Notes under the pieces: model-generated
Seen by the model: only the letters and a program-made list of their open reading frames with translations
Told to the model about the DNA's origin: nothing
The model's database searches: none
Shown: positions 1-64,000 of the stretch, piece by piece
Layout of the letters: every line of letters begins with the position of its first letter
Position numbering within the stretch: the first letter of the stretch is position 1
Translations under genes and position numbers: made by a program
Source: Tuwongella immobilis
GTDB lineage: Bacteria > Planctomycetota > Planctomycetia > Gemmatales > Gemmataceae
Direction: 5' to 3'
DNA length: 64,000 nt
Assembly (NCBI RefSeq): GCF_901538355.1
Contig: NZ_LR593887.1
Location: 4,688,920-4,752,919 of the forward strand

Positions 1-81
1 GAAATTGTCATCTACCACTACTTCAACGGAGTCTACGCACCCATTGGCACGATCAATTCCATGACCACCAAAGGACCATAA
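1..81 (+). CDS. C-terminal end of an unknown protein (5' truncated by window)
   Basis: Frame 1 is open from the left edge and ends with TAA, giving 26 residues finishing in GTINSMTTKGP. No motif is recognisable and the rest lies outside the window. It would run convergently towards the serine hydrolase gene whose stop is at 154. It is called as coding only because the frame is open and a convergent layout is normal here; it could be chance. Confidence 0.35.
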   Translation, partial: EIVIYHYFNGVYAPIGTINSMTTKGP

Positions 82-153
82 TCCCGCCGATATGCGGAAA
101 ACGTGCGGAGGATGCGCCATCTGCGATGATTGGAGGCGGGGCGATTCCCGGCC

Positions 154-1407
154 TCAATCGCGCACAGCCGCCGCCACCTGATTGGAAAGTTGCACCAGCC
201 GCCACGGTGCCGTCGCTCGCAGATAATTCGACAAAATGATGCAATAAACCTGCGTTTTGGGATCGATCCACAGCACATTTCCGGTCGATCCGGTGTGCCC
301 GAAGACGTGCCGACCCAGCAGATCGCCCCAACTGTCCGCCCGGCCCAAATGATTCAGCCGCCACCCCAATCCCCAGGGCTGCGTGCGGCGAATTGGCTCC
401 GGTAATTTCGGCAGATCATCCAGGCGATTCGTCGTCATCATCGCCACGCTTGCTGGCGAGAGGATGCGCTGCTCCCCGAATTGCCCCTGTTGCAGCATCG
501 TCACGCAAAGAATCGCCAAGTCGTCTGGCGTGCTGAAGATGCCCCCCGTCGGCGAGCCAAATTCCTGCCAATAGCGGCTATTCCAGTCGAAATCGCCCCC
601 TTTTTGATTCTCCGGCAACACACTCCGCACAATGCGCGAGCGGTCAAGTCCCTGCGAACCAAGTGCGGTATTCCGCATCCCCAGCGGCTCCGTCACCCCG
701 ATGCGCACCATCTCACGGATCGTTTTCTGACTCAATCGTTGAACCATTTCGGCGGTGAGAATTGTCGCCAAACTGGAATAGGATTGATCGGTCCCAGATG
801 GGAACAGCAATTTGGAGCGCAATGCTTCCCGAACAAATGTCGATAACGGCTCGTGGGCCTTTCGCAATTCGATGTTATTTGGCAACTCATCGGCCAAACC
901 GGATGTGTGCGTAAACAGATGCAGCACTTGCGTTTCCGACTTTCCGTCGCCGAGAAACTCCGGCAAATAGCGGGTCACACGATCGCTGAGCACCAGTTCG
1001 CCGCGCTCCACCAGTTGCATCGCAGTCGTGTAGATGATCGGCTTCGTGATCGACGCCAGATAAAACAGGGCATCATCCCGAATCGGCTCGGCATTCGCTT
1101 CCGGCCCCATCCGCCCGAATCGTCGCGTGGGCAAAAACCGATCGCCGCGACCAATCAAAATCGCGGCACTCGGCACCGCCGGATTCGGCCCGCGGGTCCA
1201 CTGATCGAGCCGATCATAGACCCGCTGAATGGCAAGCGGATCGAGCCGCATCGCCGCGGGCGTCGATTCCCGCAGCATGCCCGCCGCGCCGCGTGGCTCC
1301 GCCGCCTGCCCGACTGCCCCCATGCGGGTCATTTCTCGAATGCCCGATGCGGCAAGCAAGCCCGTGCTGGCCAACAACCATTCGCGGCGGTGCGGCGTTG
1401 CGATCAT
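154..1407 (-). CDS. Beta-lactamase-fold serine hydrolase, Tat-exported
   Basis: 417 residues. The N-terminus HRREWLLASTGLLAAS is a twin-arginine-type signal. A serine beta-lactamase/DD-peptidase/esterase fold is shown by SITK (S119-x-x-K122, nucleophile and general base), a degenerate second motif YSS in place of YxN, and HTGSTG near the C-terminus corresponding to the KTG box. The HTG version is common in class C-like esterases and penicillin-binding-protein homologues (Pfam Beta-lactamase), so the substrate may be an ester or peptidoglycan peptide rather than a beta-lactam. It is the last gene of a minus-strand run of exported proteins, 42 bases after the preceding stop. Family assignment is firm; substrate is unknown. 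Confidence 0.88.
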   Translation of the reverse strand: MIATPHRREWLLASTGLLAASGIREMTRMGAVGQAAEPRGAAGMLRESTPAAMRLDPLAIQRVYDRLDQWTRGPNPAVPSAAILIGRGDRFLPTRRFGRMGPEANAEPIRDDALFYLASITKPIIYTTAMQLVERGELVLSDRVTRYLPEFLGDGKSETQVLHLFTHTSGLADELPNNIELRKAHEPLSTFVREALRSKLLFPSGTDQSYSSLATILTAEMVQRLSQKTIREMVRIGVTEPLGMRNTALGSQGLDRSRIVRSVLPENQKGGDFDWNSRYWQEFGSPTGGIFSTPDDLAILCVTMLQQGQFGEQRILSPASVAMMTTNRLDDLPKLPEPIRRTQPWGLGWRLNHLGRADSWGDLLGRHVFGHTGSTGNVLWIDPKTQVYCIILSNYLRATAPWRLVQLSNQVAAAVRD

Positions 1408-1449
1408 GCGGCATCTCTCATTCCAAACGATTCACAGAATCTTTTTCGA

Positions 1450-1887
1450 TCACTTCGTGACAATGAGATTCACATCGAACTTATGCGGATAGCCGAGGAT
1501 TTTCCCCACGAATCGCACGCGAGTCTCGCCCGGCTGCACGGCTTTGAGGGTGATCGCGATTTGCGTTTTGTCGAATTTCCCTTCGGTGGCGTCGATTTCC
1601 AACTTTTCATCGTCGAAAATCCACGTCCCGGCCTCTCCTGCGCTCGGCTGCGGTGCCGCGCCACGGGGGAGAATCTTCCCCTGCGACACCAGCGTAATCA
1701 CTTGCCCCACCTTGACTTGCGCGGTGAAGCGTGGCACATCAAACTCCCCCACCACGGCCCGCAAGTTACTCCCGGGCGCGGTGATTTCAAACGTCGCGCC
1801 GCTTGCCCAACATTCGCCCACGCTCAAGCATGCGCTGACCACCAGCGCCAGCATTCCCAATCGCATCGGCTGTCGTGTTCGGATCAT
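1450..1887 (-). CDS. Small secreted protein of unknown function
   Basis: 145 residues from the ATG at 1887, chosen because AGGAAG lies just upstream; an in-frame ATG at 1920 would add 11 residues. The N-terminus (RLGMLALVVSACLSVGECWAS) is a signal peptide with a possible cleavage after CWA. The mature part is beta-rich with alternating hydrophobic residues (GEFDVPRFTAQVKVG, KILGYPHKFDVNLIV), as in small Ig-like or periplasmic beta domains, but I do not recognise a family. It follows the DUF1501 gene by about 40 bases and is probably cotranscribed with it. Confidence 0.7.
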   Translation of the reverse strand: MIRTRQPMRLGMLALVVSACLSVGECWASGATFEITAPGSNLRAVVGEFDVPRFTAQVKVGQVITLVSQGKILPRGAAPQPSAGEAGTWIFDDEKLEIDATEGKFDKTQIAITLKAVQPGETRVRFVGKILGYPHKFDVNLIVTK

Positions 1888-1929
1888 TTTTCTTCCTGGT
1901 AGAGAACCAATTCGGATCACCCCGACGCG

Positions 1930-3423
1930 TTACTTGCGAGAAACCGCTTGTTTCAGGCACGGTTCCAGCACATGGCCATGCACATCGGTCAGCCGCCGTT
2001 CGATCCCGTTGTGGTAGAACGACAGCCGCTCGTGATCCAGCCCGATCAGGTGCAGAATCGTGGCGTGCAGGTCGTAAATCGTCGCTACCGATTCGACGGC
2101 TTGGTAGCCGAAATCGTCGGTTGCACCGTAAGAAAAAGGCGATTTTACCCCCGCACCCGCCATCCAAACGGTAAATCCCTTCGGATTGTGATCCCGACCG
2201 CTGGCCCCCTTTTGGAAGGTGGGCATGCGGCCAAATTCCGTCACAAACACCACCAGCGTGCGGTCCAGCAATCCCCGTTGTTTCAGGTCGCGCAACAGCG
2301 CAGCACACGGCCCATCCAGCACCGGGGCATGGCGATCGTATTGCTGCTTGAGCATCTTATGCCCGTCCCAGTTGCCAACGCCTTCGCCCATGGCGTAAGC
2401 CCCGTTGAACAACTGCACAAATCGCACCCCGCGTTCCAGTAACCGCCGTGCCAGCAAGCAGTTGCGTGCGAAGCCCGCCTGCGTCGCATTCGAGGAATCC
2501 GTGCCGTAATGCTGATGCACCGCCTTGGATTCCTGGGCCAAATTCGACACCTCCGCGGCCTTCAATTGCATCCGCCCCGCCATCTCGTAACTGGCAATGC
2601 GTGCGGCCAAATCTCGATCATCGGGATGCGCCGCCAAATGCTGGTCGTTCAACTGCTTTAGGAAATCCCGCGTCGCGGTATCCGCTTTCGCCGAAATGGT
2701 TTGCGGTCGCAGCAAGTGGGGAATTGGCCGCTCCGCCGAGAACGGCGTGCCCTGAAACACTGACGGCAGGAACGCGCTATTCCAGTGATTCGGCCCGACT
2801 TGCGGCACCCCACGCGGATCGGGAATCGCCACGAACGCGGGCAAATCCTGATTTTCCGACCCCAGCGCGTAACTCACCCACGAACCGATTCCCGGAAAGC
2901 CATCGAGCGTAAACCCCGTGCTCATTTGGTTTTCCGCCGGGCCGTGCGTGTTGCTTTTGGCCGTCATCGAATGGATGAAGCACATCGAATCGGCAAGTTC
3001 GGCCAATTTCGGCAACATCTCGGAAATCATCTTCCCGGATTGCCCGCGCGGCTTGTAGTCCCAGAGCGGTTGGGTCAGGTTGCCCTGTTCGCCTTGGAAT
3101 GTCACCAATTTTTCCGATCCGGGCATCGGTTGGCCATGGCGTTTGATCAATTCCGGTTTGTAATCGAATGTATCGATGTGACTAATGGCGCCACTACAAA
3201 AGATCATCAGCACCCGATCCGCCGCCGCCGGGAAATGCGGCGGGCGGGGGGCGAACGGTCGGCTGGGGTCGATATTCGGACGCAACGGGGTGCGTTCCGC
3301 GCGGGCGGATTCCGCCAGCATCGCGGCCAGCGCAATGCCGCTCAATCCAGTGCCGGCATCGCGAATAAAGCCACGGCGATCGAGCATCCGACGCCCGGCA
3401 TGCGAGAGAATTTCACGGGTCAT
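1930..3423 (-). CDS. DUF1501 family protein (sulfatase-like fold), Tat-exported
   Basis: 497 residues. The ATG at 3423 lies five bases past the stop of the PSD1 gene; a start at 3474 would overlap that gene needlessly. The N-terminus DRRGFIRDAGTGLSGIALAAM is a twin-arginine signal. DUF1501 hallmarks visible are FCSGAISHIDTFDYKPEL, HSMTAKSNTHGPAENQMSTG, and VVFVTEFGRMPTF followed by GRDHNPKGFTVWMAGAG. DUF1501 proteins have an alkaline-phosphatase/sulfatase-like fold and in planctomycetes are nearly always encoded beside a DUF1549/DUF1553 protein, as here. Their biochemical role is not established. Confidence 0.92.
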   Translation of the reverse strand: MTREILSHAGRRMLDRRGFIRDAGTGLSGIALAAMLAESARAERTPLRPNIDPSRPFAPRPPHFPAAADRVLMIFCSGAISHIDTFDYKPELIKRHGQPMPGSEKLVTFQGEQGNLTQPLWDYKPRGQSGKMISEMLPKLAELADSMCFIHSMTAKSNTHGPAENQMSTGFTLDGFPGIGSWVSYALGSENQDLPAFVAIPDPRGVPQVGPNHWNSAFLPSVFQGTPFSAERPIPHLLRPQTISAKADTATRDFLKQLNDQHLAAHPDDRDLAARIASYEMAGRMQLKAAEVSNLAQESKAVHQHYGTDSSNATQAGFARNCLLARRLLERGVRFVQLFNGAYAMGEGVGNWDGHKMLKQQYDRHAPVLDGPCAALLRDLKQRGLLDRTLVVFVTEFGRMPTFQKGASGRDHNPKGFTVWMAGAGVKSPFSYGATDDFGYQAVESVATIYDLHATILHLIGLDHERLSFYHNGIERRLTDVHGHVLEPCLKQAVSRK

Positions 3424-3428
3424 GGCAC

Positions 3429-6086
3429 TCACCGAATAAACAGAAATTCGTTGGCATTCAACAACGCACGGCACAATGCCGACAGTCCAAATTCCTTCGT
3501 CAATCCGGCTGCGGCCGATTGCTCTACCGGGCTCGGTTCACGGCCAAACGCCAACACAAATGCGCGGCGAATTCGGGCCTCTTCGCTCGGGGCTTCCGCC
3601 TGGAGACGGGCCGCGAACGCCTCGGATTGCTGCACCGCAAACGGGCTGTTGAGCAGATTCAGCGCCTGCAACGGCGTCGTCGATTGATTCCGCTTCGGGG
3701 CAATTTGACCGGCATCGGGACAATCGAACGCACCAAAGGTATCGTCCAACTGCATGCGCGGCTTGCTCCAATAGACCATCCGCCGGAACGTCTCTTCCGG
3801 AAACGACTTGCGCGGCGTGTACACCTTCACATAATTGCCGTTCGGCTCGAACAAATCGAAGCCCGGCCCGCCCATGCGCAAATCGAGTTTCCCGGTGACT
3901 GCGAGAATCGTATCGCGGATGGCCTCAGCCTCAAGCCGACGCGGGGGATACTTCCAGAGCAGCCGCGCGGAGGCATCCACCGCCCGACCCGCCACCAAGT
4001 CATTCCCACGCTGACGATAGGTGGCGGACAGCACGATTTTGCGGTGCATCGCCTTCATGCTCCACCCATCGGCGATGAATTCGCTAGCGAGCCAATCGAG
4101 CAATTCCGGATGCGTCGGTTTCCCGCCATTTCGCCCGAAATCGCTGGGCGTATCGACGATTCCGACGCCGAAATGCGTCTGCCAAATGCGGTTGACCATC
4201 ACGCGAGCGGTCAGCGGATGCTTGGGATCGACTACCCATCGAGCAAACTGCATGCGTCGCTCGGCGTCGCGGGCCGCCGCCGCAATCGTCGCCACGGTCG
4301 AGCCAGTGCCAATGCGGGTCAGCGTCCCCGGCCCCACTGGGTCGAGCGGCTGGGTGACTTCGCCGCGACGCAGCATTCGCGTTTCTTCCGGCGAGGTCAT
4401 GCGACCGACATATCCCATCGGTTGCGTGCTGCTCACCGCACGATCGCGGGACGACGCAACTTCTTGCCATTCCTTGCCATCCGACGAAATTTCGATGCGA
4501 TATTCCATCGCCAGGCGATCCCGAAATTGCGGCGGCTCCGTGCGATCGCGGCTCCACAGCACTCGGTCGATGGTCACCGGTTCGGGAAATTCAAACGCCA
4601 CCCATCCTTTGCCCGGCGTGTTGGAAATCCAACTATGCGAGTTGCCATATTGCCCATCGTTGATGTGTTCCAATCGATGGATCGGATTTCCTAAATACGA
4701 TCCCGAAGCAGTCACTTTTGCGGTGCGGGCGTGATTGGTGGCATCGTTGCCGGGCGAGAAAATTTCCAATTCGTCGATGCACGGCTCCACGGAATTCGTC
4801 GCCAGCACGTTGAATCGCAGCCATTTCGCGCGGACCGGCAACAATCGATCGACATTTCGCCCCGCCTGCACCGGCGTCCGTCGCAGCTTGCCCACCGGCG
4901 CGCCCGGCGGCAGGGCCGGGGTTCGCTCCGCATCCGCAAGTTGTGTCTCCTGACCGGGCATTGGCACCGGCCGTTCCCCATGCTGCACCCCGGCAAACAC
5001 CGCCTTGATCGCATAATAATCCTGCTGCGGAATCGGGTCGAACTTGTGATTGTGACACCGCGCACACCCCACAGTCAGCCCCAAAAATGTGCTGCCAGTC
5101 GTGGACACGATGTCGTGCAATTCATCGGCGCGTTGTTGGGCCGTCAGCACCGCATCGGGACTTTTCACTTGATCCCAGGGGCCAGCCACCAAAAATCCGG
5201 TCGCGGCATCGGCATTCAGTTGATCGCCGGCCAATTGTTGGATCACGAATTGATCATAGGGCAAATCGCGGGCGAAGGCCTGAATGACCCAATCGCGGTA
5301 CACCCACGCATTGGGCCGCACGTTGTTCATCTCAAAGCCGTGACTTTCCGCGTAACGCACCACATCCAGCCAATGCCGCGCCTGCCGCTCCGCATATCGC
5401 GGACTGGCGAGCAGCGAATCGACCAGTTTTTCGACCGCATTCGGCGAGATATCCGCTTGAAACGCCGCAATCGCTTCGGGTGTCGGCGGCAGGCCATGCA
5501 GATCGAACGTCAACCGCCGAATCAGCGTCAAGCGGTCGGTTTCCGGCTGAATTCCCAACCCCAGCGGTTGCAATTTTGCCGCGACGAACGCATCAATCGC
5601 CGCCGATCCAGTTGGAATTTTTCCGCCGATGGTCGGTACGGTAGGCCGGGTGAGCGGACGATACGCCCAATGCTCATTCGCCTCGCTGGGAGCCGCCGCG
5701 AGATCCGCCGGAATTGTCGCCCCGGAATCAATCCACGCGGCAAGTTTGGCGATTTGCTCCGGCGTCAGGCGATCACCACTGGGCGGCATACGATCATCGG
5801 CATCCTGGCTTCTCACCCGCTGCATCAGCAGGCTTTTCGCCGCCGATTTCGGCTCGACCGCCGCTCCGGAATCGCCCCCCCGCAGCAGATCCGCCGCCCG
5901 ATCCAACCGCAGACCGCCCCGCTGTTTGGCGTCGCCATGACAACTGAGACAGCGTGCCTGAAAAATCGGGGCAATGTCGCGGGCAAAATCGACGACCGGC
6001 TCTGCGGCCCCCGCATTCGCCCCCACGCCAAGCCCAGCGATTAGTCCCAGCAGCATTCCCGGGAACATCCAAGGAGTTCGATTCAT
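3429..6086 (-). CDS. PSD1/PSCyt1 planctomycete cytochrome-type protein (DUF1549/DUF1553) with discoidin-like insert
   Basis: 885 residues from the ATG at 6086, which has GGAGGAA just upstream; the open frame extends to 6266 but that part lacks a signal. A signal peptide ([21 protein letters not shown]) is followed by a PSCyt1 haem c motif, [11 protein letters not shown] (CxxCH). DUF1549 follows ([34 protein letters not shown]), with a second [12 protein letters not shown] motif (CxxCH) near residue 390. A region of about 130 residues ([40 protein letters not shown]) resembles an F5/8 type C (discoidin) domain. DUF1553 closes the protein ([20 protein letters not shown]). It pairs with the downstream DUF1501 gene; a periplasmic role is likely but not established. 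Confidence 0.93.
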
Positions 6087-6266
6087 GCCATTCCTCCAGA
6101 AAACCATCGGCAGGAATCGAATTGTCGCCCATTTCGCCCGCCGATGCCAGCGGATTTCCTCCCCGCAAACGCCAACTGCCGATCGCAGGGCCACCCCCAC
6201 AATCGGCAGTCGGATTCCCGATCGAATCATGATCCGATGGAAACTCGATTCACGATCGATTCGCAA

Positions 6267-7493
6267 TCATTTTCGGATACACCACAGATGCTTGTCCCCA
6301 CGAATGTAAATCGCCCCATCGACGAGCGCAAACGACGCCGCAACTTCCTCGCCCAGCGGATTCTTCGCCAGCACATCGAATTCGCCAGTCGTCGGAATCA
6401 CGGTCGTCACGCCATCCAATGCGGTGAAATAAATCGCATCGCGGGTGGCCACCGGTGAGGGCCGCATGCGACCGCTGCCGAGCCGTTCCCGCCATTTTTC
6501 CTCGCCGGTTTTCAGATCCATGCAATACGCCGTGGCCTGATCGTTGCTGAAGAAATAATGTTCGCCCACGACGATTGCCGATGGGACAAACGGGCCTGTT
6601 TTCTTGGATTCCCAGAGAATTTTCGGGGTCGGTGCCGCCGAGAGATCAATCGCCAGCGTCGCCCCCGCCGGGCCGGAAACTGCGAACAAGCGATCGCCAC
6701 GCAGGATCGGCGTGCACGAGCAAAGCCGTTCCAATCCGGGAATGGTCCACTTCACCGCCCCGGTCGCCACATCGTAGCCGATGATTTTCCCCGTCCCGAG
6801 CACGATCACCTGCTTGCTCCCGCCGACCATCGCCGGCACGGGAGTGGACCAATTGTCGAAAATGCCACTGCGAACGGCCCGCCACACGGTTTTGCCAGTC
6901 GCCAAATCCGCTGCCAGCAGATACGAGCCTTCCAGATGGTCAATCTGCACAATCACCTTGCCATCCGTGATGATCGGCGAGGCCGCGATGCCGTAATCGT
7001 TGCGAATGACGCCATATTCGCTGGTCAGCGAACGCATCCAAATCGGCTTTCCTGTGCGATCGACACAGACCAAATCGCCCGTGCCAAACAGCGCCACCAC
7101 GGAATTCCCCGACACCGCCACCGTGCTCGCCGCGTGGCCGCGCTCGGGCGGGAACATTTTGAACGGCGCATCAGCCGGCGTGGCGGTAAAATCCGTCTGC
7201 CAACGCAATTTACCGTCGCCGCGAGCATAACACAGCAGGTGCAGTTCGCCGTGCTTGGCACCCGATGTCGCGGTCAAAAACAGATCCTCGCCGACGATCA
7301 CCGGCGAGCTATTTCCCGCCCCGGGCAACGGCATTTTCCAGGCGATATTCGTCCCTTTGGTGCCGTCCCACTCGGTGGGATAGGTGCCATCCTGTGCGAC
7401 ACCGTCGAGATTCGGCCCACGCCATTGTGGCCAATCCGCGGCAATCAGCATCATCGGCAGCAACGCCATCCATCCCCATGCCCATCGGGTCAT
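6267..7493 (-). CDS. PQQ-like beta-propeller repeat protein, secreted
   Basis: 408 residues. The start ATG at 7493 overlaps the previous stop as ATGA and has GGGGAGGGG upstream, so translational coupling is likely. The signal is GWMALLPMMLIAADWPQWRG. WPQWRGPNLDGVAQ and TNIAWKMPLPGAGNSSPVI are hallmarks of planctomycete outer-membrane-biogenesis-type PQQ propellers (PF13360), with repeated blades such as YLLAADLATGKTVWRA and YCMDLKTGEEKWRERLGSG. No quinoprotein dehydrogenase catalytic residues are evident, so it is probably a structural or binding propeller. A 180-base gap separates it from the PSD1 gene downstream. Confidence 0.88.
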   Translation of the reverse strand: MTRWAWGWMALLPMMLIAADWPQWRGPNLDGVAQDGTYPTEWDGTKGTNIAWKMPLPGAGNSSPVIVGEDLFLTATSGAKHGELHLLCYARGDGKLRWQTDFTATPADAPFKMFPPERGHAASTVAVSGNSVVALFGTGDLVCVDRTGKPIWMRSLTSEYGVIRNDYGIAASPIITDGKVIVQIDHLEGSYLLAADLATGKTVWRAVRSGIFDNWSTPVPAMVGGSKQVIVLGTGKIIGYDVATGAVKWTIPGLERLCSCTPILRGDRLFAVSGPAGATLAIDLSAAPTPKILWESKKTGPFVPSAIVVGEHYFFSNDQATAYCMDLKTGEEKWRERLGSGRMRPSPVATRDAIYFTALDGVTTVIPTTGEFDVLAKNPLGEEVAASFALVDGAIYIRGDKHLWCIRK

Positions 7494-8593
7494 CGTGTCC
7501 CCTCCCCGGTTTGCCGCACCAACCCACGCCCATCCGCCCCCACCAGCCGCGCCAGAAAATCCCACTTCGCCGGGGCACCTGGCCGACCACGCCCCGCTTC
7601 GGCAGGCGTTTTCGTGAGTTTGATGAGAATCACCGATTCTCCCGCAGGCAGATTCACCGTCGCACGATACCGATCCGGGCGAAACATGCTGCGATAACTG
7701 CTCGCACGCTCGATCGCCGATTTTCCATTCACCCACACCGTGAGATTATCCACCGCCGAAACCAGCAATTCCGCTTGCGTCGCGGTTGGCACCTTCACCG
7801 TCGCACGGGCATACGCCACCGCCCCCTGCTCCGGGTTGATTCCCGACTTCACCAGATCCATACGTCCCTCGGCATCCGCCTGAGCCGCTTTCCACTGCAA
7901 ATTTCCCGCTTTTCCGGGAAATGTCGCGGTTGGATCATACCCCTTCTCGGGCGGAAACGATTGCTCCAGCCCTTCCTCCAACGTCACCGGAAACGGGCCA
8001 ATCACCTGCCAATCGGCGACAATTCCCAGATGCCGAAGCAGATTCGGCTGCCCGCCGGCTTGCGTGAGCGCCTTCGAAACGGTCCAGGCTTGCTCCAATT
8101 CGCGGGTGGCCGCAAATGTCGATTCCAGTAGTGCCAGACGCTCCTTGGCATCGCCCAGTTTCGCGGCGCGTTCCAGTTGGAATTCGACGGAATCCGGCCC
8201 AAATTCGGGGTCGTTCAGCCACCCCGGCATGCGCTCCGCCATCGTGCCCGGCTGGATGCGTTCCAGCGTTTGCAACACCATCCGCCGTGCCTTGCCCGGT
8301 GCATCGACTTTGCCCACGAACGTGGTCAATGCCGCGATGGGGAGCTTGCCCGGATTCTGCTGCACGATGCGATCAAAGGCGGTTCGCAGCCAGTTGGCCG
8401 CAACCGGATCATTTTCTGGCCATGCCTGCAAAATCGGCATCAGCGCATCCGGCCCGGCCGCGACCAGTCGATCCCATGCGGCCCGATTCTCTACCGGATT
8501 TTCACTCGGTTTCCGCAACACGGCCACATCCGCCGGCACATCCGCGCGGGCAATTCCCGGCAGCAGTAGCACGAGCCATCCAAGCTGTTTCAT
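7490..8593 (-). CDS. Secreted HEAT-like / jelly-roll protein of unknown function
   Basis: 367 residues with a short signal peptide (KQLGWLVLLLPGIARA). The first half is helical and repeat-like (ENRAAWDRLVAAGPDALMPI, GKARRMVLQTLERIQPGTMA), resembling HEAT/PBS-lyase repeats. The second half holds WQVIGPFP followed by a beta-sandwich-like stretch (ATVKVPTATQAELLVSAVDN, LTVWVNGKSAIERAS), the arrangement often seen at the C-terminus of planctomycete haem-binding or glycosidase-associated proteins. It starts six bases after the DUF1559 stop and ends in an ATGA overlap with the PQQ gene, so it sits inside one operon. Function is unknown. Confidence 0.78.
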   Translation of the reverse strand: MKQLGWLVLLLPGIARADVPADVAVLRKPSENPVENRAAWDRLVAAGPDALMPILQAWPENDPVAANWLRTAFDRIVQQNPGKLPIAALTTFVGKVDAPGKARRMVLQTLERIQPGTMAERMPGWLNDPEFGPDSVEFQLERAAKLGDAKERLALLESTFAATRELEQAWTVSKALTQAGGQPNLLRHLGIVADWQVIGPFPVTLEEGLEQSFPPEKGYDPTATFPGKAGNLQWKAAQADAEGRMDLVKSGINPEQGAVAYARATVKVPTATQAELLVSAVDNLTVWVNGKSAIERASSYRSMFRPDRYRATVNLPAGESVILIKLTKTPAEAGRGRPGAPAKWDFLARLVGADGRGLVRQTGEGTR

Positions 8594-8599
8594 GGCGAC

Positions 8600-9574
8600 T
8601 TAATCCTCCAAATTCGGCAGGCCATCCGCCACCGCGGTCAGACGATAGAGCGCATCCATACTCACGGAATCGCGCAGAAATCGCACCGAACCATCGGCAA
8701 TGCTGACATTCGCCCCGCCGGTATGGAAACTATACAGATTCACGCCCGCATAGTTCGTGCAATTCATCAAGCAATTTCCGCCATTGAGCGTCGCCCCGGT
8801 CGCATCCGTGCGGATGTACAACGTGCGATTCCACCCGCCCAGAAAGCCAAACCCCGCGGCATTATTCGGGAACGTCGGATGCGGCAGATTCCCGCGAATC
8901 AACCCACGCGGAAACGCCGACACTTCGCCAAACGCAATCGTATTGCTCAGCCCGTCCGTCACCGTCGCCATACGCACCGGATTCACCTGCTGAAGCAGCC
9001 CCGGATCAAGCGGATCGGCGGTGGTCATCGGCGGCCGACGCACCGATAGCGGCGCGAAGTATTCCACGGGAGCCGCTTGAAAGGTCGAGCCTGCCAACGC
9101 CGTGGAATCCGCCGAAAACGCAGCGCTGGGCGGCTGAAATGTCTCAATGGCCTGCGTCGGAGAAGACGGGCATTTGTACATCGGAATGGCCGTCCGCACC
9201 AAGTTGCGATTATTCCCTTCGGCGTAGCCCAGCGTCAGATTCCATTGCCGATAGAGATTGTCTTGCTCTAGGAATGGCAGCAGATCGATCGACCAGGGCC
9301 GTTCGACGAATGCGCGGCCATCGCTGGATCGCGTCACCAGCGGGTTATTGCGCGGGAATACCTGGAATTGATCGTGATAATTGTGCAACGCCAGCCCCAA
9401 TTGCTTGAGGTTGTTTTGACAGCGCATCCGGGCCGCCGCCTCGCGCACTTTTTGCACCGCGGGCAGCAACAGGCCAATCAAAATGGCGATGATGGCGATC
9501 ACCACCAGTAACTCAATCAACGTAAATCCATGTCGTGAAGCACGCATCGGTTGGGCACTCGATTTGGGGTTCAT
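8600..9574 (-). CDS. DUF1559 family protein with type II secretion/pilin-like N-terminus
   Basis: 324 residues. The N-terminus has a prepilin peptidase site and helix, [20 protein letters not shown], with E at position +5 of the mature protein. [20 protein letters not shown] and the late motif [17 protein letters not shown] (the H-X9-DG signature) define the DUF1559 family, which is hugely expanded in planctomycetes. The protein is probably a pseudopilin-like exported or surface component. It lies 25 bases after the lipoprotein gene and 6 bases before the HEAT-like gene. No strong ribosome binding site precedes the ATG at 9574; an internal ATG at 9546 is the alternative. Confidence 0.93.
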
Positions 9575-9599
9575 CCAGAAGTTGCATCGGTACGACGAC

Positions 9600-10067
9600 T
9601 TAACGAGTTCGCGGCGGTTGCGTCAGAATCGCGGATTCCGGCAAGGTCAATTCCAGCGGAGGCACGGTTGTCGCAGCATTGCCCACGGTGGCCCGAAACT
9701 GCGTCGATTGCGGATTGGCGAATCGCCCGGCCAGCTTGTCATATGCCGACAGACTGTTGCCCGAGAGCCACTCCAGTGTGATGCGATACTCCCCGGCCAC
9801 CGCCCCATCTTTGTCACCATCCGTGGAAAGCGCGAAATTCCCCTGCTCATCGGTCAGTCCCACGGGCATCTTCAGGTTGCCCGGCAGCGTGGAATCCTCG
9901 TGCAAAAACTGGACTCGCACCATCGCCGCTGGCTGGCCATTGACGGTGACACGCCCGGAGACCGGCACCTTCTTCGGCCCGCTCTCCCCGCACCCGACCA
10001 TTCCCAGCCATACCACCCCGATGCCGAGCATTCCCAGCCACCGAATTCGCCCGTGAGCCAGTCGCAT
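9600..10067 (-). CDS. Lipoprotein with carboxypeptidase-regulatory-like (transthyretin-like) domain
   Basis: 155 residues from the ATG at 10067 (GAGGGTGG upstream; an alternative ATG at 10088 adds seven residues). [20 protein letters not shown] is a lipoprotein signal with lipobox cysteine. The mature protein [32 protein letters not shown] and GEYRITLEW is the pattern of small carboxypeptidase regulatory-like Ig-fold lipoproteins. These commonly sit directly upstream of DUF1559 genes in planctomycetes, as here, suggesting a shared surface complex. The binding partner is unknown. Confidence 0.85.
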
Positions 10068-10248
10068 ACGCCACCCTCGCACCTTCATACTTCGTCATAC
10101 CGCATTGATCAATGTACGACTCCCACCGCGCAGCAACAAGCGGCGGGCCGAGAAACTGGACGACCAGCCCCCGACTCGCCGGGACGAATTGACTCACCGA
10201 TCCACCACGATTGCCGACTTATTCCGATCTGGACTGATATAGACCGAT

Positions 10249-11538
10249 TTATGACGATATATTGCGATACCGATAGGCCCAGATCGTGGTATCGTGCATG
10301 ACCACCCAGACATTCGCAGCCGGATCAAAGTAGGCTAGCCGTTTGTGGCCGCGGGGCATCGGATCACCTTGCGGCTGCAACCGCGTCCATTTCACCGCAT
10401 CGGGGTCCAATGCCCAGAGCGCATTGCTCTCGAAATGGCAGAGCAACCCATGCCCGCTGTGCGGATCGTGAGCCAACACCGACCGCGCATCATGCCCGTC
10501 CGGCGATTGGCCATCGTCGGCGTTCCCCTTCCGCAGGCGGGTCCAGGTCAATGTCGGCACATCACAGCGGAAGGTATCGCGGTGACGCTGCACGAAAATC
10601 GCCTTGCGCTTGGGATCGTAGTAGCCAATCTGTTCCGGTTCGGGTGCATTCGCTTCAAAGGCTTTGGCATCGTGCTTGGCGGTGAGCAGTTCCCAACGAT
10701 CGGCCTGGAAATCGTGCCGCCACATGCCTCGCGTTTGCCAATTATTGACGTGCCAAACCGCACCATTCCATTCGGGAAGATACTCGAGCATCCCCCCGAA
10801 AACGGAGACAAACGGCGGCTTCGATTGGGGCTGCGGCGCGTGCAGCGGTTGCCAGCGTTTCCCCTGCGGATCAAACGCCCAGAGCGGCGGCCCCGAGTCG
10901 AGTTTGGTCGGATCGCCGCCCATTTCCCGCACCATTTTCGCGGCATCCGTCACCCAAGTATTCAAAAACAGCATCCGCTTCGCCTTCGGATCATACGTCA
11001 GCCCCCACCAGGTATGCCCGACAATCGCCGGCCCACCGCGCATCGTTTGCAGCACGCCGTCCGCAACGCGAACATCCGAGCGATCTTTGCCCAAATCCAG
11101 GTATCCACGCGTCAAATCCGGGGCATACAGCATCACCCAGGTCAGTGATGGGAGATCAAATTCCCAGACATCGTTCAGCCGATGCGGAACGCCATGATTC
11201 GCACCGCAAAACAGCACCCGTTTGCGTTCCGGTGCCCAGACCATTTTCAGGCAATAATCGCGGGCGCGGGGGCCGGTGCGGTCCAACTCGAACTTGCGGG
11301 CCGTCTCGTTGAAATCGCCCACAACGGCGGCTTTTCCCAGCAGAATGCCATGATTTTCAGGGAGTTTTTGCAGTTTGTCCAGAATGTCAGCCCGTGGCGG
11401 ACAGACGGGATCAATCGGATTCGCTTCCTTTTCCTTGGCGTGAATCATCGAATTCGGAACGCAGAATGATCCGGTTGCAAGCAACGATTGGATCACAAAT
11501 TGGCGACGCTCGATGCGTCCGGGAGAGGCAAAGTGCAT
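10249..11538 (-). CDS. Exported kelch-like beta-propeller protein
   Basis: 429 residues. The N-terminus ERRQFVIQSLLATGSF is a Tat-like signal, and CGGAGAAC precedes the ATG. The body contains spaced repeats of the kelch type (LNDVWEFDLPSLTWVMLYAP, PPLWAFDPQGKRWQPLHAP, GMWRHDFQADRWELLTA, ALWALDPDAVKWTRLQPQG, VWVVMHDTTIWAYRY), each with the aromatic-D-x-x-x-x-W pattern. This suggests a five- to seven-bladed propeller and a binding role, possibly carbohydrate or protein; no catalytic residues are seen. About 180 bases separate it from the lipoprotein gene, so it may have its own transcript. Confidence 0.75.
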   Translation of the reverse strand: MHFASPGRIERRQFVIQSLLATGSFCVPNSMIHAKEKEANPIDPVCPPRADILDKLQKLPENHGILLGKAAVVGDFNETARKFELDRTGPRARDYCLKMVWAPERKRVLFCGANHGVPHRLNDVWEFDLPSLTWVMLYAPDLTRGYLDLGKDRSDVRVADGVLQTMRGGPAIVGHTWWGLTYDPKAKRMLFLNTWVTDAAKMVREMGGDPTKLDSGPPLWAFDPQGKRWQPLHAPQPQSKPPFVSVFGGMLEYLPEWNGAVWHVNNWQTRGMWRHDFQADRWELLTAKHDAKAFEANAPEPEQIGYYDPKRKAIFVQRHRDTFRCDVPTLTWTRLRKGNADDGQSPDGHDARSVLAHDPHSGHGLLCHFESNALWALDPDAVKWTRLQPQGDPMPRGHKRLAYFDPAANVWVVMHDTTIWAYRYRNISS

Positions 11539-11724
11539 GCGACGTTCTCCGAAGTGGTCAGCAGTCCGGCTACCGCGTCACCAGTGTAGCCGGGAATGCG
11601 GCCGATTCCTACTGGGCGGCGGTGAATGGCCATCCCGGTGATTCCGCGAAGCAACTCGTAGACGGGGCCGATTTGCCGCGATAGACTGACCAACCGAGAA
11701 CCGCTTGTTTTGGGAGAAATCGCC

Positions 11725-12507
11725 ATGGATCGCCGCACGTTTTTTGGAGCGACAACCGCCTTGGCCGCCACCGCTACCGCCACTGCTGCCGCCTCCGCCG
11801 ACACGCCAGGCAGCGCTCGGGATTTGCTGGAACTGCGCACCTACACGCTGTCGCCGGGTAAGCTGCCCATTCTGGAAAATTACCTGAAAACCGCGTTCAT
11901 TCCCGCCGTGAAGCGGCTGAAATCCGGCCCGGTGGGAGTGTTCATCAACCCCGCCGACGGCAACGAACAAAAAGTGTTCGTGCTGATTGTCCACAGCAGC
12001 ATCACCGGCGTCACCACGTTGGCCCAAGCCCTCTCCAGCGATGCGGAATATCTGGCCGCCGCTAAGGAATTTCTCGAAGCCAAAGCCGCCGATCCCGTCT
12101 ACCGACGGATCGAAAGTTCGCTGATGCTCGCCTTCGAGGGGATGCCGAAACTGGAACGCCCGGACACCACCAAGAACCGCCTGCTGAATCTGCGAATTTA
12201 CGAAAGCCACAACGAGCGCTCCGCCGCGAAGAAGGTGGAAATGTTCGAGAAGGGCGAACTCGACATTTTCCGCCGCGTTGGGCTGACGCCGGTGTTTTTC
12301 GCCTCGACAATCGCCGGCGCTGCGATGCCGAATCTCACCTATTTGTTGGTCTTCCCGGATGATGGCGGGCGGCAATCGGCGTGGAATGTCTTCCGTGCCG
12401 ATCCTGCGTGGCTGAAATTGAAGGCCATGCCGGAATACGCCGACAAAGAAATTGTCTCGAAGATCACCAATTATGTGCTGACGCCGGCTCCGTATTCGGA
12501 AATTTAA
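11725..12507 (+). CDS. NIPSNAP family protein, Tat-exported
   Basis: 260 residues from the ATG at 11725 (GGGAGAA upstream). A Tat signal, MDRRTFFGATTALAATATAT, is followed by two NIPSNAP-type ferredoxin-like alpha/beta barrel repeats: LLELRTYTLSPGKLPILENY in the first and LLNLRIYESHNERSAAKKVE in the second, the second ending with VFRADPAWLKLKA. Planctomycetes have many such secreted NIPSNAP proteins; the function is unknown. It stands alone, divergent from the kelch-like gene and convergent with kdpD, with a strong hairpin after its stop. Confidence 0.88.
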   Translation: MDRRTFFGATTALAATATATAAASADTPGSARDLLELRTYTLSPGKLPILENYLKTAFIPAVKRLKSGPVGVFINPADGNEQKVFVLIVHSSITGVTTLAQALSSDAEYLAAAKEFLEAKAADPVYRRIESSLMLAFEGMPKLERPDTTKNRLLNLRIYESHNERSAAKKVEMFEKGELDIFRRVGLTPVFFASTIAGAAMPNLTYLLVFPDDGGRQSAWNVFRADPAWLKLKAMPEYADKEIVSKITNYVLTPAPYSEI

Positions 12508-12529
12508 TCGCAGCCGTTGCATCCACGTT

Positions 12530-12570
12530 GCGATCATTCCCGGAACCGTCTTGCCCCCTGGAATGATCGC
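12530..12570. terminator. Convergent intergenic inverted repeat
   Basis: GCGATCATTCC at 12530-12540 and its exact complement GGAATGATCGC at 12560-12570 form an 11 bp stem with a 19-base loop between the NIPSNAP stop and the convergent kdpD stop. No T tract follows on either strand, so it may be an RNA 3'-end stabiliser or a non-canonical terminator. Confidence 0.55.
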
Positions 12571-12581
12571 TCACGGATTGC

Positions 12582-13769
12582 TCACGGATCGCCCGCGGAT
12601 CGTGGATCGGGAGGCATCCCGTCCTGCTCGGTATCGCGTCGGTCTCGCACATCAATCAGCGTAATATCCACTCCTGGAAGCACTTGCAGCAATCGATCCA
12701 GCGCCGTTTGGCCAAACCACCGCTGATACCACGGCCGCCTAGTCCGCCCCATGACGATATGGGTGATGCGATATTCGGTGACAAATGCCGAGACGGCCGC
12801 CTCGAAACTGGGGCCGTTGAATGGCAGCGAGATTCCGCCCAATTGTGTGGCCAAGGCCAGCGATTCGCTCACCTGCCGCTGCGTGGCCGCATCGATTCGA
12901 TCCGATCGTTCCTGGGGCGTTTGCACATAAACCGCATACCAAGGCGCATTGAGCCGATCCGCAAGCCGGGCCGTTTTCCTCAGCAATCGATGCGCGTTGG
13001 GACTCCGCGAACTCAGGCCGACCATCACCCGTTCCGAGCCATGTTGGGCCGAAGTCCCATACTTTTGCCGCTGACGATCCAGCGTGTTGGCGATTTCTTC
13101 GAGTGCCAATTCCCGCAGCCGCGTTAAGTTATCCGCCGTGAAAAAATGCGACAGCGCCCGCTCCACGCGTTCCATGGGATAGACTTTCCCGCCTCGCAGC
13201 CGATCTTGCAAATCCTCCGCCGGAACATCCACATTCACAATCTGATCCGCCTGGGCCAGCACATAGTCCGGCACCCGTTCTTTCACCTTCACCTGCGTGA
13301 ATTGTTCGATGAGATCGTACAAACTCTCCAAATGCTGGATATTCATGGTGGTGATGACATGAATTCCCGCACGAAGCAGTTGCTCGACATCCTGATAACG
13401 CTTGGCGTTTCGACTTCCCGGGGCGTTGGTGTGGGCCAATTCGTCGATCAGCGCGACCGTCGGCCGACGGGCCAGCAGTGCCTCCAGGTCCAATTCTTCC
13501 AGGGTCACACCGCGATATTCAATGCGGCGACGGGGCAGTTGCGGCAGTGTGCCGATCTGGGCGATTGTCTCGGTTCGGCCATGGGTTTCGACCACGCCGA
13601 TGACCACATCCACGCCTTGTTTCTGAAGCCGTTGCCCTTCTTGAAGCATCTCGAAGGTTTTGCCGACGCCGGGGGCAAACCCCAGATACACCTTCAATCG
13701 GCCCCGTTGTTGGCGACGAATCAGCCCGAGAAAATGCTCAGGCCGAGGTCGCTCGTCGGTCGCACTCAT
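12582..13769 (-). CDS. kdpD: Truncated KdpD: sensor (KdpD) domain plus universal-stress-protein domain, no kinase
   Basis: 395 residues. The ATG at 13769 overlaps the kinase stop as ATGA and has GGAGGGGG upstream. The N-terminal KdpD P-loop domain (about 24-230) has Walker A GFAPGVGKT (30-38), Walker B VALIDELAHTNAPG and TTMNIQHLESLYDLI. A Usp domain follows (about 245-375): VMVGLSSRSPNAHRLL, SRS, then exactly 20 residues, then WYAVY. This aligns with the SxS-x20-FTAxY c-di-AMP signature reported for S. aureus KdpD, with FT replaced by WY. The four membrane helices, GAF, HisKA and ATPase domains of full KdpD (about 900 residues) are absent. It probably senses K+ or nucleotide status and acts on the separate kinase encoded just upstream in the same operon. 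Confidence 0.9.
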   Translation of the reverse strand: MSATDERPRPEHFLGLIRRQQRGRLKVYLGFAPGVGKTFEMLQEGQRLQKQGVDVVIGVVETHGRTETIAQIGTLPQLPRRRIEYRGVTLEELDLEALLARRPTVALIDELAHTNAPGSRNAKRYQDVEQLLRAGIHVITTMNIQHLESLYDLIEQFTQVKVKERVPDYVLAQADQIVNVDVPAEDLQDRLRGGKVYPMERVERALSHFFTADNLTRLRELALEEIANTLDRQRQKYGTSAQHGSERVMVGLSSRSPNAHRLLRKTARLADRLNAPWYAVYVQTPQERSDRIDAATQRQVSESLALATQLGGISLPFNGPSFEAAVSAFVTEYRITHIVMGRTRRPWYQRWFGQTALDRLLQVLPGVDITLIDVRDRRDTEQDGMPPDPRSAGDP

Positions 13770-15625
13770 GCCCCCTCCGGCCATGTCGGCAGCGTGATGA
13801 GAAACGTGGTTCCTTGGCCCGGCGTGCTGATACAGCGAATGTCGCCCTGGTGCGCGGTGATCACTTCCCGAACAATCGCCAGCCCCAATCCGGTTCCGGG
13901 AGTGGTCACGCGATCGGGCACGCGAAAAAATCGCTCGAAAACATGGGGCAAATACTCTTCGGGAATGCCAATTCCAGTATCAGACACGGCCACTTGAATC
14001 GTCCCAGTCGCGCCCCGTGATGCGCTCAACGTGATCGTTCCCCCGGAATCGGTATACGCCAGGGCGTTATCCAGCAGATTGTTCAGCGCCCGGGCCATCT
14101 TTTCCCGATCGACCAGCACCATGGGCAACTCGCCGGGATCGTTCACGACGAGCGATAAATGCTTGTCTTCTGCCCGCGATGCAGCCTCATCCGCCGCCAG
14201 TTGCAGCAATTCGCCCGGCGTCATCGGCTGGCGGTCGAGTTGCTCGCGGCCATCTTCCAGCTTCGCCAGAGCGAGCAAATGCTCGATCAACCGCAACAGC
14301 CGCTCCGTGTTGTCGCGGGCCTCGATGAGCAGTTCGATTTGCTTCGGTTCCAGCGGGCCGACGACCTCTTCCAGCAGCACATGCACGGCCAATCGCACGC
14401 TGGTCAGCGGGGTTTTCAGCTCGTGACTGACCGTTGCCACCCAATCCGATTTCAACTGATCCATCAGGCGAAATCGCGTGATGTCGTGCAGAACAATCGC
14501 CACGCCAAGCAGCTCCGAATCGGGCGAGCGAATCGGCCGAATTTGCGGCAAAAACAGGCGATCTTCCCCGGATTGGCGAAAACTGACGGCCTGGTCAAAC
14601 CCCGTGGCCGGTATTTCGCGTTGCTCCCGAAACGCCGTGTCAATGGCCGCGTGCAGCGACTCCGGCGGCACCCATTGCGCGGGTTGTTCCTGATCGGTTG
14701 GCGGTCGCACGCCGAGCAGTTGCTGGGCTGTGGGATTGGCCACCTCGACCCGCCCCAATGGGTCCATCACAATCACCGGATCGGTGAACGAATCGATGGT
14801 CGCTTGGGCGGTCTCGCGTGCCCGCATCAGCCGTTCCATATGTGTTTGGCGATAGGCGCGGAGTTTGGCGGTCATCGCATTGAATGCGGTCGCCAACTCG
14901 CCGATTTCGTCCCGCTGCGATTCGGGAATGATGCAATGGAGCTGCCCACCGCCGATTGCGGTGACGGCCTCGGTCAGCGATTGAATCGGCCCCAAAATCA
15001 CTCGCAGCAGCCACCAAACGGCCACCGCCCCCAACAGCAAGGCCGTTCCCAGGGCGAGAAAGAGTCCCCACACCGAAACGCGACCCATTTCTTTGGCGCG
15101 GCGACTGGTCTCGTGCATGGTCGATTCGTTGAGATCGCGGATTTCCTGCACCCTTTCGACGGCCGATTGCCAGGATACCAGCCAACCGGCTTGCCGGTCG
15201 CGGCCTTGGAATGCGGCGCGGCGCGCCTCGCGGCTGCCGAGTTTGGCAAAATCGGCGTCTTGGAGCGACAGTCGATTCACGGCAGCTTCTAACTGTTGCA
15301 CCAAACGCGGCTCATCGGGATAGATCGTCAGGTTGTTCGATTCAATCTGCAATTGCTGATTGATTTCGTTCCAGATCGAATCGACTGATGGTCGCTCATT
15401 TCCCGTTGATTGCGAGGCAATTTCCGTGATGCGCCGTAATTCGTGCAGCGCCATTTCGAGCCGATTCATCGCTCGCACGCTGTCGTAATTTTCCCGCAAA
15501 ATGGCCTCGCCTTGTTCGCCGAGTCGGGCGAGCAGCCAGATGCCGGTGCCGCCGATCGCCAGCAGCAGCAGCATCAACGGCGTGACGGTCAGCAAGATGC
15601 GCCGACGAAGGGAAAGCATCATCAT
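13766..15625 (-). CDS. Membrane sensor histidine kinase (HAMP-PAS-HisKA-HATPase), KinB/NtrB-like
   Basis: 619 residues. TM1 is near residues 8-31 (LLTVTPLMLLLLAIGGTGIW); a periplasmic four-helix-type region runs to TM2 near 185-206 (LFLALGTALLLGAVAVWWLL). A HAMP linker follows (RDEIGELATAFNAMTAKLRA), then PAS (IDSFTDPVIVMDPLGRVEVA), HisKA with VSHELKTPL (phospho-acceptor H near 401), and an ATPase domain with N box NNLLDNALAY, G1 DTGIGIP and G2 GTGLGLA. It is bounded by ATGA overlaps with the sigma54 activator upstream and truncated kdpD downstream, so the three are translated as a unit. It likely supplies the kinase half missing from this KdpD and phosphorylates the NtrC-type regulator. Stimulus is inferred from context. 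Confidence 0.92.
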   Translation of the reverse strand: MMMLSLRRRILLTVTPLMLLLLAIGGTGIWLLARLGEQGEAILRENYDSVRAMNRLEMALHELRRITEIASQSTGNERPSVDSIWNEINQQLQIESNNLTIYPDEPRLVQQLEAAVNRLSLQDADFAKLGSREARRAAFQGRDRQAGWLVSWQSAVERVQEIRDLNESTMHETSRRAKEMGRVSVWGLFLALGTALLLGAVAVWWLLRVILGPIQSLTEAVTAIGGGQLHCIIPESQRDEIGELATAFNAMTAKLRAYRQTHMERLMRARETAQATIDSFTDPVIVMDPLGRVEVANPTAQQLLGVRPPTDQEQPAQWVPPESLHAAIDTAFREQREIPATGFDQAVSFRQSGEDRLFLPQIRPIRSPDSELLGVAIVLHDITRFRLMDQLKSDWVATVSHELKTPLTSVRLAVHVLLEEVVGPLEPKQIELLIEARDNTERLLRLIEHLLALAKLEDGREQLDRQPMTPGELLQLAADEAASRAEDKHLSLVVNDPGELPMVLVDREKMARALNNLLDNALAYTDSGGTITLSASRGATGTIQVAVSDTGIGIPEEYLPHVFERFFRVPDRVTTPGTGLGLAIVREVITAHQGDIRCISTPGQGTTFLITLPTWPEGA

Positions 15626-16956
15626 CCGAGTTTCTTTCGTTTGCGGTACAGGGTGCTGGGATCGATGCCAAGGATGGTCGCAGCGTCTTCGAGTGAAGCG
15701 CTGGTGGCGATGACGCGGCGAATGTGCTCCGCTTCCAAGGCTTCCAGAGTCACCGGTCCGCCGACTTCGATTCGGCCCGCGCTCGGGAGTTGGGCCAACT
15801 GATGGGGCAGATGCCGCAGATCCACCTCGGAATCCATCGTGAGAATCACCCCGCGTTCAATGGCGTTGCGGAGTTCGCGGAGGTTTCCCGGCCAGCGATG
15901 CCGATAGATCGCCGCTTCGGCCTCGGGGGTGAATCCGTGGAGTTCTTTGCCAGTTTGCCGGGCAAAAAACTGCAACAAATGCCGGGCGATGGCGAGCAAA
16001 TCCCGCCGCCGTTCCCGCAGTGGTGGCAGCGATAACTCGATGACATTGAGCCGATACAGGAGATCTTCGCGGAATCGCCCGGCGGCGACATCCGCTTCCA
16101 GATCGCGATTCGTCGCTGCCAGAATGCGGACATCGGCGGTGCGCGTGCGGGCCTCGCCAACGCGCTCGTACTGTTTTTCCTGCAAGAATCGCAGCAATTT
16201 CGGCTGGAGCGACACCGGCAAATCGCCGATTTCGTCGAGAAACAACGTCCCGCCATCCGCCGCAGCGACTTTCCCCTCCGTCGCTTCGACCGCACCCGTG
16301 AATGCGCCGCGAGCGTGCCCAAATAGCTCACTTTCGAGCAATTCTGCGGACAAACTGGGACAATTCACGGGTATCATCGGTCGGCCAACGCGCTTACTGC
16401 GCTGGTGAATCGCCCGCGCCAGCACGCCTTTGCCGGTGCCGCTTTCGCCGCGAATCAGCACGGCGGCATCGGTCGGGGCGACTCGGAACGCCACGTCCAG
16501 GGTCGATTGCACCTGCGGTTCGTCGGTGCTGAGATCCAATTCCGGCACCGCCGCCCGCATCTGTTCGCGCAGCGAATCGACTTCGCGTTGCAGTCCGCGC
16601 ACCTGCTCCCATCGTGCCAGCAGCAGCCGCAACTGCTCGGGGGTAAACGGTTTGGGGAGATAGTCGAAGGCACCCCGACGCATCGCTTCCACCGCGGTAT
16701 CCACGGCGGCGAAGGCAGTCATGACCACAATGCCCACACCAGGCGAGCGCATCCGCATCGTCGGCAGCAATTCCAGGCCGGATTCCTGGCCCAATCGCAG
16801 GTCGAGAAACACCAGATCGATGCGTTCGCTCCCCAGCATGGACAGCGCAGCGGTGCCGGTGCCCGCTTCGGTAACGCGGTGGCCTTGCGATTCCAGCGTC
16901 AGCCGCAGTGTGCGCCGCAGACTGGCGACATCATCGACGATCAACACCTGCAACAC
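15622..16956 (-). CDS. Sigma54-dependent NtrC-type response regulator (putative kdp activator)
   Basis: 444 residues from the GTG at 16956, chosen because GAGGGGGAGAAC abuts it and the receiver begins at once (VLQVLIVDDVASL); the frame is open to 17214 without coding character. Receiver: D8-D9, phospho-acceptor D52 in FLDLR, and K in LPKPFTPEQ. The AAA+ domain has Walker A GESGTGKG, the sigma54-contacting GAFTGA loop in ESELFGHARGAFTGA, and Walker B GGTLFLDEIGDL. The C-terminal Fis-type helix-turn-helix is LEDAATILGIDPSTLYRKRK. Known kdp systems use KdpE, an OmpR-type regulator; none is present here. Its position, first in the kinase/kdpD operon and divergent from kdpFABC with sigma54-type sites between them, makes it the likely kdp activator. 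Confidence 0.93.
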   Translation of the reverse strand: MLQVLIVDDVASLRRTLRLTLESQGHRVTEAGTGTAALSMLGSERIDLVFLDLRLGQESGLELLPTMRMRSPGVGIVVMTAFAAVDTAVEAMRRGAFDYLPKPFTPEQLRLLLARWEQVRGLQREVDSLREQMRAAVPELDLSTDEPQVQSTLDVAFRVAPTDAAVLIRGESGTGKGVLARAIHQRSKRVGRPMIPVNCPSLSAELLESELFGHARGAFTGAVEATEGKVAAADGGTLFLDEIGDLPVSLQPKLLRFLQEKQYERVGEARTRTADVRILAATNRDLEADVAAGRFREDLLYRLNVIELSLPPLRERRRDLLAIARHLLQFFARQTGKELHGFTPEAEAAIYRHRWPGNLRELRNAIERGVILTMDSEVDLRHLPHQLAQLPSAGRIEVGGPVTLEALEAEHIRRVIATSASLEDAATILGIDPSTLYRKRKKLG

Positions 16957-17013
16957 GTTCTCCCCCTCATGGATGAATTCCCCACGAATCCACCGCGTCG
17001 CCCGGAAAATCAG

Positions 17014-17029
17014 TGCAATTGGTGTGCCG
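17014..17029 (-). promoter_or_regulatory. Candidate sigma54 (-24/-12) promoter for the regulator operon
   Basis: Read on the minus strand: CGGCAC, ACCAA, TTGCA. The consensus is TGGCAC-N5-TTGCA, so only the first base differs and the GG-to-GC spacing is exact. Transcription would start near 17003, about 47 bases before the GTG of the NtrC-type gene. This suggests autoregulation by the activator it encodes. Confidence 0.6.
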
Positions 17030-17130
17030 ATTCGCCCGAAAATCTGCCCACGCTCCAAGCATCCGCACCAATTCGGGAGGATTCGCGGCATCCGCCCCCG
17101 ACGATTCATCATCGCACGTTCCCGCCACAT

Positions 17131-17156
17131 TGCAACTTGCACGATGCGGCATGCAA
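17131..17156. promoter_or_regulatory. Candidate enhancer (UAS) for the NtrC-type regulator
   Basis: Three TTGCA/TGCAA half-sites cluster here: TGCAA at 17131, TTGCAC at 17137 and ATGCAA ending at 17156. The last two form an imperfect 20 bp dyad (TTGCAC, 8 bases, ATGCAA), the size and symmetry typical of sites for Fis-type helix-turn-helix activators. It lies roughly 100 bases upstream of both candidate sigma54 promoters, so one bound activator could loop to either. Regulatory function is inferred from position. Confidence 0.4.
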
Positions 17157-17243
17157 TTCGCCCGATGCCCGCCGGTGGGCGATGTCGCGAGAAAATCACA
17201 CAACCTATTTCCAAATCAACACTTACGTTAATTCAGATTCAAA

Positions 17244-17259
17244 TGGCACGACAAATGCG
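17244..17259 (+). promoter_or_regulatory. Candidate sigma54 (-24/-12) promoter for the kdp operon
   Basis: TGGCAC, GACAA, ATGCG: the -24 element is perfect, spacing is exact, and the -12 element keeps the invariant GC (ATGC instead of TTGC). Transcription would start near 17270, about 30 bases before the first small gene of the kdp operon. Confidence 0.6.
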
Positions 17260-17300
17260 TTTGGTGAACCGTCGCCCCCCAAAATTGAGGAATCCAAACG

Positions 17301-17390
17301 ATGAGCAGTGACTTGCTGGGATATTGCGGATTGGGGCTGGTCTGCCTGGGAGTGATCTTCGCATTCGCCTTGGCGTGCGAACGGGTATGA
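17301..17390 (+). CDS. 29-residue single-helix membrane microprotein leading the kdp operon
   Basis: ATG at 17301 is preceded by GAGGAA eight bases upstream and ends with TGA; 29 residues. MSSDLLGYCGLGLVCLGVIF continues as a hydrophobic helix ending in ALACERV, one predicted transmembrane segment. It lies 11 bases before kdpF and downstream of the candidate sigma54 promoter. It may be a second small accessory subunit beside KdpF. Its helix-then-charged-tail layout resembles other respiratory or transport microproteins, but I cannot name a family. Coding status rests on ribosome binding site, composition and operon position. Confidence 0.6.
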   Translation: MSSDLLGYCGLGLVCLGVIFAFALACERV

Positions 17391-17401
17391 GGGCATCAAC
17401 C

Positions 17402-17482
17402 ATGCTGATTCTAACTGCTGGTGTGACGGTGGTGGTTCTGGGATATTTGCTCGTGGCGCTGTTGCGGCCCGAGTGGTTTTAA
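17402..17482 (+). CDS. kdpF: KdpF, small subunit of the potassium-transporting ATPase
   Basis: 26 residues: one membrane helix ending in the typical KdpF tail LGYLLVALLRPEWF. KdpF is a single-pass peptide that stabilises the KdpFABC complex. Its TAA stop is embedded in AAGGAGGGG, the ribosome binding site of kdpA, so the two are tightly coupled. Confidence 0.88.
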   Translation: MLILTAGVTVVVLGYLLVALLRPEWF

Positions 17483-17496
17483 GGAGGGGCCGACCG

Positions 17497-19269
17497 ATGT
17501 GGTGGTTCCCGGTGGTGATAGTCGGAATTTCGACGGGTTTGGCGATTCCGTTGGGGCGGCGAATGGCCCGGATTTTGGATCGCCCCGCGAGCAATCGCCT
17601 GGAGCGCTGGCTGGATAGCGGCCCACAAGCGTGGAAGCCGTATGTGCTGGCGATGCTCAGCTTCAATGTGGCGGTATTTGTGCTGGGATTTCTCATTCTG
17701 GCGTGTCAGCCGCTGCTGCCACTGAATCCGGACGGCAAGGGAATGCTCGCGCCGTCCACCGTGTTCAACACGGCGGCATCGTTTCTGACCAATACGAATT
17801 TGCAGCACTATTCGGGCGAAGTGCATTTGTCACATTTTAGTCAACTTGGGTTCATTGCTTGGAAACAATTCGTCACTCCCGCGATTGGTTTGGCCGCATT
17901 ATTGGCGGTGATTCGCGGCTTGCGTGGCGACCCGCATTTGGGCAATTTCTACCTGGATTTGTGGCGGGGAGTTGTGGGGGTATTTCTGCCGTTGGCGCTG
18001 ATTGTCGGCCTGCTGCTGATCGCTGGTGGGGTGCCGATGACGCTCGACGGGGCGGAGACGGTGACGACGCTCGAAGGCGGCAGCCAGACCATCTCCCGTG
18101 GCCCGGTTGCGGCGGTGGTGGCGATCAAGCAACTCGGCACCAACGGCGGCGGATACTTCGGCACCAACTCCGCGCATCCGCTGGAAAATCCAACGGCGTG
18201 GACCAACATGCTGGAATGCATCTGCATCCTGTTGGTCCCGATGGCCTGCGTGGTGATGTACGGCCGCATGCTGTCGCAACCAACGTCAACGCCATCTGCA
18301 ACAACTGCGAGCGCATCGACGATCGATCGCCCGCGTGAACGCGTTGGCAGCATGCGCGAAGCAACGGTCATTTTCGGCGTCATGCTGCTGTTTTTGGGGG
18401 TGTTCCTGGCCTGGGGCATCGTCACGGATTCGCTCGCGCCCAATCCCGGTCTGCGGGGGCTGCCGATCGATTCCAGCAGTGGGAATCTCGAAGGCAAGGA
18501 ACTCCGATTCGGTCCCGTCGCCGGGCCGGTTTGGGCCGCCTGCACCACCGCCACCAGCAATGGCTCGGTGAACTGCATGCACGATAGCCTGAATCCGCTG
18601 GCGGGGCTGACACCGTTGGCCGGCATGTGGCTGAACTGCATTTTCGGCGGGGTTGGTGTGGGGTTAATCAACTTTCTGGTGATGCTGGTGGTGGCGGTCT
18701 TTCTGGCCGGGCTGATGGTGGGCCGCACGCCGGAATACCTGGGAAAGAAGGTCGAAGCCCGTGAAATGAAGCTCGCCATGCTGGCGCTGCTGATTCACCC
18801 GCTGATGATTTTGGCCCCGACCGGAATCGCCGCCATCAGCGATTGGGGCGTGGGAGCGACCAACAACCCCGGCCCGCACGGATTGACGGAAATGCTGTAC
18901 GAATTCACGTCGGCATCGGCGAATAACGGCTCGGGATTTGAAGGTTTGGCGGACACCGTGGGGACTGCGGCCGATGCGGCGAATCCCGAAAAGGCCGATG
19001 CGGTCCGCCGAGCGATGGTTTGGGACATCACCACGGGCATCATCATGTTGCTCTGTCGGTTCGTGCCGATCATCGCCCCAATTGCGCTGGCGGCATCACT
19101 CGCCAGCAAGAAACGCACGCCCGTGACGGTTGGCACACTCCGCACGGACACGCTGACCTTTGCCGGTGTGCTGATCGGGACCATCGTGCTGATTGGTGCC
19201 CTGTTGTTCCTGCCGGTCGCCGCATTGGGACCGATCGCGGAACAGTTGCAATGGGAGATGCAATCATGA
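17497..19269 (+). CDS. kdpA: KdpA, potassium-binding channel-like subunit
   Basis: 590 residues from the ATG at 17497 (strong AAGGAGGGG). KdpA is the K+-selective translocating subunit, related to Trk/Ktr channels. Filter segments are visible: [41 protein letters not shown] and NNGSGFEGL. About ten membrane helices occur across the length. It overlaps kdpB by ATGA. Length matches the family (about 560-600). One periplasmic loop (near 345-385, residues around [20 protein letters not shown]) is cysteine-containing and not among the conserved filter motifs. Confidence 0.96.
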
Positions 19270-21392
19270 ATCGCCGCGCCTCGAAGCAGGTTCGTTTGTG
19301 GGATCGGGAGTTGATGCGGCTGGCGGCAGTGCGCGCGTTGGTCATGCTGCGACCCGATTTCATGTGGAAAAATCCGGTCATGTTTGTCGTGGAAATCGGC
19401 ACCGTGCTTTCGCTGCTGATGACCGTGCAAAAGGCATTGGATGCGACCAGCACCCCGGCGACGCTCGGCTATCTGATCGCACTGGATGCCTGGCTGATTG
19501 CGACGATTTTGTTCGCCAATTTCGCGGAGGCGCTGGCAGAGGCACGCGGCAAAGCGCAAGCCGATGCCCTGCGAAAAACCAAGCAAGCGACCACCGCATT
19601 TCGTCGCCAATCCAGCGGGAAATTCGAGCCGATCTTGTCCACCGAATTAACCCTGGGCGATGTCGTCGCTGTGGAAGCGGGGCAGATGATTCCGGCTGAT
19701 GGCGAGATTCTCGAAGGTGTGGCCTCGGTCGATGAATCGGCCATTACCGGCGAATCCGCTCCGGTCATCCGCGAGGCGGGCGGGGATCGCTCGGGAGTCA
19801 CCGGCGGCACCCGTGTGCTGTCCGACCGCATCGTCATTCGCGTCACCGTCAAGCCAGGTGAGTCTTTTTTGGATCAAATGATTGCCCTGGTTGAAGGTGC
19901 CAAACGAAAACGGACACCCAACGAATTGGCGCTGTCGATCGTTCTGGCGGCGTTCACGCTGATCTTTCTCATCGTGACGGCAACCCTTTGGCCGTTGGCT
20001 CGCTATGCGGAGAATTCCACCGGAATCGTCGGGCTGGGGACGGATATTCCGACGCTGGTGGCGCTATTGGTCTGCCTGATTCCCACAACGATCGGGGCAC
20101 TGCTGGCCGCCATTGGCATCGCGGGGATGGATCGCGCCTTGCGGGCAAACATCATCGCCAAATCGGGGAAAGCCGTCGAAGTGGCGGGCGATGTGGATAC
20201 GCTGCTGCTGGACAAAACGGGCACGATCACGATGGGCAATCGTCGAGCGACACGATTTTTGCCTGCCGGGGCGTGGAGTGCGGTCGATGTTGCGCGGTTG
20301 GCGGCCTGGGCGAGTGCGGCCGATGAAACTCCCGAGGGCAAAAGCATTGTCGAATTATGGAAGCAATACCGCGACTCCGGCGATCGCGGGCTGTCCGAAC
20401 TCGGATCATCGAATGGCCACGATGCGATCACGGGAATGCCCGCGCCGGAAACCTTCCGCGTGGTCCCCTTCTCCGCGCATACCCGCATGAGTGGGATTGA
20501 TCGGCTGGCGGGTGAGCCAATTCGCAAGGGTGCCACCGATGCCATGCTGGCGTATGTGCAACGGTTGGGCGGCACCGTGCCTGCCGGGGTGCGTGAGCAG
20601 ATTGACGCGGTGGCCAGCGAGGGGGCGACGCCGTTGGTCGTTGCGGAGGGGAACCGCATCGCGGGGATTGTGGTGCTGGAAGATATTCTCAAGCCGGGCA
20701 TCCGCGAGCGATTCGAGCGGCTTCGCAAAATGGGGCTGCGCACGGTGATGGTCACGGGCGATAATCCGCTGACCGCCCAAAGCATCGCCCAGCAAGCCGG
20801 CGTGGATGACTTCATCGCCGAAGCGACACCGGAAGCGAAACTCGCCTACATTCGCCGCGAACAGGCATCGGGCAAACTCGTTGCCATGATGGGCGATGGC
20901 ACCAACGATGCTCCCGCACTGGCGCAGGCGGATGTCGGCGTGGCCATGAACAGCGGCACGCAAGCCGCCAAAGAAGCGGGAAATATGGTCGATCTGGATA
21001 GCGATCCCACCAAGTTGATCGAAGTGGTGGAGGTGGGCAAGCAACTGCTGATGACTCGCGGCGCACTCACCACCTTCAGCATTGCCAACGATATGGCAAA
21101 GTATTTTGCGATTGTCCCGGCGCTCTTTGCCGGCACGCTGCCGGGACTGAAACGACTGGATTTCATGCAGCTCACCTCGCCCACATCGGCGATTCTCTCG
21201 GCGGTGATCTTCAACGCGATCATCATTCCCTGCCTGATTCCGATTGCCCTAAAGGGGGTGCGCTATCGGCCGGTCGGGGCAGATGCACTGCTGCGGCGAA
21301 ATCTGCTGATTTGGGGGCTGGGCGGAGTCATCACGCCGTTTGTGGGCATCAAGGCCATCGATTGGCTGCTGGCCGCCCTGGGATTGGCATAA
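19266..21392 (+). CDS. kdpB: KdpB, P-type ATPase catalytic subunit
   Basis: 708 residues, start at 19266 in an ATGA overlap with kdpA. It hydrolyses ATP to drive high-affinity K+ uptake through KdpA. Signatures: the actuator loop [17 protein letters not shown], phosphorylation site [11 protein letters not shown] (D316), nucleotide domain [14 protein letters not shown], and the hinge [20 protein letters not shown]. Membrane helices occur near 35-85, 220-275 and 580-700. Length is slightly above the usual 680-690. All catalytic motifs are intact. Confidence 0.97.
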
Positions 21393-21407
21393 CGGAGGGA
21401 TTCCATC

Positions 21408-21998
21408 ATGTGGAAACATCTGCGAGCAAATTTGTTTCTGATTTTGGCCACGCTGCTCATCGGCTCGGTGGCCTACCCGCTGACGCTGTTAGCGGTGGGG
21501 CAATCGCTGGTGCCGCACGCGGCGAACGGCTCGCTGCTGCGGCGGGACGATGGCACGGCTTACGGCTCGGAATTGGTCGGCCAGGCGTTTCACGGGGGGG
21601 AATGGCTGCATCCCCGGCCATCGGCGGCGGGGTACGATGCGAGCGCATCGGCGGGGTCGAACTGGGGGGCCAGCAACCCAAAATTGCGCGAGCGGGCCCT
21701 GGAGATTCTCGCGGCCCGAAAGGAAGCCGGGTTGGTGGCGGCGGACGCGGTGACGGCCTCTGGCTCGGGACTGGATCCGCATATTTCGCTGCGAAATGCG
21801 CAGGGGCAGTTGCCGCGAATCGCTCAGGCGTGGGGAAGCAAACTGAATCAGGATGCGGCGACGCTGATGCCCATCCTCGACGGCATCCTCACGCAGGCCA
21901 GCTTCGTGCCCCTGTCGCCGATTGGCATCGGTGAGCCGATTGTCTCGGTATTGGACGTGAATCGTCGGTTGCAGGTGCGATTCGCGGCAGAGCGGTAA
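21408..21998 (+). CDS. kdpC: KdpC, chaperone-like subunit of the potassium ATPase
   Basis: 196 residues with one N-terminal membrane helix (LFLILATLLIGSVAYPLTLL) and the KdpC motifs HPRPSAAGYDASASAGSNWG and TASGSGLDPHIS. KdpC stabilises the complex and raises ATP affinity of KdpB. A GGAGGG ribosome binding site lies between the kdpB stop and this ATG. It is the last gene of the operon; a strong hairpin follows. Confidence 0.95.
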   Translation: MWKHLRANLFLILATLLIGSVAYPLTLLAVGQSLVPHAANGSLLRRDDGTAYGSELVGQAFHGGEWLHPRPSAAGYDASASAGSNWGASNPKLRERALEILAARKEAGLVAADAVTASGSGLDPHISLRNAQGQLPRIAQAWGSKLNQDAATLMPILDGILTQASFVPLSPIGIGEPIVSVLDVNRRLQVRFAAER

Positions 21999-22010
21999 TC
22001 GCCCAGGAAT

Positions 22011-22067
22011 CGCATCAACGGCATCGCCCACGAACTGCGTTCGGGAGTTTCGTGGGCGATGGATGCG
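22011..22067. terminator. Strong hairpin at the end of the kdp operon (convergent region)
   Basis: CATCGCCCACGAA (22022-22034) and its exact complement TTCGTGGGCGATG (22049-22061) make a 13 bp stem with a 14-base loop. CGCATC (22011) and GATGCG (22062) extend it past a 5-base bulge. No T tract follows on either strand. It separates kdpC from the convergent lipoprotein gene. Confidence 0.6.
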
Positions 22068-22100
22068 ATGTCGCGGAAGCGATTTCGGTTCCGAATACGA

Positions 22101-23888
22101 TCACGGCTGGAGCATTTTTTGACAACGGGCAATCATCGCCTTGGCATGCGCGATGCGTGCCGGGTAGAGCGCGGCTTGGCGGGGATAATCTCGCAAGTAC
22201 CGTTCCCACCAGTCTTTGCTGCTCGACCAACTATCCTTCAGATTCGCACCCGCAACGCCGAGAATCCGCGATTGTTCGGCCTTTTCTTGAATGCACAAGC
22301 AGAGCAAATACGTCCCCTCTTCCGCGAGGAGGCGTGCCGTCCAGCGTTCGAGCATGAACGCGACTTCGCCCCCATCGCGGATCACCTGTTCCAAGTCGGC
22401 CTGCGCTCGCTGAGAGGCCGCGATATCCTTGGCACGATTGGCCCGCGCCACGTTCGCATCCGCGGCGTCGAGTTTCGGCCCCCACTCGGCCAGTTTGGCG
22501 TCCAGATCGTTGAGATTTTTGCCACCCAGCCGCCCGGATTCCTCCCGCAAACTGGTCATCTGCTGAATCAGATCGTCATACTGCCCGCGAATCAGCAGCA
22601 AATGCGGATTGTTCGGCTCGAGAATGAATTTCTGGTAGCGTTCCATCACCAGCGCCCGCACGCGGAGACTGCTGGGGCCGCTCATGCTGTTGAGGCTGGG
22701 CGGGAACGATCCCCACGGGACCATCTGCCGAATGAACTCGATGAACGATTGCTGGCCCAGTTTGGATTCGCCCAATCCGCCCTGTTCGACGGGCAGAAAC
22801 TCCGCGAGCACATGCGTGAGCGTGCCGGAATCGCCGGGCGGTGCCCAGGGTTGCACGGCTTTTACGCCGGGGAGTTTCTGCAACTCGGCGAGTTGCTCAT
22901 CAACACGGGCGGCGAGCTGCAATTGCAGGCTTTTCAGCACCGGCTCCAGGCGTTGCATCCGCGGCGCCAGCGACGATACCGAGGTGGTGAAGGCGATGCC
23001 AGCGGCGCGAATCGCATCCATCGATTTCGATTCGATCTGCGGCGCGGAATCGATCCACGCCTTGACCGATTCCGGCTTGTCGCGGAGGATTTGCAGCGTG
23101 GCGGGTTCGCCGGTGGCGGTGCGGACGATTTCGCCGTTGAACGGATCGTACAGCCGCAATTGCCCATCGATGGCGACGCCGACTGCCCAAAATGGCGTGC
23201 GAACGGTGCCACGTCCGTTGGGATTCGGCGGCGGCAGGTAGGTTGCTTGCGTGGCGACCGATTCCGGCCCGACAATGGCGGCGGTGACGCCCAGTTGCCG
23301 CAGCAGCGCGAGAAAGACATAGGCCCGCTCGACGCCGTCGCCACTGCCGCGAATGGCGACAAATTGCGGCGGTGTGGGGATGCCGGTCCGTTCCGCCGGG
23401 CGGATCATCCGCGTCATCCAGCCGAAGAGTTCGTCCACCTGCTGAGCGAGCGGCAGTTTGCGAATTTCCAGGGCGTTAATCGCCTCGCGGAACAGAATCG
23501 CATCGGACAATTCTTGGGCATCCAACGCGGTGAATTCCGGCCGACGAATTTCGCGCAGTTCATTTTCGGTCAGCGCGAATTGCTTGGCGAGCATCGCGGT
23601 GCGTTCATCCACCGGAATCGCCGGATCGGGCTTGGCCAGACTGCTATTGTTGATCTGGTTGATGAGGTTTCGGCAAGCGTCCGCAGACGGATCGCGGCGG
23701 ATGCGTGCGGGCAGATTGACCAGCAATTCATCGTCGGGGGAGGTCGTCTCGAAGGTCGCTTTGGTGACGGTGGCGGCTTTGTCGCTGCAGCCGGGCAGAA
23801 GCGTCAGCATGCCCAGCATCCCCAGCAGCGCCCCATTTGCGGCGAGCGTGGGCAACCGCATGAATCGGCGGCCGATTCCGAACCTCAT
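22101..23888 (-). CDS. Large lipoprotein of unknown function (faintly transglutaminase-like core)
   Basis: 595 residues from the ATG at 23888, chosen because GGGGAGGGG lies just upstream; in-frame ATGs reach 23924. The signal GALLGMLGMLTLLPGCSDKA has a lipobox cysteine. Residues around 190-230 (SGDGVERAYVFLALLRQLGV) resemble the core helix of transglutaminase-like folds in planctomycete proteins, but the catalytic Cys is not evident. The middle is helical with coiled-coil character (MTSLREESGRLGGKNLNDLD). The C-terminus looks TPR-like (KDWWERYLRDYPRQAALYPA). It follows kdsA by 32 bases, but no functional link is evident. Confidence 0.75.
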   Translation of the reverse strand: MRFGIGRRFMRLPTLAANGALLGMLGMLTLLPGCSDKAATVTKATFETTSPDDELLVNLPARIRRDPSADACRNLINQINNSSLAKPDPAIPVDERTAMLAKQFALTENELREIRRPEFTALDAQELSDAILFREAINALEIRKLPLAQQVDELFGWMTRMIRPAERTGIPTPPQFVAIRGSGDGVERAYVFLALLRQLGVTAAIVGPESVATQATYLPPPNPNGRGTVRTPFWAVGVAIDGQLRLYDPFNGEIVRTATGEPATLQILRDKPESVKAWIDSAPQIESKSMDAIRAAGIAFTTSVSSLAPRMQRLEPVLKSLQLQLAARVDEQLAELQKLPGVKAVQPWAPPGDSGTLTHVLAEFLPVEQGGLGESKLGQQSFIEFIRQMVPWGSFPPSLNSMSGPSSLRVRALVMERYQKFILEPNNPHLLLIRGQYDDLIQQMTSLREESGRLGGKNLNDLDAKLAEWGPKLDAADANVARANRAKDIAASQRAQADLEQVIRDGGEVAFMLERWTARLLAEEGTYLLCLCIQEKAEQSRILGVAGANLKDSWSSSKDWWERYLRDYPRQAALYPARIAHAKAMIARCQKMLQP

Positions 23889-23920
23889 TTGCATCCCCTC
23901 CCCGCAGTGCCAATCGCTCA

Positions 23921-24766
23921 TCATCCGATCCTTTCCGACGTTGGCTCGATGGCCGCTCGAATTCGCAAACAGGTTTCGATCAACGCGGGCAATTCCGCGA
24001 GTGGGATCATGTTCGGACCATCGCTCAATGCAACATCGGGATTGGGGTGCGTTTCCAGGAAGATGCCATCGCAGCCGACCGCCGTGGCCGCCTTGGCCAG
24101 ATACGGCACCATGGCCCGATAGCCCCCCGTGCGATCGCCCAGCCCACCGGGCATCTGCACCGAATGCGTCGCATCAAAAACGACGGGTGCCCCCAATTCC
24201 TGCATCCAGGGAATCGCCCGCATATCGTTGACGAGCATGCCGTAGCCGAAGGTCGTGCCGCGTTCGGTCAGCAGAATTTTGTCGTTGTTCGCCTCGGTCA
24301 TTTTGGCGATGACATTCTTCATATCCCAAGGTGCCATGAATTGTCCTTTTTTGACATTCACGGCCTTCCCGGTGGCGGCGGCGGCAAGCACCAAGTCGGT
24401 CTGCCGGGCCAGAAACGCTGGAATTTGCAGCAGATCCAGCACCTCGGCGGCGGGTTCCACCTGATGGACTTCGTGCAGGTCGCTGGTGACGGCAAAGCCA
24501 AATTGCTGCTTCACCGTTTGCAGCACCTTCAGCCCTTCTTGCAGGCCCGGCCCGCGAAATGACTTCCCGGAGGTGCGATTCGCTTTGTCGAACGACGCCT
24601 TAAAGATCATCGGCACGTTCAGACGGTCGGCGACTCCCCGGAGCGTCTCGGCAATCCGCATCACCAAATCGGCCGACTCGATCACACACGGCCCGGTGAT
24701 CCAAACCAGCGGATGCTGCGGCCCAAACGTCACATTTCCAACGGGAACCACTCGGCGTCCTGCCAT
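23921..24766 (-). CDS. kdsA: 3-deoxy-8-phosphooctulonate synthase (KDO-8-P synthase)
   Basis: 281 residues. It condenses phosphoenolpyruvate with arabinose-5-phosphate, the first committed step of KDO synthesis for lipopolysaccharide. Family signatures along the TIM barrel: [81 protein letters not shown] and [11 protein letters not shown]. The N in NVKKGQF suggests the metal-independent class, since metal-dependent enzymes carry Cys near the N-terminal strand instead; that strand here reads GPCVIE, so the class is uncertain. It supports a Gram-negative-type outer membrane in this organism. Confidence 0.95.
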
Positions 24767-24808
24767 GATACCTCTCCACCCGATTCGCGGGATTTCGCCT
24801 GGTGAAAC

Positions 24809-25153
24809 TCATTCCGGCAGCGGCAATTCGCTGATCTTCGCCGCCAGGATGAAATCATTTTCCGTTAATCCACCAACGGCATGCGTTGTAATCGCAATGC
24901 GAACTTTGCGATAGCCCGTTAGGTGCAAATCCGGGTGATGGTCCTCGGCGTCGGCCAAGTCGGCGATGGTCTGGAACCATTGCACGGCCTTGCGAAAATC
25001 CGGCAGCGACCACTTGCGCTCCAGCCACCGCCCGTCGCTACTGACGCTCCAGCCGGGCACATCCGGCAGCAGGGCGTCAATCTGATCGCTTTGCAGCTTG
25101 GGGATGCCCCCTTCGCACGGCAGGCAGCGCTTGCTCGTCAATTCACTCGCCAT
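24809..25153 (-). CDS. phhB: 4a-hydroxytetrahydrobiopterin dehydratase (pterin-4-alpha-carbinolamine dehydratase)
   Basis: 114 residues from the ATG at 25153 (GGGAGG upstream); the open frame continues to 25204. The PCD/DCoH signature is clear: EDHHPDLHLTGYRKVRIAIT and THAVGGLTENDFILAAKI. The enzyme dehydrates the carbinolamine formed by aromatic amino acid hydroxylases; in bacteria lacking such a hydroxylase it may have another pterin role. No hydroxylase is seen in the window. It lies between kdsA and an unknown gene on the same strand. Confidence 0.9.
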   Translation of the reverse strand: MASELTSKRCLPCEGGIPKLQSDQIDALLPDVPGWSVSSDGRWLERKWSLPDFRKAVQWFQTIADLADAEDHHPDLHLTGYRKVRIAITTHAVGGLTENDFILAAKISELPLPE

Positions 25154-25228
25154 CCCGATTACGCCTCCCAAGTCGATCCGGTTCACCCGTCCCGCAATTC
25201 GCATCCCCCGCCCAAATCGGGGCGGACA

Positions 25229-25948
25229 TCAACTCCCGCCGGTGGGTTCCGATTGCGGCGGAATCGTCTGCGAAAGCAGCATTTTCACCAGCCCAACGGG
25301 GCTATCATCCGGTCCATTATCGAAGCGTTTGATGGCCTTGCCCAGTGGATTCACCGTGGCCGGTTCTTCGCGGAAGGTCGTTTCCAGGGCGATGGGCAGT
25401 GTCCCGCTATCGCAGGTGATCCACTGACCGCCAATTCCCTTGCGAATCAACTCCCCGGTATAGCAGCCTAGATAAATCACCGATGCCCAGTAATTCACCT
25501 CATCCGATTCCGAATTCGGGCTGCGCTCGGCCAGCAAATGCTCCAGCTTGGAAAGCCCCGCCACATCGGGAGTCAAATGGTAGGTCTCCCGCAGCCACTC
25601 CGCGAGACTTTCCATCGTCGATTCCAAGATGGCATCCATATCCAGGGCAACATCGCCTTCGTTCCACGGCTCAATCTCGGAATTGAGCATCAACTCGCCA
25701 CCCGCAGAGCGGATCGTCTGCCGCATGTACCGGGGCAACGGGTGCTGCGTGTGGTACACCACAATCGGGTCTTCCACCCCTTCCAGCGTCGCCCGGCGCG
25801 GGTTGAGAATCCGAATCAACGCATAAAGGACGGATAATTCGGGTTCTTGTTCGATTTCCTCCGGCGATCGATGATCGGTCTGAATGAATCGATGTCGGCC
25901 GTCTGGCCCCTGCGTGACGATATCGATGCGGTCGAGTGAGGTATACAT
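25229..25948 (-). CDS. Protein of unknown function, cytosolic
   Basis: 239 residues from the ATG at 25948 (AGGATT upstream); the longer open frame to 26224 is rich in Arg/Ser and lacks coding character. No signal or membrane helix is seen. It is acidic with motifs DIVTQGPDGRHRFIQTDHRS, ILNPRRATLEGVEDPIVVYH and MDAILESTMESLAEWLRETY. I do not recognise a family. The C-terminus ends SQTIPPQSEPTGGS, probably disordered. It is followed 75 bases later by the pterin dehydratase gene. Confidence 0.7.
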   Translation of the reverse strand: MYTSLDRIDIVTQGPDGRHRFIQTDHRSPEEIEQEPELSVLYALIRILNPRRATLEGVEDPIVVYHTQHPLPRYMRQTIRSAGGELMLNSEIEPWNEGDVALDMDAILESTMESLAEWLRETYHLTPDVAGLSKLEHLLAERSPNSESDEVNYWASVIYLGCYTGELIRKGIGGQWITCDSGTLPIALETTFREEPATVNPLGKAIKRFDNGPDDSPVGLVKMLLSQTIPPQSEPTGGS

Positions 25949-26099
25949 TGGCAATCCTGCCTGTTTCAGAATCCTTCGTTGCGGGAGCATCCGCCCCGTC
26001 AAGTCCGCCCGCTGAGTCCGCCCAGTTGGGGGGCTCCTTCGGCACGCGGTCACTCGGCGAGCAGAATCGGTACTCCCGCGTCCCAATCGTCCGAATCGC

Positions 26100-26759
26100 T
26101 CAATTCGGCGTGCGAATTCGGATGTTTCGCAGCGATAACGGCAACCCATGGTCTTGGAAGCCAATCGCCCCGGTCTTCGGTCGAGTCTTGAGTTTGTCTT
26201 GCGATAAATCGACCTCGTTGACAACTACCCCGTTGAGTTCCACCGTCAATTTGTCGCCTTTGCTGGTGATGTGGAAATGGTTCCACTCCCCGGCGGGCTT
26301 GGCGTTGCTCTTGGTCGGCGGAATGCTCGGAATGATGCCGCCGGAATCGTGATCGGTCAGTTTCGCGCCTTCGGGCTTTTTGCCCGAGTCATAGATTTGT
26401 ACCTCGATGCCCTTTGCGACCGGATCATTGACATCACCGACGCGGAAGTAGAATCCGCTGTTGCCGCCCTTTTGCACTTGGTAATCGAACTCAATTTCAA
26501 AATCGGTATAGGTGCCCTTGGCCCATAAGTAGGATTTCCAGCGAGTCCAGCCCTTTTCACCGGGCCGTGGGGTGAGCGTCGCCACGCCTTCGGGCGAAAG
26601 CGACCAATTTCCCTCAGTTTTCCAATGTTTTCCGAGATCGCCACCGGCCAGCAGATCGACCCAGCCATCGGCGGATTTCGCGGGATCGGCGGCCATCAGC
26701 GGAGCCGCCATCGTCAGAACCAAGCAGCCCATGACCGCGCAAAGTGCCATGCGTACCAT
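26100..26759 (-). CDS. DUF1080 (3-keto-disaccharide hydrolase) family secreted protein
   Basis: 219 residues from the ATG at 26759 (AAGGAAAA upstream). The signal is MALCAVMGCLVLTMAAPLMA. The concanavalin-like DUF1080 jelly roll is shown by DGWVDLLAGGDLGKHWKTEG, FEIEFDYQVQKGGNSGFYFR, GIEVQIYDSG, and WNHFHITSKGDKLTVELNGV followed by TGAIGFQDHGLPLSLRNIRI. DUF1080 (PF06439) is abundant in planctomycetes; some members hydrolyse 3-keto-glycosides, many probably only bind sugars. It stands alone between an unknown gene and the ferredoxin gene. Confidence 0.92.
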   Translation of the reverse strand: MVRMALCAVMGCLVLTMAAPLMAADPAKSADGWVDLLAGGDLGKHWKTEGNWSLSPEGVATLTPRPGEKGWTRWKSYLWAKGTYTDFEIEFDYQVQKGGNSGFYFRVGDVNDPVAKGIEVQIYDSGKKPEGAKLTDHDSGGIIPSIPPTKSNAKPAGEWNHFHITSKGDKLTVELNGVVVNEVDLSQDKLKTRPKTGAIGFQDHGLPLSLRNIRIRTPN

Positions 26760-26927
26760 CGGGGATTTTCCTTCTCGGGAGAGCGTGCCGATGCCCCGCC
26801 CAAGCGGAGCGATCGGCCGAGCGCGCAATCGCGCATCGGTCCCAGGGATTGTACCCGGAATCCCCACGCGCCCGGCAGCGAAAATCCCGAAAAGCCGACT
26901 CGCATTTCGCGGGATTGCCGCAGAGCA

Positions 26928-27263
26928 TCACCCCGGAATCTGATCCGTGGGCCGACTACCGCAATCCTTGCGACCACTGCCGGCCAAGCGACTCATCGCC
27001 CGAACGGTGAGATCGCCGGTCATGGTCATTTGGCAGCTCAAACGCACGCCGACGAGATTTTTCGCCGCCAGCAAGGCCGATTCCGCCGCATTCGGGGGCG
27101 ACGCTTCACCGGCCAGCACTTCCACGCGGCAGGTCGTGCAGCGGGCATTCCCACCGCAGGCGTGCAGTTGATCGATTCCCGCTTCATCCGTCAACGCGAG
27201 CACCAGTCGCTTGCCAGCGGGCACTTCAAAGGTTCCGACATTTTCGACCGTCAATTGTGGCAT
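26928..27263 (-). CDS. 2Fe-2S ferredoxin
   Basis: 111 residues. A plant-type/adrenodoxin-like 2Fe-2S fold is indicated by C36-GGNAR-C42-TT-C45 with the fourth ligand C77 in RLSCQM. No signal is present, so it is a cytosolic electron carrier. The C-terminal 20 residues (SRLAGSGRKDCGSRPTDQIP) are basic and extend beyond the usual domain end. No obvious redox partner is adjacent. Confidence 0.93.
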   Translation of the reverse strand: MPQLTVENVGTFEVPAGKRLVLALTDEAGIDQLHACGGNARCTTCRVEVLAGEASPPNAAESALLAAKNLVGVRLSCQMTMTGDLTVRAMSRLAGSGRKDCGSRPTDQIPG

Positions 27264-27436
27264 GATAGTTGCTCCTCGATTCCACCTCCCGACTCGTTCC
27301 GCAGAGTCGCGATACCGTTATGGTAGTCATTGGCCCGAAGCATCGGCAGCCTCCCCGAGTTGGGCAAGTCACGATGCGATGAGCCGACAGCCTCACATTC
27401 GGGGGATGAGGCCGAAAAATTCTGGAAATTTTCCAC

Positions 27437-27485
27437 AAAAAAGAAATTCGCGTGATGATCCCCCGCAGGAAAGCCATCACGCGAA
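27437..27485 (-). terminator. Rho-independent terminator after the membrane lipoprotein gene
   Basis: TTCGCGTGATG (27447-27457) and its exact complement (27475-27485) form an 11 bp stem with a 17-base loop. On the minus strand the stem is followed at once by TTTCTTTTTTGTGG. It lies about 60 bases past the stop at 27547 and before the ferredoxin start. The rest of the 283-base gap shows nothing further. Confidence 0.8.
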
Positions 27486-27546
27486 CGGAAAATGATCACG
27501 AAGTTGATGATTCTTGAATCATTGATGGAACAAATTCTGACTGATT

Positions 27547-28776
27547 TCAGGAATCATTAGCCGGGGATGGGTCGAAGATGGCGGCGACAACCGTGGCGAC
27601 AAAGACGACGATTAAGCCGATCATCCACTCGCCAAATTGCCGGGCAATTAGCCCCGCCCCGGCGATGAGCAGGGCCTTCATTCCGGCCCGGAGAATGTGC
27701 CGCAAATGGGCACTGCGATCGCCGGAATGCCCCGATCCGCCGAAGGAAGTCATGCGGGAGGCGAAGAATAGCCGCGCGACCGGGTACACCACATACAGCA
27801 CGGCGATGAACAGCGTCGCCAGCAGCATCATGAACCAAAGTGCGGTCAACTGGGCGTAATGTTCGGGCAAATACGAATCCTCGCCAGCGATGATGGGGCA
27901 GACAATCCCCGAACCGGTGGTCAAGAGCCAGCCGCCCACCCACGCCAGCCCCAGCGCCCCACCGACCCCCACGGCAAAGACCAAGACAGACGCTACAATC
28001 GCATCCACGGTATCCGATGATGCGAACAAGCCATTGCGAGAAAACACCTCGCGCCAGCAGAAGATCGCCGAGGCAAAGGCGAAGAGTGCGATGGCGAGCG
28101 TGTAACTGCTCTTGATCATTTTGCTTTCAATTTTCGGCTCGGCGGTGACAATCGTGGTACTGCCATTCACCCCAGTTCCGCCATAAATGTCCTGGGTTTT
28201 CGGGGTATGCGTCGCCTTCAGTGCCTTGCGATACCAGGCGGGCACGAGCGCATTCGGATCGTCGATTTCCGCTTGTGCTGCTGCGACCGCTGCCTGAATT
28301 CGATCCTGATCCCCACCGGGAAATGATCCGGAATTGATCACCGTCGCTCGCAATTCCAGCTTCGGAACCAGTAGGTTTCCACCCCATTCGGTCGTCGCCG
28401 ACACCGCGCCGCCGGACCCGACTTTCAACGATTCGGTATTGGTGACGGGGTTGGTAACAATCGGGTCATAACCTTCGACGTAAATCGAATTCGTGCCATT
28501 GATCGACGGCATGAATTGGAAGCTCAGCGTTTCGCCATTGCGGATGAGGCCGACGTTGTTGCCGTTGACGTAAACCGTGTGCCGGTGGACAGATCCGGTC
28601 CATTGTTCGGTGCGGGTGATGGTGAGTGTGGCCGGCTCCACCTTGGGGAGTTGCGGCTGAAACGGGGTGCGCACTTCGAGGCTTGGCTCGCAACCGACGA
28701 CGATTCCACAGAGCATCGCGACCCAAACGCATGCTGATTTTTGGATTGATTGGTGCTGCATTGGCAATGCCGTCAT
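27547..28776 (-). CDS. Membrane-anchored lipoprotein of unknown function
   Basis: 409 residues from the ATG at 28776 (GGGGAAG upstream). The N-terminus WVAMLCGIVVGCEPSLEVRT is a lipoprotein signal. Residues 45-170 form a beta-rich exported domain (TLTITRTEQWTGSVHRHTVY, YVEGYDPIVTN). Four or five membrane helices fill the C-terminal half (YTLAIALFAFASAIFCW, DAIVASVLVFAVGVGGALGL, LWFMMLLATLFIAVLYVVYP, MIGLIVVFVATVVAAIF). A lipobox at the start of a polytopic protein is unusual; the first Cys may instead be ordinary. No family is recognised. It is divergent from the RND pump genes and ends at a clear terminator. Confidence 0.72.
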   Translation of the reverse strand: MTALPMQHQSIQKSACVWVAMLCGIVVGCEPSLEVRTPFQPQLPKVEPATLTITRTEQWTGSVHRHTVYVNGNNVGLIRNGETLSFQFMPSINGTNSIYVEGYDPIVTNPVTNTESLKVGSGGAVSATTEWGGNLLVPKLELRATVINSGSFPGGDQDRIQAAVAAAQAEIDDPNALVPAWYRKALKATHTPKTQDIYGGTGVNGSTTIVTAEPKIESKMIKSSYTLAIALFAFASAIFCWREVFSRNGLFASSDTVDAIVASVLVFAVGVGGALGLAWVGGWLLTTGSGIVCPIIAGEDSYLPEHYAQLTALWFMMLLATLFIAVLYVVYPVARLFFASRMTSFGGSGHSGDRSAHLRHILRAGMKALLIAGAGLIARQFGEWMIGLIVVFVATVVAAIFDPSPANDS

Positions 28777-29080
28777 GGGATGCTTCCCCTGCGAGTTCCG
28801 ATTCCGAGTTTCTGGGAATACGTTGGTGCCCGCGAAACATTTCGTCTGCGGATCAATTTTGGGAGCTTTTTGGCAGATTGCAACCCATTGCGGGCAAACG
28901 GTGGGAATTTCGCAAGAAGATTGGGGAAATTCGCCTGTCCGCTGCCGAGTTTTCAAGCGAATCTAGCACACGGAGTGAGATTACGTATACTCAAGGGAAC
29001 TTCGATGTTCGTAGGCGGGAATCCGCTTGCGGAGCGTGGAAGGCTCGTCTCCGATTCTGAACTCGACCGAGGTGGATTCC
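28777..29080. other. Divergent intergenic region between membrane lipoprotein and RND pump
   Basis: About 304 bases. On the plus strand TATACT at 28986-28991 is a fair -10 box but no convincing -35 lies 16-18 bases upstream. GAGGTGG just before 29081 is the ribosome binding site of the adaptor gene. No regulator gene is adjacent. Nothing else is supported. Confidence 0.3.
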
Positions 29081-30265
29081 ATGTCGATGCGCCACACTGG
29101 AATTGGCAGCATTCTCTTGTTGGGCATGATGTTTTCGCTCACCGGCTGCGGCGGGCGTCCCAAGCCAATCGTGGACACAAGCCCGGTGCTGGTGACGGTG
29201 GCGACGCCGTTTACGGATTCGGTGACCACCGCCGTGGAGCTGACCGGCGTGACCGACGCGGTGGAAACCGTCAAGGTTCGCCCTCGGGTGAGCGGCTACA
29301 TTACCGCGGTCAAATTCAAGGAAGGCGACAAGGTCGAAGCCGGCAAAACCGTGCTGTTTGAGATTGATCCGGTGACGTATGACGCCGATCTGAAGAAGGC
29401 CAAAGCCCAAGCCGGTGTCTCGCAAGCGAAGCTGGAGTTGGCCAAAGCCAACCGCGCGCGGACGGAATTCACGTTCAAAAAAGGTGCCAGCACGCAGCAA
29501 GAATTGGATACCGATGTGGCCCAAGAAAAGGTCGCTGCTGCCGAGCTGGACGTGGTCAAAAATGAAATCACCAATGCCCAGCAAAATCTCGATTGGTGCC
29601 GCGTGATTGCCCCGATTACCGGGATTGTGGACAAGGCGTATCTGACCGTGGGGAACGTCGCCACCGGCGGGTTGAGCCAAGGCACGGAATTGACCACGAT
29701 TGTGAATGTCAACCCGAAAATTTATGCGTATTTCGACATCGACGATCAAAGCGTGCTGTATTATCGGCAAATGATCGCAGAAGGAAAAATCAAGCCGCGA
29801 AAAGCGGGCGAATTGGCCCCGATGGAGATGCTGATTAGCGTGAAATTGCCCAACGGCGGGGAAACCGATTTGGTGATTCCCGGCGAGGTCGATTTCATCA
29901 CGCCGACGTACAACGCCAGCACGGGAACGCGGCAAATTCGGGGGATCTTCCCCAACGATGGCAAGCTGGATGCTGGCCTGTTTGTGCGTGGTCGCATCGC
30001 CGTCGGTGATCCGATTTCGGCCATTTTAGTGCCCGAATCTGCCATCATTACGGAACAATCCAACAAGCTGGTCTATGTGGTGACCGCCGACAACAAGGTG
30101 GAGGCTCGCCAGGTGATTTTGGGGCCATTGCACCGTGGATTGCGGGTGGTTGGCTCGGGGTTGAAGACCGATGAACGCATCATCATCCGGGGCTTGCAGC
30201 GGGTCACACCGGGGCAACCCGTGGAACCTCAAGACGGGAAAATCGAACCGATGGCTGCCAAGTAA
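29081..30265 (+). CDS. RND efflux periplasmic adaptor (membrane fusion protein), lipoprotein
   Basis: 394 residues from the ATG at 29081. GSILLLGMMFSLTGCGGRP is a lipoprotein signal. The HlyD/AcrA-type architecture follows: a biotinyl-lipoyl half (VRPRVSGYITAVKFKEGDKV), an alpha-hairpin (ADLKKAKAQAGVSQAKLELA, TQQELDTDVAQEKVAAAELD), the second lipoyl half (DWCRVIAPITGIVDKAYLTV), and beta-barrel and membrane-proximal domains (RGRIAVGDPISAILVPESAI). It links the inner-membrane pump to an outer-membrane channel. No TolC-type gene is adjacent, so a channel must be shared from elsewhere. It is in operon with the permease gene 69 bases downstream. Confidence 0.93.
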   Translation: MSMRHTGIGSILLLGMMFSLTGCGGRPKPIVDTSPVLVTVATPFTDSVTTAVELTGVTDAVETVKVRPRVSGYITAVKFKEGDKVEAGKTVLFEIDPVTYDADLKKAKAQAGVSQAKLELAKANRARTEFTFKKGASTQQELDTDVAQEKVAAAELDVVKNEITNAQQNLDWCRVIAPITGIVDKAYLTVGNVATGGLSQGTELTTIVNVNPKIYAYFDIDDQSVLYYRQMIAEGKIKPRKAGELAPMEMLISVKLPNGGETDLVIPGEVDFITPTYNASTGTRQIRGIFPNDGKLDAGLFVRGRIAVGDPISAILVPESAIITEQSNKLVYVVTADNKVEARQVILGPLHRGLRVVGSGLKTDERIIIRGLQRVTPGQPVEPQDGKIEPMAAK

Positions 30266-30334
30266 CGGCACCGATTGGATCATGCGGTCGGATGTGGTGT
30301 GGAACGACGAGTGGCCCCCCGTGAGGAACTGCTG

Positions 30335-33300
30335 GTGCTTGCGAAATTCTTCGTGGATCGACCGATTTTCGCTTGGGTGATCTCAATTGTGATTACCCTG
30401 GCGGGGCTTGCGGCGGCACTCACGCTGCCGATTGCCCAGTACCCCGAAATTAGCCCGCCGACGATCTCGGTATCGGCGTCGTATCCCGGTGCCAATGCCC
30501 GGGTTGTGGCCGACACTGTCGCCGCTCCCATCGAGCAGCAGGTCAACGGCGTCGAAAATATGCTGTACATGTCGTCGCAATGTACCAACGACGGCAACTA
30601 CACGCTGACGATTACGTTTGCGCTGGGCACGGATCTCAATACCGCGCAGGTGTTGGTGCAAAACCGGGTGAGTTTGGCCACCGCGCAGCTGCCGGATGAA
30701 GTGCAGCGGCAAGGGCTGAACATCAAGAAAAAGTCGCCGAATATCCTGTTGGTGATCAATTTATTTTCACCGGACAGTAGCCGCGATCAACTGTTTTTGT
30801 CCAATTATGCGACCATCCAGATGAAGGATGAAATCGCGCGGATTCCCGGTGTCGGCGATGTGACGCTGTTTGGCCAGCAAGATTACAGCATGCGGGCTTG
30901 GCTGAATCCGGAGAAAATGGCGGCCGATGGCATCACCACGCAGGATGTCGTCAACGCGATTAAAGAGCAGAATGTGCAGGTGGCCGCCGGGCAGATCGGG
31001 CAGGAACCGGTCCCCCAGGGGCAATCATTGCAGTTGACCATCAGCACGCTGGGCCGATTGGTGGATGTGCAGCAATTCGAGAAAATCGTGGTCAAAGTCG
31101 GGGGATCATCCCCGAAAATCGCCACGGGGGCGGATGTGAATTCGTCCACGAATGTGACCGATAGCGTCACGCGGCCGGCGGTGCTGCTCAAAGACATTGC
31201 CCGCGTGGAATTGACCGCGAAAAACCAAGACCAAAGCTGCACGCTGGACGGCATGCCCTCCGTGGGCCTGGCGATTTTCCAGCTCCCCGGCTCCAACGCG
31301 CTGCAAGTCGCGGAGGCGGTCGAGGCGAAACTCCAGGAATTTCGTGCCCGATTCCCCACCGGAATCGATGCGGCGGTGCGTTATGACACCACGCCGTTTA
31401 TCACGCAATCCGTCGAGGAAGTGTTTAACACCTTGCGCGATGCCATCATTCTGGTGGCCATTGTGGTGCTCTGCTTCCTGCAAGACTGGCGGGCGATGAT
31501 TCTGCCGATGATCGACGTGCCCGTCGCCCTCACCGGCACCTTTGCGGTGATGTATCTGTTCGGCTTCAGCATGAACAATCTAACGCTATTCGGATTGGTA
31601 CTTGCAATTGGGATTGTCGTGGATGATGCGATTGTGGTGCTCGAAAATATCGAGCGCTGGATCGCCATGGGGTACGATGCCCGCACCGCGACCATCAAGG
31701 CGATGGGCGAAGTGACCGGGCCGATTATCGCCATCACCTTGGTGCTGAGCTGCGTGTTCATTCCGAGTACGTTTGTCAGCGGCATTTCGGGCCAATTCTA
31801 CCGCCAATTCGCCATCGTGATTGCGGCATCCATGGCCATTTCCGCCATCAACGCCATGACCATGAGTCCGGCGCGAGCGGTCTCGATTTTCAAGGGCCAA
31901 GAAAAGAAACACGGCGAGCATCACGACCCGCATGCCGGCAAAGAAGCGCTCCCCTGGTGGGGCATCATGTTCCTGTTTGGACTGCTGACGCTGTGGGGGC
32001 TGGATACCATCGTCCGCCACCGCTTGGGGCTGATCGGCGGCGCGGGGGAATCCGCCAGTTGGAATGACCATCTGCTGAAGGCGGCGTTCGTGATTCCGGG
32101 GCTGGTGATTGGCTATCTGCTGGCCGCGCGGGTGAATTGGGTGCTGGGCCGCTTCTTCGGCGTGTTCAATCGCGCGTTTGAATTCTGCACGCGGGTCTAC
32201 GGCCGAGTCATCGCCGGATTGCTCCGCATTAGCTTTGTCGTGATGGTGTTGTACGGTGGGCTGCTGTTCCTGACGTATCTGGGGCTGACGAAGACGCCGG
32301 TGGGCTTTATCCCCTTCCAGGATAAGGGGTATCTGCTGGTGAACGTGCAGTTGCCGGACTCCGCCTCCGTGCAGCGAACGCGAGCGGTGCTCAAGCAGGT
32401 AGACGAGCTTTGCCGAGGTACGCCGGGCGTGGCGCACACCATCGGCATCGCGGGCTACTCGATTGTGCAAGGGGCCAACGGATCGAACTTCGCTAGTGTG
32501 TTCGTCGTGCTGGAGGAATTCGAAGAACGCAAATCCGACCATGAGAAGAATGGCTTCGCGATTCTCTTCAAGCTGCAAGCGCAGTTGCGGCGCGAAGTGC
32601 AAGACGCGGTGGTCTCGATCTTCCCCGCGCCACCGGTGGATGGCCTGGGCAGCGCGGGCGGCTTCAAATTCATCGTCGAAGACCGCTCCGACAGTGGCCC
32701 GGATGCCATTCAAGCGGCGGCCAATGCGATGATCGCCGAATCGACCAAAGACCCCGGAGTGAGTGCCGCCTTCACGCAATATCGCTCGGCGGTGCCGCAG
32801 TTGTATGCCGAGATTGACCGCATGAAGTGCAAGCAACTCGGGGTGCAACTTTCGGATGTCTTCAACACCCTGCAAGTGTTCCTGGGTGGATCGTATGTCA
32901 ACGACTTCAACCGCTTCGGACGCACCTGGCAGGTGAATCTGCAAGCCGATGCCAAATATCGGGTTACGGCCGATTACGTCAAGCGGCTGAAAGTCCGCAA
33001 CGACAAAGGCGACATGGTGCTGTTGGGGGCGCTGGCTCGCATCGAAGATACGACCGGGCCAGTGATGGTCCAACGCTATAACATGTATCCGTCGGCGTCG
33101 ATCAACGGCAGTCTCGCGGCGGGCACCAGCACCGGCGATGGCATCCGCGTCATCGTCACCGCGGCGGAAAAAGCCCTGCCACGCGGCATGACTTACGAGT
33201 GGACGGAACTCTTCTACCTGCAACAACTGGAAGGCAGTTCCGCGATTTACGCCTTCGTCGGGGCGGTGCTGCTGGTGTTTTTGGTGCTGGCGGCCCAGTA

Positions 33301-33847
33301 TGAAAGCTGGTCGCTGCCGATGTCGATTCTGCTGGTGGTGCCCATGTGCGTGCTGTCGGCGATCATCGGCATTCGCGCAGTCGGGTTGGACATCAACATC
33401 TTCGTGCAGGTGGGGTTGATCGTGCTGATCGGCCTGGCCGCGAAGAATGCGATTCTGATTGTCGAATTTGCGCAACAACAACGCCACGAAGGACTTGGGT
33501 TGAAAGACGCGACTCTGAAGGCGGTGGAGATGCGCTTGCGACCGATCGTCATGACCAGCTTCGCGTTCATCTTGGGCGTGGTGCCGCTGGTGGTGGCCGA
33601 AGGTGCCGGTGCCGAAATGCGGAAAACGCTGGGCATCGCCGTGTTTAGCGGCATGTTGGGGGTGACGATCTTCGGCATCTTCCTGACGCCGGTGTTCTAC
33701 TATTTCATCTCGCGGATCAACGGAGTGCCAGCCAATACGCCGACGACTCCGACGCCGAGTGATGCCGACTCCCCACCGACGCCGCCGATGACTCCACCGA
33801 GCGCGGCGGAGCCGAAACCGATGTCGCCGCCCCACGCCGGGCACTAA
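30335..33847 (+). CDS. RND efflux permease, HAE1 family, with an extra membrane insert
   Basis: 1170 residues from the GTG at 30335 (GAGGAA upstream), which places the classical KFFVDRPIFAWVISIVITLA at the N-terminus. It is a proton-driven trimeric pump. Signatures: PEISPPTISVSASYPGANA, LATAQLPDEVQRQG, TM4 with GIVVDDAIVVLENIER (the proton-relay Asp pair), ALVLVFLVLAAQYESW-type TM8 and GLAAKNAILIVEFA. Between TM6 and TM7 there is an insert of roughly 85 residues with a His-rich stretch (KKHGEHHDPHAGKE) and two predicted helices (WWGIMFLFGLLTLWGLDTIV, AAFVIPGLVIGYLLAARVNW) not found in AcrB. The C-terminus is a Pro/Thr-rich tail. Substrate unknown. Confidence 0.93.
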   Translation: MLAKFFVDRPIFAWVISIVITLAGLAAALTLPIAQYPEISPPTISVSASYPGANARVVADTVAAPIEQQVNGVENMLYMSSQCTNDGNYTLTITFALGTDLNTAQVLVQNRVSLATAQLPDEVQRQGLNIKKKSPNILLVINLFSPDSSRDQLFLSNYATIQMKDEIARIPGVGDVTLFGQQDYSMRAWLNPEKMAADGITTQDVVNAIKEQNVQVAAGQIGQEPVPQGQSLQLTISTLGRLVDVQQFEKIVVKVGGSSPKIATGADVNSSTNVTDSVTRPAVLLKDIARVELTAKNQDQSCTLDGMPSVGLAIFQLPGSNALQVAEAVEAKLQEFRARFPTGIDAAVRYDTTPFITQSVEEVFNTLRDAIILVAIVVLCFLQDWRAMILPMIDVPVALTGTFAVMYLFGFSMNNLTLFGLVLAIGIVVDDAIVVLENIERWIAMGYDARTATIKAMGEVTGPIIAITLVLSCVFIPSTFVSGISGQFYRQFAIVIAASMAISAINAMTMSPARAVSIFKGQEKKHGEHHDPHAGKEALPWWGIMFLFGLLTLWGLDTIVRHRLGLIGGAGESASWNDHLLKAAFVIPGLVIGYLLAARVNWVLGRFFGVFNRAFEFCTRVYGRVIAGLLRISFVVMVLYGGLLFLTYLGLTKTPVGFIPFQDKGYLLVNVQLPDSASVQRTRAVLKQVDELCRGTPGVAHTIGIAGYSIVQGANGSNFASVFVVLEEFEERKSDHEKNGFAILFKLQAQLRREVQDAVVSIFPAPPVDGLGSAGGFKFIVEDRSDSGPDAIQAAANAMIAESTKDPGVSAAFTQYRSAVPQLYAEIDRMKCKQLGVQLSDVFNTLQVFLGGSYVNDFNRFGRTWQVNLQADAKYRVTADYVKRLKVRNDKGDMVLLGALARIEDTTGPVMVQRYNMYPSASINGSLAAGTSTGDGIRVIVTAAEKALPRGMTYEWTELFYLQQLEGSSAIYAFVGAVLLVFLVLAAQYESWSLPMSILLVVPMCVLSAIIGIRAVGLDINIFVQVGLIVLIGLAAKNAILIVEFAQQQRHEGLGLKDATLKAVEMRLRPIVMTSFAFILGVVPLVVAEGAGAEMRKTLGIAVFSGMLGVTIFGIFLTPVFYYFISRINGVPANTPTTPTPSDADSPPTPPMTPPSAAEPKPMSPPHAGH

Positions 33848-33871
33848 TCGATTCTCAGGAACAACCCGTCG

Positions 33872-33912
33872 CCCCGATTCCGACGAATGCCCAACATTTT
33901 TCGGGATCGGGG
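33872..33912 (+). terminator. Hairpin after the RND permease gene
   Basis: CCCCGATTCC (33872) pairs with GGGATCGGGG (33903-33912) with one G-T wobble and a 21-base loop, 24 bases past the permease stop. Only a weak T-rich stretch follows. Likely transcript end before the leuA promoter. Confidence 0.45.
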
Positions 33913-33935
33913 GAATTTCCTCTTGCGGATTTCCA

Positions 33936-33964
33936 TTGTTTCTGGTCCGATGCCTGAGTACGAT
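33936..33964 (+). promoter_or_regulatory. Candidate sigma70 promoter for the leuA leader
   Basis: TTGTTT at 33936-33941, a 17-base spacer, and TACGAT at 33959-33964. Transcription would start near 33971, about 36 bases before the leader peptide start and 186 before leuA, leaving room for leader and attenuator in one transcript. Confidence 0.4.
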
Positions 33965-34006
33965 AGTGATGTCGCTTTTGTTTCACGACCGATTTTCGTG
34001 TGCCCC

Positions 34007-34078
34007 ATGATGTTGTCGCTGCCACTACTGGACCTACTCGACCTCCGACTCGGTGGTCCCGGTCCCGTCATGCGTTGA
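34007..34078 (+). CDS. Leucine-rich leader peptide of leuA (attenuation)
   Basis: A 23-residue frame starting ATGATG: MMLSLPLLDLLDLRLG then GPGPVMR and stop. Eight of its 23 residues are Leu, with codons TTG, CTG, CTA, CTG, CTA, CTC, CTC and CTC packed between residues 3 and 15. It sits immediately before an intrinsic terminator and leuA, exactly the layout of classical leu operon leaders. No strong ribosome binding site precedes it, which is the main weakness. The stop at 34078 is 26 bases before the terminator stem, so a ribosome that finishes translation would cover the region needed for an antiterminator. Confidence 0.7.
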   Translation: MMLSLPLLDLLDLRLGGPGPVMR

Positions 34079-34103
34079 GCGACCCGCACACATGCAAGAC
34101 TGG

Positions 34104-34133
34104 CCCTGGGATCCAAATGGTCTCAGGGTTTTT
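34104..34133 (+). terminator. Intrinsic terminator / attenuator upstream of leuA
   Basis: CCCTGGGA (34104-34111) pairs with TCTCAGGG (34121-34128), including one G-U pair. CC-AAAT-GG extends the stem to a tetraloop past a one-base bulge. TTTTT (34129-34133) follows directly. The 5' arm GGGATC (34108-34113) can alternatively pair with GGTCCC at 34055 or 34061 inside the leader coding region, giving a plausible antiterminator when a ribosome stalls on the Leu codons. Confidence 0.72.
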
Positions 34134-34156
34134 CTATTTCGGGAGATACGGTTCCG

Positions 34157-35785
34157 ATGAGCGTTCCCAGTGATCCCAACCGGCTGATCATTTTCGATAC
34201 CACGCTGCGCGACGGCGAACAAAGCCCCGGCTGCAGCATGAACCTCCAAGAAAAGCTGGAAATGGCTCATGCGCTCAAGGCGCTCGGTGTCGATGTCATC
34301 GAGGCGGGTTTCCCGATTGCCTCACCCGGCGACTTTATCTCCGTGCAAGCGATTGCCCGCGAAGTGCATGGCCCGGTGATCGCGGGTTTGGCCCGCTGCA
34401 ACCCGGCGGATATCGACCGCGCCGGCGAAGCACTCCGCGACGCGGAACGCTCCCGAATTCACGTCTTCTTGGCAACCAGCGCCATCCACCGCGAATTCAA
34501 GCTGAAAATGACCCCCGCGGAAATCGTCACCCGCGCCGTGGAAGGCATCAAACGCGCCAAGCAGTACACCGACGATATCGAATTTTCCCCCGAAGACGCC
34601 GCCCGAACCGAATTGGACTTCCTGGCCGAAGTCTGCGAGCGAGCCGTCGAAGCCGGTGCCACCACGTTGAATATCCCCGACACGGTCGGCTACGCGGTGC
34701 CCGAACACTACGCACGCATCATTCGCCACCTGAAAACGCATGTTCGCGGGGTGGAAAAAGTCGTGCTGAGCGTCCACTGCCACAACGACTTGGGCTTGGC
34801 CGTCGCCAACTCCCTGGCCGCGCTCCAAGAAGGCGCCCGCCAGGTGGAATGTACCATCAACGGCATCGGCGAACGCGCGGGCAATTGTGCCCTGGAAGAA
34901 ATCGTCATGGCCCTGCGCACCCGGCAGGATTACTTCGGCCTGACGACCGGCATCAACACCCGACTGCTGTTCCCCACCAGCCGCAAGCTCACCCACGTCA
35001 CCGGCATGCAGGTGCAGCGCAACAAGGCCATCGTGGGGCAAAACGCCTTCGCACACGAGGCGGGCATCCACCAAGACGGTATGCTCAAGGAACGCAGCAC
35101 CTACGAAATCATGAAGCCGGAAGATGTCGGCATCACCAAGACCGAACTGGTGCTGGGCAAGCATTCCGGTCGCCATGCCTTGCGATCCAAGGTCATCGAA
35201 TTGGGTTACCATCTCGATGATTCGCAATTGCAGCAAGTCTTTGATGCCTTCAAAGGCTTGGCCGACCGCAAGAAGCATATCTACGATGCGGACATTGAAG
35301 CCCTCGTGGAATCGCAATTGCACGCCGGCACCGGCACCGCTCCGCTGTGGACGCTGGAAGCCTTCACCTGCAACGCGGGCACCGGCACCCTGCCCTCTGC
35401 CGCCGTCGCGCTGTGGCACCAAAACGGCAACATCATCCGCGATTCCGCCACCGGCGATGGCCCAGTCGATGCCCTGTTCAAGACCATCGAACGCATCACC
35501 GGCATCGACGTGGAATTGCTCGATTACCGCATCCGCAGCGTCACCGTGGGCGAAGATGCGCAAGGCGAAGCCACCGTGGAAGTCTCCTACCAAGGCCGCA
35601 AACTGTCCGCCCGCGCCGTCAGCACGGACATTATCGAAGCCTCCGCGTTGGCCTTCCTGGAGACGATCAATCGCATTCTGTTACGCAAAGTCAACGACCG
35701 ACTGAAGCCCACCGACGATGTCCCGCAAGAGTTGGTGCCCAACACGGAAACCACCGCCGGCACCACTCCCACGCCAACCGCGTGA
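34157..35785 (+). CDS. leuA: 2-isopropylmalate synthase
   Basis: 542 residues. It condenses acetyl-CoA with 2-oxoisovalerate, the first committed step of leucine synthesis. The HMGL-type TIM barrel (about 10-280) has [20 protein letters not shown] (metal-binding Asp), the [16 protein letters not shown] metal-binding His pair, and [14 protein letters not shown]. The linker [18 protein letters not shown] follows, then the LeuA allosteric dimer domain (about 395-515: [38 protein letters not shown]), the leucine feedback site. GGGAGA precedes the ATG at 34157. The final 25 residues are Pro/Thr-rich. Leucine should control it both allosterically and through the leader/attenuator upstream. Confidence 0.97.
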
Positions 35786-36105
35786 TGGCCCATCGTCGCG
35801 CCGTCCCTTCGCAAGCACCGCCGAGGAATCGAGCCACCCTCGATTCCGCCAGGCGGATCGTCTCCAACTCGCATTGCCCCACGATGTCGTCATTCCATTC
35901 CCACGAACGCATGATCCCTCGAATGCCAACCTGAGCACTCGAGTGTGAGTCGCTCCAACTCCAAGCCGAGTCGCGGTTCCTTCGGCAAAATCGGGAATGC
36001 GGGCGATCGCGTTTCTTGGGGAATCTCGGTTGCGGGATGGCGTGGGTAGTCGGTATAACCGAACTCCCGTCTGCCTGTTCGCCGGGACTCGGAGGGAGAC
36101 TTTCC
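35786..36105. other. Intergenic region after leuA with a strong hairpin
   Basis: 320 bases. GGAATCGAG (35825-35833) and CTCGATTCC (35839-35847) form a perfect 9 bp stem with a 5-base loop, and CCGCC/GGCGG (35818, 35852) can extend it; this is the likely leuA 3' end, without a T tract. A CACTCGAGTG palindrome lies near 35936. GGAGGGAG before 36106 is the ribosome binding site of the surface protein. No clear promoter was found. Confidence 0.45.
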
Positions 36106-37980
36106 ATGCGCTGCACGTTATCCGTTGAACGACTCGAACTCCGCGAAACTCCGGCGGTCAATATCCTATTCGATTATTCATACGATTCCTTGGGATTCTT
36201 CGACGATCCGACCCGACGCGAAGTCATGGAGGCCATCGGGCAGCAAGTCGGCGAATTGCTCAACGATTTTTTGCCCGCGGTCAGCTTCAACCCCGCGTTG
36301 CCGCAAAATACGTGGTCGATTAACTTTCCGAATCCATCGTCCACCTCGCAATCGGTGACCATCCAGAATCCGACGATTCCGGAAAATACGCTGATTGTCT
36401 ACGTCGGCGGAGCAAACATCGATTCCGCGGGTTTGGCCGGGCCGGGTGGGTTGAACGTCTCCGGCTCGCCCGATTGGGTCGATTACGTCTTCACGCGCGG
36501 CACCCCCGGTGCGAATGGCACCCCGGCCACCGATTACGCGCCGTGGGGCGGAACGATTCGCTTTAACCCCAGTATCAACTGGTACTTCGGACTCGACCCC
36601 GATGGGTTGAACGGGAGTCTGACCGACTTCTACACCGTCGCCACGCACGAGCTATTTCATGTGCTGGGATTCGGTGTGGCGGAATGGCAGCAGTTCGTTT
36701 CCGGCGAAACCTTCATCGGGCCGAACGCGGTCAGCGTCTTCGGCGGGCCGGTGCCGGTGGATGTGGCCGATGCCCACTGGAATTTGGACCCCAGTGTGCT
36801 GGGGTACGCGCCGATTATGAATCCCTATTCGCTCAACGGGCGGCGGGATCTGATTTCGAAATTGGACTTGGCGGCGCTGGTCGATGTCGGCTGGCAGATC
36901 AATCTGGCCGCCCTCCCCCCGACCCTGCCGCCGGCCAGCCCCGCACTGCCGGTCGCGCCACCGACATTGCCGCCGACTTCGCCGATTCCGCCCGCCCAGG
37001 TGGGTAACGCCGGGCAAGGGCCGATTGTCAGCGAGTTCGCCGTCAGCACCGATCGCGGCGCAACTGGCAACCAACTGCGCACCATCAATGGCGAGCGATT
37101 CGCCCAAGCCCCGTTCGCTCCGCAGCAGGGCAGCCGCAGCGTTGCCGCCGATGTCACCGGCGATGGCATCACCGACCTGATCGTCGGCGCGGGGCCGGGT
37201 GGCATCTCCACGGTCATCATTTTCGATGGCGTCACCGGCAACGAAGTCCATCGCTTCGACGCCTTTGAGAGCAGTTTTCTCGGTGGAATTTTCATCACGG
37301 CGGCCGACATCAACAGAGATGGATATGCGGATCTGATGATTTCACCGGATGAAAGCGGCGGGCCGCGCGTGCGCGTGATTAGCGGGCGAGATGGATCGAC
37401 ACTTGCCGATTTCTTTGGGATTGATGACCCGAATTTCCGCGGCGGCGCTCGTGTTGCGGTCAGCGATCTCAACGGCGATCAGATTCCCGATCTGCTGGTG
37501 GCGGCGGGCTTCGGAGGCGGGCCGCGAGTCGCTGGCTTCTCCGGGACCAGCCTGCGACCGGGGAGCACCCCCACCAAACTATTCAACGACTTTTTCGTCT
37601 TCGAGGCATCGCTGCGAAACGGCGTCTTTCTCACCGGCGGCGACTTGAACGGCGACGGCTTCGGCGACCTGATCGTCGGCGGCGGGCCGGGCGGCGGGCC
37701 GCGGGTGCTGGGACTCAGCGGACGCGATCTCACGCAGGGCAACACCGTGCAGATTGCCAACTTTTTCGCGGGGAGTTCCGCCAGTCGCGGCGGCGTGCGC
37801 GTGGCGATGAAAGACCTCGACGGCGATACCTTTGACGATCTGGTGGTAGGTGCCGGCGTGGGCGATGTTGGCACGGTGATGCTGTATCGCGGCCGAGATA
37901 TTCCGCGAGATGGAACTCCGCCCACGTTATCGCAATTCACGCCGTTTGGCGATTTCCGGGGCGGAATCTTCGTCGGATAA
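36106..37980 (+). CDS. Surface protein: metzincin-like protease domain plus FG-GAP/VCBS repeats
   Basis: 624 residues from the ATG at 36106. The N-terminus carries VERLELRETPAVN, a planctomycete-type tag found on many large exported proteins instead of a classical signal. Residues 25-290 form a zincin-like domain: HELFHVLGFGVAEW (H181, E182, H185), then MNPYSLNGRRDLISKLDLAA and LVDVGW, the Met-turn-like end of metzincins; the third His of HExxHxxGxxH is absent. A Pro-rich linker (PPTLPPASPALPVAPPTLPP) leads to five FG-GAP/VCBS-like calcium-binding repeats with DVTGDGITDLIV, DINRDGYADLMI, DLNGDQIPDLLV, DLNGDGFGDLIV and DLDGDTFDDLVV. A secreted or cell-surface protease or adhesin is likely. Confidence 0.88.
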   Translation: MRCTLSVERLELRETPAVNILFDYSYDSLGFFDDPTRREVMEAIGQQVGELLNDFLPAVSFNPALPQNTWSINFPNPSSTSQSVTIQNPTIPENTLIVYVGGANIDSAGLAGPGGLNVSGSPDWVDYVFTRGTPGANGTPATDYAPWGGTIRFNPSINWYFGLDPDGLNGSLTDFYTVATHELFHVLGFGVAEWQQFVSGETFIGPNAVSVFGGPVPVDVADAHWNLDPSVLGYAPIMNPYSLNGRRDLISKLDLAALVDVGWQINLAALPPTLPPASPALPVAPPTLPPTSPIPPAQVGNAGQGPIVSEFAVSTDRGATGNQLRTINGERFAQAPFAPQQGSRSVAADVTGDGITDLIVGAGPGGISTVIIFDGVTGNEVHRFDAFESSFLGGIFITAADINRDGYADLMISPDESGGPRVRVISGRDGSTLADFFGIDDPNFRGGARVAVSDLNGDQIPDLLVAAGFGGGPRVAGFSGTSLRPGSTPTKLFNDFFVFEASLRNGVFLTGGDLNGDGFGDLIVGGGPGGGPRVLGLSGRDLTQGNTVQIANFFAGSSASRGGVRVAMKDLDGDTFDDLVVGAGVGDVGTVMLYRGRDIPRDGTPPTLSQFTPFGDFRGGIFVG

Positions 37981-37981
37981 T

Positions 37982-38740
37982 TCAGGCGAGTTTGTCCAGA
38001 TCGCGGAGTCGGCGATCGGCATCGAATCGCGGCGGCGGCAACGCCTCGGCCAATCGCTCGGCCTCATCGCGCGCCAGGTCGATTCGGGCCGTGCCACTGC
38101 CGCGAAACACCGGCAACCCCTTGCGCAGGGCGACAATCTCCCGCCGCGTTCGCCCGCGCTGCGCATCCGGCCAGCGGCCAATGCGTTCGTAGAAGTCGAA
38201 AAACGTCGGCACAATCTGCTGAATATACTTCCAATACCCCGGATTATCGGTCTGCACCACAAACAACCCGCCCGGCTCCAAGGCGAGATGGGCCAGCGCC
38301 AGAAATCGCGGCGTAATCAGTCGCAAATGTACTTTTGCTGGATCGTAATACGGTTGCGGATGATAGACGTGAATTTCGCGGATGCTGGCGGGTGCCAAGT
38401 GGCGTTCCACCAGATCGAATGCGCCGCCAACTGCGAAACGAAGATTGGACAATCCCCGCTGATTGCCCCGGCGACGCGCGTAGCGGATCACCACCGGCAA
38501 GGCATCGATTCCGAGGTGGTCGAAATCGGGGCGTGCGAGTGCCGACGCGATGCTGAATCGCCCGTTACCGCAACCTAAGTCCAAGACAATTGGGGCGTTG
38601 CGACCGAAGATCGCGGAGAAATCAATCGGCCCATCCTCGGGAAAGGATTTGAGCGCGGTCTGCGTCCATTTCGCGGGTTCGAGAATCTCGCCCGGAAACG
38701 GCACGCCAAATTCCCGTTCGACACGTCGCGGTTGGTTCAT
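37982..38740 (-). CDS. trmB: TrmB-like tRNA (guanine-N7)-methyltransferase with altered motif
   Basis: 252 residues. A Rossmann methyltransferase with SAM motif LDLGCGNGRF and the TrmB segments GGLFVVQTDNPGYWKYI (TD..Y) and GRTRREIVALRKGLPV (the T-x-x-E motif). The usual FPDPWPKKRHxKRRL segment is replaced by YHPQPYYDPAKVHLRL, which keeps spacing but loses several basic residues; the tRNA specificity is therefore less certain than the fold. It is convergent with the surface protein gene, the stops being one base apart, and shortly follows the Ser/Thr kinase gene on the same strand. Confidence 0.82.
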   Translation of the reverse strand: MNQPRRVEREFGVPFPGEILEPAKWTQTALKSFPEDGPIDFSAIFGRNAPIVLDLGCGNGRFSIASALARPDFDHLGIDALPVVIRYARRRGNQRGLSNLRFAVGGAFDLVERHLAPASIREIHVYHPQPYYDPAKVHLRLITPRFLALAHLALEPGGLFVVQTDNPGYWKYIQQIVPTFFDFYERIGRWPDAQRGRTRREIVALRKGLPVFRGSGTARIDLARDEAERLAEALPPPRFDADRRLRDLDKLA

Positions 38741-38758
38741 CGGCAGCCTAAACTCGAA

Positions 38759-39664
38759 TCAATCGAGGACCGTGTCGCTGAGGCCGCCCAGGAAGCTATC
38801 GGTGATGGAGCCACCGCGATCGACGAGCGTTTCGTTGGTGATCGCGGCCTCTAATGCCTGCACAAAAGTCGTGCAATTCATCCAGCGATCGCTCGGGGCC
38901 GTCCGCAACGCTCGTTCCACAATGAAGCGTTCTTGATTGTTGAGCGCGGAAACGTCCGGCTTCACGAACGAACTGGGTCGCAGATCGCTGGCCGGTACGG
39001 GAAATGGTAGTCGCCCGGTGCGCAAATGGAAATAGGTAATCGCCAAAGCGTATTGATCGGTGCGATCGCTGAGCTGTCCCTGAAAGACTTCCGGGGCGGC
39101 ATAGGCGGGCGTTCCGCAGCGGGGGCGATTGCCGAAACTGGCCGACATGGGAGTGGTCAGCCCGAAATCTGCCAGCTTGACCCGACCATCGACGAGGAGC
39201 AGATTACTCGGCTTAATGTCGCAATGTTGGAACGATACGCGCAAGCGATCGGTTTGATGCTGCCGCAAATTCAGAAAATCGATGGCTTCCGCTGAATGTC
39301 GCATAAACGGCAGAAGATGCGTAATCGGCACAGGCGAGCGACATTCTTCCCGATAGGCATCGAGAACGTCCATCAAACTGCCTTGCGCCAGTTCCATGGC
39401 AACAATGACATAGCCCGGCACGGCCCAGACTTGGTCGATGCGAATCAGCCGACGATGCGGCATCTTCGAGATCGTTCGAATGGCACGGACTTCGCGCACC
39501 GCTTCGGCGGCGTCCGTCACCTGCACGACTTTGAGCGCAACCTCTTGCCCGAATGGAGATTGCGCTTGCCACACCTCGGCGAACGCACCGCGACCGCAGA
39601 CCCGGAGTAATTCGTATCCGGGAATCGGATTGGCTCCGCGTTCGAGTACACCGTTCCACACCAT
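38759..39664 (-). CDS. Serine/threonine protein kinase, soluble, with HCD catalytic loop
   Basis: 301 residues, essentially one kinase domain with no membrane helix. Glycine loop GRGAFAEVWQA, VAIK Lys in VALKVVQ, catalytic loop QHCDIKPSNLLLV, DFG in LADFGLTTP, APE in YAAPEVF. The Arg of the HRD motif is Cys, as in some RD-negative kinases regulated without activation-loop phosphorylation. GKPP-type lobes continue to LRTAPSDRWMN. AAGGAA lies upstream of the ATG at 39664. No substrate or sigma factor gene is adjacent; TrmB follows 18 bases after the stop. Confidence 0.92.
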   Translation of the reverse strand: MVWNGVLERGANPIPGYELLRVCGRGAFAEVWQAQSPFGQEVALKVVQVTDAAEAVREVRAIRTISKMPHRRLIRIDQVWAVPGYVIVAMELAQGSLMDVLDAYREECRSPVPITHLLPFMRHSAEAIDFLNLRQHQTDRLRVSFQHCDIKPSNLLLVDGRVKLADFGLTTPMSASFGNRPRCGTPAYAAPEVFQGQLSDRTDQYALAITYFHLRTGRLPFPVPASDLRPSSFVKPDVSALNNQERFIVERALRTAPSDRWMNCTTFVQALEAAITNETLVDRGGSITDSFLGGLSDTVLD

Positions 39665-39997
39665 ACCGGTTCCTTCGAGGGGGGGGCGAGAAACCTACAA
39701 TCGGGCGACCATTCGAATCTCTAACCTCTCCGAAAAGCCTAGCACTTGTAAAGTGCAAATGCAAAGATTTCGTGATGATGTCACAGAATTCGTCTAGCAC
39801 CCTATTTAGTTCAGTGCAATCGGGAGTCGCGACGGACATCGGAACGAAAAAATTTCCGAAATCTACAACTCAAACCCATTCGCAAACGATGATTGATCGG
39901 ATTTCTCCTGCGGGGATTTGGAAAATTCCCTTGACCATCCACGACTTGGGGCGGACCATACAACCTGTAGAATTAGATCGAGGATGGTCGAGCTCCC
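39665..39997. other. Divergent intergenic region between Ser/Thr kinase and RNase D
   Basis: 333 bases, more AT-rich than the genes around it. GCACTTGTAAAGTGC at 39742-39756 is a perfect 6 bp hairpin with a 3-base loop. A run of eight G lies just upstream of the kinase ribosome binding site. A possible promoter for rnd is listed separately. No small gene is supported. Confidence 0.4.
39946..39973 (+). promoter_or_regulatory. Possible promoter for RNase D gene
   Basis: TTGGGG (39946-39951), 16-base spacer, TAGAAT (39968-39973), 25 bases before the rnd ATG. Weak -35 match, so low confidence. Confidence 0.3.
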
Positions 39998-41200
39998 ATG
40001 GATGCGTTACCGGAAAAGATGGTCACCACGTCAAGTCAATTGCTCGATTGTTGCGAGGCAATTGCGGCGTCGGACCGAGTTGGATTTGACACCGAGTTCG
40101 TGGGGGAAGATACGTTCCACCCGGCGTTGTGCTTGATTCAAATTTCGACGGCTCGCGCGTTATTTGTCATCGACCCGTTCAGTGTCGGGCCGCTGGATGG
40201 ATTCTGGCGACTGCTGCACGATCCGGCGCGGCTGGTGATTGTCCATGCCGGGCGCGAGGAGATTCGCCTCTGCACGCGCCTCAGCGGCCGACCGCCGAAA
40301 TCCCTCTTCGATGTCCAGATTGCCGCTGGATTATTGGGGCTGGGCTTCCCGCTCAGTCACGGGGGACTATTGCTGCAAACGCTGGGGGTCTCCTTATCCA
40401 AAGGTGAGACACTCACCAACTGGCGACAACGCCCGCTCACACGATCGCAATTGCGTTATGCGTTTGACGATGTCCGCTATCTGCTGCCGCTGCACGACTA
40501 CCTCTCCGAGCGATTGACGCAGCGCGACCGCCTGGACTGGGCCGCCGAAGAATTCCTGGAATTGATCGCCCATTCGTTGGGGGATGCCCCGGAATATCAA
40601 CGCTGGCGGAAACTCCGCGGAGTCAACGGCTTCGATCGCCGACAACTCGCACTTGCACGATCGCTCTATTATTGGCGAGAAGATGCTGCCGAGCGACTCA
40701 ACCGCCCGGCTCGATCGGTTGTTCGAGACGAATTACTGGTCGAAGTCGTCCGCCGCAACCCCAAGCGAGAACGGGATTTGCTGGCGCTGCGTGGATTGCC
40801 TCGGGATGAATTTGAGAACATTCTGGACGCCTTGCAATCGGCCCGCGAGTTGCCCGAATCGCAATGCCCGGACTTAGTCGAACGCGAAGTCGATCCGCCG
40901 CAATTGGCGCTGGTGACGACCTTGTTGGGGGCCGTGCTGAGCGACTGGTGCGCTCGCAACGAATTGACCCCCTCGCAAACCGCAACCAACAGCGATCTGC
41001 GGGCGTTGGTGCGGGCCCATTTTACGGGCGACCCGCTGACTAGCGATTCCGCGTTGGCTCGCGGGTGGCGGAGCATGTTTGTCCGTCCGGAATTGGAAGC
41101 CTTTTTGCGGGGCCATCGCAGTGTCCGCGTGGGGGATTTACGCTCTGGAGCGCCGCTTCGGATTGAATCCTTCCCGACACCGCCGGAATCTTCGCTATAA
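39998..41200 (+). CDS. rnd: Ribonuclease D (DEDD 3'-5' exonuclease with HRDC domain)
   Basis: 400 residues. The DnaQ-like exonuclease domain has Exo I FDTEFVGEDTFHP (Asp and Glu ligands), Exo II VIVHAGREEIRL in which the usual Asn/His context is altered, and Exo III YAFDDVRYLLPLHDYL (Tyr-type DEDDy). HRDC-like helices follow (NPKRERDLLALRGLPRDEFE). RNase D trims 3' ends of tRNA and other stable RNAs. Length is near the usual 370-400. The next gene begins 47 bases later. Confidence 0.93.
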   Translation: MDALPEKMVTTSSQLLDCCEAIAASDRVGFDTEFVGEDTFHPALCLIQISTARALFVIDPFSVGPLDGFWRLLHDPARLVIVHAGREEIRLCTRLSGRPPKSLFDVQIAAGLLGLGFPLSHGGLLLQTLGVSLSKGETLTNWRQRPLTRSQLRYAFDDVRYLLPLHDYLSERLTQRDRLDWAAEEFLELIAHSLGDAPEYQRWRKLRGVNGFDRRQLALARSLYYWREDAAERLNRPARSVVRDELLVEVVRRNPKRERDLLALRGLPRDEFENILDALQSARELPESQCPDLVEREVDPPQLALVTTLLGAVLSDWCARNELTPSQTATNSDLRALVRAHFTGDPLTSDSALARGWRSMFVRPELEAFLRGHRSVRVGDLRSGAPLRIESFPTPPESSL

Positions 41201-41247
41201 TCCGACTGCGAGTCATTTCGACCGATCGACGCCTAGCTGGGTGCCCT

Positions 41248-43053
41248 ATGACCAATCGCTTTCATTGCCCGAATCCGACTTGTTCGTATGTGTTTGATCC
41301 CAGCCAGTTCCCGCCGGGCATCACCATGCTCGGCTGCCCCGTCTGCGGCATTCGCTTCCCCTATCAACCCGTGGCGATGCAAGGTCCGGCCCCAGTTCCG
41401 CCGCCGCCGGCCCCGATGCCGATTGCCCCGCCCGCGCCCACAGGCTATCCCGGCTACCCGGCCCCGACTTCGGCAAGTGGCGCGGCCAATCCGTTTGCCG
41501 CCACCAGCGAAATGCCCGGCCAAACTCCCGGCTATCCGCCGCCCGGCTACCCGCAGCAACCGGTTCCGCAGCCAGGATATCCGCAACCCGGCTACCCGCA
41601 GCAAGGATATCCGCAGCCGGGCTCCCCGCAACCGGGGTATCCACAACCAGCGCCGACCGAGGCCTATCAAGCGCCACCGGCCGCGCAACCGGGGTACGCT
41701 CCGCCGGGTTATGATCCCTATGCCGCACCTGCCACAACTCCCGGTGCCTACGATCCTTACGCCGCACAACCGGGATATGCTCCGCCGGGATATGATCCCT
41801 ATGCGTCGCAACCGACCGCGCCGGGTGGATTCGACCCGAATGCCCCGCAGGGCTATGGCTACGCGCCGCCAAATGAATTCGGCAGCCCCACCGCCCCGAC
41901 CGGCAACCCCACCGCAGGCGGCGAGCGGGTCATCAACGTCGGCGATGTCCCCAAGTCCGGCTCGGGCGGGTTGGTCATCGGCCTCTTCCTGATGATGATT
42001 ACGATTGGCGTCAGCACCATCTACATCATGACCAAGAAGAATCCGTTCAGCACCCGAAACATCGAAAACTCGACGGACTTCTCCAGCGATATCTATAATT
42101 TCACCTTCCAAGTGCCGAGTGCCCCCTGGTCTTCCGATGCCCCGGATGCGCGGACGGGATTGCGGATCAACATTTTTGCATATGTGAATAACGATACGGG
42201 TGCCGGCTTTGCGATGGCCGCACAGGATTTCAAAGAACGAAATCCCCGCGATCGGGAAATCGAACTCGGCTTACGCGATCGGTTGAACAACTATTTCAAA
42301 AATGCGGCCTCGGAATTGATCCCGAACGCCAAGTGGATTGGTCAACCGGCACTGGCATACCAATTCCTCGCGGAACTCAACGGCGAACAAGTCAGCGGCG
42401 AATGCTACGCCATCCGCAATCTGGGGGTCGGCTACTGGTGGTTCCAGTGGGCACCGAATAACGCCTACACTCAGGGATTGAAACAGGAGTTTGAATCCTA
42501 TCGCAATCGGGTGACCTTCCAGAAGTGGCGAGAATCCTGGAAAGAACAATCGAACATCGTTCTGTTCACGTCGGATAACGGAAAGTATCAGGTCGAGGAT
42601 GCGGATGGATTCTGGCAGCCCTTGCGGAAAGGCACCGCGTTGCCGGAAGGTGCCGTGCTGGGGATCGAGGCCCAGTATAAAGAGGTGACCGGCGATCGCA
42701 AACCACGTGCGGATCTCAACATCTATGTGCTGAAGGAAACGGGCGATCCGAAGGAAGTGGGCCGCAAGTTCATCCAAAAAATGCTGGAAGAAGACGCCGC
42801 ACTCTCGGAAGCCAAAGTGACCTTCGAGCCAGTCAACGGCGAACTCCCCGCCGATGCGGGCAAACCGCCGCTCGAAGTCGTTCGGTTCACCACGCGAAAT
42901 TCGCTCGACGCCGACCGTGCGGAACTCTACGTCATTGCCGGAATTTCCGACGGCAGTTCGACCGTGGTGGCCGTCGGTCGCTGCAAGCAATCGCTCAAGC
43001 GATTGTGGGAACCATGGCTGGTGAAGATCGTCGGGTCGTTGAAGAAGACGTAA
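41248..43053 (+). CDS. Zinc-ribbon, Pro/Tyr/Gln-rich membrane protein of unknown function
   Basis: 601 residues. The N-terminus has a zinc ribbon: CPNPTCSYVF, 16 residues, LGCPVCGIRF (two CxxC-type knuckles). Residues 45-235 are low-complexity and rich in Pro, Tyr, Gly and Gln, with imperfect repeats such as GYPQPGYPQQGYPQPG and GYAPPGYDPYA, typical of flexible cytoplasmic linkers. One membrane helix follows (GLVIGLFLMMITIGVSTIYI). The remaining 320 residues are a mixed alpha/beta extracytoplasmic domain (YNFTFQVPSAPWSSDAPDAR, YWWFQWAPNNAYTQGLKQEF) without a recognised family. A 10 bp hairpin terminator follows. Confidence 0.8.
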   Translation: MTNRFHCPNPTCSYVFDPSQFPPGITMLGCPVCGIRFPYQPVAMQGPAPVPPPPAPMPIAPPAPTGYPGYPAPTSASGAANPFAATSEMPGQTPGYPPPGYPQQPVPQPGYPQPGYPQQGYPQPGSPQPGYPQPAPTEAYQAPPAAQPGYAPPGYDPYAAPATTPGAYDPYAAQPGYAPPGYDPYASQPTAPGGFDPNAPQGYGYAPPNEFGSPTAPTGNPTAGGERVINVGDVPKSGSGGLVIGLFLMMITIGVSTIYIMTKKNPFSTRNIENSTDFSSDIYNFTFQVPSAPWSSDAPDARTGLRINIFAYVNNDTGAGFAMAAQDFKERNPRDREIELGLRDRLNNYFKNAASELIPNAKWIGQPALAYQFLAELNGEQVSGECYAIRNLGVGYWWFQWAPNNAYTQGLKQEFESYRNRVTFQKWRESWKEQSNIVLFTSDNGKYQVEDADGFWQPLRKGTALPEGAVLGIEAQYKEVTGDRKPRADLNIYVLKETGDPKEVGRKFIQKMLEEDAALSEAKVTFEPVNGELPADAGKPPLEVVRFTTRNSLDADRAELYVIAGISDGSSTVVAVGRCKQSLKRLWEPWLVKIVGSLKKT

Positions 43054-43082
43054 GCGAATTGATCGATCGTCGAAACAGGATG

Positions 43083-43119
43083 CCCCTCCACCGACTGCGA
43101 GATGCGATGGGTGGAGGGG
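43083..43119 (+). terminator. Hairpin between convergent genes
   Basis: CCCCTCCACC (43083-43092) and its exact complement GGTGGAGGGG (43110-43119), 17-base loop, 30 bases past the stop of the zinc-ribbon gene and followed by TTGTGGTTT. Convergent with the PEGA lipoprotein gene. Confidence 0.65.
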
Positions 43120-43135
43120 TTGTGGTTTGGGGGTG

Positions 43136-43837
43136 TCAGCCGGGCACGCCGTTGAGCGGTGGATTGGTCGCGGGCGGAAGCGGACTACCGGGCGCGGGGG
43201 TATCCGGTTGCGGAACCACTTGCGGCGGCAGCAGTTGCGGCCCACCTGGAAGCCGCGGATCGGTCGCCGGACTGGGGACGGGTGTGCCAGGCGGTCGAGT
43301 CGGAACCCCTTGCAGCGCCGGATTTTCCGGCTGAACGACAATCGGCGGCACCAGTCGCTGATCGGGCGGCAAGTTGCCAGCGGGCGGAACGGCCGCCTGC
43401 ACCGGACGATCGCGCAACGGCGGCACTCCCGGATCGGGCAGTTGACGTCCCCGTGCCCGCAAGGCATCGCCCTGCAACAGCAGCTCCTGCACGTTCGGCT
43501 GCGGCAACGGTTGCATGCGGAAATCGTCGATCACCCGACGATCGCGCACCGTGAACGGATACATATTTTCCACCATGAAATCGAACGGCGGATAGGCATA
43601 CCACGGCGGCGAGATGCGCCGTTGTTCGCGGATCGTCTCAAAGCCGTCTTTCACGATCGTAATATCGTACTTGCCATAGTATTCGAATGGCACATCGACC
43701 GGGGCCGCGCCATACGATTTTCCATTGACGTAGACCTGGGCACCGGGCTGATCGGTTGCGACCAGGAAGCGTCGTTCGACGCAGCCGGTGAGCAAGCACG
43801 CCACCAGCACCAGTCCTAGCGAGCCTCGATGTCGCAT
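43136..43837 (-). CDS. PEGA-domain lipoprotein with proline-rich C-terminus
   Basis: 233 residues from the ATG at 43837 (GGGGGGA upstream). GSLGLVLVACLLTGCVERR is a lipoprotein signal. The PEGA-type domain follows: TDQPGAQVYVNGKSYGAAPV, then VPFEYYGKYDITIVKDGFET. The second half is a long Pro-rich region (PPLRDRPVQAAVPPAGNLPP, RPPGTPVPSPATDPRLPGGP), probably extended or cell-wall spanning. It is encoded 148 bases downstream of the large von Willebrand A protein gene on the same strand. Confidence 0.85.
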   Translation of the reverse strand: MRHRGSLGLVLVACLLTGCVERRFLVATDQPGAQVYVNGKSYGAAPVDVPFEYYGKYDITIVKDGFETIREQRRISPPWYAYPPFDFMVENMYPFTVRDRRVIDDFRMQPLPQPNVQELLLQGDALRARGRQLPDPGVPPLRDRPVQAAVPPAGNLPPDQRLVPPIVVQPENPALQGVPTRPPGTPVPSPATDPRLPGGPQLLPPQVVPQPDTPAPGSPLPPATNPPLNGVPG

Positions 43838-43912
43838 AGCCACGATCCCCCCGAGCGGCATAAACCGATTTCCCCGCGGGGCATTAGCATTTTTCGCTGA
43901 AGGATGCAAGCG

Positions 43913-43953
43913 AAAAAGCCGAACGGCGTTCCATTCCGAAGAACGAAACGCCG
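43913..43953 (-). terminator. Possible terminator after the von Willebrand A protein gene
   Basis: CGGCGTT (43924-43930) and AACGCCG (43947-43953) form a 7 bp stem; on the minus strand it is followed by TTCGGCTTTTTCG, giving a T run at 43917-43913. A second repeat, TTTTTCGCT (43890) with AGCGAAAAA (43909), is also present. Confidence 0.5.
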
Positions 43954-43985
43954 CCCGGTTGATTGTCCATCATTCCGATGCAGGA

Positions 43986-46900
43986 TTATTCATCGCCGCT
44001 GGGAATCAGGTCGAGCTTCACCCGAAGTTGCTGTTGGGACAGCGTTTGGAACACTGGCTTGACCTTGGTTTGCACGGTCGAGCCGTTGCTGGTCAACACG
44101 GTCTTGGATTCGGCTTGGAAGTCCATGCCGCCTTCAATGACCGGAGCCACGCGGGTTTGCATTTGGAAGCCCGGCATCATCGTCGCTTGGCCTTCGCCGA
44201 AGGTCGCCAGCGGCTTCTTCATGCCCGAGGGCATCGCGCCACCGGTCATGGCCACCGGCGACTTGGACATCACCGGATCGGCCATCGCTCGCAGGCGATT
44301 GACGGCCTTGCGGGTGCGATCCATCGTCGTCGTGTCGGAGGTGTCTTCTTCGGTCACCACCGGCACTTGGGCCAACTGCGTCCGACGGCCAGCTTCCAGG
44401 CGAATGTTCACGGTTTCCGATTGATCCAGATTGACCGAGAACACTTCTTGCGACTGGTTGGGCTGTCCTTGGTGCATGGTCACCCGAATCATCGCTTTGT
44501 TGCCCAGCGGTCGGCCCAGGACGCGATTCACTTGGATCGCATACGATCCGGAGAACGCTTCCGAGGCGACGTAGGTTTCGCTTCGACTCGTCGACTTTTG
44601 CTCCAGCACATCGCCGGTCAGTAAACCACCGTTGGGCGATTGCTTGAGCATCGGGTTGCACTTCGAGCCGATCGGTTCTTGAACTTCGAGGTCCAAGTCC
44701 GCATCGCCTTGCCACAGCAGTTGAATGACCAGGTCGCGTTGATGCTGTTCGGTCACCACTTGGCGAACCTTCGCCGCTTCCGCGGGCTGATTCGACTTGG
44801 CCAGCTTCTGTTCCAGCTTCAGCAGCGACGCTTGGGCTTGAGCATGCAGGTCGGTCGATTCGTTGGCCCAATCGCGACGCAGCAAGTTCCGAGCGGCCCA
44901 CACCGTGACATCCGTATTCGGGTTTTCCAACCCGCCCGCCAGAACCAACGCATTGGCATAGGCTTCGGACGATTCCGGTTGCAGCTTCGCGGCTTGTTGG
45001 CAGAAGCGAATCGCGGCATCACCCAACTTCAGATCCATCATTGCCTTGGAGGCCGACAGATAGGCGTTGGCATTGGTCGGATCGATGTCCAAACCACTGA
45101 CGCGGGCTCGTTCGATGTCTTCCGAAGCACCTTGGCTGGCTTGCAGGGCCACCGCCAACGCTTCGTGTGCCCACGGCTGAGCCGTCACACCACCGCGAAG
45201 GCTCGCCTTCAGCAATTCCACCGCATGCGTGAATTCACCCACACGAACCAGGAAGTCGGCTCCACCGATGACCACTTGCGGATCATTCACCCCTTGGGCG
45301 ATGAAATCTTGCCACACTTGCTTCGGATCGACTTGATCCTTCGGCTTCTTGGCATTTTCACGAACAACCGCTTGAACATCCGGCTTCTTCGGATCGGCCC
45401 CACCATTCAGCTTCGGCGCTTGATTCGGGTTGAACACCAGAGCGCCCGGTTTTTCCAAGCCCTTGGGAATGTTCGCACCCATCACCGCACCACCACCCAC
45501 GTTGCGAACCGGTCGTTCGGGAGCGGCATAGCGACGCGAGAAGCCACGAATCACCAACGCATTCACCGGCGGGAAGAAGCCCAGCGAGTTGAGCTGTTCA
45601 AAGGCACCCCGCGCTTCTTCGCCACCCACATCACCGGCCAACGGGTCGTTATTTTGCGGCACACCCACCACACCGGCGGTATCCCAATATCCACGATCGA
45701 TGACCTGCGGAATCAGATCCAGCAGCAATTGCGATTGGTTGTTCCCTTGGATACCGAACTGACCACCCAAGTTCCCGAACTGACCAATCTGACCACCACC
45801 GAAGCCAGCCGCACCACCACCGAAACCGAGGTTCTGAGCGCCACCTTGACCGGCGAACGGTTGTTGGCCGAAGCCCGCACCACCGCCACCCAAGCCAGCA
45901 CCACCCCCTTGCAGACCACCACCGATGCCCAGCGGAGCGACGATCCCGCCACCACCACCGAAGTTGAAGCCACCGATGCCACCACCGAAGCCACCCAACA
46001 CCGCACCGGTTGCACCGAACACGGACTGAGCGAAGCTTTGGCCTTGCAGCTGGAGGTTCTGTTGCAGGGCTTGTTGGTTCACCGCCGACGGAATCTGGAA
46101 CACCAGGTCATCGACGCGGAACACGGCCAGCACCTTATCGTTGTAGGCCTTGCTAGCCGGAACGATGTCGATGTAATCGCGGCGGACTTGGTAATCGGCC
46201 CCGATATCGGACAGCACCAATCGCAGAGCGGCAGCCAGGGTCACACCCGACAGCTTCGGCAGATTTACCGGAGCCTTTTCGATTTCGCGGGTCATGTCTT
46301 CGGCTTTGAACGCCGCGGTGTCAATCAGGATCGTCACGTTGTAGCGGGTGGAGATGAATTCCAGCACCGCCGACAATTCCGAGCCGGTAAATTCTTTGTC
46401 GTTCTCGAAGGTCGCGTCCAACTTGCTGCGGAGATCGCGGGTGGTGGCCGATTCGCGGCGACCGAACCCGGTGATGGCATAATTCTTCAAGCGGGCATTC
46501 GACAGTTCTCGCCAGATGGTCGCAGGCGGGTAGTGCACCGGCGGCTCATCAGGGTACGGAACGTGCGATTTTTCCACTTGCAGCATCGTCATCAGGTAGC
46601 GTTCTTCACGAATCCGCTTCAGTTCCTTCAGCTCACGCAGGTTGGTCGCGTTTTCGCCAATGATGTAGCTGGCCGTGGTTTCCACCGGAATGGGAACCGC
46701 ATCATCCACCGCTTCTTGTTCCATCAGCAGTGCTTCGCGGTAGGCTTCTTCGTAGCGAGCCTGGTTCATCAGGTTGGCGAACGAGCGAATGCGTTCCCGT
46801 TGCCGTTCTTCAAAGGCAACGCGCTTGTCTTCGCTGGCGATCCGCTCCCGAGCGCGGCTGATCCGTTCCCGTTCTTCGATCTGTTGTTGCTTGATGAACG

Positions 46901-48659
46901 CGCCTCGGGTCTGCACATCCCGCAGCAGCGTTTCCAGTTGAGCAACCAAGCGGCTTCGCAGACGATCGCCAATTTCCGGGTTGTCCCGAACCGACGACAG
47001 ATTTTGCTTCAGCAGCGTGGCCGAGCCATCGGGATCGGACAGAAGCAGTTCCCGAGCACGACGCAGCGATTCTTCGACGATCAGCTTTTGTTGCTGTTCA
47101 ACGACATTGCGACGGGCTTGTTCCAGTTGCAGCAGATCTTGCGCGGCTTGCGGCGTTCCAGGCTGCGGAACCACCGGAGCGGTTCCCGGAGCGGCCCCAC
47201 CCGCACCCGCGCCACCGTCTTGAGCCAGTTCTTGCAGGCGCACCTTCACGGCGGCGACTTGTTCTTCCGGCGAATTGCGACCGATCTTGATGCGATCGCC
47301 CAAGTCTTTCGGCGACTTCAGCAGCTCATCGGTGGTCATCGCACCGGTTTTGAGCTTCTTGGTCACTTCCACACCGGTCTTGGCTTCCAGATCGGCGGGA
47401 TCGAACTTGGCCGCGGCCAGATACAGCGTTTCCGCCGCATCGAATCGCTTCGCGGTCACGGCGAAATGGGCTTGCGCCAGCATTTCATCGCGGGCCAATC
47501 GGCATTGTTCGTAGCTCAGCGCGAGCGTCCGATCCGAACGCAACATCGCCGGGGCTTCCGGGTGGCCCGATTCTTTCCATTGATCGATGATGTTCAGCAG
47601 GAAGAAATGTTCCGCTTGCGAGGCGGGCACCGCTTCGGAAACCTTCACCGTCACCGGCTTGCCCAGCACGGTGCCTTCGATGGTGGCATCCAAGGCTTTG
47701 GTGGCCTGGGCGAGTTTGCCCACCACCAACGTCGGGGCATCGGCCCGCATCGGCGGCAGCTTCGACGGATACAGATCCGAGACCGTGCCATCGGCGAAGG
47801 TAATCTTCGTCGGCACCATCACCGGAACCGCCGCCGCTTGCACAAAGTTGCTCAGCAGCGTTGAGACGCGTTGGGCACCCTTTTCGCTGGCCGGAACGCG
47901 AACCACACTGCCACCGGTGCCGGTGACGAGCGAGTTCAGGTTTTCGGCATGAATCTTCGGCCCCAGCGGAACCGCATAGAAACTCACCGAGTTGGCCGTC
48001 AAATTGGAGACCAGCCCAAGCCGTTCCTTCTGGTTGAGCGGATAGTACGCACTATCGCCGTCGCCCAGATAGAACAGAATTTGCTGGCGGCTGACGCGTT
48101 GATCGAAGCTAGCGCTCACCTTGGTGATGGCGTCTTTCAGATCGGTTGCGCCGGACGCATATTCGGAATCTTTGAGATTCTTGACCGCAGCTTGAATGGC
48201 CGCTGCTGTCGGCTCAATGAACCCGCCCGTCAGGTTTCGGGTGGTTCGCGGCGTGTTGGCGATCCAAACCGAGAGGCGATCGACCGGGGAGAGCTGCGAG
48301 GCCAGCTTTTCCAGGATTTCGCGGGCCATTTGCATCGGTTTGCCGGCCTGACTTGCGGTGGTGTCAATGACCACGGCAATATCCCGAGGCCGAGCCGAAA
48401 CCGCGCTTAACCCCGGACGCACCTGCAAGGCAAAGACGGTTTCCCCTTCCGGGGTGGTATACGTCAACAGCGGACGGGTGGAGAATCGACCCGCCGACAG
48501 ATCTTTGGAAAGATCCGGGCGAGTCAGCAGCGTGGGAGGCGCGATTTCTCGACGCGAGGAGCGTCCAGAATCGGTATCCCCCCAAACCTGGGTGGACGCT
48601 GCGGCTGCGACGACGGTTAGCCCAGCCGCCACAGCTCGAAGCCTTCGCAACAATTTCAT
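43986..48659 (-). CDS. Large exported protein: von Willebrand A, coiled coil, secretin-N-like domain, Gly-rich segment and TPR-like region
   Basis: 1557 residues from the ATG at 48659 (AGGAG upstream). A signal peptide (VAAGLTVVAAAASTQVWG) is followed by a vWA domain near 85-290 with a MIDAS-like start, IAVVIDTTASQAGKPMQM, and YLGDGDSAYYPL. Residues about 486-650 are a charged coiled coil (REREERISRARERIASEDKR-type). At about 746-850 lies a segment resembling a secretin/TonB short N-terminal domain (LEFISTRYNVTILIDTAAFK, LAAALRLVLSDIGADYQVRR). A Gly-rich stretch (about 880-970) precedes TPR-like helices (about 1110-1300) and a beta-rich C-terminus. No catalytic motif is evident; a structural or assembly role at the envelope is inferred. 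Confidence 0.85.
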   Translation of the reverse strand: MKLLRRLRAVAAGLTVVAAAASTQVWGDTDSGRSSRREIAPPTLLTRPDLSKDLSAGRFSTRPLLTYTTPEGETVFALQVRPGLSAVSARPRDIAVVIDTTASQAGKPMQMAREILEKLASQLSPVDRLSVWIANTPRTTRNLTGGFIEPTAAAIQAAVKNLKDSEYASGATDLKDAITKVSASFDQRVSRQQILFYLGDGDSAYYPLNQKERLGLVSNLTANSVSFYAVPLGPKIHAENLNSLVTGTGGSVVRVPASEKGAQRVSTLLSNFVQAAAVPVMVPTKITFADGTVSDLYPSKLPPMRADAPTLVVGKLAQATKALDATIEGTVLGKPVTVKVSEAVPASQAEHFFLLNIIDQWKESGHPEAPAMLRSDRTLALSYEQCRLARDEMLAQAHFAVTAKRFDAAETLYLAAAKFDPADLEAKTGVEVTKKLKTGAMTTDELLKSPKDLGDRIKIGRNSPEEQVAAVKVRLQELAQDGGAGAGGAAPGTAPVVPQPGTPQAAQDLLQLEQARRNVVEQQQKLIVEESLRRARELLLSDPDGSATLLKQNLSSVRDNPEIGDRLRSRLVAQLETLLRDVQTRGAFIKQQQIEERERISRARERIASEDKRVAFEERQRERIRSFANLMNQARYEEAYREALLMEQEAVDDAVPIPVETTASYIIGENATNLRELKELKRIREERYLMTMLQVEKSHVPYPDEPPVHYPPATIWRELSNARLKNYAITGFGRRESATTRDLRSKLDATFENDKEFTGSELSAVLEFISTRYNVTILIDTAAFKAEDMTREIEKAPVNLPKLSGVTLAAALRLVLSDIGADYQVRRDYIDIVPASKAYNDKVLAVFRVDDLVFQIPSAVNQQALQQNLQLQGQSFAQSVFGATGAVLGGFGGGIGGFNFGGGGGIVAPLGIGGGLQGGGAGLGGGGAGFGQQPFAGQGGAQNLGFGGGAAGFGGGQIGQFGNLGGQFGIQGNNQSQLLLDLIPQVIDRGYWDTAGVVGVPQNNDPLAGDVGGEEARGAFEQLNSLGFFPPVNALVIRGFSRRYAAPERPVRNVGGGAVMGANIPKGLEKPGALVFNPNQAPKLNGGADPKKPDVQAVVRENAKKPKDQVDPKQVWQDFIAQGVNDPQVVIGGADFLVRVGEFTHAVELLKASLRGGVTAQPWAHEALAVALQASQGASEDIERARVSGLDIDPTNANAYLSASKAMMDLKLGDAAIRFCQQAAKLQPESSEAYANALVLAGGLENPNTDVTVWAARNLLRRDWANESTDLHAQAQASLLKLEQKLAKSNQPAEAAKVRQVVTEQHQRDLVIQLLWQGDADLDLEVQEPIGSKCNPMLKQSPNGGLLTGDVLEQKSTSRSETYVASEAFSGSYAIQVNRVLGRPLGNKAMIRVTMHQGQPNQSQEVFSVNLDQSETVNIRLEAGRRTQLAQVPVVTEEDTSDTTTMDRTRKAVNRLRAMADPVMSKSPVAMTGGAMPSGMKKPLATFGEGQATMMPGFQMQTRVAPVIEGGMDFQAESKTVLTSNGSTVQTKVKPVFQTLSQQQLRVKLDLIPSGDE

Positions 48660-49115
48660 CGTGCAGATACTCCTGAACGGGGCCGCGAACTGCGGGAACT
48701 GCTTCGGTCTGCGAGAACGCCGGAGGCAGGCTGACCCACCTCTCCCGGAACCCAACTCAAGTCTACCAAGTCGAATTGCGGAACACCAACGCATCCGCAT
48801 CCCGACAGGCCGAACGACACCTCATGAAACACCCCATCTTCTATAATGTTGGCGATAAACCGCCCCCAAGTGGACTTTCTCTGGTCAGATTATCCGGATT
48901 CCCCCGGAAATGAGCGAGACAATGCCTATTTCGCTTGACTTGTCGAGTGTGCGAGTTACGCTGTTAGAAGGGGTTGGTTTTGGCCCAGTGCTGCAAACTT
49001 TTCCACAAGCCAGCCTCCCCACCGACTGCCCGCCTCTTGCGACAACTGTTCTCCGACCGCAAGAGTGAACCTGTGTGGAGTTGTCCCTCGGTTGATTGTG
49101 CGAGGCTCGTTCTCA
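48660..49115. other. Divergent intergenic region with a TATAAT box and a possible small frame
   Basis: 456 bases. TATAAT at 48842-48847 on the plus strand is a perfect -10 box but lacks a good -35. A frame of 48-52 residues (48910 or 48922 to 49068, e.g. MPISLDLSSVRVTLLEG) is open but has no ribosome binding site and unusual codons, so it is not called as a gene. TTGACT near 48937 has no matching -10. Confidence 0.3.
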
Positions 49116-50309
49116 ATGGCTTCATCTGAACTGCCCCCGGATTCCGATCGGGATGCCTCCAACCTTCGTCGCCGCTTGCTTACGACGCCCCCCGCAGCGG
49201 ACGATTCCACCGCGCCGGCTTCCCCCGAACCCGACCCCCGGCAATCGTTGCCTCGCGGCGTCCTGCAGCGACTCTCCGGCACCCGCAAAACCGAAGATGC
49301 ACTCGGCTCCAGCAGCGAATCATCGCCTCCGCCAGGACTGCAAGACACTCCCACACCCAATATCGATTTCATGCGGCCCCCCGCACGCCGGGAACCGCCC
49401 CGCCCCGCTGCCGCCCCACCCGCAGCCACGCCGCCGATGTCGCCCCCAATGCAGCCACCGGCAACGCCGATGCGCTCCATGACGCCGCAGCCGCCGGTGA
49501 GCGCCGCCGCGACGGATCTCAATCTGGCCGCCGCGTTCCCCGAAATTCAAATCGGCGAACATACCGAAGCCGATCTGCTCCGCCGGGAAAACATCGAATT
49601 GATGGCCGCCATCGAAGAAGCCCGCTTGCTGCTTCAAGAAGCGGCCCAGATGGAAACCGACTTCCAAGCCCGCGAACAGACGTATCAGTCGCAGATTAAC
49701 GAACTGCAAGAACTATTCGCATCCAAACAAACGGAATTTGAGACGCTCCAACAACAACTGGAGCTGATCGAACAATCGATCGCCGCTGGCGGATTAGCCC
49801 CCGCCACCAATCCGGTGGTGATGCCGCCGCCGCCGCCGAAGACGCGCACCGAACTCGAAGAGTGGGCCGACGAACTCGAACGCGAGTCGGCCAAACTCAA
49901 TCAAGAACGCCGCAAGCTCGAACAAGAACGCCTGCAATTGCGCGAAGACGAAACCGCTCTGGAAAAGCAGATGCGGGATATGGAAGTGCAGATGGCCCGC
50001 GATCGCGCCTCCATCGCCCGGCAAGAAATCGAACTCAAGCGACTCTCCGCCGAGATTCAGCATGATCTCGAAATGATGCAGCGCGGCGATGCCACCCTGC
50101 GGGAGCAACTCGCCAAGTTCCAACGTCGGCATCAAGATGTCATGTCCCGCGGCGGTGTCCAGCCCATGCCACCTGGCGGAATGCCTCCCGGTGCGATGCC
50201 TCCGGGCGGAATGCCCCCCGGTGGAATGCCCGGCGCTCCGGCCCAGCCACCGCCAAGCGAGCCGACCAAAGATTCCGGCGTGATGCGTCGATTCTTCCGG
50301 CGTTCGTAA
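49116..50309 (+). CDS. Coiled-coil protein with Pro-rich ends
   Basis: 397 residues. The frame is open to 49065; the ATG at 49116 begins MASSELPPDSDRDASNLRRR. Residues 1-145 are Pro/Ser-rich and likely disordered. Residues 150-345 form long heptad-rich coiled coils (ENIELMAAIEEARLLLQEAA, REQTYQSQINELQELFASKQ, RESAKLNQERRKLEQERLQL). The C-terminus has Gly-Met-Pro repeats (GGMPPGAMPPGGMPPGGMPG) and ends VMRRFFRRS, a basic tail. No signal or membrane helix is seen. It is probably a cytoplasmic scaffold or filament-type protein; no family is named. A strong terminator follows. Confidence 0.78.
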   Translation: MASSELPPDSDRDASNLRRRLLTTPPAADDSTAPASPEPDPRQSLPRGVLQRLSGTRKTEDALGSSSESSPPPGLQDTPTPNIDFMRPPARREPPRPAAAPPAATPPMSPPMQPPATPMRSMTPQPPVSAAATDLNLAAAFPEIQIGEHTEADLLRRENIELMAAIEEARLLLQEAAQMETDFQAREQTYQSQINELQELFASKQTEFETLQQQLELIEQSIAAGGLAPATNPVVMPPPPPKTRTELEEWADELERESAKLNQERRKLEQERLQLREDETALEKQMRDMEVQMARDRASIARQEIELKRLSAEIQHDLEMMQRGDATLREQLAKFQRRHQDVMSRGGVQPMPPGGMPPGAMPPGGMPPGGMPGAPAQPPPSEPTKDSGVMRRFFRRS

Positions 50310-50338
50310 CATCACTTCCCATTTCGAGTGAATCGCAT

Positions 50339-50379
50339 CCGTGGATCCGAGTGGAATTCCCTCGGATTCACGGTTTTTT
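50339..50379 (+). terminator. Rho-independent terminator after the coiled-coil gene
   Basis: CCGTGGATCCGAG (50339-50351) pairs with CTCGGATTCACGG (50361-50373), 13 bp with one G-U, 9-base loop, followed by TTTTTT. A textbook intrinsic terminator 30 bases past the stop. Confidence 0.88.
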
Positions 50380-50454
50380 CATGCGACTCACCATCCGCAC
50401 ACGCTTACAATACCGGTGGATTGAACCTCGATTGAACTGCACAAGGATTCCCAG

Positions 50455-50874
50455 ATGAAAGCAGTTTTCGCCACCGTCGCGCTGTTGTTCCTCAGCAATC
50501 TGGCATGGGCGGATGATGCCAAGCCGGTTGCCCTCAAAGGCACCTACACCAAGGATGCCGGCGAATTTGTTCTCACCTTCGCATTCGAAAAGCCCGGCGA
50601 ACTGAAGTTTTCGATCATCAACGGATCGACCGAAGACGGCCTCAAACTGACGGCCAAGTACACCCAGAAGGGTGACGCGATTGCGGCGATCGTCGAGAAG
50701 GCGGAAAAGTTGGGCGACTTTCCGACCGTCCCGGAAAAGGGCGCCAAGATGAACTTCAAAGTCAAACTCGATGGCAAGATGCTGACACTGAGCGACTACA
50801 CCGGCGAAGCCGAAGATGAAGCCCGCGATGCGCTGGAAGGCGACTACACGCTGACGGAAAAGAAGAAGAAGTAA
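50455..50874 (+). CDS. Small secreted protein of unknown function
   Basis: 139 residues with a signal peptide, MKAVFATVALLFLSNLAWAD, and AAGGA before the ATG. The mature protein is beta-rich and acidic/lysine-rich (LKGTYTKDAGEFVLTFAFEK, KFSIINGSTEDGLKLTAKYT) and ends KKKK. It looks like a small secreted beta-barrel of the lipocalin-like or planctomycete hypothetical type. It stands alone between two terminators, so it is probably a single-gene transcript. Confidence 0.75.
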   Translation: MKAVFATVALLFLSNLAWADDAKPVALKGTYTKDAGEFVLTFAFEKPGELKFSIINGSTEDGLKLTAKYTQKGDAIAAIVEKAEKLGDFPTVPEKGAKMNFKVKLDGKMLTLSDYTGEAEDEARDALEGDYTLTEKKKK

Positions 50875-50902
50875 GCCGAATTGCCGACTGTGATTCACCG
50901 CT

Positions 50903-50955
50903 CGCCCCGAGATGCCGCCGATCATGGGCCGCATCTCGGGGCGTCGTGTTTTCCC
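50903..50955 (+). terminator. Terminator between convergent genes
   Basis: CGCCCCGAGATGC (50903-50915) and its exact complement GCATCTCGGGGCG (50931-50943), a 13 bp stem with a 15-base loop, followed by TCGTGTTTTCCC. It serves mainly the plus-strand small secreted protein. Confidence 0.75.
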
Positions 50956-50957
50956 GA

Positions 50958-52358
50958 TTATTTGACCTGATTCGGGGTCAATTTGCCGAGATTCTCAAAC
51001 AACAGCACCAACGACTGCATCAACTTCCGGAAGTCGCCCTCGTGCAGGCTTTCGTTGGGGGCGTGGGCGTTGCTGGCGGGGTCTTCGATGCCGACGAGCA
51101 GCGCTGGGGCACCGCCAAAGAGTTCCGCCAATGGTCCGACGAAGCCGATGGTTCCGCCGCAGCCAATGGGCACCGGGTCGCGGTCGTAGCCGACTCGCAG
51201 CGCAGCCAGCGCCGCCTCGAATGCCGGACCGTTGGGGTCGGTCATCCACCACTTCACGGAATTGCTCGCTGGTTTGACCGTGACTTTGGCCCCCCACGGC
51301 GGATTTTCCGTCAAATACTTCGACAATTGCGCAATGACTGCTTCCGGGTCTTGATCCGGCACCATGCGACAACTGATGAGCGCACTCGCCTTAGGCAGCA
51401 CCTGATTGGACGCCCCACGCAGATTGCTCGCTTCTTGGGCGATGATCGTCACCGCGGGTCGCCGCCACGTTTGCTCATACAGATGCACGCCCGTCTCATT
51501 GGCGAATTCGACGCCCGGCAGAACACCGAGATCATGCCGCCAGGCCGCATCGTTCAACGGCAGCTTGCGGAAGGTGGCCCGCTCCGCTTCCGTGGGCACG
51601 CGGACGGAATCGTAGAAGCCCGGCACCGGAATTTCGCCGTGATTCCAGTACAACCGGCTCAGTACGACGTTGAGCGCAAGTGCGGCATCGGCAATCGCTC
51701 CGCCGCCCATCCCGGAATGCACTGGCAGCGTCGCCGTTTCCACATCCACTTGCAGCGTCGTCACCCCACGCAGCGAATAGGTCAGCGAGGGAATGCCAAC
51801 TTCGATGTTTTCCGTGTCGCAAACCACGATCACATCGGAGGCGATCTTTTTTTGATATTCCGCGAAGAATCGAGGCAAATTCTTCGATCCAATTTCTTCT
51901 TCGCCTTCCACGACCATTTTGATGTTGATCGGCAGGCTGCCAACCGTCTTCAAATAGGCGGCCACTGCGGCGAGCTGGGCACTAATCGCGCCTTTGTCAT
52001 CCGCCGAGCCACGTGCGTAGAGCCGACCATCGCGGCGGGTCAATCGCCAGGGTTCGGATTTCCACTGTTCGACATAATTGATCGGCTGAACGTCATGGTG
52101 AGCATACAGAAACACGGTCGGCTTGCCGGGGGCATCGCACCATTCGCCATACGCATACGGCAGCGAGCCGGGCACGGTCAGCTTTTCGACATTCTGCAAC
52201 CCCGCGTCGCGCATCTGCTGGCAAACCAGCGACGCCGAGCGATCAATTTCGTGCTGATGCTCGCCATCGGTGCTGATCGATTGGATGGCCACTAAATCGG
52301 CCAGCCCGCGGACGATGTCTTCATGATGCTTGTTCAGCCATTCCCGTGCGGCGTTCAT
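50958..52358 (-). CDS. M20 family metallopeptidase (dipeptidase)
   Basis: 466 residues, no signal, so cytosolic. M20/M28-like dinuclear zinc peptidase: LYAHHDVQPIN (His ligand and catalytic Asp), YARGSADDKGAISAQL (bridging Asp), VEGEEEIGSKNL (catalytic Glu/Glu), VVCDTEN, and a dimerisation insert with HSGMGGGAIADAALALN. The C-terminal ligand region is VGIEDPASNAHAPNESLHEG (His). Length and motifs fit the PepV/carnosinase-type dipeptidases (M20A/M20F). It probably hydrolyses short peptides. It lies alone, convergent with the small secreted protein and divergent from the SnoaL-like gene. Confidence 0.93.
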   Translation of the reverse strand: MNAAREWLNKHHEDIVRGLADLVAIQSISTDGEHQHEIDRSASLVCQQMRDAGLQNVEKLTVPGSLPYAYGEWCDAPGKPTVFLYAHHDVQPINYVEQWKSEPWRLTRRDGRLYARGSADDKGAISAQLAAVAAYLKTVGSLPINIKMVVEGEEEIGSKNLPRFFAEYQKKIASDVIVVCDTENIEVGIPSLTYSLRGVTTLQVDVETATLPVHSGMGGGAIADAALALNVVLSRLYWNHGEIPVPGFYDSVRVPTEAERATFRKLPLNDAAWRHDLGVLPGVEFANETGVHLYEQTWRRPAVTIIAQEASNLRGASNQVLPKASALISCRMVPDQDPEAVIAQLSKYLTENPPWGAKVTVKPASNSVKWWMTDPNGPAFEAALAALRVGYDRDPVPIGCGGTIGFVGPLAELFGGAPALLVGIEDPASNAHAPNESLHEGDFRKLMQSLVLLFENLGKLTPNQVK

Positions 52359-52475
52359 AGCATTCCTCTGGTACGATTCCCCAAGACGGGTCGAGTTCGC
52401 GCTCGGCTCGATGAGTCGATGCAGGTATCATACCAAACCAACCGTCAGCGATGGTGAATCTTCAATTGCGGAGTC

Positions 52476-52949
52476 ATGCGAATGGGGCGAATTGCGTGTC
52501 TGTTGGTGGGAGTGGTGCTGGGCATCAGCCTCATGCTCGCTCGTGGATTCCTTCAAGAGCAATCCAAACCGATTCAAGCCACCGATTCCGTGCGGGTGCT
52601 GCTCGAAACACAAGTCGTGGCGTGGAATGCCGGCAATCTCGACGGTTTTATGCAAGGGTATTGGAACGATCCGGGGTTGACCTTCTACAGCGGCAACTCC
52701 ATCCGCTCCGGATTCGAGGAAACCATGGCCCGCTATCAACAGACCTACCAGGCCGATGGCAAAGAAATGGGCCAACTCCGCTTCGATGATCTCCGCATCG
52801 AACCGATCGCACCCGATACCGTATTCGTTCGCGGCAAGTGGCATCTGACGCTGTCGAAGGAATCGCCCGAAGGATTATTCACGCTCATCGTGAAACGATT
52901 TCCGCATGTCGGCTGGAAAATCGTCCACGATCACACCAGCAAGGCCTAA
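52476..52949 (+). CDS. SnoaL-like / DUF4440 NTF2-fold exported protein
   Basis: 157 residues. The N-terminus GRIACLLVGVVLGISLMLAR is a membrane signal or anchor; the ATG at 52482 is an alternative start better spaced from GGAG. The NTF2-like fold is shown by LLETQVVAWNAGNLDGFMQG, YWNDPGLTFYSGNSIRSGFE, TMARYQQTYQAD and the final WKIVHDHTSKA. DUF4440 proteins are often small ligand-binding or isomerase-like domains. It is 29 bases ahead of the S51-family gene and likely cotranscribed with it. Confidence 0.85.
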   Translation: MRMGRIACLLVGVVLGISLMLARGFLQEQSKPIQATDSVRVLLETQVVAWNAGNLDGFMQGYWNDPGLTFYSGNSIRSGFEETMARYQQTYQADGKEMGQLRFDDLRIEPIAPDTVFVRGKWHLTLSKESPEGLFTLIVKRFPHVGWKIVHDHTSKA

Positions 52950-52978
52950 CCCCCCGAGTTTCCCCGAGGATCATCCCC

Positions 52979-54574
52979 ATGCGGCTGCGTGGCACCTGGC
53001 TTATCCGTGGACTGCTCTTTTGCCTGGCAATATCTGGCATCGCCGCCGATGCTCCCGCACCCAGTGCGCCCCTCAGTGCGCCGCCCAGTGCGACGCCATC
53101 CGGCACCCCACTTCCGGGAATTCTCGAGCCGGGCACACCGCTACCGGGAATCATGTACCTGACGGGGTCGACTGCCCCGAGCAAGGCGTTGATCGACGAG
53201 TTCAAGAAACTCGCCACCGATACTGTCGCCCCCTTCGCGACGCTGATCCGCGACTCCGACAAAGGGATCGACGAAACCGGCTTTCGGGGGCTGGACTCTG
53301 CCGACGATTTCATCATCCGAGATGAGAAGCGGGTTGCCACCTTTGAAATTTCGACGGGAATCTGGGTGCATGCCACCAAGCCGGATTTCGCCAAGCGCTG
53401 GAAAGGCACCGCATTCGAGCGGCGGATGAATGCGTACATCGAAAGCGGCAAGCCGGTTGGATTTTCCGGCTACGCCATCGAAATCGCCCCGGTTCCAGGC
53501 TTCCGCTTCGCACGGGAAACGATCGAGCCACAATCCGGCATGGTGACGGTGATTCTACCGGAAAAATCCGAAATTCTGCTGAAAGATCGGACCCTGCGCG
53601 TGCGACCGGACAGCGCCCCAATCGCGTGGCGAGTTGCCGCCGGGAATCGCCGCCCCATTCGCACCGAGACGATTCCCCCCCGCGGACTGGCGGACATCAT
53701 CGCCCTGCGACGCACCGCCATCGCCCGCGCCAACAAGCAGCCCATCGTTGCCAATCATCCCGGCAAGCCCGATGTCACTTCCGGCAGTCTCATCATCGTC
53801 GGCGGCGGCGGCTCGCCCAAGCCGATTGTCGAGCGGTTCATCGAACTGGCAGGCGGTCCGGATGCGCCGATCATCGTCATCGCCACCGCCATGGAAGACC
53901 CCGTGCCCAGCGCCATCGGCGAAGTCCGCATGCTGGAACGCGCCGGAGCGAAGAATGTCAAGCAACTGCACACCCGCAAGCGCGAGGTCGCCAATTCCCC
54001 GGAATTTCTGGCACCGCTCAAAACCGCCAAGGGGGTCTGGTTCAGCGGCGGGCGACAATGGCGATTCATCGATGCCTACGAAGGCACCCAGGCCGAGCAA
54101 GCCTTCCGCGATGTGTTGGCACGCGGCGGAGTCATCGGCGGATCATCCGCTGGGGCGTCGATCCAAAGCGATTACATGCCACGCGGCCACCCGTTGGGCA
54201 ATACCGAAATGATGGCCGAAGGATACGAACGCGGCTTTGGCTTTCTGCGTGGCGCGGCCGTGGATCAACACTTTTTCGCTCGCAAACGCACCCAAGATAT
54301 GACGAAGTTGGTGAGCTTCTACCCGCAACTGCTGGGCATTGGCATCGACGAAGCCACCGCTATTGAGGTGCGCGGCCCGATCGCCACCGTCATCGGCCGC
54401 AGCAAAGTCGCCTTCTACGATCGCACCAAGCCGATCCCGAAGGATGGGCCGGATTATGTCGAACTTTCCAGCGGTGGCAAATATCACCTGGTGGAACGTC
54501 GCGTGATCGAACGCCCCGATCCAAAACCGGATGCGCCCAAACCGGATGCCCCGAAACCGGCACCGGCGAAGTGA
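52979..54574 (+). CDS. Cyanophycinase-like peptidase S51 family protein, exported
   Basis: 531 residues from the ATG at 52979 (CGAGGAT upstream). A signal (LIRGLLFCLAISGIAADA) is followed by Pro-rich repeats (TPLPGI twice). The C-terminal half is S51-like: GSLIIVGGGGSPKPIVERFI, VIATAMEDPVPSAIGEVRML, and the nucleophile elbow GGVIGGSSAGASIQSDYM (Ser in GSSAGA), then LGIGIDEATAIEVRG. Residues 45-230 include MYLTGSTAPSKALIDEFKKL, reminiscent of the start of the S51 domain, so the N-terminus may be a degenerate duplicate. Cyanophycinases hydrolyse cyanophycin to Asp-Arg dipeptides; no cyanophycin synthetase is in the window, so another peptide substrate is possible. Confidence 0.87.
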   Translation: MRLRGTWLIRGLLFCLAISGIAADAPAPSAPLSAPPSATPSGTPLPGILEPGTPLPGIMYLTGSTAPSKALIDEFKKLATDTVAPFATLIRDSDKGIDETGFRGLDSADDFIIRDEKRVATFEISTGIWVHATKPDFAKRWKGTAFERRMNAYIESGKPVGFSGYAIEIAPVPGFRFARETIEPQSGMVTVILPEKSEILLKDRTLRVRPDSAPIAWRVAAGNRRPIRTETIPPRGLADIIALRRTAIARANKQPIVANHPGKPDVTSGSLIIVGGGGSPKPIVERFIELAGGPDAPIIVIATAMEDPVPSAIGEVRMLERAGAKNVKQLHTRKREVANSPEFLAPLKTAKGVWFSGGRQWRFIDAYEGTQAEQAFRDVLARGGVIGGSSAGASIQSDYMPRGHPLGNTEMMAEGYERGFGFLRGAAVDQHFFARKRTQDMTKLVSFYPQLLGIGIDEATAIEVRGPIATVIGRSKVAFYDRTKPIPKDGPDYVELSSGGKYHLVERRVIERPDPKPDAPKPDAPKPAPAK

Positions 54575-54594
54575 CCATCGGCCGCGTGATTCCT

Positions 54595-54623
54595 CCCCGT
54601 GAATGTGTCACGCATTCGCGGGG
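54595..54623 (+). terminator. Hairpin after the S51-family gene
   Basis: CCCCGTGAATG (54595-54605) pairs with CATTCGCGGGG (54613-54623), 11 bp with one G-U and a 7-base loop, 21 bases past the stop. T-rich stretches (GATTTT, GATTTTTT) follow at a distance. Likely transcript end before the sigma factor gene. Confidence 0.6.
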
Positions 54624-54676
54624 ATGGATGCGAGTCTGCCCGATTTTCCGCGATTTTTTGCAGTGAGGATTTCCCG

Positions 54677-55264
54677 ATGACACCGGCGACAACGGTGCAG
54701 ATCGAGCAGTGGTTGATGCAGTTGGGCGAGGGACAAGTTGGGCGGGATCGGCTGCTGGCGCTGACTTGCGAGCGATTGCGGCAGCTGGCGTCGCGGATGT
54801 TCCGCCGCGGGCACGCGCTGCACCGCTGGGAGCAGACCGATGATGTGCTGCAAGAGGCGATGCTGCGAATGAGTCGAGCGCTGTTAGATGTGCAACCGCA
54901 GTCGGCGGCGCAATTTTTCGGCCTGGCATCGCTGCAGATTCGGCGCGTGCTGATCGACATGAGCCGCCATCATTTCGGGCCAATGGGCCAAGGCCAACGA
55001 CACGCCAGCGTCTCCGGCGATCTGGGCGAATCCCCCCAGGCCGACCCGAATCCCGCACTCGAACTCTGGGGCCAATTTCACGAAGCGGTGCAATCGCTGG
55101 GCGAGGAATCCCGCGCGGTGGTCGATCTGCTCGTGTATCAAGGTCTGAGCCAACCGGAGGCGGCATCCGTGCTGGGGGTCAGCGATCGCACCGTCAAGCG
55201 CTGGTGGCGGACGGCCCGCGAAGAACTCCACGCCGCACTCAACGGTCAATGGCCGGAAGGGTGA
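54677..55264 (+). CDS. ECF-type RNA polymerase sigma factor
   Basis: 195 residues from the ATG at 54677 (GAGGA upstream). Sigma region 2: LLALTCERLRQLASRMFRRG, TDDVLQEAMLRMSRALLDVQ; region 4: SEESRAVVDLLVYQGLSQPE-type followed by ASVLGVSDRTVKRWWRTARE. The HEHLLQ-like spacing and LYQGLSQPEAASVLGVSDRT pattern fit the Sigma70_ECF family enlarged in planctomycetes. No anti-sigma gene is adjacent; threonine dehydratase follows 113 bases later on the same strand. Confidence 0.92.
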   Translation: MTPATTVQIEQWLMQLGEGQVGRDRLLALTCERLRQLASRMFRRGHALHRWEQTDDVLQEAMLRMSRALLDVQPQSAAQFFGLASLQIRRVLIDMSRHHFGPMGQGQRHASVSGDLGESPQADPNPALELWGQFHEAVQSLGEESRAVVDLLVYQGLSQPEAASVLGVSDRTVKRWWRTAREELHAALNGQWPEG

Positions 55265-55377
55265 TCCCTCGCCGTCCCGATGTTCGAGCTGGCGGAGTAA
55301 GTGGAATCCCCCGCCGCGTTCCGTACAACAAAATCGAATCATTCATTCCACCGGCGAGATGTGGGGACCATCGGGCT

Positions 55378-56346
55378 ATGCTGACCATCGACGCGATTCT
55401 GCAGGCACAAAATCGGCTCGCCGGGAAATTGCATCGCACGCCGTTGGTGCGGTCGGCGGCAATCAGCGCGATTCTCGGGGCGGATGTCTATCTCAAGCTG
55501 GAATGCCTGCAAAAAACCGGGTCGTTCAAGCCGCGGGGTGCGCTCAACAAAATGCTGACGCTCACCGAATCCGAGCGATCGGCGGGAGTGGTGGCGGTCA
55601 GCGGCGGCAATCACGCGCAGGGGGTGGCCTATGCCGGTCGGCAATTGGGCGTCGCCACCACGATCGTCATGCCCGAGACAACTCCGCGAAATTACCTGGA
55701 TGCCACCCGTGGATACGGGGCCACCGTCGTGCTGACGCCCGATATTCGGGCAGCGTTCGCTCAGGCGGAACAGATGCGGCAGCAAGGCATGGTGATGATC
55801 CATCCGTTTGATGATCCGCTGGTAGCCGCCGGTCAGGGGACGGTGGCGCTGGAGATTCTCGCGGATCTTCCCGAGGTGGATCGCTGCTATGTCAGCATTG
55901 GCGGCGGCGGGCTGATTGCCGGCATGGGGTTGGCCTTCCGCAGCATTCGCCCGCAAACGCGGGTCATCGGCGTGGAGACCATCGGCGCCGATGCCATGGC
56001 TCAGGCATTGGCGGCGGGGCAACTCGTGGAACTGCCCGCGATTACGTCGATCGCCCGCACCTTGGGAGCGCCGAAAGTCTCGGAGATGACGCTGCAAGCC
56101 GTGCGTGACTGGGTGGAATCGGTCCAAGTCGTGAGCGATCGCGAGACCGTGCAAGCGTTGTTCACGATTCTGGAACGCACCAAGCAGTTGGTGGAACCGG
56201 GGGCGGCGTGTGTGCTGGCGGCGGCGATGCAACAGCGCGCGAGTTTTCGACCGAATGAGAAAATCGTGCTGTTGCTCTGCGGGGGGAATCTGTCGGTGAG
56301 CGATTTGGTGCAATTTGCGCATCGATTCGAGATGCTGCCCGCGTGA
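55378..56346 (+). CDS. Threonine dehydratase, catabolic/TdcB-type (PLP-dependent)
   Basis: 322 residues from the ATG at 55378; no ACT regulatory domain, so shorter than biosynthetic IlvA. Fold type II PLP enzyme: KLECLQKTGSFKPRGALNKM (PLP Lys), VVAVSGGNHAQGVAYAGRQL, VMPETTPRNYLDATRGYGAT and the glycine loop SIGGGGLIAGMGLAFRSI. It deaminates threonine (or serine, or acts as serine racemase) to the 2-oxo acid. It could supply 2-oxobutyrate, but absence of the ACT domain suggests it is not feedback-inhibited by isoleucine. Upstream ECF sigma factor and downstream kinase genes are on the same strand. Confidence 0.9.
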   Translation: MLTIDAILQAQNRLAGKLHRTPLVRSAAISAILGADVYLKLECLQKTGSFKPRGALNKMLTLTESERSAGVVAVSGGNHAQGVAYAGRQLGVATTIVMPETTPRNYLDATRGYGATVVLTPDIRAAFAQAEQMRQQGMVMIHPFDDPLVAAGQGTVALEILADLPEVDRCYVSIGGGGLIAGMGLAFRSIRPQTRVIGVETIGADAMAQALAAGQLVELPAITSIARTLGAPKVSEMTLQAVRDWVESVQVVSDRETVQALFTILERTKQLVEPGAACVLAAAMQQRASFRPNEKIVLLLCGGNLSVSDLVQFAHRFEMLPA

Positions 56347-56381
56347 GTGCCATGCTCTGCCGAGAAAGTTGAGATGCGACG

Positions 56382-56945
56382 ATGATAGTGGTGTTTGCGG
56401 GACTCCCCGGCAGCGGAAAATCGACGCTCGCTCGCGGATTGGCCGAGCGATTCTCGGGGATTTTGTTGAACAAAGATGACCTGCGCGCCAAAATCTTCCC
56501 GGCGGAAAAAATCGAATATTCTCGGGATCAAGATGATTGGGTCATGGACACGATCCACCGTCTTGTGCTATTCTACAAACGAAGAGATCCACATTTGTGG
56601 ATCGTCCTGGATGGTCGCACTTATTCACGATCATCCCAGATTGAGCAGTTGCATCGATGGGCCAGGGACTGGGCGTCTCCCTGGCGACTCATCGAGTGCA
56701 CCTGTTCCGATGCGGTCGCGGAACAACGGATTGCGGCGGATGTCGCTTCGGGGGCTCATCCGGCGAAGAATCGCACGGTTGCAATGCTGCGACAGGTCCG
56801 ACAACACGCCGAACCGATTGCCGATGCGGACATTCGGATCGACACCACCTTGCACACGCCCGAGGAGCTTCTGGCGGGGTTGGTCGCACAGCTCACTGCC
56901 TCGGGCGGGGCAACGGATCAATGGAATTTAGGCGGGGCTGAGTAG
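56382..56945 (+). CDS. P-loop ATP-dependent kinase (AAA_33 family)
   Basis: 187 residues with Walker A FAGLPGSGKSTLARGLA at the N-terminus and the lid-like LLNKDDLRAKIF. It resembles bacterial polynucleotide/gluconate/zeta-type small-molecule kinases (AAA_33). The C-terminus is PRQVRQHAEPIADADIRIDT-like, typical of the family. Substrate unknown. It follows threonine dehydratase by 35 bases and overlaps the convergent receiver gene by 18 bases. Confidence 0.88.
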   Translation: MIVVFAGLPGSGKSTLARGLAERFSGILLNKDDLRAKIFPAEKIEYSRDQDDWVMDTIHRLVLFYKRRDPHLWIVLDGRTYSRSSQIEQLHRWARDWASPWRLIECTCSDAVAEQRIAADVASGAHPAKNRTVAMLRQVRQHAEPIADADIRIDTTLHTPEELLAGLVAQLTASGGATDQWNLGGAE

Positions 56946-57323
56946 AAGACACTCCTTGACGGCTTCCACCAGTCGTGCGGGGAGAATCGGCTTCAGCAAC
57001 AACCCGTGGGCCCCCAGCTCCAGAAGGGTCTCCAGTTCGTACAGCCCCGAATGCCCGGTGATAAACAAAGCTCGCACCTGCGGGAGAATCTCACGCAATC
57101 GAACCAACGTACTCGGCCCGTCCATTTCGGGCATCAGAATATCAATCAACGCGAGATCGAATTCCTGACTTTGGGCAAATTCAAGGGCTTCCGGACCGGA
57201 ACTCGCCACGGTTGTCTGAAATCCGGCTTGTCGAAGAATCCACGAAAACAGCGAAGCAATGTCTTCGTGGTCATCGACAATCAGGATATGAGCCTCAAAA
57301 CCATCCGGATTTGTTGGCTGCAT
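56928..57323 (-). CDS. Receiver-only response regulator
   Basis: 131 residues from the ATG at 57323 (AAAGGATC upstream; the frame extends to 57344). One CheY-like domain: LIVDDHED (acidic pair), phospho-acceptor Asp in ALIDILMPEMDG, ITGHSG (Thr), and Lys in LLLKPILP. There is no output domain, so it acts through protein contacts, for example on a kinase or sigma switch. It is convergent with the P-loop kinase gene, its last codons overlapping, and divergent from the sigma factor/Ser/Thr kinase operon. Confidence 0.92.
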   Translation of the reverse strand: MQPTNPDGFEAHILIVDDHEDIASLFSWILRQAGFQTTVASSGPEALEFAQSQEFDLALIDILMPEMDGPSTLVRLREILPQVRALFITGHSGLYELETLLELGAHGLLLKPILPARLVEAVKECLLLSPA

Positions 57324-57439
57324 GGTAGATCCTTTGTGGGACACATTCGCAAATGTAGGGGCAGATAACGAGATAGATGGGATCGCCCACTACTGAATTG
57401 CGGAAGTTGGGACAAAGCGAACGCGAATTTTTAAAATAT

Positions 57440-57455
57440 CTGTGGTCGGCCACAG
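57440..57455. promoter_or_regulatory. Perfect inverted repeat upstream of the sigma factor operon
   Basis: CTGTGG-TCGG-CCACAG, six-base arms with a 4-base spacer, 42 bases before the sigma factor ATG and just after the AT-rich TTTTTAAAATATC. It could be an operator or a small hairpin in the leader; TAAAAT at 57432 is a possible -10 box. Confidence 0.35.
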
Positions 57456-57497
57456 TTGTCGCGCGGGTGATTCTGTCTTCAACACGTGGGAACAAGC

Positions 57498-58109
57498 ATG
57501 ACAGAATCCGAGAGCATGGACGAATTTCCGCGATTATTAGCGGCTGCCCGAGCGGGTGACCGATCGGCCCTAGGGCAACTGCTCAGCCGGGTTCGCGCGG
57601 AAATGCTTCGTGCTGCGGAACTTGCGATGCCGGCCGATCTCCGCCCCAAAGCCAGCGGCGCAGATGTGCTCCAGGAAACCTTCCTGGAAGCGCAGCAGCT
57701 CATCGCTCGCTTTCAGGGCGAAACATTTGAGCAATTCCAAGCCTGGATGCGGGCTGTGTTGCGCAACAAACTCGCCGACTTCGAACGATCCTACCGCAAA
57801 GCCAGCAAGCGAAGCGTCGCACGCGAATATTCGCTCGAATCCCCGGAAATGGAATCGACCCCGATCCCCGAAAGCGATCCCCCACTCACCGCGTCTGGTC
57901 AAGTCCGCGCCATGGAAGACGCCGAGGCGCTGCAACGGGCCATGGCACAACTGCCGGAAGACTATCAACGCATCTTAAAATTGCGCAATTGGGATGGACT
58001 CTCGTTCAGTGAGATTGGTACCATCATGAATCGCTCCGAGGATGCGGCTCGAATGCTCTGGGGACGAGCCATCGAGCGACTGCGCGTGATTCTGGAGAAG
58101 GCAGCATGA
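57498..58109 (+). CDS. ECF-like RNA polymerase sigma factor, operon partner of a Ser/Thr kinase
   Basis: 203 residues from the ATG at 57498 (GTGGGAA upstream). Region 2: LLSRVRAEMLRAAELAMPAD, ADVLQETFLEAQQLIARFQG; region 4: LPEDYQRILKLRNWDGLSFS then EIGTIMNRSEDAARMLWGRA. The MPADLRPKASGADVLQETFL signature is typical of planctomycete ECF sigma factors encoded with Ser/Thr kinases. Its stop overlaps the kinase ATG as ATGA, so the pair is translationally coupled and the kinase is the likely modulator. Confidence 0.93.
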   Translation: MTESESMDEFPRLLAAARAGDRSALGQLLSRVRAEMLRAAELAMPADLRPKASGADVLQETFLEAQQLIARFQGETFEQFQAWMRAVLRNKLADFERSYRKASKRSVAREYSLESPEMESTPIPESDPPLTASGQVRAMEDAEALQRAMAQLPEDYQRILKLRNWDGLSFSEIGTIMNRSEDAARMLWGRAIERLRVILEKAA

Positions 58110-60409
58110 GCGGAGACGCGACGCCGACTCAAGCGGAACCCACCGAGGCACTCACTCCGCAGCAACTTCGGCAATTGGCGGAGTTGGATGAGGCGCTGGC
58201 CGCGGGGAATTCGCTGCCGCAGACGCACCCATTGCCGGAATCCTCGAACGAGGAACGCCGGTTTCAGCAAGCGGCGGCCGTGGTCGCCATGCTGCACCGA
58301 TTTCGCCCCAAACCGGCTCCCGCGCCCGCACCCGATGACACCGACGCGAAGTCGCCGCACGATGTCGCCGATCTCCCAACGACCGATTCCCCCACGCAGG
58401 ATGTTCAACACGAGCTGCAATCGTTCCCGTCTGAACTAACGCGCACTCCCCGATTGGGCGAACTGCTACACCAACGCTACCGGCTCGAATCGGTGTTGGG
58501 CCGTGGCGGTGTCGGCGTGGTGTATCTCGCCGAAGATACCCGGCTCAACCGCAAGGTTGCCGTCAAACTGCTGCGCAATCCCGACGACGAGATGATGCGG
58601 CGATTCACCACCGAAGCGCAAGCCTTGTCGCGGATTCATAATCCCTACATCGTGCAAATCTATGACCACGTCATTCAGGACGGGATGCCGTTTTTGGTGA
58701 TGGAATATCTGCCTGGAAGCACGCTGCGGCGGTCGATTTCGAATGTGCCGCAATCGCAACGCAGCGCCGCCCAACTCGTGGCCAAGCTGGCCCAAGGCGT
58801 GCAGGCCGCTCACGATGTGGGGATCATTCATCGCGATCTCAAGCCGGCGAATGTGCTGCTGCTGCCGGATTTCACCCCGAAGATTCTCGATTTTGGCCTG
58901 GCACGTCGACTCGATATTCCCGACGGGCTGACCGATTCCGGCGTCGCGGTGGGGACGCCCGGCTACATGGCACCGGAGCAGATCACCCCCCGCAGCGGCG
59001 GTATCGGCCCCGCCACCGATGTCTACGGACTGGGTGGAATTCTCTACGAGATGCTCACCGGCAAACCGCCGTTCGAGGGCATCGTCCGATTCGATATTTT
59101 CCAGCAAATTCTCGAATCGCCCCCCGAACCGATCCACAAATCGCGGCCAGATATTTCTCCGGATTTGGAAGCGATTTGCCTGAAATGTCTGCAAAAATCA
59201 CCCAAGAATCGATACGCATCCGCGACGGAATTGGCGACCGATTTGGAACATTTTTTGGACGCGCTTCCGGTCTCGGCTCCGCGAATTCCGGTGATGAAGC
59301 CCGGTTGGTCACGTCGCCGCGTGTTGGCGCTTGCCGCGGGTGGCCTATCTGCTGGAATCGCCGCGTGGGTGGCCAGCAATCGTTGGCGCAAGACCGATGC
59401 GCCGAATCCGCCGCCGCCGGAAGCGCAATCGCTGCCGCGGATCCCCGCCGAGGCGAAATCGCCCTCCAACGCGGAATGGAAGCTGATTCTGGATCAGCCC
59501 CTGTTTAGTAGTTGGGATATGGTCGCGTCGATCATTCGAGGGCATCAGGGTCGCCGAATCTTTGTTGCCTGGCGACAGACTACCGCGCGGTGGTGGAATT
59601 TCGGGGACTGGACCAAGCCCGGCCTGATCGGTGGGGCCTCGCGCATTCGACAATCTGGGCATTTTCTGGAACATGATGAGTGGTTCATTCGCGCGGCCGA
59701 TTGGCAACGGATCGAAGCGGTGGACCTCACGCATTCGCACACCTTTGCCAAGCTGGAAACCACGAAAAATATCGTCAGCCTCACCACGATTCCAACGCGC
59801 GAGATGGCTGTGGCCAGCGATACGGATGGGCGGCTGCTCACCTGGAATCCGCGCACCGGCAAGACCGACATTGTCGCAACGCCCCAACTGATGCCCACTT
59901 CCGGCGTCGGCATCACCTATCGAGCGGCGACCGATCAAATTCTGACCTTTCATCAGATGGATCAATCGATTCGGGTATGGTCCGGCGACGGCAAGCAATT
60001 TCTCAAACTGGTGCCCGGATTGGGGCCGCTTCTAGCCGGGCAAGCCACGCTCATGCAAGATGGCAAGCACGTGTTTAGTGCCGGAACGCCACAGCCGACC
60101 ATCATCGATCTGGACCATCCGCAGAAGTCGCGGTTCCTGAATCTGCCAGATTTCGAGTCTGTGGTCATGGACGTGAGCTGCATCCCAGATTGCTCGCTGA
60201 TTTTGGCCGCCTGTGTGGATGACAAACTTCGGCTCATCGACCCCGATCGGGAACGAATTCTCGACACGATCCACGTTCCGAAAATCAACATGATCGAAGT
60301 GGATCGGGATGGTCGCGGCGGAACCCTTGGCACGCGCGATGGCCGCGTGCAGCGATTGCGAATCGAACGCGGCGACCAGCCAACTCCGGCGGTTAACCCA
60401 ATGTCCTGA
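58106..60409 (+). CDS. Membrane Ser/Thr protein kinase with C-terminal propeller-like domain
   Basis: 767 residues. Residues 1-125 are acidic and Pro-rich. The kinase domain (about 130-395) has GRGGVGVVYLAED, AVKLL, IIHRDLKPANVLLLP, DFGLARRLD, GTPGYMAPEQI and a CMGC-free PknB-like C lobe. A membrane helix follows (VLALAAGGLSAGIAAWVAS). The extracytoplasmic C-terminus (about 440-767) contains WD/propeller-like repeats (IRVWSGDGKQFLKLV, VVMDVSCIPDCSLILAACVD). It overlaps the sigma factor stop. Such sensor kinases likely read an external signal and act on the paired sigma factor. Confidence 0.92.
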   Translation: MSGDATPTQAEPTEALTPQQLRQLAELDEALAAGNSLPQTHPLPESSNEERRFQQAAAVVAMLHRFRPKPAPAPAPDDTDAKSPHDVADLPTTDSPTQDVQHELQSFPSELTRTPRLGELLHQRYRLESVLGRGGVGVVYLAEDTRLNRKVAVKLLRNPDDEMMRRFTTEAQALSRIHNPYIVQIYDHVIQDGMPFLVMEYLPGSTLRRSISNVPQSQRSAAQLVAKLAQGVQAAHDVGIIHRDLKPANVLLLPDFTPKILDFGLARRLDIPDGLTDSGVAVGTPGYMAPEQITPRSGGIGPATDVYGLGGILYEMLTGKPPFEGIVRFDIFQQILESPPEPIHKSRPDISPDLEAICLKCLQKSPKNRYASATELATDLEHFLDALPVSAPRIPVMKPGWSRRRVLALAAGGLSAGIAAWVASNRWRKTDAPNPPPPEAQSLPRIPAEAKSPSNAEWKLILDQPLFSSWDMVASIIRGHQGRRIFVAWRQTTARWWNFGDWTKPGLIGGASRIRQSGHFLEHDEWFIRAADWQRIEAVDLTHSHTFAKLETTKNIVSLTTIPTREMAVASDTDGRLLTWNPRTGKTDIVATPQLMPTSGVGITYRAATDQILTFHQMDQSIRVWSGDGKQFLKLVPGLGPLLAGQATLMQDGKHVFSAGTPQPTIIDLDHPQKSRFLNLPDFESVVMDVSCIPDCSLILAACVDDKLRLIDPDRERILDTIHVPKINMIEVDRDGRGGTLGTRDGRVQRLRIERGDQPTPAVNPMS

Positions 60410-60501
60410 CGGCCCGTTCTCCCGCTGCCATGCTTGCAAATTTGCCCACGCCCCATGACAATGCGAAAATCAATTCGCCTGTTTCCAAGTGGAGTACCGT
60501 C

Positions 60502-60849
60502 ATGGGTGCCTGGGGCAACGAACCATGGGACAACGACAGCGCGGCGGATTTCTTCCATCATCTGCTCACGCCGGATTTTCATGATAAGATCATGGCCGCA
60601 CTCTCTGCCGAAGATTTCGACGGTGGCGAATGGCGGGCCGCCGCCTGGGTCGTGTATCAACTGGCACACAGCGGCTATGTCTGGCCGGGCGGATCGGTGC
60701 CGATGGCGGAAGCGTGCGGATTGGCCGCGCAACGCCTCGAGCAAATCGCACTGGAATCCGATGAAGGCGACGAATTCTGGGACAGCGACCGACTTCGCGC
60801 GGAGGCGGAATCGCTGCGATCACGCCGGCATCGCCCCTTGGGACAGTGA
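60502..60849 (+). CDS. DUF4259 family protein
   Basis: 115 residues from the ATG at 60502 (GGAG upstream), beginning MGAWGNEPWDNDSAADFF, the hallmark of DUF4259 (MGAWG.GPFENDDALD). ECFVWPGG-like WPGGSVPMAEACGLAAQRLE lies in the middle. Small acidic cytosolic protein of unknown function, sometimes associated with contact-dependent or immunity contexts, but nothing here supports that. Convergent with the permease genes, with a strong hairpin between. Confidence 0.88.
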   Translation: MGAWGNEPWDNDSAADFFHHLLTPDFHDKIMAALSAEDFDGGEWRAAAWVVYQLAHSGYVWPGGSVPMAEACGLAAQRLEQIALESDEGDEFWDSDRLRAEAESLRSRRHRPLGQ

Positions 60850-60891
60850 CGATTCCCACAGCCATGCGGCGAATGCCTCCCGAAATGCAGC

Positions 60892-60924
60892 GATGGCCGC
60901 GGCGGAATGATTCCGGCGGCCATC
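60892..60924. terminator. Nested hairpin between convergent genes
   Basis: GATGGCCGC (60892-60900) and GCGGCCATC (60916-60924) are exact complements, and inside them GGAAT-G-ATTCC forms a second stem. No T tract follows. It separates the DUF4259 gene from the permease gene. Confidence 0.6.
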
Positions 60925-60967
60925 GGTGTCTGGTTCCACAGACGATCATCTTCGGATCGACTTCGGA

Positions 60968-62725
60968 TCAGCGAAGCGAATCCAGAATGGTCATCCGCAT
61001 GCCGGAAATTGCCGGAATCAAGCCGCCCAATCGCCCCATGACGAGCGTGAATAGCATTCCCGCCACGAGCATGTTGGAATCGACAATCAGCCGCAACACC
61101 ACCGACTTGCCGCCGCCGCCCTGCCCGCTGCTGATGATGCTGGTGGCCGTGTAGCCATCGGCGAACATCGCCAGCCCGCAGCCGATCGCCCCGCCGATGA
61201 TGGCGATGAACAGTGATTCCAGCATGAACGACACCAGCACCTGCCAGCGCTTGAAGCCGAGAATCCGCAGCACGCCAATGTCTTTGGTGCGCTGGGCAAT
61301 GGCGGCAAACATGGTGTTCATCACCCCGAACACGCCGCCAATCGCCATAATCGCGGCCACCACGATGATCGCATACAGGAACTGCTTGTTGGTCTTGGAC
61401 AGGTCGTTGAAATACTCCCGTTCGGAGACCGCTTTCAGCTTTTGTTGCTTGAAGCGATCGCGGTAATGGAACGCGAGGTTATTGGCGGATTGCAGGGTAT
61501 CATCGTTGACACGCACCACAAGCGTGGTGAAGCTCTTTTTGCCGAATAAGTCGGCAACGATGTTCTGCTTCGCCCAGATTTCCGAGCCGTAAGTCGATCC
61601 TTCTGCGGCCATCACGCCGGTGACTTTGAAGGTCTTGTCGCCCATCTCGAAGGTGTCGCCGACGGTGAGCTGCTTTTTGCCGACATCGCCACCGAGCGTC
61701 TGGGCAATCCCCTCGCCGATGACGCAGTAAAACACTTGTTTGCCGCCCTCGGTGCCACCGCCGGAGTTGGGGAACCACTCCCCGCCGGGTAGCAAGCGCA
61801 GATCGTGGACCAACCCGGAAATCGCCGGATCCACCACGCCACGCACGGAGAGGAATCGCCGTCGTTGGGGGTTATCTTTGCTGGGCAGCACGCCGGGCGG
61901 CATCGGAATCGGCTGATTCACCACGCACAGCGTCTCCCGACTCCCCATCGGCACTTCGCGGCCATCGGCAGACATGGTTTTCTTCACGAAAATCGCGCTG
62001 GGCAACGGCTGATCGTTCTGGTCCAGCGTGGCGATTTCATTCTCCATCTGGCTGGCATCGCCGTAGCCCAGATTCGAGAAGATTTCATCCGTTGCGCCGT
62101 CGGAAAGAATAATCACGTTGCCAGGCACACCGCTTTTCTCGGTGAGTTCGTTCATGCCGTTGACGAACGCGAGCATCACCACCAGCAGCCCAACGACGAC
62201 CGTGAATGCCACCCCGGTCAGCGCCGTCGTCCGCCAGCGCACGATCAAATTGCGATAATTGTAGCGCAGCGGAACTTTTCCGATGGCGAACAAAAACAGC
62301 AAATCGGTCAGGTACACCACCATGATGACATACGGCCAATAGCGCAGGAGCGTCTCTGGCAATTTCGGAATCAACGTCGGCGACAGAAACGACCGTGCTG
62401 CGGAATCGAAATAGAGCGTATCCGGCAGCGGCAGCCAGCTCACCACTTCCACCGCAAACGCAGTCACGCCCACCAGCATGATGAACGCGGCAATCACGCT
62501 GGCGATTCGAGAGAATGTCGTCATCAGCCACGACCGACGGCGAGTGGTATCGCTCAGCACGCTTTCCTGCGGCAAAATCGCTGGCAGCAGCAGCAACAGC
62601 GACGCCAGCGGCAGCAGCGAGATCGCCAAAATCACCGTAAACACCAGCACACTTAGCAGCAATCCGGCGGCGTTGCGAAACAATCGGCCGATTCCCGAGA
62701 GGATCCCCATGACACTGAATTCCAT
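60968..62725 (-). CDS. ABC transporter permease, FtsX/MacB family
   Basis: 585 residues from the ATG at 62725 (GGGAGC upstream). Unlike typical four-helix FtsX permeases it has extra N-terminal helices (LLSVLVFTVILAISLLPLAS, LLLLLPAIL, VIAAFIMLVGVTAFAVEVV, YWPYVIMVVYLTDLLFLFAI) before the FtsX unit (TALTGVAFTVVVGLLVVMLA). A large periplasmic MacB_PCD-like domain follows, then IGVLRILGFKRWQVLVSFML, ILGF being the FtsX coupling region, and the final helices. It is paired with the FtsX permease gene encoded just upstream. No ATPase gene is visible; it may lie beyond the right edge. Confidence 0.88.
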   Translation of the reverse strand: MEFSVMGILSGIGRLFRNAAGLLLSVLVFTVILAISLLPLASLLLLLPAILPQESVLSDTTRRRSWLMTTFSRIASVIAAFIMLVGVTAFAVEVVSWLPLPDTLYFDSAARSFLSPTLIPKLPETLLRYWPYVIMVVYLTDLLFLFAIGKVPLRYNYRNLIVRWRTTALTGVAFTVVVGLLVVMLAFVNGMNELTEKSGVPGNVIILSDGATDEIFSNLGYGDASQMENEIATLDQNDQPLPSAIFVKKTMSADGREVPMGSRETLCVVNQPIPMPPGVLPSKDNPQRRRFLSVRGVVDPAISGLVHDLRLLPGGEWFPNSGGGTEGGKQVFYCVIGEGIAQTLGGDVGKKQLTVGDTFEMGDKTFKVTGVMAAEGSTYGSEIWAKQNIVADLFGKKSFTTLVVRVNDDTLQSANNLAFHYRDRFKQQKLKAVSEREYFNDLSKTNKQFLYAIIVVAAIMAIGGVFGVMNTMFAAIAQRTKDIGVLRILGFKRWQVLVSFMLESLFIAIIGGAIGCGLAMFADGYTATSIISSGQGGGGKSVVLRLIVDSNMLVAGMLFTLVMGRLGGLIPAISGMRMTILDSLR

Positions 62726-62748
62726 CGCGTGCAAGCTCCCGTCCGAAA

Positions 62749-64000
62749 TTAGGCGACTCGGGAAAAGACTTCCGACACCTTGACGGTGCGGGCGGACAAT
62801 GCCGGGAACAATGCCCCCAGAAACGCCGTGCCTCCGCCGATGGCCGGGCCCCACCACAGGGCGTCAATCGGCACAAAAAACGCGGGGAAAAATGCGATGG
62901 GGAACTTCAGCCCACCCGCGAAATACACCCCCCAATAGGCAATCGAGGTGGCCATAATGCCCGACATCAGGCCGATGAGCATCGCCTCGCCCAGCACCAT
63001 CAGCAGGATTTGCCAGGGACGGAATCCCAGCACCTTCAGCACGGCCATTTCCGTGCGGCGCTCGCGGACGGTAATGCTGATAGCGTTGGCAATCACCAGC
63101 GACATCGTCGCCAAAATCGCCGGGCCAAGCAGGTAGCGCATCCCCCAAATCAGGTCGCGGTAGGCATCGAAGAACGACGCGATCCCGCTGGAGGCGGTTT
63201 CCATCTTCACGGCAGGCACCGCGAATGCACCCGGCGAATTGACCTTTTCCGCGAGCGTTTCAAACGCCTGACGATTGGGCAGCCGAATCCAGATGAGATT
63301 CAGCGTGCGTTCTTCGTTGGGGTGCGGCACGCCTTTTTGCTTCTTGTAATCGTCCATCGCCCGCAGCAAATAATCCCGGTTCATCAACGCGGATTCATCG
63401 TACCGACCCGGCGGGAAGACGCCGACGATCTCAAAGTCAAACTCCAAATCCTTGTAGTTGATGCTGGTGGCCTTGATTCGGTCGCCGACGCGCTTGTTGA
63501 GTTTCGTCAGCCGCGCTTGCCCCAGCACCACCCCGCGAATGTTGTCTTCCATCAGCTTGCACGTATCGTCGAGCTGCTTGCGCTGTTCCGGGGTGAGATC
63601 GTCCAGACCGTCCATCATCGAGAGGACTTTTTTCGGCTCCATCCCGAAGAAGAACAGCGTATTCTCGAATGTCCGCTTGGCGGGGTCGAGGGTGGCCCCC
63701 ACAAATTGCCAGGTCATCAAATCCATATCGCCGTTCTTGGGGCGGAATTCCTCCGGCATCTCCTCGGCCAGATTCATCAGCGAATTCGCATATTTCAGCG
63801 GCATCTGACTGGGGATCTGGAACTTCTCGGTGATAATCGCCTTCAGATCGGTCTCTTTTTCCGCCGTCACGCGATCCAAGAATGTCAGCACCGACCAGAT
63901 CAACGTCACCACCAGCACCAGCACAAAGGTGGCTAAAAACGATAGCGACGTGCGCAGAATGTTCCGTTGCAGGCTTCGCAGCACCAACTGCGCCACCCGC
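62749..64000 (-). CDS. ABC transporter permease, FtsX family (5' end beyond window)
   Basis: At least 415 residues. The frame is open to the edge; a GTG at 63996 is possible but the true start is probably outside. LQRNILRTSLSFLATFVLVL is TM1. A periplasmic domain with VVLGQARLTKLNKRVGDRIK and DFEIVGVFPPGRYDESALMN resembles MacB_PCD. The C-terminal helices contain ISITVRERRTEMAVLKVLGF (FtsX coupling motif) and ALSARTVKVSEVFSRVA. It precedes the second permease by 24 bases, so together they likely form a heterodimeric FtsX-type exporter of a lipoprotein or macrolide-like substrate. Confidence 0.9.
   Translation of the reverse strand, partial: RVAQLVLRSLQRNILRTSLSFLATFVLVLVVTLIWSVLTFLDRVTAEKETDLKAIITEKFQIPSQMPLKYANSLMNLAEEMPEEFRPKNGDMDLMTWQFVGATLDPAKRTFENTLFFFGMEPKKVLSMMDGLDDLTPEQRKQLDDTCKLMEDNIRGVVLGQARLTKLNKRVGDRIKATSINYKDLEFDFEIVGVFPPGRYDESALMNRDYLLRAMDDYKKQKGVPHPNEERTLNLIWIRLPNRQAFETLAEKVNSPGAFAVPAVKMETASSGIASFFDAYRDLIWGMRYLLGPAILATMSLVIANAISITVRERRTEMAVLKVLGFRPWQILLMVLGEAMLIGLMSGIMATSIAYWGVYFAGGLKFPIAFFPAFFVPIDALWWGPAIGGGTAFLGALFPALSARTVKVSEVFSRVA

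Follow-up and report, generated by a model that had tools for sequence, protein, structure and literature searches.

The segment directly upstream of leuA in Tuwongella immobilis (positions 34007-34138, plus strand, of the window, the whole 64,000-nucleotide stretch of DNA analysed here) is very probably a leucine-sensing attenuator in which a translating ribosome controls transcription. Computed support comes from a leader peptide, an intrinsic terminator, their conservation, covariation of two alternative helices (2:3 and 3:4), an excess of rare Leu codons and promoter-like sites. From these features we infer leader translation, ribosome stalling, termination and a response to leucine. Poor U-tracts at leuA in the genus Gemmata are a point against an attenuator. 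An earlier note made from the letters alone had already interpreted the segment in this way, and our analysis supports that interpretation.

In the mechanism we propose, RNA polymerase would transcribe the leader while a ribosome behind it translates the Leu-rich peptide. When Leu-tRNA is ample, the ribosome would reach the stop codon and mask or displace strand 2, allowing strands 3 and 4 to pair and end transcription ahead of leuA. When Leu-tRNA is scarce, the ribosome would stall within the Leu run and leave strand 2 free, which could then pair with strand 3 ahead of the synthesis of strand 4, so that leuA would be transcribed.

Leader, terminator and leuA in the window

The genome that carries the window consists of 6,690,754 bases in a single contig. 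Its leuA leader is a plus-strand frame of 23 codons plus TGA (34007-34078, with an alternative start at 34010), which reads ATG (34007) ATG TTG TCG CTG CCA CTA CTG GAC CTA CTC GAC CTC CGA CTC ... CGT TGA (34076-34078). The sequence bears out the earlier description of eight Leu codons in 13 positions: codons 3-15 (34013-34051, plus strand) hold TTG, CTG, CTA, CTG, CTA, CTC, CTC and CTC. Inspection of the sequence ahead of this leader revealed no clear Shine-Dalgarno sequence.

The terminator described after the leader is likewise present, as a stem of 12 pairs (34102-34130) with a T-tract behind it; stem search located it, and folding agrees. Its 5′ arm is strand 3 (34102-34113) and its 3′ arm with the U-tract is strand 4 (34119-34138), both on the plus strand, both located by folding, stem search and model R1 (see below) and both covarying in relatives. 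The gene that follows was correctly named as leuA: the plus-strand frame at 34157-35785 encodes a 2-isopropylmalate synthase of 542 amino acids that passes the cut-offs of TIGR00973 and NF002086. A distance of 26 nt separates the terminator stem from the leuA start codon, and a Shine-Dalgarno-like GGGAGA, read from the sequence at 34141-34146 (plus strand), lies in this interval.

Upstream of the leader we noted a weak plus-strand promoter-like site by reading the sequence (33936-33964), composed of TTGTTT (33936-33941), a 17-nt spacer and TACGAT (33959-33964). It scores below the 8-point level of our promoter comparison and was missed by the consensus promoter scan, which found no sigma-70-like site in 33800-34400. 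Transcription of leuA starting downstream of 34133, which the earlier note had named as evidence that would speak against attenuation, looks unlikely because only 26 nt are available there, the scanned interval lacks a sigma-70-like site and promoter-like sites lie upstream of most of the leaders compared.

Two further candidate strands fall within the leader, both on the plus strand. Strand 2, the putative antiterminator strand (34053-34067, with core GGTCCCGG at 34055-34062), can pair with 34101-34114, and strand 1 (34030-34043), made up of GGACC and GACC inside the Leu run, can pair with strand 2. The GGTCCC copies at 34055 and 34061 on which the earlier proposal relied both exist. The accompanying proposal that a ribosome at the stop codon would cover them holds only in part, because the second copy ends 9 nt before the stop codon and a ribosome of usual footprint size would cover the two copies only partially.

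Conservation across the class Planctomycetia

We assembled 121 leuA loci from the class: 81 from Gemmataceae (81 of the 85 genomes with a LeuA match, partial genes being omitted), three of four from the sister family, and 37 from other families, picked for family spread among the matches listed, which represent at least 19 families. Families f15, f18 and f19 were not sampled, leaving 16 families in the counts. A frame with at least five Leu codons in 12 occurs in 76% of the 121 upstream regions, compared with 2.5% on the reverse strand and 6.2% in shuffles. Such a frame followed by a strict terminator within 65 nt is found at 64 of 121 loci; none of the 121 reverse strands and none of the 968 dinucleotide shuffles has one. 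The pairing of leader and terminator at leuA is not due to chance.

Leader and terminator proved to be conserved in relatives, a check that had been proposed with the original observation. A leader with at least five Leu codons in 12, a hairpin and a T-tract occur together at 86 of 121 loci, spread over 57 of the 72 genera and 13 of the 16 sampled families (Gemmataceae 55/81, sister family 3/3, other families 28/37). With at least four Leu codons in 12, and the hairpin and T-tract within 110 nt, the count is 95 of 121. The leader peptides themselves have little in common outside the Leu run.

These findings bear on the possibility that the hairpin is merely the ordinary terminator of an upstream gene, or a constitutive terminator in the leader, while the Leu-rich frame encodes a genuine small protein or arose by accident. 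A large frame on the same strand does end upstream, at 33847, and the terminator is the dominant structure at equilibrium (see below). However, 57 of 72 genera have leader and terminator together ahead of leuA, neither shuffles nor the reverse strand contain the pair, the alternative helix covaries, and the peptides are alike in little but their Leu run. We consider this explanation highly improbable, and an ordinary terminator of the upstream gene is rejected by its conservation together with leuA.

By the rule used, 14 of the 100 loci with at least five Leu codons in 12 have no hairpin with a T-tract; six of these belong to Gemmata (genus g7), and several of the 14 do show a hairpin, but its U-tract is poor. 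Three of the 14 (G073, G074 and G078) have doubtful leaders, and G073 and G074 keep the hairpin while a clear Leu leader is absent. The leader appears to have been lost in genus g35 (G076-G079), G056 and G057. In the four g35 genomes leuA is present, and a Leu-rich leader with terminator is not seen upstream of it. Among the other families, the pair is missing in G110, G143, G154, G174, G200 and G222.

The poor U-tracts of some Gemmata hairpins speak for the alternative that leader and hairpin alter access to the ribosome site of leuA, or permit reinitiation, with transcription running through. For several phyla a proposal exists that ribosomes reinitiate downstream of short leaders, and planctomycetes are named there among those with leader frames near genes (PMC4833913). 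Yet the upstream 330 nt contain a strict terminator at 80 of 121 loci, the median distance from hairpin end to leuA is 25 nt in Gemmataceae and 93.5 nt in the other families, and the hairpin in the window leaves out the Shine-Dalgarno-like sequence. The reinitiation peak given for Actinobacteria, 10-11 bp, is far shorter than these distances (PMC4833913). Control by translation alone is thus quite improbable, and on the grounds of distance and T-tract we rejected it in favor of transcription attenuation.

Codon choice and upstream sites were compared in 97 of the 100 leaders, G073, G074 and G078 having been removed by hand (G143 was below the level anyway). Relative to the first 95 codons of leuA, the leaders show an excess of rare Leu codons: CTT makes up 0.35 of Leu codons versus 0.12, and CTA 0.12 versus 0.02. 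Promoter-like sites with a score of at least 8 lie upstream of 61% of the 97 leaders, compared with 9% for shuffles and 8% for stretches farther upstream.

Beyond the class, a search set of 24 loci comprised seven that belong to the class, one that was not anchored and 16 others. Two of these 16 anchored leuA loci (G283 and G308) carry a frame with five Leu codons in 12 and some form of terminator. Locus L114, labelled Vicinamibacteria, has a Leu-rich frame and a terminator upstream of leuA and is a possible case outside the phylum, the one besides planctomycetes among 51 named leuA loci scanned from several phyla. In family f4, many genomes carry a second LeuA match, which is the shorter one among the matches listed.

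The two competing helices

We aligned 31 loci from eight families, chosen for having the stop codon within strand 2. The alignment comprises the leader end, a conserved GTC(C/T)TAGG and the terminator, with little other conserved sequence. Both helices covary among these relatives. In the 2:3 helix 85.7% of cells are paired, with double changes in 22 cells versus 7.0 in shuffled alignments and a covariation score of 0.257 versus 0.146, while the last pair is unpaired in 19 of the 31. The corresponding values for the 3:4 helix are 96.2% paired, 50 versus 14.4 double changes and a score of 0.478 versus 0.279. Sliding by one column lowers the covariation of both helices alike. Column 97 covaries with its partners in both helices; Gemmataceae mostly have C-G at 31:97, and most other families have U-A.

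Model R1, built from this alignment with the window excluded, matches the window at 34031-34139 (26.7 bits, E 4.6e-6). The best match of R1 in the genome is the same leuA leader (E 4.8e-4, with 150 of 600 first-look candidates scored).

Pairing energies were compared with those obtained when strands are swapped between genera, using 95 of the 121 loci. The native 2:3 duplex equals or exceeds the median of the swaps at 84 of 95 loci, with 63 in the best quarter and 22 in the best 5%, and averages -20.3 kcal/mol versus -16.4 kcal/mol in swaps. In the window this pairing has -16.2 kcal/mol and ranks at 0.67 among swaps. The antiterminator claimed earlier is therefore borne out in relatives, by covariation (31 loci) and by swaps (84 of 95), but the window's own pairing is no stronger than the swapped controls. 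Protector pairing of strands 1 and 2 is weak as a class-wide feature, at -12.9 kcal/mol versus -11.4 kcal/mol in swaps; of the 94 loci used, 44 fall in the best quarter and 65 in the better half. The window reaches -17.0 kcal/mol with a rank of 0.10. The 2:3 helix overlaps the stop codon at 60 of 95 loci. The window is not among them, and there, as in Gemmata, the main part of the helix lies upstream of the stop.

At equilibrium, folding gives a mean terminator probability of 0.83 with a ribosome on the Leu codons, 0.94 with a ribosome at the stop and 0.89 for free RNA, and a full switch appears at 19 of 95 loci only. In the window the terminator probability drops at a single Leu codon, where it is 0.35. 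As long as strand 4 has yet to be transcribed, upstream pairing of strand 3 has a probability of 0.71 for a ribosome on the Leu codons versus 0.28 for one at the stop; the difference exceeds 0.2 at 81 of 95 loci, and the values for the window are 0.69 and 0.19. Since the terminator wins at equilibrium at most ribosome positions, the switch would have to be kinetic. Attenuation is generally thought to be kinetic.

Leaders at other genes and possible coupling in Gemmataceae

Further matches to R1 led to citramalate synthase (cimA), DAHP synthase and a class I/II aminotransferase. In a recount, an Ile/Val leader with a strict terminator was found at 11 of 21 cimA loci versus 1 of 210 shuffles, an Ala leader with a strict terminator at 8 of 17 aminotransferase loci versus 0 of 170, and a Phe/Trp/Tyr leader with a strict terminator at 7 of 49 loci of the DAHP/KDO8P synthase family versus 0 of 490, counts that are not wholly independent because the first loci came from R1. 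Leaders of other kinds were few (DAHP: Leu 2, Ile/Val 2; cimA: aromatic 2, Leu 1; aminotransferase: Ile/Val 2). An earlier table gave Leu leaders at 66 of 121 leuA loci (aromatic 5, Ser/Thr 1), Ile/Val leaders at 9 of 20 cimA loci, and Ala leaders at 7 of 16 aminotransferase loci (Ile/Val 2, Arg 1, Pro 1). The amino-acid bias of the leader peptide follows the downstream gene.

The whole-family DAHP figure of 7/49 replaces a first count of 4/8, which came from a subfamily chosen after the results had been seen; 49 of 52 loci were used, three at contig edges being omitted. One of the seven leaders (L404) resembles the end of another gene. Aromatic leaders with terminators precede DAHP-family genes at L319, L324, L393, L399, L400 and L405, as exemplified by GWWWSWAF (L405) and SYFWQFFTYF (L393). 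At trpE (22 loci), hisG (21) and ilvB (28) we searched for attenuators and saw some chance frames, but no terminator followed any of them. The per-gene table accordingly reads 0/22 for trpE, 0/12 for hisG and 0/28 for ilvB, hisG being reduced to 12 because another frame is the longest in the remaining loci; a further two trpE and two ilvB loci lay outside the scan.

Among the leaders of genes other than leuA, 19 of 22 have a 2:3 pairing of their own that is better than three quarters of swaps. Among the exceptions is the cimA leader in the genome that carries the window, with a 2:3 rank of 0.67. That genome carries two more such leaders besides that of leuA. One, Ile/Val-rich and with a terminator, stands directly before citramalate synthase (G000:C1, about 4506900-4507100; L333, L002; MSGSQLIRLPIAIIAAQGVRMVVAVSVWTD). 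The other is an Ala-rich frame with a terminator before the aminotransferase gene (L322:366-643, equal to G000:C1:4628865-4629142), which is alike in seven other genera. Given the length of this frame and the abundance of Ala in GC-rich DNA, the case for an Ala leader depends on the comparison with shuffles and on its recurrence across eight genera. The aminotransferase (L322:644-1969) passed no NCBIfam cut-off among the matches listed, and the solved structures closest to it include those of multiple-substrate, aminoadipate and alanine-glyoxylate aminotransferases; the Ala-rich leader hints that the enzyme makes alanine.

The match between peptide and gene also bears on whether a T-box or riboswitch, binding tRNA or a metabolite, controls the terminator while the Leu codons are incidental. 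A terminator in a biosynthetic leader speaks for such an element. However, Rfam 15 covariance models gave no credible match in the window region (one chance-level snoRNA match) or at 16 leuA loci (two chance-level microRNA matches), and no match in the leaders of other genes. Little sequence is conserved beyond the leader end and the terminator, and peptide bias tracks the downstream gene. A ligand-binding leader is exceedingly improbable, and we rejected it because no family matches and the peptide bias follows the gene.

Taken together with the probable ribosome-mediated attenuation at leuA, these leaders make it moderately likely that Planctomycetia possess a leader-peptide attenuation regulon (Leu at leuA, Ile/Val at cimA, Ala at the aminotransferase, aromatic residues at DAHP synthase) and that Gemmataceae couple transcription to translation at the nucleoid. 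No such switch can work unless a ribosome is on the nascent RNA, and therefore conservation of the switches in Gemmataceae, a family that includes both Gemmata and the genome carrying the window, would mean coupling at these loci. Gottshall et al. 2014 is cited as showing that Gemmata obscuriglobus keeps transcription and translation spatially apart (PMC5394234, PMC6212462, PMC5287468, PMC6554331), and the cell plan behind this separation is disputed in one of them (PMC6554331). If the attenuator works, translation would take place on nascent RNA in Gemmataceae, contrary to the proposed segregation, and strict spatial separation could not hold there. The leuA leader is present in Gemmata genomes. 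Its U-tract there is poor, for example ATTTCGTTTC in G011, which is a genuine weakness; in G022, from the same genus, the cimA leader has a good U-tract. A switch that requires a ribosome close behind RNA polymerase offers a genetic test of the dispute at a defined locus in cultured species, and the set of regulated genes suggests functions to test. Transformation has been achieved in the planctomycete Planctopirus limnophila (PMC5394234).

The enterobacterial leu attenuator (leuL; Rfam Leu_leader) has a peptide with a Leu run, mutually exclusive antiterminator and terminator helices, rare Leu codons and a leucine-synthesis gene downstream. The planctomycete element resembles it in all these respects, but has no Rfam match, a different sequence and a different phylum. 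Unlike in enterobacteria, no attenuator was found at the trpE, hisG and ilvB loci scanned.

The Actinobacteria LEU element shares a Leu-rich leader peptide upstream of leuA, according to its published description (PMC1262725). There, Leu codons pair with a Shine-Dalgarno box in a pseudoknot, and mutations do not fit classical attenuation, whereas the present element, compared by that description, has an intrinsic terminator and a competing antiterminator (PMC1262725). The trp and leuS attenuators of Actinobacteria, as presented in the same paper, are alike in combining leader codons with antiterminator and terminator hairpins that share complementary segments, and differ in the genes they precede, which here are leuA, cimA (Ile/Val), the aminotransferase (Ala) and DAHP synthase (aromatic) (PMC1262725). 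A term search of the main text of PMC2965389 returned no mention of planctomycetes. The earlier statement that attenuation is undescribed in planctomycetes holds within the literature searched, where we found no report, and an earlier survey may have predicted it. Further searches yielded no report of an Ala attenuator or a cimA leader among the titles listed; if real, the Ala leader would represent a sensing specificity absent from that literature. The kind of switch is known, and the phylum, the Ala leader and the gene set appear new within the literature searched.

Several minor observations accompany these loci. The cimA leaders at L330, L331, L333, L336 and L342 contain a near-identical short stretch, GCGCAGGGAGTGCG(C), that may form a small hairpin. 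An Rfam match to a c-di-GMP-I-GGC riboswitch, on the minus strand at L324:1953-2062, lies near the DAHP-synthase locus of G042. The window itself carries a gene of the DAHP/KDO8P synthase family (PF00793) at 23984-24736 on the minus strand.
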